This document shows, one piece after another, positions 1 to 33,451 of a DNA stretch of 33,451 nt. The first letter of the stretch is position 1. Each line of letters opens with the position of its first letter. Below the pieces are notes generated by a model. That model made no database searches and was not told where the DNA came from. It saw nothing but the letters and a program-made list of their open reading frames with translations. This DNA is from an uncultured Chthonomonas sp. Its GTDB lineage: Bacteria > Armatimonadota > Chthonomonadetes > Chthonomonadales > Chthonomonadaceae. Made by a program: the position numbers and the translations under genes. Location: NCBI GenBank assembly GCA_903919615.1, contig CAIXIX010000339.1:1-33451 (forward strand). The letters are read 5' to 3'.

Positions 1-763
1 ACCAATCTGCGTGGGCAGCCGCTGCCTGTAGGGATAGACGTGTTTTACCGATACCGGTGGGGCCTGTAACTGTAAGTACTGGCTTTTCACCCTGTCCTAG
101 ATAAGACGCAATTTGCTCAATCTCATAAGCTCTCCCGACAAAGCTCGTTCGCTGCAGTGGGAGATTATGTGGCTGTCCCTCGAGAGTTCGTGGCGGAGGA
201 AAATTACGCAGGACAAGATCGGTGTGGCGCGGCTCAAAGAGGCGTTGCGGCGCACCCATATCTTTAAGGCGATGTGCACCGAGGTCATTCAAATCGACTT
301 TAGGATCCAGGCGGCTGCCTGCCTTCTGAATCACTTCTTCGGTCGCAAGGATCTGGCCGCCATGTGCAGCTTTGCAGGTATTTGCAGCGCGGTTTACGAC
401 GGGACCGAAATAATCCTGGCCATGTACAATGGGTTCGCCAGTATGTAGGCCCATTCTTACGCGAACCTGCCCCGTGTCCGCGGGCCATGGGTACCTCGCC
501 AGGGCCGCTTGTGCGAAAAGGGCGCAATGAACAGCATCTTCAGGGTTACTGAAGGCAATCATAAACGAATCGCCTTCGGTCTTCACCTCATAACCGCCGA
601 AGCGCGTAAAAGCATCTCTTATAACAGCATCGTGCGCTTGCCAGATCGGAATGAACCCGTCACCATGCTCTTCCCAAAGTCTGGATGAACCAACGACGTC
701 GGTGAAAAGAAACGTCACTTCGCCCGCTGGCAACTTAGCTGTTTTGGGCTGATCTGTACTCAT
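1..763 (-). CDS. Class III adenylate/guanylate cyclase fused to an ATPase regulator domain (partial, runs off the left edge)
   Basis: Reading the minus strand from ATG at 761-763 gives 254 complete codons with no stop, so the C-terminus lies outside the window. Residues 12-180 are a class III nucleotide cyclase domain. It has metal-binding aspartates D22 (in FTDVVGSS) and D65 (in KTEGD), purine-selecting K61 and D117 (in QDYFG), and N124. The residue four after N124, normally the catalytic arginine, is N128 (NRAAN). Residues 205-254 begin a P-loop ATPase with Walker A GPTGIGKT at 234-241. Multidomain proteins of this type usually continue into an AAA/NB-ARC-like ATPase and TPR repeats and act as cytoplasmic signalling or transcription regulators; that part is inferred. 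The start overlaps the end of nth by 29 bases, which suggests translational coupling. ATP or GTP preference cannot be settled, though K/D favours ATP. Confidence 0.88.
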   Translation of the reverse strand, partial: MSTDQPKTAKLPAGEVTFLFTDVVGSSRLWEEHGDGFIPIWQAHDAVIRDAFTRFGGYEVKTEGDSFMIAFSNPEDAVHCALFAQAALARYPWPADTGQVRVRMGLHTGEPIVHGQDYFGPVVNRAANTCKAAHGGQILATEEVIQKAGSRLDPKVDLNDLGAHRLKDMGAPQRLFEPRHTDLVLRNFPPPRTLEGQPHNLPLQRTSFVGRAYEIEQIASYLGQGEKPVLTVTGPTGIGKTRLSLQAAAAHADW

Positions 764-1466
764 GAAAATACCATCTGCAGATATCTGTTAACGGGCATTC
801 CGGGCATCGCGGGGTTGGCGCTTTACACACTTTGCGTCCATGCGTTATCAACGCTACATGATACCTGTATGTTAGATCATCCGGAACAAGTTCCTGCAGA
901 ACGTCATGCGCTTTCGCCTCCCCTATTCGCTTTTCTATGAGCCCGATCCGCCAGGAAACCCGGAAGATGTGCGTATCGACCGGCATTACATTACGACCTA
1001 AAGCAAAACACAGAACAATTGCGGCCGTTTTGGGACCAACCCCGGGCAGGCTCATCAGATATTCGCGTCCCTCAGTATCCGTCATCGTATACAACCGGTC
1101 CAATGAGATGCTACCAAAGTCATCTTTGAGTCGGTTGAGAACGGCCTGGATTCTTGGGGACTTGCTGTTAGCCAACCCTCCACGCCGAATGGTTAACGCC
1201 AGCTCTTCTACGTCGGCAGTTCGAACATCTTCCCACTCTCCGTATTTCGCCCGGAGGTCGCGAAAGGCCCTTCCAGAGTTAATATCGGATGTGTGCTGCG
1301 ACAGAATACAGCCAATCAATTCCTCGACCGGCCCGTTATGCGGCTGCCAGTTGGCCACGCCATATAACTCCTCAAGCCTCGAAACGATGATCTCAATCGC
1401 AGCATTGCTTTCCGCCTCAGAATCAATCGCTGCTGGCGAAAGTCCCGTGTTCAATTGTCTTTTCAT
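735..1466 (-). CDS. nth: Endonuclease III, DNA glycosylase/AP lyase
   Basis: The 243-residue protein matches the endonuclease III family, which removes oxidised pyrimidines in base-excision repair and cleaves the abasic site. The helix-hairpin-helix LPGVGPKTA (about 140-148) carries the expected catalytic lysine K146, and the catalytic aspartate is D164 in PVDTHIFRV. The C-terminus has the four-cysteine [4Fe-4S] loop: C214, six residues, C221, two residues, C224, five residues, C230. All active-site elements are present, so the enzyme should be functional. The N-terminal 20 residues are an extension without recognisable motif. It lies upstream of the cyclase gene on the same strand and overlaps its start. 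An A/G-specific MutY role is unlikely given the short length and missing C-terminal domain. Confidence 0.95.
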   Translation of the reverse strand: MKRQLNTGLSPAAIDSEAESNAAIEIIVSRLEELYGVANWQPHNGPVEELIGCILSQHTSDINSGRAFRDLRAKYGEWEDVRTADVEELALTIRRGGLANSKSPRIQAVLNRLKDDFGSISLDRLYTMTDTEGREYLMSLPGVGPKTAAIVLCFALGRNVMPVDTHIFRVSWRIGLIEKRIGEAKAHDVLQELVPDDLTYRYHVALITHGRKVCKAPTPRCPECPLTDICRWYFHEYRSAQNS

Positions 1467-1606
1467 GCTTCAATTTTACAACTAATTCGCCTACTGTCGA
1501 TCGTGTTCTCCACGACTAATACCGGAGATCGGTTATAGCGCAGGATGCTGCCTCGCGGCGATCATTTCGGCTTGAATTGCCTGCGTCTCAAATTACAAAT
1601 AGACTG

Positions 1607-1634
1607 CGGCTCGGATCGTTAACGATCCGAGCCG
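1607..1634. terminator. 28-base perfect palindrome, possible terminator or operator
   Basis: Two 14-base arms (1607-1620 and 1621-1634) are perfectly complementary with no spacer, centred on GTTAAC. It sits about 62 bases after the stop of the minus-strand hypothetical gene and about 140 bases before nth. Neither side has a strong T-run, so an intrinsic terminator is only one reading; a protein-binding palindrome is the other. Confidence 0.5.
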
Positions 1635-1695
1635 AAATCACTACCTGTCGCGATAAACCATTTGAAATTGCACACCGATGTGCAGCAGCTGAACA

Positions 1696-2202
1696 CTATA
1701 AAAGCTGGATTTGTACGGGTACAGTTTGCACTTTTCCTGTCCAGTCGAATTCTGACATCTCGCCCGATTTCGCGCGCGCATCAATTTGCAGCTTAACACT
1801 GTAAGCCCCAGGGACCAAATTGGCAATGTACCAGGTTCCCCCTGCCCCATCCAGTCCAACAACGCGGAACATTCCGTTCGCCTCCCCCTGAACATTGCCT
1901 GAGAGGTCCACAGAACACGTCTGTCCAGGGTCGATCAACTCGGTAAACAACGCAAGGTTTGGCACAGAGTCCCGAGTAGATAGGGTGCGAAATTCAAATC
2001 CGGACGGAGACCGAAGGAAAGTCGAGAACGTCTCAAGCAGAGGAACACGAATCGGCGATCGTTTCCTGTTCGTCATTGTAACAGCCATCGGGACAACGGT
2101 ATGATCAATGCCAATTGGCAGGCGCCAATTTTCAAGCACGCGTAGCCGGAACTCAACACCACCCACGATTACAGGCTTGGACTCTATCATATGTGATGTC
2201 AC
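1696..2202 (-). CDS. Hypothetical protein, probably beta-rich
   Basis: This is an open frame of 168 residues from a GTG at 2200-2202; an ATG at 2188-2190 (residue 5) is an equally good start. I recognise no family. The composition alternates hydrophobic and polar residues with many glycines and prolines, for example VVGLDGAGGTWYIANLVPGA near residues 118-137, which suggests a beta-sandwich. There is no signal peptide or membrane segment, so it looks cytosolic. It is flanked by the secA terminator upstream and a perfect palindrome downstream, which makes it a probable single-gene unit. The ribosome-binding site is weak. The length and amino-acid composition support a real gene, but no function can be given. 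Confidence 0.6.
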   Translation of the reverse strand: MTSHMIESKPVIVGGVEFRLRVLENWRLPIGIDHTVVPMAVTMTNRKRSPIRVPLLETFSTFLRSPSGFEFRTLSTRDSVPNLALFTELIDPGQTCSVDLSGNVQGEANGMFRVVGLDGAGGTWYIANLVPGAYSVKLQIDARAKSGEMSEFDWTGKVQTVPVQIQLL

Positions 2203-2420
2203 TTTCTATTAATAGCTCATTGAACAACCCATCGCAACTTGATGACTTCAGACAACGCAGCTGCTCTGCCGCCATAGATGCTGTAATCGAGATTTGAACG
2301 CGAACTTGCATTCACGTTTCAATCTGCAAGATCAGTAACCACATTTTAACAATTTATTACAGTAATATCAATACACGATAAGAGACAGCGTGATTACGCG
2401 TTAGAAAACTGAGGCTAACA

Positions 2421-2457
2421 CAAAATAAAATGAGGATACCGAAGTATCGGTACCCTC
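2421..2457 (-). terminator. Rho-independent terminator of secA
   Basis: An 11-base-pair stem (2432-2442 with 2447-2457) with a four-base loop lies 13 bases after the secA stop. On the minus strand it contains one G-U pair and is followed by an AT-rich tail (ATTTTATTTT), as expected for an intrinsic terminator. Confidence 0.85.
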
Positions 2458-2470
2458 AAAAAGCCAGCCG

Positions 2471-5400
2471 CTATTTACCGTGGCACTTCTTGTACTTTTG
2501 GCCGCTTCCACACCAACATGGGTCGTTTCTACCGCCCTTCCAGTTTGCTGGTGCGCCGTCTTTTCCCCGTGCGCCTCCACCAAGCAGATCGTCCTCATCA
2601 AAGTTAGTCGATATCATTCTTGGCTGATTTGGGATCGGTTCTGTCGGGAATTTTGGCAAGTTCTCAGGCAGCTTAATCACTTGTGGTGGCGGTGGTGTTG
2701 GATCGGCCGGCGGCTCGATGACAATCTGGATACGCATTACGTTACGTACTATATCATCCTGGATTGACTGCTGCATCCTCTCGAACTCATCGAAGGCCTC
2801 TTTCTGATAAATCAGCAGTGGATCCTTCTGCTCATACCCACGTAGGCCAATGCCTTCTCGCAAGTAATCCATGTTTGCGAGATGCTCCATCCAGCGAGAA
2901 TTGACAGCGCGCAATGCCATCCAGCGCTCAATGTTGCTCATTGTGCCTTCGCCCTGCAGCGCGTCTAACTCTTGCTCTTTGGACTCGTACACCTTCAAGA
3001 CATGATTCGAAAGCATGTCGATCAGGCCGGAAGCAGACTTGCCGTGCAGGTCGTCAACCGACAACACTGGCGAAAGCACAAAGTAGCCATCAAGCTCCAC
3101 AAACAGCTCGTCGAGGTTCCACGCATCCTGAGGCTGATCAGGGGGCGTAGCGAGCCTCACCAGATCCTCAATCGTATTCGTAATGAACGAAGTTATGGTT
3201 GGACGGAGGTCAACTCCCTCGAGAATTCGTCGGCGCTCCTTATAGATAAGTTCGCGCTGCCTATTCATCACGTCATCGTAATTGAGAACATGTTTTCGCG
3301 ACTCAAAGTAGTGTTCTTCCACTTTCCGCTGAGCACGCTGTATCATCGGAGAGAGGATCTTACTGTCCATTCCGAGGTGCTCTTCCCATGTCTTCAAGAA
3401 CGGGTGGCTCGCCCTATCACCGAACAGTCTCCACAATTCATCCTCAAGTGAAACCATAAATCGACTTTCACCAGGATCGCCCTGGCGGCCTGCGCGCCCG
3501 CGCAGCTGGTTGTCGATTCGCCTGCTCTCATGTCTCTCAGTTCCAAGGATGAATAGTCCACCAAGTGAGCGAACTTCCGCTGCTGCGGCTTTGTGCTCTT
3601 CATCTGTCAATGCACCTGTAGTTACGGCCTCAAGTACCCGTGGCCGCCCATAGCGCATATAACTCTGTTCCTCTTCTTCGCCTTCAGCATCCGCGGGATC
3701 AGTGGCGTCATCGCTCATTAGCGCTTCGGCTGCAGTCAGCGATTTTAAGCTGCCATCCACCGGGGGCAACTCTTGATTAATGTGCTTGCCTCCGAGGAGA
3801 ATGTCGACGCCACGACCAGCCATGTTAGTAGCAATAGTAACGGCGCCTTTACGTCCCGCCTCGGCAATAATTATCGCTTCCTTCTCATGGAACTTTGCAT
3901 TAAGGATCCTATGCTCAATGCCATGGGTCAGCGCCTCTTCAAGCCGTTCATAGTCCTTTTCTGCAACCTCAAAGATCCGCGCGATCTCATTCATGTTTTC
4001 AGGAGTAAGCGGATCAGGATCAATCCCAAGCTCCTTTAGAATCGGCTTCAATCTTGATTGAGTAAGCGCCGGCCGCATAACACGGTTGCCTTTCTCATCT
4101 TGAGCTACGCTGGCCTCCATGCGCTCATTCAGAACCTGGGTAATATCGCGCTTTTTATTTACGTCGAGCGACTTACTGCCTTCCATCTTATTTCGCGCTA
4201 CTTCAATTAGGCAAAGAGTGGCCAGAGTCTGCGGGCCAACGCGCGCGCTCACTCGCTCACTCATCTCGATCGACCGCGTTCCAACCAGTACAGGCTGCTG
4301 CTTACAGTAGACCCGCAGTATCTCCGCCGCGATGCCGCGAAGCTTCGGCTCTTCCGCCTTAAAAATGAGATCCGGGTGGTCAAGTCGCACAATATCCCTG
4401 TTTGTCGGAACAAGCACAACATCCAGAGCGTAGATCTTTCGGAACTCATCTTCTTCGGTCTTTGCCGTTCCTGTCATTCCAGCCAGCTTGCTATACAGTC
4501 GGAAGTAGTTCTGGAATGTAATAGTCGCCAGTGTCTGCGACTCATTCTTGACATCGACGTGCTCTTTGGCTTCGATTGCCTGATGCAGACCATCCGAGTA
4601 TCGTCGACCGAACATCAAACGTCCCGTGTTCTCGTCGACGATGATGATCTCCGGACCATTGGCCGGATCGGTCGTCTTTACAACATAATCAATGTCTTTG
4701 CGGAATACGCCATGAGCCTTCATAGAAGCAGTTAGATAGTGCATCATCTCCTGGTTGTCGGAAATGTTGTCGATACCTAAAGCCTTCTCAATAAAGGCTA
4801 CGCCCGCATCTGTTATCGTTGCTGTCTTCTGCTTCTCATCAACAACGTAGTGGATATCAGCTTTAAGTTTATCGGCGTCGGGATTGTCTTTGTCCTTTTT
4901 GGGGTCATCAATTCCACGTCGCATCTGCGATACTACACGATCGATAATCACGTAGTTCTCAGTGGACTGTTCCACCATTCCCGAGATAATGAGTGGCGTG
5001 CGTGCCTCGTCAATGAGGATCGAGTCAACTTCATCAACAATGGCATAGTGGAGCTCTGGCTGAACTAGCTCGCCACTTGAGAAAGCCATATTGTCGTACA
5101 GGTAATCGAATCCGTATTCGTTGTTTGTGCCATACGTAATATCTGCAGCGTAAGCCTCAGCCCGAGTAATTTTTCTCGCGTTATCAAATCGAGGATCAGA
5201 GTCGCGGTAATCCGGATCGTACATATATGAGCCGCGTTCAGAACCTGTCTCGGCAGACTGCCCCTGAATAATTCCAACACTCATACCCAACAAATGATAT
5301 ATGGGACCGTTCCACACGGCGTCACGCTTGGAAAGGTAGTCATTGGCGGTTACAAGGTGCGCGCCCTTACCCAACAATGCATTTAAGTAGATTGGACATG

Positions 5401-5818
5401 TTGCAACTAACGTCTTGCCTTCACCAGTTCTCATCTCCGCGATGCGCCCATCGTGTAGAACCATTCCACCGATTAGCTGCACAGGATAGTGCCGCAGTCC
5501 GATTGTCCTTTTTGAGGCTTCACGTACGAGGGCAAACGCCTCTTCAAGAACCGAGTCGAGAACGGGAGTGTATATCTTACGATCTTCTTCACGCCGACGA
5601 GCATCAGTGAGTGTGTCCCACTCAATGGCGGCAGCCTCGAGCTTCTGTCGATAATCTTTTTGTACTCGTTCCCTGAGTTGGTTGGACCGCTCACGCAACT
5701 GCTCATCGGTAAGTTTGACCAGAGCGGGCTCAAGGGCGTCTATACGGTTTGCCACCACCCTGTATCTGGCGATGTCTCGTGCATTGCCGTCGAACCAGTT
5801 CTTTATAAAAGCGACCAT
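2471..5818 (-). CDS. secA: Preprotein translocase ATPase SecA, with large insertions
   Basis: SecA is the ATP-driven motor that pushes unfolded preproteins through SecYEG. Visible elements, in order: Walker A MRTGEGKT (129-136), DEVD box (262-265), GMTGTA (447-452), the second nucleotide-binding domain starting PVLVGTRS (509), the arginine-rich GTERHESRRIDNQLRGRAGR (759-778), and the C-terminal zinc motif CWCGSGQKYKKCH (1101-1113). The preprotein cross-linking and scaffold regions are intact. The protein has 1,115 residues against about 800-900 usually. Most of the excess is an insertion of roughly 110 residues within NBD2 (about 522-635), between VLVGTRSIEMSE and HRILNAKFHE, and an enlarged acidic stretch (about 678-749, containing EGEEEE). 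A proline-rich linker precedes the zinc motif. The start ATG has CCGAGGA 12 bases upstream. The gene is transcribed alone and ends at a clear terminator. Confidence 0.97.
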   Translation of the reverse strand: MVAFIKNWFDGNARDIARYRVVANRIDALEPALVKLTDEQLRERSNQLRERVQKDYRQKLEAAAIEWDTLTDARRREEDRKIYTPVLDSVLEEAFALVREASKRTIGLRHYPVQLIGGMVLHDGRIAEMRTGEGKTLVATCPIYLNALLGKGAHLVTANDYLSKRDAVWNGPIYHLLGMSVGIIQGQSAETGSERGSYMYDPDYRDSDPRFDNARKITRAEAYAADITYGTNNEYGFDYLYDNMAFSSGELVQPELHYAIVDEVDSILIDEARTPLIISGMVEQSTENYVIIDRVVSQMRRGIDDPKKDKDNPDADKLKADIHYVVDEKQKTATITDAGVAFIEKALGIDNISDNQEMMHYLTASMKAHGVFRKDIDYVVKTTDPANGPEIIIVDENTGRLMFGRRYSDGLHQAIEAKEHVDVKNESQTLATITFQNYFRLYSKLAGMTGTAKTEEDEFRKIYALDVVLVPTNRDIVRLDHPDLIFKAEEPKLRGIAAEILRVYCKQQPVLVGTRSIEMSERVSARVGPQTLATLCLIEVARNKMEGSKSLDVNKKRDITQVLNERMEASVAQDEKGNRVMRPALTQSRLKPILKELGIDPDPLTPENMNEIARIFEVAEKDYERLEEALTHGIEHRILNAKFHEKEAIIIAEAGRKGAVTIATNMAGRGVDILLGGKHINQELPPVDGSLKSLTAAEALMSDDATDPADAEGEEEEQSYMRYGRPRVLEAVTTGALTDEEHKAAAAEVRSLGGLFILGTERHESRRIDNQLRGRAGRQGDPGESRFMVSLEDELWRLFGDRASHPFLKTWEEHLGMDSKILSPMIQRAQRKVEEHYFESRKHVLNYDDVMNRQRELIYKERRRILEGVDLRPTITSFITNTIEDLVRLATPPDQPQDAWNLDELFVELDGYFVLSPVLSVDDLHGKSASGLIDMLSNHVLKVYESKEQELDALQGEGTMSNIERWMALRAVNSRWMEHLANMDYLREGIGLRGYEQKDPLLIYQKEAFDEFERMQQSIQDDIVRNVMRIQIVIEPPADPTPPPPQVIKLPENLPKFPTEPIPNQPRMISTNFDEDDLLGGGARGKDGAPANWKGGRNDPCWCGSGQKYKKCHGK

Positions 5819-5830
5819 AGCTTAAGAAGT

Positions 5831-5865
5831 TCCTCGGAGTTAGCAGACTTTAACGGGATAGTATA
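5831..5865 (-). promoter_or_regulatory. secA -10 element and ribosome-binding site
   Basis: On the minus strand a TATACT hexamer (5860-5865) lies about 42 bases upstream of the secA ATG, and a CCGAGGA ribosome-binding site (5831-5837) lies 12 bases upstream. No convincing -35 hexamer is seen. On the plus strand TATAAT at 5936-5941 could serve the divergent secreted protein gene. Confidence 0.45.
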
Positions 5866-6025
5866 CCATTCTCCCCTACGAAATGAACGAGGCAAATCGT
5901 TTCGCAAAAGGCGCATTGCTCCACTTCAACCTTGGTATAATCATCCTAGCAGTTTGCATAACTTACAGCTTTACCCAGCGCTCTCGAAACCGCCAGAGTG
6001 CGACCGCAGTGGGATTATACACAAG

Positions 6026-6544
6026 ATGAAGAGAGCCGTCATAGTGTTTTGCGCATTGCTGGGAGCGACTATTGCCAGCGCAATTACATCCACTCCTGCG
6101 AATGCAGACCCCGAAGTTGAAGCTTTTCAGGCAATCAGCGCAGCTTACGTCCGGTGCGATCTGGCAGCAGCATCGCGCGATGTGCTTGGGACGCTCGCTA
6201 TTGATACGGCAAACTATCAAATCGTTAACGCTAACGGCAAAGTTTATTTTCACAATGGGCCGGAGATGATTGCGCAGTACAAGAAAACGTATGAGGCTGT
6301 CAGCCAGGTTCGACAGAAAACAAATCTTCAAAAGCTAACTTTACAGCCGGGATTTGCAAAAGCAACCGTCATTCAGCGGCTGCAATTGAGTGCGATCGAT
6401 CCGCAGGTGAACAAATGGCGCACCTGGATCATCGACTGGAAAATGGAAGATATCTGGGTTCGTGAAGCCGGTATCTGGAAGCGTAAGCGGAGCGTTATGC
6501 TTAACCAGACAAGCACAAAAAGGCTTGGCCAGGCTAGCGACTAA
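6026..6544 (+). CDS. Secreted NTF2/SnoaL-like protein
   Basis: The frame is open further upstream, but ATG at 6026 begins a classical signal peptide: KR, a hydrophobic core (residues 4-19), and a likely cleavage site ANA before D28. This gives a 172-residue precursor. The mature part resembles NTF2-like (SnoaL/DUF4440) proteins: an early helical region, then AIDTANYQIVNANGKVYFHNGP, and a late EDIWVREAGIWKRKRS strand pair in the place where this fold has its D-x-W...G-x-W sequence. The fold binds small hydrophobic ligands or serves as an enzyme, but no catalytic residues can be assigned. The gene is divergent from secA with about 207 bases between them. The ribosome-binding site is weak. Fold assignment is from pattern only. 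Confidence 0.7.
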   Translation: MKRAVIVFCALLGATIASAITSTPANADPEVEAFQAISAAYVRCDLAAASRDVLGTLAIDTANYQIVNANGKVYFHNGPEMIAQYKKTYEAVSQVRQKTNLQKLTLQPGFAKATVIQRLQLSAIDPQVNKWRTWIIDWKMEDIWVREAGIWKRKRSVMLNQTSTKRLGQASD

Positions 6545-6633
6545 GCTGCTTACCGGATTGGTATGTGAATTTGATTACGAACGCTACCAGCATAAACCCG
6601 AGTTTAATTTGAACACCATCGAGAGGTAACGAT

Positions 6634-7626
6634 ATGCGTTTCGACGTTTTTGGAATGTGCAACCCTTTGTTTGATATCCAGGCAGAAATATCAGATGATG
6701 TTCTTGCAGGGTTGGGATTTGAAAAGGGCACGATGCGACTAATCGACGAAGGCGAGCAAAAGCGCCTAGTTGCAACTATCTATGAGAACATCGTGAACGC
6801 AGAGTCGGGAGGTTCAGGAGCCAATACAATGATTGGCCTGGCGCAGCTCGGCGGCAGCGGATGCTTCACGGGCAAGCTTGGAAATGATGAGCATGGTGTC
6901 CTCTATGCTCAAAGCCTCACTTCACGAAATGTACATTTGCCGGCCATAGTTGGTAACGGGACTACCGGCATCTGTGTGGTGCTCATCACTCCGGACGCAG
7001 AAAGAACACTTTGCACGTTTCTAGGAATTAGTCGCGAGCTAGGGCCAGATGATCTGGATAGGGATTCAATCGCATCCAGCAAGTACATCTACATCACGGG
7101 TTACCTTTGGGATACCGAGTCTCAACAGGCAGCCGTGGTTCGCGCCATGGAAATTGCAAAGGAACATGGTGTGAAAGTCGCGCTTAGCCTGTCAGATCCA
7201 TTCTGCGTTGGCCGCCATAAAGAGGCATTCCTAAGCTTGACGGAGCAGTACGTCGATCTCCTCATCGGCAACCATGAGGAGATGCAGGCGCTAACTGGCT
7301 GCAGTACGCCAGAAGCAGCTATTTTGGCGACATCATCGATCGCAGACATGGCTGCAGTTACAGTAGGAGCAAAGGGTTCAATAATTCGAAGCGGCAATTC
7401 TCTATGTGCCATCGGCGGCTTTCAAGTTGACCCCGTAGATACGACGGGCGCGGGCGATATGTATGCCGCGGGCTTGCTCTACGGATTAACACACGACCTC
7501 AGCATTGAGCATACAGGCAAGTTGGCCGGCTACGTCGCGTCACGAGTTGTCGCTTCGCTTGGCCCGAGGCTTTCAAGTCTGGACGACGATTACGTAACAG
7601 GGCTACTCACGCGTAAACCTTCTTAA
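6634..7626 (+). CDS. PfkB-family carbohydrate/nucleoside kinase (adenosine kinase-like)
   Basis: The 330-residue protein is a ribokinase-fold sugar or nucleoside kinase. It shows the N-terminal substrate-binding region with SGGSGANTMIGLAQLGG (58-74), the inner GNHEEMQ motif (212-218), and the C-terminal signature DTTGAGDMYAAG (269-280), where D275 is the expected catalytic base and GAG forms the anion hole. Length and the early MCNPLFDIQAEI segment are closest to the adenosine kinase-like branch, which phosphorylates adenosine or related sugars with ATP; the exact substrate is not readable. A GAGAGG ribosome-binding site precedes the ATG. A weak hairpin (CCAAC-TAAAA-GTTGG) follows at 7651-7665. 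Confidence 0.9.
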   Translation: MRFDVFGMCNPLFDIQAEISDDVLAGLGFEKGTMRLIDEGEQKRLVATIYENIVNAESGGSGANTMIGLAQLGGSGCFTGKLGNDEHGVLYAQSLTSRNVHLPAIVGNGTTGICVVLITPDAERTLCTFLGISRELGPDDLDRDSIASSKYIYITGYLWDTESQQAAVVRAMEIAKEHGVKVALSLSDPFCVGRHKEAFLSLTEQYVDLLIGNHEEMQALTGCSTPEAAILATSSIADMAAVTVGAKGSIIRSGNSLCAIGGFQVDPVDTTGAGDMYAAGLLYGLTHDLSIEHTGKLAGYVASRVVASLGPRLSSLDDDYVTGLLTRKPS

Positions 7627-7734
7627 TAACAATGAAGTTGCCGAAAAAGGCCAACTAAAAGTTGGTTCTTGTCAAAACCGTGCCGAAAGCGATCACTTTT
7701 CAACAAATCTAGTAGGTGTTGGATCGAAATTTAC

Positions 7735-7770
7735 TGTAAAACAATACGAATGTCGAATATACTATTGTTT
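7735..7770 (+). promoter_or_regulatory. Putative promoter with inverted-repeat operator upstream of the HTH-TPR gene
   Basis: AAACAATA (7739-7746) and TATTGTTT (7763-7770) form an inverted repeat with a 16-base spacer. A -10-like TATACT (7758-7763) touches the right arm, and the weak hexamer TGTAAA (7735-7740) is 17 bases before it. The arrangement would suit autoregulation by the downstream regulator; this is inference. Confidence 0.35.
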
Positions 7771-7896
7771 CTGTTATTCGCGCTGGCTAAGGGGGTCGGG
7801 GGTTAGGTTGTCCTTCCCCGGGTCGGACTGTTGTGCTATTACTGAAGCAATACTGGTCTCGATTTGAAAGTTCACCTGGCCCAAGGAGAGAATACG

Positions 7897-9885
7897 GTGG
7901 CTAAATTAAACTCCAGGTTGAATACGCCTGAAAAGCGCGCCAGGATCGGCGAACGAATTAAGGTTGCTTCAACTCAGGCTGGGTTGTCACTTAAAGAGCT
8001 GGCAGCATCAACGGGTACAACACCAACACTTATATACCAATACGTACGCGGGATCATTTCACCACCACAAGAACTGATCGAAAAAATCGCTGCTGTAACT
8101 CGCGTCCACACAGATTTCTTCGATCCGGATAAAGAGGCCCGTAGTGCGCTTGCACTTCGCGCTGACCAGCCAACTCCGCCTGGGTCTTCCGTTTCTGAGC
8201 AGGCTGCAGAACCTGGTACGCTGGCGCGCATCAAATCGGAAATGGAGCACCTCCAGCAGCTTCGGGAAGCTTACCTCTATCCGAAGCGTAATCGTCCAGC
8301 ATACATTTCAACGCTAGAGCAGATGCTCGGCCTGGCCCGAACGATCGACAATCGAAGGCAGGAGGCATGGATTCACTGGCAGCTCGGCAAAATCAAGATA
8401 GAAGATAACGCTTACGATGAAGCACGCTCGCTCATGCAAAAGGCGAGAACCATGTTCCAGGAAGAGGGCATGGCCGAGTACCATCAGATGGTAGCGCTCG
8501 ACCTTGTAGTTGTGTACGAAGCGACCGGCCACCTCGAAGAGGCTAAACAGTGCCTTGAGTCTCTCACAGACGTCGAGAATACGGACGTTAAATGGCGCAT
8601 CCTTGTTAGCCTCGGTGGGCTGTACTACCGAATGCATAACAACGAAGCCGCGCTTCGATGCTTCTGTCAGGCTGCCGAGCACATCGAAGCGATGGATTCA
8701 GAAACTCGCGAAAAAGACTGCATGATAGCGCTAACAACGAATATTGCTGCGATCGCGAGAGCGACAGGACACCAGGCGGAGGCAGTCATACTCTGGAGCC
8801 AATGCCTGCAGCAGGCAACTGACCAGAGACTTGCCGATCATTTCCTTGAAGCGCTGATGAACATCGCCGAAACCCTCAAGGATATGGGAAATCTTGCTGA
8901 AGCCCGGCAGCGCCTAGAACTTGCGGTTGTACTTGCTGGTTTCTTGTTCGACGATGAAGCACGGTTGAGTGTAGCCCGTGCGCGCCTTGCGGAACTGCTC
9001 GTCTCCGCCGGACAGATCGAAGAAGCACGAGACAATGCGCGCACTTCTATGAAAATGGCTCTGTCGGTTCGTTCGCCAAAACCCACGATCTTGTCGGCGC
9101 TTGCCCTTGGCGAGACCTATCTGGCATCAGGGCAGTGGCGCGACACACTGGACTACGCGCAAGAAGCACTGGATGAAGCTCGACGGACGCGGCGTACTGC
9201 CGAGGTAGCTCGCGCTCGCGAGCTGCGCGCAAGAGCCTATCTTGTTGGATGCAAAGAAAAACTTGCTGTGAGTGACGCAGTTCAGGCATCGGAAGCATTA
9301 AATCACGCGTTTGCCGAGGCAGCATCATCTCTCGACAATGCAATTCGAGCAGATGCTGTACGTGAGATCTTGGCCGCCAGGATTACTCTGGCGAGATGCC
9401 ATATGTTGAACGGCCAGGACGCTCAGGCGGAAGATGAATCTCGCGCTGCTACGGATCTGTGCGATTCGGGAGCGATCACTCTGCCGCGACTTATGGGTGC
9501 AGAGGCTGAAACCCTTCCAGAACTCCTCAAATCTCCTGAGATCGACCTCGCCGCGATTTTTTCGAGCCGCAAGGTAGATATTCCAAGCATGGAGTGGCAA
9601 GCCCACTATCTGCACGGCACGCTTCTCACCAGAAGGCTAGGTCCGGGAGCGGGATTCGATTCATATCTCCATGCAGCAACGATTGTCGCAAATACTGTCG
9701 CTCTAATCGCCCCGGCTGACGTCAATAGATTTAATCATCGTCATCCTGAAGTTCGGGACCTATTTGATAAGTTGGACGCGAGCGCAATTAATGATACATC
9801 CCGTGCGGCGGTTCAGGAGTTGCGTAAGGCAGTGCCCACGCTAATTGCCTCGCAGAGTTCTCAACCTGCTATTGGCGCGTCATAA
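7897..9885 (+). CDS. XRE-family HTH regulator with long TPR domain
   Basis: I choose GTG at 7897 because AAGGAGAG lies six bases upstream; an upstream TTG at 7864 would add 11 residues. The 662-residue protein has an N-terminal Cro/C1-type helix-turn-helix (about 14-68, including LSLKELAASTGTTPTLIYQY). A linker follows, then repeated helical hairpins of tetratricopeptide type from about residue 120 to 560, such as WIHWQLGKIKIEDNAYDEAR and ALMNIAETLKDMGNLAEA. HTH-TPR proteins are DNA-binding regulators whose TPR part binds a peptide, protein or ligand; RNPP/Rgg receptors of Firmicutes are a much shorter example. It has no membrane segment. The gene is monocistronic, ends at a strong bidirectional hairpin, and faces a secreted protein carrying a duplicated short motif. 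The ligand is unknown. Confidence 0.88.
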   Translation: MAKLNSRLNTPEKRARIGERIKVASTQAGLSLKELAASTGTTPTLIYQYVRGIISPPQELIEKIAAVTRVHTDFFDPDKEARSALALRADQPTPPGSSVSEQAAEPGTLARIKSEMEHLQQLREAYLYPKRNRPAYISTLEQMLGLARTIDNRRQEAWIHWQLGKIKIEDNAYDEARSLMQKARTMFQEEGMAEYHQMVALDLVVVYEATGHLEEAKQCLESLTDVENTDVKWRILVSLGGLYYRMHNNEAALRCFCQAAEHIEAMDSETREKDCMIALTTNIAAIARATGHQAEAVILWSQCLQQATDQRLADHFLEALMNIAETLKDMGNLAEARQRLELAVVLAGFLFDDEARLSVARARLAELLVSAGQIEEARDNARTSMKMALSVRSPKPTILSALALGETYLASGQWRDTLDYAQEALDEARRTRRTAEVARARELRARAYLVGCKEKLAVSDAVQASEALNHAFAEAASSLDNAIRADAVREILAARITLARCHMLNGQDAQAEDESRAATDLCDSGAITLPRLMGAEAETLPELLKSPEIDLAAIFSSRKVDIPSMEWQAHYLHGTLLTRRLGPGAGFDSYLHAATIVANTVALIAPADVNRFNHRHPEVRDLFDKLDASAINDTSRAAVQELRKAVPTLIASQSSQPAIGAS

Positions 9886-9929
9886 TCCGCCGGCGCCTGT
9901 TCGGTCAATCAAATCACAAACCTCCAAAT

Positions 9930-9973
9930 AAAGATCAGGGCTGAATGCGCAGACGCATTCAGCCCTGATCTTT
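9930..9973. terminator. Strong bidirectional terminator hairpin
   Basis: A perfect 20-base-pair stem (9930-9949 with 9954-9973) with a four-base CAGA loop lies between two convergent genes. The outer pairs are AAA/TTT, giving short T-tracts on both strands (TTTGTTTCTG on the plus side). Confidence 0.9.
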
Positions 9974-10028
9974 GTTTCTGCTATATCAATGCTTATCTTT
10001 CGATCAGTAATCTAGTTCGACAATCCCC

Positions 10029-10643
10029 TTAGTTTGATGGCGCTATCTGTTGCATATGTCGACCACCGGTTGAAGTTACATCACCAAGTGTTGTCACGAG
10101 CGCCGCGCCTTCACCATTGGTCCATATGAAGTTAGACGGTGATGAGCCAAATCGTACAAATCCATCAGCCCACATGTAGACGCCATTCGCGTACAGAAAA
10201 TCCCCGTTTGCAAACCCGTAGGTGCCATCTGCATAGACTGAAATATTGTTAACCACGGCAAGAACTGCAGCTGATGGTGGTATCGGTAGCCCACCGCCGC
10301 CTGGCAGAGGCGTATCGAACACAGAAAAATTCAGGTTCCGACCTAAATCTGAAGCCGTTAGTACATCAGGCAATACCGCATAGCCATACTCGAACGTGGA
10401 TATTGTTTCAATGCTGCTTAGGCTTAGGCTGGCGGATTGCAGAGTAACACCAGCAGTTGAAAACAAGCTTCCGCTCGAGAGAGTATTCGCCACGATAGTT
10501 GAAGGAGGTATTGGCAAACCACCTCCGCCTGGCAGCGGTGACTGTGCCTTCGCGGAGGTCGCAAACAGCGCAAGGCCAAGAGTGAATATGCTAATTGTAG
10601 AAGTAAGTATTGCAATACCAGATGTTCGTCGGGTCGTGTTCAT
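10029..10643 (-). CDS. Secreted protein with duplicated PLPGGGGLPIPPS motif and seven-residue repeats
   Basis: The 204-residue protein starts with a signal peptide: basic NTTRR, a hydrophobic core to about residue 29, and likely cleavage after AKA (31-33). Directly after cleavage comes PLPGGGGLPIPPS (36-48), repeated exactly at 112-124. From 137 to 161 the sequence repeats every seven residues: YADG, FANG, YANG, WADG, each followed by three variable, mostly aromatic or aliphatic residues. This suggests a small beta-solenoid-like or surface-binding element. No catalytic motif or sorting signal is visible. A clear AGGAG ribosome-binding site precedes the ATG. It converges on the HTH-TPR gene across a strong terminator. 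I do not recognise the family; an extracellular structural, adhesive or signalling role is possible. Confidence 0.8.
   Translation of the reverse strand: MNTTRRTSGIAILTSTISIFTLGLALFATSAKAQSPLPGGGGLPIPPSTIVANTLSSGSLFSTAGVTLQSASLSLSSIETISTFEYGYAVLPDVLTASDLGRNLNFSVFDTPLPGGGGLPIPPSAAVLAVVNNISVYADGTYGFANGDFLYANGVYMWADGFVRFGSSPSNFIWTNGEGAALVTTLGDVTSTGGRHMQQIAPSN
10272..10310 (-). repeat. Second copy of the 13-residue PLPGGGGLPIPPS coding repeat
   Basis: This encodes residues 112-124 of the secreted protein. It is identical in protein to the first copy (10500-10538), but seven of thirteen codons differ, all silently. Confidence 0.9.
10500..10538 (-). repeat. First copy of the 13-residue PLPGGGGLPIPPS coding repeat
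   Basis: This encodes residues 36-48, just after the predicted signal-peptide cleavage site. It pairs with the copy at 10272-10310. Confidence 0.9.
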
Positions 10644-10980
10644 CGGAATCTCCTATCGTTCAGTATCTGAGCGATTAACGGTTGCATGGAGGGAACTTCC
10701 CACTCCAGTGCAATTCATTTCTGTAGGCTTGTACTAGTATTCGCCTCAAAGTTATACACATTATATCGTCTTTTAGTTCTATTAGTCTAGCTATTGTATC
10801 GATTCAGAACTTTTTTTATTATATATTTTTTTCTTGCTGGTTTTGGTCAGTATTTCAGTCGCTTTTCGTCATGCCAGAATAGGTGGCGAACGGCGTGTGT
10901 TTCGTCTATGAGGTATAGTTTTGCTCCTGAAACTAGCCGCCTACTTCGATCGTGTAACCATAAATAACGAGGACCCTACA
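10644..10980. other. Divergent intergenic region, AT-rich in the middle
   Basis: These 337 bases separate the minus-strand secreted protein gene from the plus-strand sulfurtransferase. Nearest the left gene is its AGGAG ribosome-binding site. The middle (about 10800-10850) is a T/A tract. A TATAGT at 10914-10919 could be the -10 element for the sulfurtransferase, without a good -35. A lone TTATACACA resembles a DnaA box. I see no gene here. Confidence 0.5.
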
Positions 10981-11895
10981 TTGAACACCGCGTCTCAAAG
11001 CGTCGATCTTACAGCCGAACATCTGGTATCTGCGAATTGGCTGCAAAGAGAGATCGAAAATGGAAACAGCAATATTAGAATCGTAGACATGCGAGGATAT
11101 GTGCAGGTCAAGACCGATTCTGGTGGATATCAGGAAGCTGATTACTTAGGGGCCATAGAAGATTTCCGGAAGGAACATATTCCAGGAGCAATCTATCTGG
11201 ACTGGACCAGTGACATTGTCGATATGGAGGATCTTGTGCCGGTTCAATCGGCAGCACCCGAGGCATTAGCGTCGCGTTTCGGCAGCTGCGGCATCGACAA
11301 TACAACGTTGGTAATCGCATATGACGCGCATCCTGCAATGCAATTTGCCACTCGGCTGTGGTGGCTGTTCCGCTACCTTGGAAACAAGAATGTTCGCGTC
11401 TTGGAGGGCGGATGGAATGAATGGCTCGCTTCGGGGCGCCCCACCACGTCGGATATATCGCTATTTCCACCAAAGTTCTTTTCCTCTCAAGTGGATCCCA
11501 AATGGCGTCTCTCAGCACAGGACGTTCTCCAACAGTTGCAGACAAGAAATCCGTCGGTTAGAATCTTAGATGCACGTGACGCTGAACAGTTCACTGGCTT
11601 GGTTCGACGTGGACCGAGAGGAGGACATATACCGGGCGCAGTAAATATCCCGCGCGAGGCGCTCTTTGCATCCCCAGGTAAGCTTCGGCCGGTAAGCGAG
11701 CTAAAGGATGTATTTCAATCGGCTGGCATAAAGAATCCCGATGAAAAGCCCGAGATCATTGCGTACTGCAATGGTGGTGTGGCGGCTACATCCGTTTTGT
11801 TCGCTCTCTCGATCCTTGGTTACTCTCAGCTTGGAAACTACGACGGATCTTGGAACGAGTGGACGGAACAAAGGGATCTTCCTATTGAGCCGTAA
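10981..11895 (+). CDS. Two-domain rhodanese-type sulfurtransferase (thiosulfate/3-mercaptopyruvate)
   Basis: The family moves a sulfane sulfur from thiosulfate or 3-mercaptopyruvate to an acceptor through a cysteine persulfide. I choose TTG at 10981 (304 residues) because GAGG lies eight bases upstream; the frame is open from TTG at 10921. The first rhodanese domain (about 10-155) ends in the inactive AYDAHPAMQFATR loop, where D115 replaces cysteine, as usual. The second domain (about 175-300) has the active loop AYCNGGVAATS with C263. The loop sequence CNGGVA differs from both the classic TST (CRKGVT) and MST (CGSGVT) loops, so donor preference is uncertain. The inter-domain HIPGAVNIP and DGSWNEW sequences are typical of the family. 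It appears monocistronic. Confidence 0.9.
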   Translation: MNTASQSVDLTAEHLVSANWLQREIENGNSNIRIVDMRGYVQVKTDSGGYQEADYLGAIEDFRKEHIPGAIYLDWTSDIVDMEDLVPVQSAAPEALASRFGSCGIDNTTLVIAYDAHPAMQFATRLWWLFRYLGNKNVRVLEGGWNEWLASGRPTTSDISLFPPKFFSSQVDPKWRLSAQDVLQQLQTRNPSVRILDARDAEQFTGLVRRGPRGGHIPGAVNIPREALFASPGKLRPVSELKDVFQSAGIKNPDEKPEIIAYCNGGVAATSVLFALSILGYSQLGNYDGSWNEWTEQRDLPIEP

Positions 11896-11964
11896 CCGCT
11901 GACTCGCTTTGTGATTTGAGTCTGGCTCAATGAATCTCGACGCAAATCACTTCTCGCGGTCGAG

Positions 11965-11970
11965 TATAAT
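11965..11970 (+). promoter_or_regulatory. -10 element for trpB
   Basis: A perfect TATAAT lies 45 bases upstream of the trpB ATG. No good -35 hexamer sits 16-18 bases before it, so the call rests on the -10 alone. Confidence 0.45.
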
Positions 11971-12015
11971 GCTTGGACTAACCGGAAACCCGACAACCAA
12001 TGGAGCGCTGCGCTA

Positions 12016-13227
12016 ATGACGCTGTTAATTGACACACCGACCGACACCCTTCCAGATGCGAAAGGGCGCTTTGGCGCCTTCGGCGGCCGCTACGTACCAG
12101 AGACGATTATCCCGGCCCTCGACGAATTGGCAGCAGAGTACTCGGCAGCAAAGCAAGATCCTGAATTTAGCAAAGAACTTGCGGGTCACCTCAAGGATTT
12201 CGTAGGCCGCGAGACACCACTCTATTTTGCCGAGAGACTGTCCGAACACTACAATTCTCGTATCTATCTCAAGCGTGAGGACCTCTGTCACACAGGCGCC
12301 CATAAAATTAACAACACGATCGGGCAAATATTGTTAGCCCGCAAAATGGGCAAACCACGAATCATAGCTGAAACGGGAGCCGGTCAGCATGGTGTTGCTA
12401 CCGCAACCGTCTGCGCTCGCTTCGGACTAAATTGTGATGTCTATATGGGTGAAGAGGACACACACCGGCAGGCTTTAAACGTTGCCCGTATGCGGTTGCT
12501 CGGGGCACGAGTTATCCCTGTGACAAGCGGAACAGGCACGCTTAAGGATGCAACCAACGAGGCCATGAGAGACTGGGTAACCAATGTTCGCAATACCCAC
12601 TATATTATCGGTTCGGTCGTCGGCCCCCACCCCTATCCGATGATAGTCCGCGACTTCCAGTCCATCATAGGCAAAGAAGCTCGGCAGCAAGTGCTTCAAA
12701 AAGAGGGACGCCTGCCAGACTTCCTGCTCGCATGTGTAGGTGGCGGTTCAAATGCGATGGGACTGTTCTATACTTTCATCCAGGATGAGAGTGTACGCAT
12801 CATCGGAATCGAAGCGGCTGGCGAGGGAATAAATACAGGACGGCATTGTGCTCCTCTAACCGCAGGCGCTCCTGGCGTTCTCCACGGCAGCGCCAGCTAT
12901 CTTCTGCAGGACGAGGATGGACAGGTCGCGCCGTCGCACTCTATCTCGGCAGGGCTCGACTATCCAGGTGTTGGCCCAGAACACTCCTTCTTGAAAGATG
13001 CAAATCGTGCCACATACCGCGCCGTTACGGATGCTCAAGCGCTCGAAGGCCTGCAGCTGCTCGCACATAAGGAAGGCATCATCTGCGCCCTTGAAACGGC
13101 ACACGCGATTGCCCACCTCGAAAACATGCGCGATCAGCTATCTCCAGAAACTGTCACGATCATTTGTCTCTCTGGTCGCGGAGACAAGGATATGAACACC
13201 GTTGTCGAGGCGCTGCATCTCGCATAA
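12016..13227 (+). CDS. trpB: Tryptophan synthase beta chain
   Basis: TrpB condenses indole with serine to make tryptophan, using pyridoxal phosphate, and normally forms an alpha2-beta2 complex with TrpA. The 403-residue protein is standard length. It contains [14 protein letters not shown] (18-31), the cofactor lysine K97 in [10 protein letters not shown], the ammonium/substrate loop ETGAGQHG, and the phosphate-binding GGGSNAMG. The C-terminus has the usual LSGRGDKD. The sequence is of the classic TrpB1 type, not TrpB2. No trpA or other trp gene is adjacent; the next gene is a sugar transporter permease, so the pathway genes are scattered. TGGAG lies upstream of the ATG. Confidence 0.97.
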
Positions 13228-13257
13228 TCAGTCTCAACACCAAGTAGCAATATATCT

Positions 13258-13289
13258 GAGGGCCCGGTTTCGAAGGAGATCAGGCCCTC
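13258..13289 (+). terminator. Weak hairpin after trpB
   Basis: GAGGGCC (13258-13264) pairs with GGCCCTC (13283-13289) across an 18-base loop. There is no T-run, so termination is uncertain. An AAGGAG lies in the loop but is too far from the next start to serve it. Confidence 0.3.
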
Positions 13290-13311
13290 TGCGCCGAAAT
13301 CTCCGAACATC

Positions 13312-14415
13312 ATGTCAAACCGTTCGTCAGAGTCGGCGACTCAGTCCAATCTTAATCGCGCCAAAGCATTGGCAATGTCGCTCGTTCGCAGCAATCAAGG
13401 TGTACTTGGGCTGCTGATACTCATTGTCCTCTCAGCAACTCCCATTGGGGTAAAAACCAACGGTATCCGCTTCAGCCTGTACAGTCCCTATTTCTGGTCT
13501 TGGAACAACTTCGCAAATGTGTTCCGGCAAACCTCAATAACAGGCATTCTGGCCGTCGGTATGACCTTCGTGATCATTACTGGCGGAATAGAGCTTTCAG
13601 CAGGTTCCGGATTGGCTTTCCTCGGCTGTATCAGTGCTTTGCTGTCCGCCCATTCAACTCTCGCCTTTCCACTGATTGTTCTGGTAACTATTGGCGCGGG
13701 ATGTCTTATAGGTGCAGTCAATGGCACATTGGTTACCTGGGGCCGCTTTCAGCCCTTTATTGCTACTCTTGCTGCGATGGTCACCCTCCGCGGTCTCGCA
13801 TTCAGAATAACAGGAAGCAATATTGTCACCGATCCAGGCCTGGCAGCACGATTCAGCTGGCTGTCTGGCAATATTCAAATCCCAATTCCTGGCCCGCTGC
13901 AGTCGCTTCTTGGTACATCTCAGCTCTGGAATCCTGTTCCCGTATTCGCCATCATCTTCATTGTCGCTGTAATCGTTGGGCAAATCCTACTGACACGCAC
14001 TAAGTTCGGCAGGCAAGTAATGAGCGTAGGTGGAAATGAAGAAGCAACCAGGTTATCCGGAGTCTCTGTCTTCCGAACTAAGATCGCCGTATACGCTCTC
14101 TGTGGTCTGATGATCGGAATCGCGGCGCTAATGTTTACGGCGCGAACTAGCACGGGCGATCCGGCAAGCGGAATAGGCTACGAACTGGATGCAATTGCGG
14201 CTGCAGTGGTCGGCGGAACGGCCCTTACCGGAGGACGAGGATCTATCGTCGGCACACTAATCGGGGCGCTGTTTATAGGCGTTTTGAACAATGCGCTACA
14301 GCTGAATAGCATCGACAGATACACAGCATTGGCGCTGGAAGGACCAATCATCCTTTTGGCGGTAGCATTTCAACGAGGCGGGATTAAGAAGCCTCGTGCA
14401 GTTACAACGGCGTAG
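13312..14415 (+). CDS. ABC sugar transporter permease, RbsC/BPD_transp_2 type
   Basis: The 367-residue protein is a polytopic inner-membrane permease with about eight to ten hydrophobic segments starting at residue 29. It matches the ribose/xylose/galactose permease family: GMTFVIITGGIELSAGS (84-100), AAMVTLRGLAFRITG, and the cytoplasmic coupling region FGRQVMSVGGNEEATRLSGV followed by the glycine-rich AAVVGGTALTGGRGSIVGTLIGA. It would form the channel for a sugar or related solute delivered by the lipoprotein encoded 44 bases downstream. No ATPase subunit is encoded beside it. The N-terminal 20 residues are hydrophilic. The specific sugar cannot be told from sequence. Confidence 0.93.
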   Translation: MSNRSSESATQSNLNRAKALAMSLVRSNQGVLGLLILIVLSATPIGVKTNGIRFSLYSPYFWSWNNFANVFRQTSITGILAVGMTFVIITGGIELSAGSGLAFLGCISALLSAHSTLAFPLIVLVTIGAGCLIGAVNGTLVTWGRFQPFIATLAAMVTLRGLAFRITGSNIVTDPGLAARFSWLSGNIQIPIPGPLQSLLGTSQLWNPVPVFAIIFIVAVIVGQILLTRTKFGRQVMSVGGNEEATRLSGVSVFRTKIAVYALCGLMIGIAALMFTARTSTGDPASGIGYELDAIAAAVVGGTALTGGRGSIVGTLIGALFIGVLNNALQLNSIDRYTALALEGPIILLAVAFQRGGIKKPRAVTTA

Positions 14416-14459
14416 CAGCCGAACAAAACCTTATAGAAAAAGCCAGGAGGCATTCGAAG

Positions 14460-15467
14460 ATGCAAATGAAATCACTGAAGTTTACGGCTCTCCCTATGGC
14501 GCTCGGCATCGCGGCTGCGCTTGCGGGATGTATGAAAGACGAAGCGAAGAAACCCGATGCGGCAGCCACTAATGGTGGGGCGCCTGCAGCCGCCGGAGCT
14601 TCCGCAAAGCACTTCCGGGTAGGTTTTGCTCAGGCTAACTCGAAAGATCCGTATCGACAGGTGCAGAATGCGGCCCTCAAAGAGGCGGCTAAAACTTATC
14701 CAGACATCACTCTCGATATCCAGGATGCGTCCGACAACAACGAGACCCAGATAAACCAAGTCGAGACTTTTCTGAATGAAAAGATTGACCTCTTACTGAT
14801 CAGCCCAAACGAAGCAGCGCCGCTAACTCCCGTTGTTGGCAAGGTATTTGACGCGAAGATCCCGGTAGTGCTGATGGAGCGAGGGATCAACAGCGAAAAG
14901 TACACCGCATGGCTGGGTGGAGACAACAAGGACATCGGCAAACAGGCTGGCGAGTTCCTCATTAAGGCTTCTGGCGGAAAAGGAAAAATCGTTGAGGTCA
15001 TGGGACGCGCAGGCGCAACCCCGACTAACGACAGGCACCAGGGCTTTACCGATGCAATCGCAAAATCTCCGGGTCTAAAAGTCGTTGACAGTTACAACTG
15101 CAACTATCAGCGCGAACCGGCACAAACCTACATGGAAAACGTGCTGCAGAAGCATACAGACTTCAATATCATTTACGCCCACAACGACGAAATGGCGTTG
15201 GGAGCCATTAAAGCGCTGAAGGCCGCTGGCAAAGATCCCAGCAAGTACATCATCATCGGCATCGACGGTGTGCAGGAAGAGGTCGTCAAGGCGATTCAGG
15301 CCAATGAGATGTCCGCGACGTTCGAATACAACTGGCTGGGCAAAGAGGCCCTTGATGCCGCCCACAAGATACTTACCGGCTCAACCGTCGAGCGGAAAAT
15401 ATCACTACCAACCCTGCTCGTTACGAAGGAAAACGCAGCAGACTATTTGGCGCACCTTCCCAAGTAA
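14460..15467 (+). CDS. ABC sugar-binding lipoprotein, RbsB-like
   Basis: The 335-residue protein is a periplasmic-binding-protein type 1 fold (ribose/xylose family). It has a lipoprotein signal with lipobox LAGC, C24 being the lipidation site, then an Ala/Gly/Lys-rich linker to about residue 50. The mature domain starts KHFRVGFAQANSKDPYRQVQ and includes LLLISPNEAAPLTPVV, the hinge region VMGRAGATPTNDRHQGF, YAHNDEMALGAIKAL, and IIGIDGVQEE, all typical of this family. An AGGAGG ribosome-binding site lies nine bases before the ATG. It forms an operon with the permease upstream. The ligand, likely a monosaccharide or polyol, is unknown; the facing isomerase and SDR genes may act on it. Confidence 0.94.
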   Translation: MQMKSLKFTALPMALGIAAALAGCMKDEAKKPDAAATNGGAPAAAGASAKHFRVGFAQANSKDPYRQVQNAALKEAAKTYPDITLDIQDASDNNETQINQVETFLNEKIDLLLISPNEAAPLTPVVGKVFDAKIPVVLMERGINSEKYTAWLGGDNKDIGKQAGEFLIKASGGKGKIVEVMGRAGATPTNDRHQGFTDAIAKSPGLKVVDSYNCNYQREPAQTYMENVLQKHTDFNIIYAHNDEMALGAIKALKAAGKDPSKYIIIGIDGVQEEVVKAIQANEMSATFEYNWLGKEALDAAHKILTGSTVERKISLPTLLVTKENAADYLAHLPK

Positions 15468-15484
15468 CTTCCCTCGGGCAATCA

Positions 15485-15516
15485 GGTTGGACGGTACGTT
15501 ACTGCGCCGTCCAACC
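15485..15516. terminator. Hairpin between convergent transporter and SDR genes
   Basis: GGTTGGACGG (15485-15494) pairs perfectly with CCGTCCAACC (15507-15516), with a 12-base loop. The structure overlaps the last codons and stop of the minus-strand SDR gene. There are no T-runs on either side, so it is a weak or factor-aided terminator at best. Confidence 0.45.
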
Positions 15517-16269
15517 ACCATCAACAGTAAGGGTCGTCCCAGTCATGTACCCCGAGGCGTTAGAACACAAGTAAACAATCACCCCTCCAAGCTCCTCAGG
15601 CTGAGCCCATCGCCCCATTGGTATCTTCCCCAGAAAAGTCTGGAATGCCACCGAGTCGTTCAACAATGGCAGGTTCATTGGCGTCGCGAACACGCCCGGA
15701 CACAGGCAGTTAACAGTAACGCCGTGTGGTGCTCCTTCAAGCGCAAGCGCCCTTGTTAGCCCCAGCACTCCGGTCTTTGCTGACGCATATGCCGCGCGGC
15801 CAGGTATCGCAACATGGCTCATAATCGAGCCCAGCATCACGATTCTGCCCCACTTTCTTTCGATCATCCCAGACATCACTGCCTGTGAGCATAGAAAGGA
15901 CCCTTTAACACTGATGTCAATCACGTAGTCCCAGTCGTCTTCCGTGAGTTCCGCAGTTGGTTTCCGGACATTTACACCAGCATTATTGATGAGAATATCA
16001 ACAGGCCCAAGCCGAGCTTGACACTCCTCGATCATAGCTACAATCGATATTCGATCTGTTACGTCCGCCTGAACGCCAATCACCTCATTGCCTGTCATGG
16101 CCGCCAGATCTTCGGCTGTCTGTGTCACCTCTGCAAGGTTACGGCTGCATAATGCCACACGCGCGCCAGCCTCCGAAAGCGCCTGCGCCATGGCACGCCC
16201 TAGTCCTTTGCTGCCACCTGTTACCATCGCAACCCGACCATCTAGCCGGAACATGTCCATTGCACCCAT
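15499..16269 (-). CDS. Short-chain dehydrogenase/reductase
   Basis: A classical SDR using NAD(P)H. I choose ATG at 16269 (256 residues) since GGAG precedes it by about six bases and the length fits; the frame is open to 16305. Motifs in this numbering are the cofactor glycine-rich TGGSKGLG (17-24), NNAG (95-98), and catalytic S148, Y161, K165 in YASAK. The C-terminus GYMTGTTLTVDGGW is typical of FabG/gluconate dehydrogenase-like SDRs. An arginine two residues after the second strand (CSRNLAEV) hints at NADP preference. It lies downstream of the isomerase-like gene on the same strand, so the pair probably oxidises or reduces a sugar or polyol imported by the facing transporter; that is inference. 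Confidence 0.93.
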   Translation of the reverse strand: MGAMDMFRLDGRVAMVTGGSKGLGRAMAQALSEAGARVALCSRNLAEVTQTAEDLAAMTGNEVIGVQADVTDRISIVAMIEECQARLGPVDILINNAGVNVRKPTAELTEDDWDYVIDISVKGSFLCSQAVMSGMIERKWGRIVMLGSIMSHVAIPGRAAYASAKTGVLGLTRALALEGAPHGVTVNCLCPGVFATPMNLPLLNDSVAFQTFLGKIPMGRWAQPEELGGVIVYLCSNASGYMTGTTLTVDGGWTAQ

Positions 16270-16336
16270 TTGTATCTCCATCCTTCCGTCTAAATCCCTG
16301 AACATTGCGCCGCATCTAAATGAGTCCTTACCAACT

Positions 16337-17122
16337 TCAAAGGCCCAATCGACCTGTCCGTTCTTCTCTCTTCAGATGCTCAAGTGCAGGGCCGGCAAGC
16401 TCCACAAACTGATTCGCCCAGTTGCACTCGATCGAAAGTCGCGCATCGTAATTCGCCTCGCGCAACACTCGAAAGAGCGCTGCATGATCGTAGCTACCTG
16501 TTCCGGGCGCATATCGCCCAGTATCTGCGGTATGAGCATGGGCAAGCACGTCCGCGCAATCTAGGATTGCACTCAAGGGTTCAGCCTCTGCCTCCATGTG
16601 ATACGTGTCTGCCAAATTACGAACGCCAGTACGCCCTATTGCCCTCGCAAGACTCGCGCCTTCTGATACCAGATTTATGCTATTGCATTCAGCCTGACAG
16701 AGGGGTTCGATGACGACTGTGACGCCGGTGGCGTCAGAAGCATCACCGCAGTAGTTTAGAAACTCAATAAGCTGTGCTTGCGCCGCTTCAGCCGGATAAT
16801 CACCCGGAATCTCTCTCGCTCCCCCACTGCCAAAGACGATAATGTCGCCCCCCACCTGCTTAGCACGCTTAAGAGCTGTGGTAACGTAATTCCGCAGCCG
16901 AATGGAGTCTGCATCTGGACCAACAATCTTCCCGCTTCTAACAAACGAGTTGAACGCTTCAGGTCGCAACTTCATTGCGTTTATTCTTCGGCGGACTTTT
17001 GCCCACTCCGCAGTGTCACATTCTGGTCTCAGGTCCGCAGCTACAGATAGCTCGATGTAATCATAACCACAGGCCGCAAGATGTTTTGCTGCGCCAATTT
17101 CGGCGCACACTCCAAACCTCAT
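16337..17122 (-). CDS. Sugar phosphate isomerase/epimerase-like TIM-barrel protein
   Basis: The 261-residue protein belongs to the AP-endonuclease-2 fold sugar isomerase/epimerase family (IolE/IolI/hydroxypyruvate isomerase-like). It begins MRFGVCAEIG, with GYDYIELSV as the first barrel strands. The expected metal-binding residues are visible: E in VVIEPL, D and H in NLADTYHM, H in LAHAHTADTGRYAPGTGSYD, and E in LSIECNW. These would bind a divalent metal for keto-aldose isomerisation or epimerisation. It lies upstream of the SDR gene and is probably co-transcribed with it. An AGGAG ribosome-binding site precedes the ATG. The substrate is unknown. Confidence 0.9.
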   Translation of the reverse strand: MRFGVCAEIGAAKHLAACGYDYIELSVAADLRPECDTAEWAKVRRRINAMKLRPEAFNSFVRSGKIVGPDADSIRLRNYVTTALKRAKQVGGDIIVFGSGGAREIPGDYPAEAAQAQLIEFLNYCGDASDATGVTVVIEPLCQAECNSINLVSEGASLARAIGRTGVRNLADTYHMEAEAEPLSAILDCADVLAHAHTADTGRYAPGTGSYDHAALFRVLREANYDARLSIECNWANQFVELAGPALEHLKREERTGRLGL

Positions 17123-17140
17123 AACTCCTCCAATAGCGCG

Positions 17141-17168
17141 TTCCGCCGTTCGCAGGAATCTGGCGGAA
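17141..17168. repeat. Inverted repeat between DUF2784-like and isomerase genes
   Basis: TTCCGCC (17141-17147) and GGCGGAA (17162-17168) form a perfect inverted repeat with 14 bases between. It lies just upstream of the isomerase gene start and could be an operator or a weak terminator of the upstream gene. Confidence 0.35.
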
Positions 17169-17178
17169 TTCTACTCGA

Positions 17179-17574
17179 TCATCCAGCACCCGATCGAGCT
17201 CCGCGAAACTGCGTCACCACTCGCACAATCTGAACCAGCAGACCTGTAACTAGCAGACCGGGTCCCACATAGTTGTAAACAAAGTCTGGGACACGAGGAA
17301 AGTAGTGTGCCAGGAAAGAGGTATGGTATGCCGAACCGGGTTTATATAGATTGCGCAGCCGCTTCTCAACCACGGTCAATATGCATTCACCGTAGATAAA
17401 CTGCGATGTTAGCACAGCGCCGCTAAAGACAAAATAGATGTTTCTTAGCAGCTTGTACTTTTGCAGTATTCCCACCAATGATAGGAATGTGCAGCCGACG
17501 ACGGTAAAAGTAAGCACCGCGTGCAGCACGATTACAAACCATATAAGCAGTAAAAGCCCTCTGTTTGATTCCAT
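17179..17574 (-). CDS. Small integral membrane protein, DUF2784-like
   Basis: The 131-residue protein has about four hydrophobic segments (8-36, 45-65, roughly 90-100, 102-120). The central part, IYGECILTVVEKRLRNLY followed by SFLAHYFP, resembles the CPLT-x-LE-x-x-LR and later F-x-x-x-Y sequence of the DUF2784 family of uncharacterised membrane proteins. No function is known for that family. It is upstream of the isomerase and SDR genes on the same strand, separated by about 56 bases containing an inverted repeat, so operon membership is possible but uncertain. No clear ribosome-binding site is seen before the ATG at 17574. Confidence 0.65.
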   Translation of the reverse strand: MESNRGLLLLIWFVIVLHAVLTFTVVGCTFLSLVGILQKYKLLRNIYFVFSGAVLTSQFIYGECILTVVEKRLRNLYKPGSAYHTSFLAHYFPRVPDFVYNYVGPGLLVTGLLVQIVRVVTQFRGARSGAG

Positions 17575-17762
17575 CGATTAGAGATCGCCTTCTCAGTAGA
17601 TTAGCGATTGGCCCGGTCGTTTTCAACCTTTAGAGCATACGATTGATCATTGGAGCGGGAGTCTCCTGCTCCGGCGCCATTCACAAATCCTGCAGGGGAT
17701 ATCACATCCTTCGGTGAACCAAGCTCGTATAGACTACACAGAATCTATTGCGAGGCGCGCAC

Positions 17763-18665
17763 GTGGACACCGACACTCGATTAATTAGACCACAATACTT
17801 GAGCGAAGAACAGATTCAATTATTTGTTAATGATGGATTCCTTGTAATCCCAAGTCTGGTATCGTCGAAGGAACTCGAAGAACTTAGGAACGATACCGTC
17901 GCGATTGCGAAAGGCACCTACCCCTGCAATACCCTCAAGCCGCTGCCAGACACTTTGAGCGATGAGCAGGTGCTGCAGAATATCCTGTGCATTCATCAAC
18001 CCCACTATATCAGCCCGGTCATCGACAGATTCATTCAGCATGAGGGCATCTGCGGCGTTCTCTCCCAGGTAACAGCCGCACACCTGCCATATTGGGATGG
18101 AAGTGTCAAGTGTATGCAATCGATGTTGTTCGTGAAGCCCCCAAATTTCCAGGGACAAGCATGGCATCAAGATGAGATCTATATTCCAACTCGCGACCGT
18201 AGCCTTATTGGAGCGTGGATTGCCATTGATGACGCCACAATTGAAAATGGCTGCCTGTGGGTTGTTCCTGGTTCGCAGAAAAACGGATATCTCTATCCGC
18301 AGCGCTCACACTCGAACGAGGATGAATATGACTTCGCTCCCGAGAGTTACGGTTTCGATGAAGCCGCTGCCGTTCCAGTCGAAGTAAACGCCGGAGATGT
18401 GGTTTTTTTTAATGGGTACCTGCTGCATAAATCGCTTAAGAATCGCAGTCACTCCTACCGGAGGGTGCTGGTTAACCACTATATGAACGCATGGTCTTTG
18501 CTCCCATGGAGTGTAAAAGAGGGTGAGCACGTTGCGAATGCGGATAGGCGCGCAATTACTCTGGTTTCAGGCATAGATCCTTATGCGTGGAAGGGTACTG
18601 AGGCTACCGCGAACGATGTGTGGTTGCGGACGTGCAAAGCAATCCGCGACAAGGAGCACGACTAA
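17763..18665 (+). CDS. Phytanoyl-CoA dioxygenase family (PhyH) Fe(II)/2-oxoglutarate oxygenase
   Basis: I choose GTG at 17763 because GAGG lies seven bases upstream; TTG at 17748 would add five residues. The 300-residue protein is a double-stranded beta-helix oxygenase that couples 2-oxoglutarate decarboxylation to hydroxylation of a small substrate. Iron ligands are H135 and D137 in WHQDE and H222 in LLHKSLKNRS; the 2-oxoglutarate arginine is R233 or R234. The IDDATIENGCLWVVPGSQK segment is typical of PhyH. The N-terminal LSEEQIQLFVNDGFLVIPSLVS is the usual start of the family. Substrate is unknown. It stands alone upstream of rpmH. Confidence 0.93.
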   Translation: MDTDTRLIRPQYLSEEQIQLFVNDGFLVIPSLVSSKELEELRNDTVAIAKGTYPCNTLKPLPDTLSDEQVLQNILCIHQPHYISPVIDRFIQHEGICGVLSQVTAAHLPYWDGSVKCMQSMLFVKPPNFQGQAWHQDEIYIPTRDRSLIGAWIAIDDATIENGCLWVVPGSQKNGYLYPQRSHSNEDEYDFAPESYGFDEAAAVPVEVNAGDVVFFNGYLLHKSLKNRSHSYRRVLVNHYMNAWSLLPWSVKEGEHVANADRRAITLVSGIDPYAWKGTEATANDVWLRTCKAIRDKEHD

Positions 18666-18701
18666 CAGTTCGAAAATCTCCCCCCGAGATGCCGGATGCT
18701 G

Positions 18702-18710
18702 TGCTATAAT
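18702..18710 (+). promoter_or_regulatory. Extended -10 promoter for rpmH operon
   Basis: TGCTATAAT (18702-18710) is a full extended -10 (TG-N-TATAAT) 33 bases before the rpmH ATG. No good -35 is present, which extended -10 promoters often do without. Confidence 0.6.
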
Positions 18711-18742
18711 AACCGGAATATTTCGAAGGGAACCGTTTTCCG

Positions 18743-18877
18743 ATGAAAAGAACATATCAGCCACATAATAGACGGCATAAGCGCACACACGGCTTTCGAA
18801 AGCGCATGAGCACACTGGATGGACGAAATGTCCTCCGAAGGCGGCGCGCCCGAGGCCGACACGAACTGATCAAGTAG
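18743..18877 (+). CDS. rpmH: Ribosomal protein L34
   Basis: This 44-residue frame encodes L34 of the large ribosomal subunit. It starts [18 protein letters not shown] and continues [26 protein letters not shown], with the near-invariant family pattern of basic residues and the standard length. GAAGGGA lies upstream as ribosome-binding site, and an extended -10 promoter lies at 18702. rnpA follows after 145 bases, as in most bacteria. Those bases hold a small hairpin that may reduce read-through. Confidence 0.97.
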
Positions 18878-18885
18878 AAGAGGCA

Positions 18886-18917
18886 GGCGCGATGGGAAAC
18901 CGTTCGCGCCATTTCTT
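18886..18917 (+). terminator. Attenuator-like hairpin between rpmH and rnpA
   Basis: GGCGCGA (18886-18892) pairs with TCGCGCC (18904-18910), followed by ATTTCTT. The short T-tract suggests partial termination, which would lower rnpA expression relative to rpmH. Confidence 0.4.
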
Positions 18918-19022
18918 CGTATGGACCTGCGAGAGCGGTTAATCCCAAAAGATTACAGTCCGCCTCAGTGGCAATTTGCTCAGGTCCTGACTGATTACCG
19001 TGCGTGACGCACAAGGCTTTCA

Positions 19023-19445
19023 ATGCTTCCACGTAATCAGAGGCTGCTGGACAGCAGAGACTTTAAAACGGTCTATGCGCGAGCCAGGTCCTTTGTAAAT
19101 CCACTGGCAGTCATCTACATACTTCGCCGCAATGCAGATCGAAGCGATGCAACCTCAATCAGCGATTATCCGCGATTTGGGTTTGTCGTCAGTAAAAAGC
19201 AGGGCGGTGCAGTAGTTCGAAACAGGATCAAGAGACGTCTTCGGGAAGCCGTGCGTCGTCGCGCGCAGAACATACGCGTATTGCCTGCCGACATCGTAAT
19301 TGTGGGCAGAAAGCGCGTGCTGGCTGCTCCATGGGACGACGTACTTCGGGCAGTTGATGACCTGTTGGAGCGGTCTGGTCTGCTTCAAGCCGAATCTAGT
19401 GAGCGAAGCGGTAGCGATGACAGGGAAGGCAACACACAGCAGTAA
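19023..19445 (+). CDS. rnpA: Ribonuclease P protein component
   Basis: RnpA is the protein subunit that helps the RNase P RNA trim the 5' leader of tRNA precursors. The 140-residue protein has the usual start [19 protein letters not shown], the central [20 protein letters not shown], and the signature [10 protein letters not shown] (66-75). It is slightly longer than the usual 110-125 residues because of a polar C-terminal tail ([11 protein letters not shown]) that overlaps the start of yidD. The ATG has AAGG upstream. The position after rpmH fits the conserved cluster. Confidence 0.96.
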
Positions 19446-19752
19446 AGATGATAACGAAGGCTTTCTGCTCAAGGCAGTAAGGTACACCTTCCGATTGCCT
19501 GCTGCTGCCGCGTTACTCTGCATCAAAGCATATCAATCCACTTCTCCCATCAGGCCAAATGTCTGCAGATACCAGCCGACCTGTTCCGAGTACACTGCAC
19601 AAGCGATAAGTAAACATGGCTTATACGTCGGATTTGCGCTTGGCATTCGGCGCATCCTGCGCTGCACGCCACTCACGCATGGTGGCCCCGATCCCGTGCC
19701 CACAGCGTTGCGTGAGCGCCCGACGTGCAACAGTCAGTCGTCCTCTGAGTAA
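19417..19752 (+). CDS. yidD: Membrane protein insertion efficiency factor YidD
   Basis: The frame opens earlier inside rnpA, but ATG at 19417 gives 111 residues and a plausible N-terminus; it overlaps rnpA by 29 bases. The family signature is clear: the amphipathic [20 protein letters not shown] with CSEYTAQAI, then [20 protein letters not shown], including the three conserved cysteines C50, C56 and C83. YidD is a small membrane-associated protein linked to YidC-dependent insertion. The N-terminal 15 residues ([13 protein letters not shown]) are polar and non-conserved. The usual HGGYDPVP reads HGGPDPVP here. Translational coupling with rnpA is likely. Confidence 0.93.
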
Positions 19753-19783
19753 CAACAGAGGCATACGTTCCGAGGATAAAGTC

Positions 19784-21124
19784 TTGAAATATTCAGTGCG
19801 TTGCGTCTACTTTTGTTTGCTTTTGGCCTGCTTGAATATCGCCGGCATCTCAGGTTCGGCTGGACAAACACCCGCAAACGTCCCCGTTCCGTCTACTCCT
19901 GCAGACAGGCTGCCAGACCCTCGCTTCAATTCGGTTTTCGCAAAAGTTGATTCGTTAATCGCAGACCAGGAGCTTTCAAAGGCTTATGATGCGTATCTTG
20001 CGATTAAGAAGGATGCTGAGTCGCAAAACGCGCCGCTTGCTGCCGACGCCATGCTGCGTGCATCACTATTGGGATACAACGTGCTGATCGGCGGACCGGT
20101 GCCTGGTTTTGACAAGCTTCCGATTGAGGCGCAAGACGCAAGGCGCGACCTAGAATCCGATATCGCGCGAAAATCGCACGACTTGATAAAGCAGCTGATT
20201 GAGGACCCGAAACTTGGCGATACCCAGGCCGGACGATTTGTTCTTGAGCCGCATTGGCCAAATATCCAGAAAGATGGAGAGCTTTCCAACCTTCGTACCG
20301 CAATCGAAGGCCAGATAGACCACCGAAATTCCCGTAAGTTACAATATCAGATTGTTGACAAGCTTGTAAAAATCACTGGCGCTCAACCTGCGTTCAGCTA
20401 TTGGTTCGCACTCATTCTAATCGCAATTCTGGTTAAGTCAATCACCTTTCCCCTCACTTTGCGAACCTATAAGAGTCAGCGCGAAATGCAGCGTGTGCAG
20501 CCGCTGATTAAAGAACTGCAGGAAAAGTACAAGGGTAAACCAGAGCTAAACGAAAAGATGATGGCGTTCTACAAAGAGCACAACATCAATCCGTTCTCTA
20601 GCTGTTTCCCAATGCTTGTTCAGCTGCCGTTCATGTACTACGTATATAACACGATCCGTCTGTACGAATACCACTTTTCTCGAGGCAAATTTCTGTGGAT
20701 TGGAAGTCCGGTCTCGCATCACTTCCCCGCGTACCTCGGTACCGATCTTGCCAGATTCGATATGCCTCTTCTAGTTATATATGCGCTTAGCAACTACCTA
20801 ACGATGAAGCTAAATCCGTCTCCGGATCCGGCGATGGCGCAGCAGCAGAAGACTCAGTCGATCATGATGACGGTGATGTTCTTCTGGATGTTCATGAAGT
20901 ATCAGTGGTCCGCTGCTTTTATCTTCTACTGGCTCATCTTGAACTTCATCTCTGCGTTCCAGCAGTACAACTACATATATAAGCCAAACAAAGTCAAGAC
21001 GACACCTGGGATAGTGAGCGAGCCAGCCTCTATTCCAGCTACGGGCTCTGGTGCGGCCACTGGAACTTCCTTATCCGCTGCAACTGCCTCAAGACCCAGG
21101 CCAAAGGCTCGCAAGCGAAAGTGA
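19784..21124 (+). CDS. yidC: Membrane protein insertase YidC/Oxa1, with unusual N-terminal domain
   Basis: I choose TTG at 19784 with GAGG eight bases upstream; the open frame from 19616 would overlap yidD and lacks a ribosome-binding site. The 446-residue protein has an N-terminal signal/anchor (8-27), then about 165 mostly hydrophilic, helical residues (30-195), then the conserved insertase core. The core includes YWFALILIAILVKSITFPLT (206-225), the coiled cytoplasmic hairpin QREMQRVQPLIKELQEKY, INPFSSCFPMLVQLPFMYYV, and the last membrane segments ending QQYNYIYKP. A basic tail (RPRPKARKRK) could contact ribosomes. The extracytoplasmic part does not look like the proteobacterial P1 beta-domain and is far longer than the Gram-positive form. 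The gene lies between yidD and jag, as expected. Confidence 0.95.
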   Translation: MKYSVRCVYFCLLLACLNIAGISGSAGQTPANVPVPSTPADRLPDPRFNSVFAKVDSLIADQELSKAYDAYLAIKKDAESQNAPLAADAMLRASLLGYNVLIGGPVPGFDKLPIEAQDARRDLESDIARKSHDLIKQLIEDPKLGDTQAGRFVLEPHWPNIQKDGELSNLRTAIEGQIDHRNSRKLQYQIVDKLVKITGAQPAFSYWFALILIAILVKSITFPLTLRTYKSQREMQRVQPLIKELQEKYKGKPELNEKMMAFYKEHNINPFSSCFPMLVQLPFMYYVYNTIRLYEYHFSRGKFLWIGSPVSHHFPAYLGTDLARFDMPLLVIYALSNYLTMKLNPSPDPAMAQQQKTQSIMMTVMFFWMFMKYQWSAAFIFYWLILNFISAFQQYNYIYKPNKVKTTPGIVSEPASIPATGSGAATGTSLSAATASRPRPKARKRK

Positions 21125-21252
21125 GTTGGCAATAGCGGATGCTCCAACCGGAGCCATCACCGCACATAAACCGAATCGTTTGTTTAGATGCAATATGCCT
21201 GACACTATTGGTTTCCAGGTCCGCATCATTGCAATAGGAGAGGACTCAAGAC

Positions 21253-21774
21253 ATGGCAGATGCAGAGATTGATGGCGGCGCAGCAAACACAAATGTGGTT
21301 CCTGTAGAAGCGCTCGCCCCGGAGCAACTCAAAGCCCTAACCATAATGCAGGAGTTTTGTGAGGCTAGTGGCCTGGGTGCAACAGCATCTGTACGTTCGG
21401 TGCAGAAGCCTTACATCAGCATCGAGATCAACGGTGGCGACACACGAAACACGCTCGGCCGAAGCGGCCAGGGGCTCGATGCTCTGCAGTTTCTGCTGAA
21501 TACCGTGTTAGCGCGCAAAGCGACTGCCGATGTGCGATTGCTTCTTGATGCAGAAGGCTACCGCGAACGTCGTGCAGATTCACTTCGGCAGCGCGCTATA
21601 GAACTTGCCGAAGAGGTGAAATCGCGTGGTGAAGAGGCAGAACTAGAACCCCTGCCAGCACATGAGCGCAGGATCATTCACTCCGCGCTTGCCGATGATC
21701 CCGATATTACAACATATAGCGAGGGCGATGAGCCAGGACGCCGTGTTGTGATAGCTCCACGCTCTGCGCACTAG
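21253..21774 (+). CDS. jag: Jag/KhpB-like RNA-binding protein (KH and R3H domains)
   Basis: The 173-residue protein carries a KH-like domain (about 26-100, with GRSGQGLDALQFLLN) and a C-terminal R3H domain (about 105-170). The R3H part has LRQRAIELAEEVKSRGEEAE, then PLPAHERRIIH with R139 and H143 forming the R-x3-H motif, and YSEGDEPGRRVVIAP. The family (Jag/EloR/KhpB) binds RNA, partners with KhpA, and influences cell elongation and envelope synthesis in Firmicutes. The N-terminal Jag-N domain is absent; a short acidic leader replaces it. khpA is encoded at 29234 in this window, so the likely partner is present. AGGAG lies upstream of the ATG. Confidence 0.93.
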   Translation: MADAEIDGGAANTNVVPVEALAPEQLKALTIMQEFCEASGLGATASVRSVQKPYISIEINGGDTRNTLGRSGQGLDALQFLLNTVLARKATADVRLLLDAEGYRERRADSLRQRAIELAEEVKSRGEEAELEPLPAHERRIIHSALADDPDITTYSEGDEPGRRVVIAPRSAH

Positions 21775-21776
21775 GT

Positions 21777-21805
21777 TTGCAATCCATCGAAGTGTGTCGT
21801 ATAAT
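21777..21805 (+). promoter_or_regulatory. Promoter of the tmRNA gene
   Basis: TTGCAA (21777-21782) and a perfect TATAAT (21800-21805) are spaced by exactly 17 bases, just after the jag stop. The mature tmRNA 5' end follows at 21820. Confidence 0.85.
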
Positions 21806-21819
21806 GTGCACATAACCAC

Positions 21820-22170
21820 GGGGGTGATTGGTGTCGACCTGGTGGATGCTGTTCCTGGATGCGAGCCGAGGCGCCGCTGGCCTCGTTAAAAGCGGCAAAA
21901 CCATAAACGCGAACACTCAACAGTACGCGCTCGCGGCCTAAGGGCCCCGATGTCCGCATCTTCCTTGTTGGCTGGGAGATCTCGGGCATAATTAATGCCA
22001 TCTAACCGACTCTCGGTCCAGTTTGCCGGCTGAGCGGGAACCACTCCGCAATCTAGCGAATCATTAGTCTGGTCACAGGGGCAGATGATCGCGAAATAAA
22101 ACTTGTGACTATGCTTGTAGACGCCAGGGGCAAGTCGCTGGGAACAGGAGTTCGAGTCTCCTCACCTCCA
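21820..22170 (+). ncRNA. ssrA: Transfer-messenger RNA (tmRNA)
   Basis: tmRNA rescues stalled ribosomes by adding a degradation tag. The 5' end GGGGGTG (21820-21826) pairs with CACCTCC (22163-22169) to form the seven-base-pair acceptor, with A22170 as discriminator. The T-arm reads AGGAG, TTCGAGT, CTCCT immediately before it. The tag reading frame at 21909-21941 is GCG AAC ACT CAA CAG TAC GCG CTC GCG GCC TAA, giving ANTQQYALAA, with the standard ALAA protease-recognition end. The 351-base length is normal for a one-piece tmRNA. The 3' CCA is not encoded and must be added. Own promoter upstream and terminator downstream make it an independent unit between jag and typA. Confidence 0.96.
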
Positions 22171-22176
22171 TTTTTT

Positions 22177-22215
22177 AATGGCTGCAGCCGTATAATGGTT
22201 GCAGCCATTTTCTTT
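22177..22215 (+). terminator. Rho-independent terminator of tmRNA
   Basis: A 13-base-pair stem with one G-U pair (22177-22189 with 22197-22209) and a seven-base loop is followed by TTCTTT. It begins seven bases after the tmRNA 3' end. Confidence 0.88.
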
Positions 22216-22309
22216 GCCACAACCTGTACAATCTGCTACTGTAAGTCTTAATTGCAATCACATGCGGTAACACCACATCCGCGTTCTGTGGTAAACTAGC
22301 TACAGTTGT

Positions 22310-22386
22310 CGCGGTTTTTCTAAATAATCGACACCGACAGCGCCAACCTCAGATGACGCGGTGTAAGTTGGCCGCGCCTTTTTTGC
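22310..22386 (+). promoter_or_regulatory. Leader with alternative hairpins and T-run upstream of typA
   Basis: CGCGG (22357-22361) can pair with CCGCG (22372-22376), followed by CC and TTTTTT (22379-22384), like a terminator. Upstream GCCAAC (22342-22347) can pair with GTTGGC (22367-22372), which conflicts with it, and another CGCGG occurs at 22310-22314. The T-run ends about 70 bases before the typA start, so this may be an attenuator or the end of a small RNA. Confidence 0.45.
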
Positions 22387-22457
22387 GACTCGTTCCTCAC
22401 CGATTTTCCTGCATCTGCCAGGCATCAGTTTGCCGGTGAGAGAGTGTTAAGGAATGC

Positions 22458-24293
22458 ATGAGCACGTATAGCCAGGATCAAATTCGTAACGTAGCCATTA
22501 TCGCACACGTCGACCATGGGAAAACAACGCTAGTTGATGGCCTGCTGCGGCAGGGCAATGTCTTTCGCGCCAATCAAGAAATGGCTGAACGCGTTATGGA
22601 CAGCAACGCTCTCGAACGCGAGCGAGGCATCACCATTGTCAGCAAAAACACGGCCGTAAGTTATAAGGGCCACAAGATCAATATTGTAGACACTCCCGGC
22701 CACGCCGACTTCGGTGGAGAAGTTGAGCGCGTTCTTGGCATGGTTGATGGTGTTCTTCTTCTCGTAGATGCAGTCGATGGCCCAATGCCGCAGACGCGCT
22801 TTGTTACATCTAAAGCGCTCGCTCTTGGCCACCGCGCAATCGTTGTTGTTAACAAAATCGATAGAGCTGATGCCAGGCCAGACTGGGTAGTGGATCAAAC
22901 TTTCGATTTGTTTGTTGAACTCGGCGCAACGGAAGAGCAGCTCGATTTCCGAGTTGTGTACACCAGCGCACGTCAGGGTATCGCTACCAAAGATCTGAAC
23001 GTGCCCGGAGAGACCCTCGCGCCGCTGTTCGACACCATTATCGAGGCGCTGCCGGCTCCGGTCGGTGACATCGATGCACCTCTACAGATGCTCATATCCA
23101 GTCTCGATTACGATGAGTATCGAGGGCGATTTGGTATTGGCCGAATTCATGCCGGACGAATTCATGCTGGAGAATCGATCGCGATCATCAATAGAGATGG
23201 CGACATTCGCCCCGGCAAGCTTGTCGGCACCTTCATCTATGAGGGCCTTAAAAAGGTCGAGCAGGCCGAAATTGGCGCCGGCGAAATCTGCATCATCAGT
23301 GGCATCTCGGATATCGGTATCGGCGAAACCGTCGCCAGCCGCGAAATGCCTAAGGCAGTCGCAACCGTTCTTGTAGATGAGCCTACGCTGCAGATGCAGT
23401 TTGGCGTGAACACCAGTCCGCTCGCAGGCCGCGAAGGTACCTACAGCACAAGCCGTAAGCTCCGCGAACGACTGTTTAAAGAGCTGGAAACAAACATCGC
23501 ACTGCGCGTTGCGGAAACGGAAAGTGCCGATACCTACCTCGTAAGTGGCCGTGGTGAACTGCACCTTGCGATCCTGATCGAGACCATGCGCCGCGAAGGA
23601 TACGAACTGCAGGTCGCTCAGCCTGAGGTTATCTACCATCAGGATGAGAAGGGCCATCGCCTCGAACCGTTTGAAAAGGTTGAGATCGAAGTCGCAGAAG
23701 AATACCAGGGCGTGGTTGTTGAGGAGATGGGCCGACGAAAAGGTGAAATGCAAGACATGCGTATGGGTATGGGCAGTGTCTATTTCTCGTACATCGTTCC
23801 TACCAGAGGCCTCCTTGGGTTCAGAAACGAATTTCTAACGGCAACACGCGGTACTGGAGTCATTCACTCCATCTTTGATGCTTACCGGCCGTTCGCTGGC
23901 GACATGGGGCGCGCAAGCCACGGATCGTTACTCGCTACCGAGAGTGGAGTAACTAATCCCTTCGGCCTTGCCAACTCAGAAGATCGAGGCACGCTGTTCG
24001 TTCCCCCTGGCACAGAGGTCTATGAAGGCATGATTGTTGGCAAGCACATTCGAGACACAGATCTCGAAGTGAACGTCTGCAAAATGAAGCAGCTCAGCAA
24101 CATGCGCTCGTCCAACAGTGATATCGGTGTACGCCTAACCCCGTATACAGAGATGTCGCTGGATCGTGCGATCGAGTATATCGGGCCCGATGAACTAGTA
24201 GAAGTAACGCCAAAGAGTATCCGCATGCGAAAGAGAATTCTCGACGTAAACCTCCGCCGCAGAGCTGAAAAGCAACTCTCGCCTGCAAAGTAG
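22458..24293 (+). CDS. typA: Translational GTPase TypA/BipA
   Basis: BipA is a ribosome-binding GTPase that helps assemble the large subunit and supports growth under stress. The 611-residue protein has the full set of GTPase motifs: AHVDHGKTT (16-24), [15 protein letters not shown], and NKID, followed by elongation-factor-like domains II, III and V. The BipA-specific C-terminal domain is present near [20 protein letters not shown] and continues to [26 protein letters not shown]. Length is standard. TTAAGGA lies four bases before the ATG. The gene has a structured leader and its own terminator, so it is probably monocistronic. Confidence 0.97.
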
Positions 24294-24298
24294 TACTT

Positions 24299-24336
24299 TG
24301 CTCCGGGCGGCATAAATCGCCTCCCGGAGCATTTTT
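24299..24336 (+). terminator. Rho-independent terminator of typA
   Basis: GCTCCGGG (24300-24307) pairs perfectly with CCCGGAGC (24323-24330); an inner GCG/CGC pairing may shorten the loop. ATTTTT follows directly. It is six bases after the typA stop. Confidence 0.9.
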
Positions 24337-24371
24337 GTTGCTGCCCCGCTGTACCGTCCCATCTAAACGCG

Positions 24372-24737
24372 ATGCGATCGAAAACCACAGACAGCAGGAC
24401 CATCATTCCGCGTGTCTCACGCCCTCCGCTTCAAAAGCGGATGACGTGCTGGAACTGTCCTCGATACAACCGCGCTGAATTTCGCTGCCTGGATGGCAAG
24501 ACGAATCCCCGTAAAAAGGTCGACTGCGTTATCGTCGCCGAAATTCTCGGCCTACGAGCGCTCTGTCATTACAACCTATACCGCGACATCCTGGCTCAGC
24601 GAACTCACTACCCCAATGCGCCCTTTACCATTGATGCGTCTGCCAGAGTTGTGCACAAACGAACAACTGGAATCGTCGCGCTTTACATTGGATCGAACGT
24701 TGAGCCAGATACTGCCGCAAACATGCCATCGAAATAG
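24372..24737 (+). CDS. Small cysteine-motif protein, hypothetical
   Basis: This 121-residue frame is likely real because its middle has a dense, metal-site-like pattern: C26, C29, C39, C52 and C65 (spacings 2, 9, 12 and 12) within CWNCPRYNRAEFRCLDGKTN, then PRKKVDCVIVAEILGLRALC and HYNLYRD. I do not know the family; the arrangement suggests a zinc or iron-sulfur site. An internal ATG at 24441 (residue 24, just before CWNC) is an alternative start and would remove a basic, low-information N-terminus. Neither start has a good ribosome-binding site. The C-terminal third looks less constrained. It follows typA's terminator and precedes the glycoside hydrolase by 22 bases, so the two might be co-transcribed. 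Confidence 0.55.
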   Translation: MRSKTTDSRTIIPRVSRPPLQKRMTCWNCPRYNRAEFRCLDGKTNPRKKVDCVIVAEILGLRALCHYNLYRDILAQRTHYPNAPFTIDASARVVHKRTTGIVALYIGSNVEPDTAANMPSK

Positions 24738-24759
24738 AACCCTGCAGACATCATCACGA

Positions 24760-26124
24760 TTGTTTCGCTGCACACAGTCGACTGGTACATTAATCGCTCT
24801 TTTTGGAGCGCTGTTTCTGACGCTCTTCAGCACCAGTCGCGCAGATCGTCGTCCCGAAGCAATCCTCACCCTCGTTCGCCCGCCTACCCGTGCGGAGCTA
24901 ACTGCAAGAAATTCTCATGCCAAATACGAACCGCGGGCAGGCTGCTATCTTGGCGCTTATATCGATTTTGACGGCACTCTAAAACCGTTCTACACCGATA
25001 CAAGTAAAACTGAACATCGCGATCCTGGCACGTTTGAGAACTTCGTCAATCGCGCCCACGCGATGTACTTCTTTTATCTCGGCTACGGCAAGCCGCTTCC
25101 ACTCGATTGGGTTACCTGGCTACACACGCACAATAAGTTTGTACACATAGCCCTCGAACCCAACAACGGTTTGAAGGCAGTAAAGAACGATCGTTACCTG
25201 CAAAAACTGGCGGATGACATGGCTAGGTCGCACGCCAGAATATTCCTTCGTTTCGCGTCCGAGATGAATGGCAAGTGGACCGCATATCATGGCGACCCGA
25301 CTAAGTACCGGGAGGCGTTTAGACTGGTGCATGACGTCATGGCGAAACGCGCGCCGAATGTCGCAATGGTATGGTGCCCCTATTTCATGCCTTCGGAACC
25401 TATTCAGGAGTACTATCCGGGAGATCAATTTGTCGACTGGGTGGGCGTCAACATGTACAGTGTCACCTACCATAACAACAGTCTGCGCGCTCCGTGTAGC
25501 GAAGAACACCCGTGCGATATGCTCGATACCGTTTATAAACGATACGCCGCAATTAAGCCGATCATGATCTGTGAATATGGTGCAACGCACCTTGCCGCGT
25601 GCGACGCCACACCAGTTCCAGATTTTGCCATCCGTAAATTGAGCTCACTCTATAATTCCTTGCCGGCGAAATACCCACGCGTTAAGGCGATCAACTACTT
25701 CGATAGCAACACGCTTCAGTTCGCGGCAGACCTTGCGTATAACGATTACAGCGTCACAAACGACGAACATATTCGCTCAGCATACAACCTTGCTGTGTCC
25801 GGTTCCTACTTTTTGGACAGACCGCAGCCCTGGCCGGACAACCGTGCAGCATCTCCACCAGTTGCGATGCCTATCAAGGATGGCGACGTTCTGCGTGGAA
25901 ACGTCGAAATAGGATGCTGGGCCAGGACACCGTCGGATCGCCTGTCCGTCCGGTATCTGATCGATAACTTTGTTGTATATTCAGCAGACGAGCCTGACCG
26001 TTGGACGTTCTTCTGGCCCGCAGATAAGGCGGCAATCGGAAAGCACAAGCTGATGCTGAAGATTCTCAATTCTCACGGCAGAACCATCGCAGAACAAGCC
26101 CACACGGTAATCGTCCAGCACTAA
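24760..26124 (+). CDS. Secreted glycoside hydrolase, GH26-like (beta-mannanase type), with C-terminal Ig-like domain
   Basis: The frame is open from 24493, but that part overlaps the cysteine-motif gene. TTG at 24760 begins a good signal peptide (FRCTQSTGTLIALFGALFLT, then LFSTSRA before DRRPE), giving 454 residues; the start is uncertain since no ribosome-binding site is seen. The catalytic domain (about 55-335) has features of clan-A GH26 enzymes: YLGAYIDFDG, the acid/base motif FLRFASEMNGKW with E168, VWCPYFMP, WVGVNMYS, and the nucleophile E272 in MICEYGAT. Such enzymes cleave beta-mannan or related polysaccharides outside the cytoplasm. Residues about 366-454 (DVLRGNVEIGCWARTPSDRL to KLMLKILNSHGRTI) resemble a bacterial Ig-like domain. 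Substrate specificity is not certain. Confidence 0.85.
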   Translation: MFRCTQSTGTLIALFGALFLTLFSTSRADRRPEAILTLVRPPTRAELTARNSHAKYEPRAGCYLGAYIDFDGTLKPFYTDTSKTEHRDPGTFENFVNRAHAMYFFYLGYGKPLPLDWVTWLHTHNKFVHIALEPNNGLKAVKNDRYLQKLADDMARSHARIFLRFASEMNGKWTAYHGDPTKYREAFRLVHDVMAKRAPNVAMVWCPYFMPSEPIQEYYPGDQFVDWVGVNMYSVTYHNNSLRAPCSEEHPCDMLDTVYKRYAAIKPIMICEYGATHLAACDATPVPDFAIRKLSSLYNSLPAKYPRVKAINYFDSNTLQFAADLAYNDYSVTNDEHIRSAYNLAVSGSYFLDRPQPWPDNRAASPPVAMPIKDGDVLRGNVEIGCWARTPSDRLSVRYLIDNFVVYSADEPDRWTFFWPADKAAIGKHKLMLKILNSHGRTIAEQAHTVIVQH

Positions 26125-26377
26125 CGGCGACTCCCCGCACGCTCCATCAGCCGGAACCGCGCAGCAGTCCCTTTCCCTGCGAGCTCGAGAGCGAATTAGG
26201 GAGACGTTACATGCCGGTCCCTATTCGCACGCCGCTCCCTCTCTTTACTTTTCGCCCAACTAACAACGCTCACCCACCTGCGCTTGCTCCGATTTCACAT
26301 TCAACCTCGGGTACCATAAACCATTAATTGCAAATCGTACTACTCAGAGTTCACTTGATATTATCGGAGGCATAGGG

Positions 26378-27082
26378 ATGCAATCAGATAACCCCGGCAA
26401 CACGATCCCAATCTCTGGCGCGAGATTTATAAAGCGCAGAAAACGTGGTCACCTTCGGCAGGTCATACTGGTTACAATCGTTGTCCTAACCCTGATGTTC
26501 TGTCGCGGAGCCATTCAGCGCACAATTGCGATGGCGCAAGGCATCGTATCACCAATGCCACTTGCGTATGCCTATGCTCCGTCGCCAAATGCCGATGATC
26601 GGCCCGTAACTGCTACTATAAACTGCGTTGTCCTGCATGCAACCGTAGAACCCACAACAGAAGGTACCATTGGCCTCTTCCTAAATCCGGCCACAAAAGT
26701 TTCCTCCCACTTCATCGTTGGCAAAGACGGCCGTGTCTTCCAGATGGTCCCTATCGAAAAGCGCGCATGGCATGCCGGTGTTTCATCGCTCGATGGCGTG
26801 AACAAAGTGAATGACTTCAGCGTCGGCATCGAAATGGTAAATGCTAATGATGGCGCCGATCCCTACCCGCTTGCTCAGATGGAGTCGGTCGCCGGCCTTA
26901 TCCGGTTTATCAGGTCGCGTTATCCTGTTCCGGACGAACGAATTGTCTCACATGCATCGGTCGCACTTCCAGCAGGACGTAAATCCGATCCCATCGGCTT
27001 CGATTTCGAGAAGGTAAAGATCCTTGCCCGGCTGGGCACGATCGAACACACCGCGCTCAGCGGCGTGCCGACTGCGCCGTAG
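26378..27082 (+). CDS. N-acetylmuramoyl-L-alanine amidase (Amidase_2), membrane-anchored
   Basis: The 234-residue protein has a basic N-terminus (FIKRRKRGHLR), one membrane segment (about 29-42), and an Amidase_2 domain (75-215). This family hydrolyses the bond between muramic acid and the stem peptide in peptidoglycan. Zinc ligands fit H87 in CVVLHATV, H192 in IVSHASVA and D204 in RKSDPIGFDF. Further conserved parts are SSHFIVGKDGRVFQMVP, KRAWHAGVS and SVGIEMVN. The N-terminal anchor suggests action in the periplasm or at the outer face of the membrane, in wall turnover. GGAGG lies seven bases before the ATG. It is separate from ffh downstream, which has its own promoter. Confidence 0.93.
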   Translation: MQSDNPGNTIPISGARFIKRRKRGHLRQVILVTIVVLTLMFCRGAIQRTIAMAQGIVSPMPLAYAYAPSPNADDRPVTATINCVVLHATVEPTTEGTIGLFLNPATKVSSHFIVGKDGRVFQMVPIEKRAWHAGVSSLDGVNKVNDFSVGIEMVNANDGADPYPLAQMESVAGLIRFIRSRYPVPDERIVSHASVALPAGRKSDPIGFDFEKVKILARLGTIEHTALSGVPTAP

Positions 27083-27110
27083 ATCTGTACGATCGTCTCG
27101 CTCTTCCTGT

Positions 27111-27139
27111 TTGACAAACCATATGGTTACCGGTATACT
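27111..27139 (+). promoter_or_regulatory. Consensus sigma-70 promoter of the ffh operon, with palindrome in the spacer
   Basis: TTGACA (27111-27116) and TATACT (27134-27139) are separated by exactly 17 bases. The spacer contains the perfect 12-base palindrome AACCATATGGTT (27117-27128), a possible repressor site. The untranslated leader to ffh is about 115 bases. Confidence 0.88.
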
Positions 27140-27262
27140 TTCACGGCGATCTTGCGAGTGTTGAATTGTCGAATTTCCTCTTGCCTGCCGCCGGTTGATG
27201 TTGCACGCCCGTAAAACGCGTTCGACAGACGTGATGTTTTAGCGACGGAGTTAACCTGTTAC

Positions 27263-28744
27263 ATGTTTGAGGGGCTTTCCGATAGACTGCAGGACGTATT
27301 TCAGCGATTACGCGGAAAAGGGCGCATCACCGAAGATGACGTCAATGAGGCGTTGCGCGAAGTTCGTCAAGCGCTCCTTGAGGCCGACGTTAGCTTCAAA
27401 GTCGTAAAAGAGTTTGTCTCAAAGGTAAAAGAACAGGCGATTGGCGCCGATGTTCTGGAAAGCCTGTCTCCTGCTCAGCAAGTCGTCAAGATCGTTAATG
27501 ACGAACTGATTGAACTGCTCGGCGGTGTCGAGACGCGCCTGAATATCGCGCCATCGCCTCCTACCGTGATTATGCTATGCGGCCTGCAGGGCGCTGGTAA
27601 AACAACGCTGGCAGGTAAGCTTGGCGCCTGGTTTAAGAAACAGGGCCGAAATCCAATTCTTGTTGCCTGCGACATCTATCGGCCCGCTGCTGTAAAACAG
27701 CTCCAGGTGCTCGGCAAGCAGATCAACGTACCGGTATACGCCTCGGCTGAGAACGATGGTAAGCTACCACCGCAGATCGCGCTGGATGCAGTGAGCCATG
27801 CGGGCGCTAACGGCAACGATATCGTTATACTGGATACCGCTGGCCGGCTCGCCATCGACGAGCAGTTGATGAACGAACTGGGCGAGATGAAGAGCCGCCT
27901 TGGCCGTATTAACCCCGCGTTTCCACATGAGATTCTGCTCGTCGTAGATGCAATGGTCGGGCAGGACGCAGTTAATTTCGCCGCTGAGTTTAACACCCGG
28001 TTGGCGTTAACCGGTCTTGTTATGACCAAAATGGACGGCGATACGCGTGGCGGCGCCGCTCTTTCGATCCGCTCTGTAACGGGCGTGCCCATCAAGTTTC
28101 TTGGCGTTGGCGAGAAATTGGACGCGCTGGAACAGTTTTATCCGGACCGTCTGGCATCTCGAATTCTGGGCATGGGCGATATCCTCAGCCTTATCGAAAA
28201 AGCGCAAGAGGCGATCGATGAGAAACAAGCTGCGGATCTTGAGAAGAAACTGCGCGAAAGCAAGTTTGATCTCAACGATTTTCTTGCTCAGATGGAGCAG
28301 ATGAAGAAGCTGGGACCGCTCGAGAACATTATGAAAATGCTTCCCGGCGTCAACAGCCAGATGATCGATGAGTTTCAAAGCGTTAATGCTCAAAAGGTGA
28401 TGGAGCGCAAGAAGGCAATCGTGCAGTCGATGACGCTGCAGGAGCGCGCACATCCCGAAGTCATCAACGGTTCGCGCCGCAGACGAATATCTGCTGGGTG
28501 CGGGCAGTCCGTTCAGGAGATCAATCAATTCCTGAACGAATTTGAGCAGATGCGCAAAATGATGCGGCTAATGATGAACCAACAGAACGCCGGTCAGAAA
28601 AAGAAGTTCCCGTGGGGCGGAAAGGGCAACCCTCCGCCTGCCGGACCTGGGCAAAATCCATCGCTACCAGGCGATGGCGGGCTTCGCAAGCCTGCCCCGA
28701 AAATGCCAAAAGGCGGCAAACGACGCCGCTTTCCCTTCGGATAG
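27263..28744 (+). CDS. ffh: Signal recognition particle protein Ffh
   Basis: Ffh binds signal sequences of nascent membrane proteins and, with 4.5S RNA and FtsY, delivers ribosomes to the translocon. The 493-residue protein has an N domain (1-95), the GTPase domain with GLQGAGKTT (107-115), DTAGR (191-195) and TKMDGD (255-260), and the methionine-rich M domain from about 330. The RNA-binding SRRRRISAGCG and the EFEQMRKMMRLMMNQQ stretch are present. The tail is proline/glycine/lysine-rich (PGQNPSLPGDGGLRKPAPK), longer than in E. coli. No 4.5S RNA gene is seen in the window. It heads the downstream ribosomal-protein genes. The GGAG at about 13 bases from the ATG is a distant ribosome-binding site. 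Confidence 0.97.
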   Translation: MFEGLSDRLQDVFQRLRGKGRITEDDVNEALREVRQALLEADVSFKVVKEFVSKVKEQAIGADVLESLSPAQQVVKIVNDELIELLGGVETRLNIAPSPPTVIMLCGLQGAGKTTLAGKLGAWFKKQGRNPILVACDIYRPAAVKQLQVLGKQINVPVYASAENDGKLPPQIALDAVSHAGANGNDIVILDTAGRLAIDEQLMNELGEMKSRLGRINPAFPHEILLVVDAMVGQDAVNFAAEFNTRLALTGLVMTKMDGDTRGGAALSIRSVTGVPIKFLGVGEKLDALEQFYPDRLASRILGMGDILSLIEKAQEAIDEKQAADLEKKLRESKFDLNDFLAQMEQMKKLGPLENIMKMLPGVNSQMIDEFQSVNAQKVMERKKAIVQSMTLQERAHPEVINGSRRRRISAGCGQSVQEINQFLNEFEQMRKMMRLMMNQQNAGQKKKFPWGGKGNPPPAGPGQNPSLPGDGGLRKPAPKMPKGGKRRRFPFG

Positions 28745-28760
28745 CACAGCATTGCTGTGC
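28744..28760 (+). terminator. Small hairpin at the end of ffh
   Basis: GCACAGC pairs with GCTGTGC around a three-base ATT loop, starting at the last base of the ffh stop. There is no T-run, so it may instead stabilise or process the mRNA end. Confidence 0.3.
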
Positions 28761-28898
28761 ATCCAGGATGCCCTGTGTATCTGTGAAAGTACACGTGTGG
28801 CGCAGCACCCGGCAGGACAGTTGACGTCATGAACGGTTAGAACTTCGCGTTCTTTCCGTACTTACGTCTGCATCGGCCGCTCGACAGGAGAATAAATA

Positions 28899-29204
28899 GT
28901 GGCAGTTAAGATCCGCTTGAAGCGCATGGGCGCTAAAAAGCACCCCATCTACCGTGTTGTAATCGCAAACAGCACCGAATCACGCGATGGTCGATTCATC
29001 GATACCATTGGCCAGTACAACCCCTGTGTTGAACCCCCTTTCATCAAGATCGATGAGACAAAGGCTCTCTACTGGCTCGGTCACGGCGCACAGCCGACCG
29101 ATGTTACCAGAGCGCTACTTAAGAAGGCCGGCCTGCTAGACAGACTGGAAGCCGCAAAAGCAGCCGCACGCGAAGCCCGCGCCAAGGGTACTTCAGGCAG
29201 CTAG
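28899..29204 (+). CDS. rpsP: Ribosomal protein S16
   Basis: S16 stabilises the 5' and central domains of 16S rRNA during small-subunit assembly. The 101-residue protein starts at GTG (28899) with ACAGGAG eight bases upstream. It reads [20 protein letters not shown], then [13 protein letters not shown], and [20 protein letters not shown], which is diagnostic for the family. The C-terminal [20 protein letters not shown] is a lysine/alanine-rich helix. khpA begins 29 bases later, in the order common in Firmicutes and several other phyla. Confidence 0.97.
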
Positions 29205-29233
29205 TATCCGCGCTGTAACAAAGGAGCGAAACC

Positions 29234-29464
29234 GTGAATAAACTCATCGAGTTTCTGGTGAAAGAGCTTGTCGATGAGCCGGAACAGGTTTCCGTCACCG
29301 AAGTACTGGCGGATGAGGCCACCACGTATGAAATACGGGTTGCCCCCAACGATCTTGGCAAAGTGATTGGCAAGCAGGGACGCATAGCAAATGCGCTGCG
29401 TACCGTAGTTAAGGCGATTGCAATGAAAGACAAACGTAAGGTCTTCGTTGAAATCGTCGCCTAG
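29234..29464 (+). CDS. khpA: KH-domain RNA-binding protein KhpA
   Basis: The 76-residue protein is a single KH domain with the loop GKVIGKQGRIANALR, where GKQG (46-49) is the RNA-binding GxxG. KhpA proteins bind RNA and pair with Jag/KhpB, whose gene is at 21253. It starts at GTG 29234 with AAGGAG seven bases upstream. The location between rpsP and rimM is the standard one. The short helix MNKLIEFLVKELVDEPEQV at the N-terminus is typical of the family. Confidence 0.95.
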   Translation: MNKLIEFLVKELVDEPEQVSVTEVLADEATTYEIRVAPNDLGKVIGKQGRIANALRTVVKAIAMKDKRKVFVEIVA

Positions 29465-29488
29465 TTTGAGTGAGCGGAGCAAACGAAT

Positions 29489-30052
29489 CTGGCAAGCAGT
29501 ATAGATCTATCGGAATGGAACCTCACGATTGGTGAAATCGTTGCTCCATTTGGACTCGCTGGCGAACTGAAGGTGCGGCTAGAAACCGATTTTCCAGATC
29601 GGTTTGCACGCCTGAAACAGGTCTGCATTCGAGACCTGCAGAATTCTGCCAAGATCTATCAGATTGTCGGCACGCGATTGCATAAGGGACAGGCGCTTCT
29701 TAAGCTCCAGGGCGTTGTCAGTATAGACGACGCAGAAAAGCTGAGAAACCACCTGGTCCAGATCAGATCCTACGAAGCGGTTCGACTTCCTGAACATGAG
29801 TTCTACATTTACGACCTCATTGGCTGTACCGTAGAAACTGTGGAAGGAAAGTCACTCGGAGTGCTCCGACAGGTGCTTCGCACAAATAACGCGAACGATG
29901 TCTACGTGATTGGCGAAGGAAAGGAAGAGATTCTATTGCCCGCCATTAAAGATGTAGTCTGTTCCGTCGATCTGAATGACCGGAAAATCGTTGTGTCGCC
30001 AACTCCGGGCCTACTCCCGGAGGAGCAAGACGAACTGCTGCGCGAATCCTAA
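29489..30052 (+). CDS. rimM: 16S rRNA-processing protein RimM, probable non-standard start
   Basis: RimM binds S19 and helps mature the 30S head. The family's N-terminal sequence is present as [20 protein letters not shown] (from 29516), but the frame has no ATG, GTG or TTG between the stop at 29471 and that region. The first conventional start, GTG at 29573, would delete the first strands. CTG at 29489 has GGAG nine bases upstream and gives 187 residues, the family's usual length. The PRC-barrel part follows: [20 protein letters not shown], then [16 protein letters not shown]. The position between khpA and trmD is conserved. I am sure of the gene, less sure of the exact start. Confidence 0.88.
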
Positions 30053-30087
30053 CTGGCATGGTTGCAACTGCATGGAATGCGGCTCGT

Positions 30088-30852
30088 ATGCGTATCGATA
30101 TCATTACTGTGCTGCCTGATATGGTGGAGTCTGCGCTTAATCACAGCATTATTAAGCGTGCCAGAGAGAGATCACTGGTAGATATTCGAGTAATCGATCT
30201 AAGAAACTTCACCGAGGATCGGCACAGAACGACCGATGACACGCCTTACGGCGGCGGTGGCGGAATGGTGATGAAGATCGAACCAATCGATCGCGCCATT
30301 AAACACTTGCGAGCGGAATCTAATACCTCACCTCGAATCGTATTGACGGACCCTAGAGGGAAGCAATTCGATCAGAGAACGGCGCGCCAATGGGCAGCGG
30401 AACAACACCTGATTCTGCTCTGCGGCCACTATGAGGGTGTCGATGAGAGAGTTAGAACGCAGCTTGTAACGGATGAAGTCTCCATTGGAGACTACGTTTT
30501 AACCGGCGGCGAACTACCGGCTCTTGTCGTAACAGATGCGCTAACGAGGCTTCAGCCCGGTGCGCTGGGCGACGAGGAGGCTCCTGCAAAGGATAGCTTT
30601 GCAGAGGACCTGCTTGAATACCCGCACTATACAAGGCCAGCTGAGTACCAGGGAGCCAGTGTTCCAGAGATGCTACTCTGTGGGCACCATGCAAAGATAC
30701 AGGAGTGGCGGCGCTGGCATCAGCTGCACTCCACTCGATCTAGAAGACCAGATCTGTTTGCAAAGTTCGAGCTTACCGCCCGAGACCGCAAACTTATTGA
30801 TAGCGAGGAGCCAAAGGCGCCTCAAGACAAACCCCCGACTTCGACGGAATAG
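30088..30852 (+). CDS. trmD: tRNA (guanine-N1-)-methyltransferase
   Basis: TrmD methylates G37 next to the anticodon using S-adenosylmethionine, which prevents frameshifting. I choose ATG at 30088 ([12 protein letters not shown], 254 residues), since family members begin this way; an ATG at 30058 would add ten residues. The trefoil-knot signature is complete: [10 protein letters not shown] (54-63), [12 protein letters not shown] (111-122), [16 protein letters not shown] (132-147), and catalytic R154 and D169. The C-terminal domain with YTRPAEYQG and [16 protein letters not shown] is intact. It follows rimM by about 35 bases and precedes rplS, the usual order. Confidence 0.96.
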
Positions 30853-30896
30853 AAAAATCTGTCGAACCCTTATATGAGGAAAACGAGAGGATTCAG

Positions 30897-31370
30897 ATGG
30901 CACTGGGACCAGAAACGATCCGTGAAATTGAAAGAGCAGAGATTGAGCGATCGCGCGAGATCTGGGCAAATAACGAAAACCGACGACGTGAGCAGGACGC
31001 AAAGGACAAAAAGCGCGCCTTTTCCGACGCGGATAAGGTAAGCATCGAACAGCGGGCTCCCCTACCGAAGTTCAGGCCCGGTGACACCATCAAGGTTCAC
31101 GCTAAGGTCGTCGAAGGCGATAAGGAGCGAATCCAGGTTTTCGAAGGCGTGGTAATTGCCGACAACCATACCAGCGCTCGAAAGACCTTTACCGTTCGCA
31201 AAATCTCGCATTCTATTGGTGTTGAGCGATCCTTCCTGCTTCACTCTCCTCGAATAGAGAAGATCGAAGTCGTCCGACACGGTAAGGTTAGAAGAGCCAA
31301 ACTCTACTACCTGCGTGGTGTCATCGGCAAGAAGGCGCGAATCAAAGAAGACCGAAACGCGACACGGTAG
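30897..31370 (+). CDS. rplS: Ribosomal protein L19 with N-terminal extension
   Basis: L19 sits at the interface of the large subunit near bridge B8. The core is standard: [20 protein letters not shown] (57-76), [31 protein letters not shown], and [20 protein letters not shown]. The protein has 157 residues against about 115 normally. The excess is a highly charged, helix-prone N-terminal stretch of roughly 40 residues ([20 protein letters not shown] and following). GAGAGG precedes the ATG by about seven bases. It follows trmD by 44 bases. A large hairpin lies in the gap before lepB. Confidence 0.96.
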
Positions 31371-31402
31371 TTCCGACGTATATGGTTTTGTGTTAGTAAA
31401 TT

Positions 31403-31443
31403 CAGGCGTTCGCGATACGGGAGACCTGTAGCGTGAACGCCTG
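31403..31443 (+). terminator. Long hairpin between rplS and lepB
   Basis: CAGGCGTTC (31403-31411) pairs with GAACGCCTG (31435-31443), with a further inner stem TACGGG/CCTGTA and an AGA loop. There is no T-run after it, so it may be a processing or stability element or a partial terminator rather than a strong stop. Confidence 0.45.
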
Positions 31444-31475
31444 CAACCTGTTCTGATAAGGAACGTTATCCAGTT

Positions 31476-32279
31476 ATGAATCCAGGCATCAACCCAAGCG
31501 ATACTGGCGCTGCAGAACTCCTCGCTAACCTGAGTGTGCAGACCATTGCGCTCGTTGCGTTCGCGCTCACTATCCTCCGCTCCATGCTGCTAAGCATCAA
31601 ATCGCGCTCAGCAGACGGAAAGCAGGATCAGATTAATCCAAGCGCGCGTGGGATTGCGGAGATTCTCGAATCGCTGATTATAGCCGGCGTTCTCGTGTTC
31701 CTTATTATCCGTCCGTTCTTTGTTCAGGCATTCTTTATTCCATCAGAATCGATGGAGCCGACCCTTATGGGTCATGATCAAGGCGCAGATCATGAGCATA
31801 CCGACACCATTCACGACCATATCTTTGTTAACAAGCTCGTTTACCGCTACAGCGAGCCGCAGCATGGCGATATCATCGTGTTTAAGGCCCCCGCCTCGGC
31901 AGATGCAGAATCGCTTAATTTAGGACGCCCACAAAAAGAAAACATCCTCATTAAGCGATTGATTGGTATCGGCCCCGATACGATCGAAGTAAAGGAAGGC
32001 GTTACTGCAGACGGCAAGCCTGCCTATTTTGTATATCGCAACAATGTACGCCTGGATGAGCCGTTCATAAAAGAACCGCTTTCCGATCCACAGCCGGATC
32101 ATGCAATCTATGGCGTCAACCAGCCTCTGCACCTGAAGCCGGGAGAGCTCTTCGTCATGGGAGACAACCGGAACAACTCGAACGACAGCCGCTACTGGGG
32201 CACGCTGGAACGCACCCGCGTCATCGGCAAAGCTGCATTCATATTCTTCCCCTTTAACCGAATTAGAGCTCTGCATTAG
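31476..32279 (+). CDS. lepB: Signal peptidase I
   Basis: LepB removes signal peptides from exported proteins at the outer face of the membrane. The 267-residue protein has two hydrophobic segments (about 18-40 and 66-84), then the catalytic serine S92 in FIPSESMEPTL, the catalytic lysine K160 in ILIKRLIGIGPD, and the late GDNRNNSNDSRYWG. Right after the serine motif there is a histidine/aspartate-rich insertion (residues 100-115: H100, H106, H108, H113, H115) that is not part of the usual family sequence. The position after rplS and before rnhB is common in Firmicutes-like operons. AAGGA lies upstream of the ATG. Confidence 0.95.
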   Translation: MNPGINPSDTGAAELLANLSVQTIALVAFALTILRSMLLSIKSRSADGKQDQINPSARGIAEILESLIIAGVLVFLIIRPFFVQAFFIPSESMEPTLMGHDQGADHEHTDTIHDHIFVNKLVYRYSEPQHGDIIVFKAPASADAESLNLGRPQKENILIKRLIGIGPDTIEVKEGVTADGKPAYFVYRNNVRLDEPFIKEPLSDPQPDHAIYGVNQPLHLKPGELFVMGDNRNNSNDSRYWGTLERTRVIGKAAFIFFPFNRIRALH

Positions 32280-32305
32280 TGCGTTTCACGTAATGAGCCG
32301 AAGTG

Positions 32306-32983
32306 ATGAAATCGCTTTCTCCTCTGTTGGAACACTGGCTGGAACACGAGGGCTATGCTCGCGTGGCCGGATACACCACCGTCTGTGGAATTGATGAGGC
32401 AGGACGCGGTGCATTGGCCGGACCAGTCGTTGCTGCATGCGTCGTGCTCAATCTGGACTTAGTTCCAGCTGGCATTGACGATTCCAAAAAGCTCACGGCA
32501 AAATCACGTGATCGCGGTTATGATGCGATCGTAACCAGTGGCGCAAGGATTGGTGTTGGCATTGTCTCCAGTGAAGAGATAGATGCTATCAACATTCTCC
32601 GTGCAACGCATGCCGCAATGCGCGCTGCACTTAACGATGCCAGCGGCGATGTTAGCATCGATTTTGCGTTGATCGATGGCCTGCCTGTTCTTCCTTTCCC
32701 ACTGCCCCAGAAATCAATTGTTCAGGGCGATGCCACATGCGCTTCTATCGCGGCGGCCTCTATCATTGCAAAGGTAACACGAGACCGTATAATGACCAAT
32801 CTTGGTCAACAGTTCCCCGAGTACGGTTTCAGCGTGCACAAAGGCTATGGCACGCAGCAGCACCTGAAGGCTCTAGAAACGTATGGCCCCTGCCCGGTTC
32901 ATAGGCGTTCGTTTCAGCCGGTAAGGGCAGCGATGCCTGAGAACCGATCATCGGCGCCTGTTACTCTCACTTTAGATATCTAA
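32306..32983 (+). CDS. rnhB: Ribonuclease HII
   Basis: RNase HII cuts RNA in RNA-DNA hybrids and removes single ribonucleotides from DNA. I choose ATG at 32306 (225 residues); a GTG three bases earlier is also possible. The catalytic residues are D30 and E31 in GIDEAGRGALAGPV, D124 in ALIDGLP and D142 in QGDATCASIAAASIIAK. The remaining signature DDSKKLT (58-64) and FSVHKGYGTQQHLKAL are intact. The C-terminal tail is short. It follows lepB by 26 bases and precedes yraN, a conserved order. Confidence 0.96.
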   Translation: MKSLSPLLEHWLEHEGYARVAGYTTVCGIDEAGRGALAGPVVAACVVLNLDLVPAGIDDSKKLTAKSRDRGYDAIVTSGARIGVGIVSSEEIDAINILRATHAAMRAALNDASGDVSIDFALIDGLPVLPFPLPQKSIVQGDATCASIAAASIIAKVTRDRIMTNLGQQFPEYGFSVHKGYGTQQHLKALETYGPCPVHRRSFQPVRAAMPENRSSAPVTLTLDI

Positions 32984-33003
32984 CAACTTCAATCACGCCC
33001 CCA

Positions 33004-33396
33004 TTGAATAATTCAAGCGATAACTTAAAACAGCGCGGCGGCAGGGGTGAGGATGCGGCGGTCGAATACCTGATATCGATCGGCTGGCGAATCCTTAACC
33101 GAAACTACCGATGCGCCGCTGGTGAGATCGACATTGTTGCTACAGATCCTGATGGAGTTCTCTGTTTTGTAGAGGTCAAAGCAAGGAGTGGGGTAACACA
33201 TGGAACGGGATTAGGATCGATCACTGCGCGAAAACAACAGAAGCTCCTTGCAGCGGCAAACACCTATCTCGGAGCAGTCTGGGCCGTTGAAAATCCACTC
33301 ATAGAGCCGAATTGCCGGTTTGATGTAATCGTTATTGCTCTATCTGACGGCTCGCCATCACGCGTAATACTTCATAAAGGGGCATTTACAGCGTAG
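33004..33396 (+). CDS. yraN: YraN/UPF0102 family nuclease-like protein
   Basis: The 130-residue protein matches the UPF0102 family, a restriction-endonuclease-like fold of unknown role. It shows GRGEDAAVEYLISIGWRILN, then RNYRCAAGEIDIVATD, and CFVEVKAR with the putative catalytic D, E and K (GEIDIVA, then FVEVKAR). The TTG at 33004 is the only reasonable start; no ribosome-binding site is evident. It follows rnhB by 20 bases, as in many genomes, and ends the operon before a strong palindrome. In many bacteria it lies beside DNA-processing genes, but its function is not established. Confidence 0.92.
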   Translation: MNNSSDNLKQRGGRGEDAAVEYLISIGWRILNRNYRCAAGEIDIVATDPDGVLCFVEVKARSGVTHGTGLGSITARKQQKLLAAANTYLGAVWAVENPLIEPNCRFDVIVIALSDGSPSRVILHKGAFTA

Positions 33397-33421
33397 GCAA
33401 TACATGCTACCAAACGGTAAA

Positions 33422-33451
33422 CGGCCCTGAACTCAATTGAGTTCAGGGCCG
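33422..33451. terminator. 30-base perfect palindrome at the right edge, terminator of the ffh-yraN operon
   Basis: Two 15-base arms (33422-33436 and 33437-33451) are perfectly complementary and meet at CAATTG. It begins 25 bases after the yraN stop and reaches the window's end, so any T-run lies outside. The structure resembles the strong hairpin at 9930-9973. Confidence 0.75.

Follow-up and report, generated by a model that had tools for sequence, protein, structure and literature searches.

Quorum sensing in which peptides act on cytoplasmic TPR receptors has been described for the Bacillota and their phages. The sex pheromones of Enterococcus are derived from lipoproteins, with the signal lying inside the lipoprotein pre-protein, and the receptor PrgX is an HTH-TPR protein. 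In yeast, the alpha-factor precursor carries several identical peptides, set apart by short spacers, behind its signal peptide. RRNPP propeptides with several pheromone copies have been documented, for example multi-copy Phr (PMC11343458). The RRNPP_detector rule looks for a receptor of 250-500 aa with an adjacent propeptide of 10-100 aa, and the validated RRNPP receptors are 285-473 aa long with propeptides of 21-50 aa (PMC10075063).

Here we analyzed a stretch of 33,451 nucleotides from an uncultured Chthonomonas sp. (family Chthonomonadaceae, order Chthonomonadales), the window, whose genome (G000) comprises 7.4 Mb in 614 contigs, and compared it with a congener (G001) and two members of other genera (G008 and G010). 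In the window, a gene for a putatively exported repeat protein of 204 aa, a candidate peptide precursor (10029..10643, minus strand), lies next to a gene for a 673-aa HTH-XRE and TPR regulator, a candidate peptide receptor (7864..9885, plus strand). As in the RRNPP(A) systems (Rap, Rgg, NprR, PlcR, PrgX, AimR), the gene for the putatively exported protein adjoins that for a cytoplasmic TPR protein, the peptide copies within a candidate precursor are identical or nearly so, and the peptide varies by lineage; the HTH-TPR architecture of the regulator is also that of NprR, PlcR and Rgg. Unlike the RRNPP systems, this locus belongs to the phylum Armatimonadota, has a peptide unit of 13-14 residues and a convergent gene order, and encodes an extra C-terminal region in the candidate precursor. 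The window regulator has both the TPR repeats and the transcription-factor HTH of the RRNPP criteria, but its 673 aa exceed the 250-500 aa set for receptors, and the candidate precursors of the window (204 aa) and of G001 (262 aa) exceed the 10-100 aa set for propeptides, a range into which only the 83-aa protein of G008 falls. The phylum also lies beyond the published RRNPP criteria, by which, given the lengths of the candidate receptor and precursor in the window, the system is not a member, but it may still work like one. The identical peptide copies behind a predicted signal peptide, with short spacers, are also reminiscent of the yeast alpha-factor precursor, which differs in its eukaryotic processing and membrane receptor and with which we do not claim homology.

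Silent-only divergence between two copies of a peptide

The repeat gene is preceded by a Shine-Dalgarno-like AGGAG (10650-10654), and residues 1-33 of its product form a predicted Sec-type signal peptide, MNTTRRTSGIAILTSTISIFTLGLALFATSAKA (10545..10643, minus strand), with signal-peptidase cleavage read by eye between ATSAKA and QS. A first-pass annotation of this DNA had claimed that a 13-residue peptide occurs twice in the secreted protein and that seven of its 13 codons differ between the copies, all of them silently. We confirmed both copies of PLPGGGGLPIPPS, one at residues 36-48 (10500..10538, minus strand), starting two residues past the predicted leader cleavage, and the other at residues 112-124 (10272..10310, minus strand), and found that the seven silent codon differences amount to eight nucleotides (pS about 0.62). 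If there were no constraint, eight substitutions in the PLPGGGGLPIPPS codons would be silent throughout with a probability of about 1e-4, and since silent divergence is high, the copies are not recent. The further claim of the annotation, that the peptide is selected and the duplication not recent, is thus supported, and it is strengthened by silent-only copies in the congener (seven) and in G008 (three); we conclude with high confidence that selection acts on the peptide itself.

Perfect intragenic repeats of at least 10 residues are rare. In 827 kb of sequence, comprising the window and portions of two related genomes, 4 of some 800 non-overlapping ORFs have one, and among the three besides the repeat gene is an ORF with YTSGSTGQPKG, which is known as the functional motif of NRPS adenylation domains. 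A motif search across the genome and its congener with the degenerate pattern PL.GGG..P.PP recovered the two copies of the window and the seven of the congener orthologue and no others. The repeat protein had no match in Pfam or NCBIfam, and among PDB sequences its one match, a weak one, was with a viral protein (E 3e-4) and covered 32 residues outside the repeats. A search of its own genome for paralogues of the whole protein returned only the protein itself, and a contig scan queried with it gave no match. Its AF2 model had a pLDDT of 31 and was set aside.

The C-terminal region (10032..10271, minus strand) follows a YADG..NGDFLYANG..WADG pattern, in which the ADG and NGDFLYANG elements recur, and is common only to the window protein and that of the congener. 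A different part of the window protein weakly matches (31%, E 0.009) a 783-aa frame in the distant genome L003. In the divergent intergenic region between the repeat gene and a rhodanese gene (10644..10980), sigma-70-like -35/-10 elements for the repeat gene (10789-10760, minus strand) were no more numerous than expected by chance, and a search upstream of the genes for a shared operator or inverted repeat gave nothing convincing.

A peptide fixed within each protein and different between genera

At the same genomic place, the congener encodes an orthologue of 262 aa (54% identity over residues 107-198) in which seven tandem copies of DIPLTGGGNPPMPP are joined by variable linkers (ATIL, ASIL, AFIM, ASLL) and followed by a C-terminal region as in the window protein. 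These copies differ by at least 17 nucleotide changes with zero replacements in the 14-residue core (P about 2e-10), and their pairwise silent divergence ranges from 0.18 to 0.88. The 83-aa protein of G008 consists of a leader and, separated by short spacers, three copies of EGGGVGSGGAPPP, and has no other domain; the first copy sits directly at the predicted mature N-terminus, and the at least seven changes among the three are all silent (P about 2e-4). The counterpart in G010 is an exported protein of 105 aa, again at the same place and without a repeat, that has one Pro-rich stretch, EGWGYLRPPSAFPS, right behind its leader.

The window and congener peptides have 9 of 13 positions in common, and the window peptide shares little with the G008 or G010 sequence. 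The peptide is therefore fixed inside each protein and different between genera. The first-pass annotation had held that its claim would fail if the motif were absent or highly variable in orthologues, and this came out half each way: the copies are identical within each protein, while the sequence shifts between genera. Identity within proteins combined with change between genera argues for selection that keeps a lineage-specific peptide rather than one universal motif.

The neighbouring HTH-TPR regulator and its gene neighbourhood

The regulator matches HTH_3 (PF01381, E 3.6e-9) over the Pfam cut-off, as it does TPR_12, TPR_19 and other TPR families; its orthologues are 40-51% identical and, where full-length, about 660 aa long. 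In the AF2 model (pLDDT 83.7) a long TPR superhelix comes after the HTH. The model aligned with Rap in its pheromone-bound form (Z 27.0, rmsd 4.9, 349 aligned), with NprR-NprX (Z 22.2) and with AimR (Z 19.6), as well as with degron-bound APPBP2 (Z 30.0), MalT (Z 28.8) and further TPR proteins. In these fold searches the RRNPP structures were not clearly above unrelated TPR proteins and, since the latter score as high, the fold fits a peptide receptor but is no proof of one. A search of a viral fold library returned generic TPR-like proteins only. The alignment to MalT, to its domain III, reflects a TPR superhelix that MalT-like regulators also have; unlike MalT and other STAND proteins, the window regulator has no Pfam ATPase match, and its N-terminal HTH is of the XRE type rather than a LuxR HTH. 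The genome also encodes four oligopeptide-binding proteins (PF00496).

Between the convergent regulator and repeat genes lies a strong bidirectional terminator hairpin (9930..9973), near-perfect with 20 pairs and able to serve both genes. On the other side of the repeat gene is a conserved flanking gene for a rhodanese-like sulfurtransferase (10981..11895, plus strand), with an uncertain start in an ORF that opens at 10921. The order of convergent HTH-TPR gene, repeat gene and divergent rhodanese gene is retained in G000, G001 and G008; in G010 the regulator is split across two contigs and the order of the trio is inferred over the contig break. The genes outside the trio are not constant: TrpB is found there in G000 and G001, and an enolase-like gene in G008 and G010. 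The three genes have thus been held together through rearrangement. The rhodanese was considered as a functional partner and rejected, since 14 other rhodanese orthologues of the order have no repeat gene upstream (for L058, within the 400 bases upstream).

The regulator orthologues in G006, G011, L046, L048, G018 and G027, the last four of which are outside the family, have no such exported neighbour, so the pairing of regulator and candidate precursor is not universal. In G001, G008 and G011 a gene for an ECF-type sigma factor lies immediately upstream of the regulator in the same direction, which fits a regulatory role. In three relatives (L007:5190-6822, L035:3853-5385 and L034:2530-4138) an ECF-type sigma factor and a Pfam-less protein are encoded directly upstream of the HTH-TPR regulator; the window lacks both and has a PfkB kinase gene (6634-7626) ahead of its regulator gene. 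G008 also encodes an exported protein of 668 aa (L139:16818-18824, plus strand) with many imperfect (D)LHDFGG repeats that resembles a secreted propeller-type repeat protein.

Paralogous regulators paired with lipoproteins

Paralogues of the regulator, 24-29% identical to it, occur throughout the family (17 of 17 genomes), and two genomes from another family of the order have closer relatives of these paralogues. In a tree, the group of the regulator and that of its paralogues separated with full support. At 21 of 21 paralogous HTH-TPR loci (L005, L006, L015-L031, L109, L110), the adjacent downstream gene, co-directional with that of the regulator, encodes a lipoprotein with a conserved TGG(S/G)xPxG motif. 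In its full form, (F/L/I)(T/S/D)GG(S/G/H)(I/V/F)P(P/I/T)(G/A), this motif lies 2-9 residues past the lipidated cysteine, and the lipoproteins show CarboxypepD_reg/Ig-like similarity. A degenerate search for the motif in 31 genomes gave 22 matches, about one per genome, of which 14 are lipoproteins beside an HTH-TPR gene and eight are not this protein type. We rejected the motif as a general lipoprotein sorting signal given that 14 of the 22 matches lie beside HTH-TPR genes.

On a profile of the lipoprotein motif, the congener repeat LTGGGNPPM scored 13.9 bits, above all background ORFs that had not been fetched with the motif; scores were weak for the window motif (5.4) and for G008 (4.5) and negative for G010. 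The resemblance of the congener repeat (LTGGGNPP) to the lipoprotein motif, noticed after the fact and mainly in one genome, is suggestive. A peptide signal within a lipoprotein pre-protein and an HTH-TPR receptor would also recall the Enterococcus sex pheromones, although the enterococcal signals derive from the part of the signal sequence ahead of the cysteine whereas the conserved motif here comes after it.

A candidate peptide-signalling system

Given identical repeats (two, seven and three copies) beside a receptor-like DNA-binding protein, the repeat protein may be a signal-peptide precursor. By analogy with RRNPP systems, it could well be that the repeat protein is a multi-copy precursor of a peptide signal and that the neighbouring cytoplasmic TPR regulator is its receptor. 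The gene product would be exported and would hold a Gly/Pro-rich signal peptide in several identical copies, and proteases would release the peptide from it after export. Cells would take the released peptide back up, for example with an oligopeptide permease. In the cytoplasm, the neighbouring XRE-type regulator would then bind it with its TPR superhelix, which would alter the control of that regulator over its targets. The paralogous regulator/lipoprotein pair with its TGGSxPPG motif would be a sister system.

It is conceivable, and we propose it tentatively, that peptide signalling extends across this order of Armatimonadota, with large XRE-TPR receptors and cognate exported Gly/Pro peptides that would act in an RRNPP-like manner and constitute a new class of ligand. 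The peptide would then be either the single TGGSxPPG motif at the mature N-terminus of a lipoprotein or an amplified multi-copy precursor, whose PLPGGGGLPIPPS, DIPLTGGGNPPMPP and EGGGVGSGGAPPP forms would have diversified by genus. Literature searches of open-access papers found no report of peptide signalling for the Armatimonadota. If correct, this would be an RRNPP-like family of cell-cell signalling outside the Bacillota, in a little-cultured phylum, and would provide ready sets of predicted pairs of ligand and receptor, with two, three or seven copies of the ligand depending on the lineage, whose specificity is open to study by peptide exchange. The silent-divergence signature could then also serve to find such precursors in genomes without known homologues; a literature search on silent divergence in precursors of pheromones turned up nothing that we used.

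Alternative explanations

As the main alternative, the repeats could serve an ordinary secreted protein outside the cell, as a motif for binding or structure (surface adhesion, a scaffold or a Pro-rich docking site), with the linkage to the regulator reflecting expression control only or being incidental. This is a serious if somewhat doubtful possibility. Gly/Pro-rich segments are common in surface proteins, the sizeable YADG/NGDF C-terminal region of G000 and G001 exceeds what a pheromone precursor needs, and the CarboxypepD_reg/Ig-like similarity of the lipoprotein partners points the same way. However, the two to seven copies are strictly identical despite silent divergence of up to 0.88, a strictness not normally seen in flexible linkers, and the secreted structural repeats in our background scan differ between units. 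Further, once the leader and repeats of the G008 protein are accounted for, no domain remains.

A role inside the cell appears unlikely, in which the TPR regulator would bind the motif before export, on the precursor or on the lipoprotein pre-protein, and so sense synthesis or export load rather than a peptide from outside. Such feedback would accord with a motif near the export leader in the lipoproteins, G000, G008 and G010, and autoregulation would predict the adjacent, co-directional lipoprotein and paralogous regulator genes, but multiplication to seven copies and copies far from the leader are not readily explained by it. That the copies are processing or sorting sites (for protease recognition or for outer-membrane or surface targeting) without a signalling role seems quite improbable: the segment past a lipoprotein cysteine can hold sorting signals and the motif does lie right behind the leader, yet a general signal is hard to reconcile with about one match to the lipoprotein motif per genome, mostly beside HTH-TPR genes. 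A RiPP reading was not favoured given the Sec-type leader and the lack of a modifying enzyme among the window genes read. Finally, we consider it most improbable that the silent-only pattern arose by chance or because part of a low-complexity protein was recently duplicated. The fourfold degeneracy of Gly and Pro codons does make silent change easy, but the probabilities given above for the window and the congener already allow for codon degeneracy, and the high silent divergence indicates copies that are not recent.
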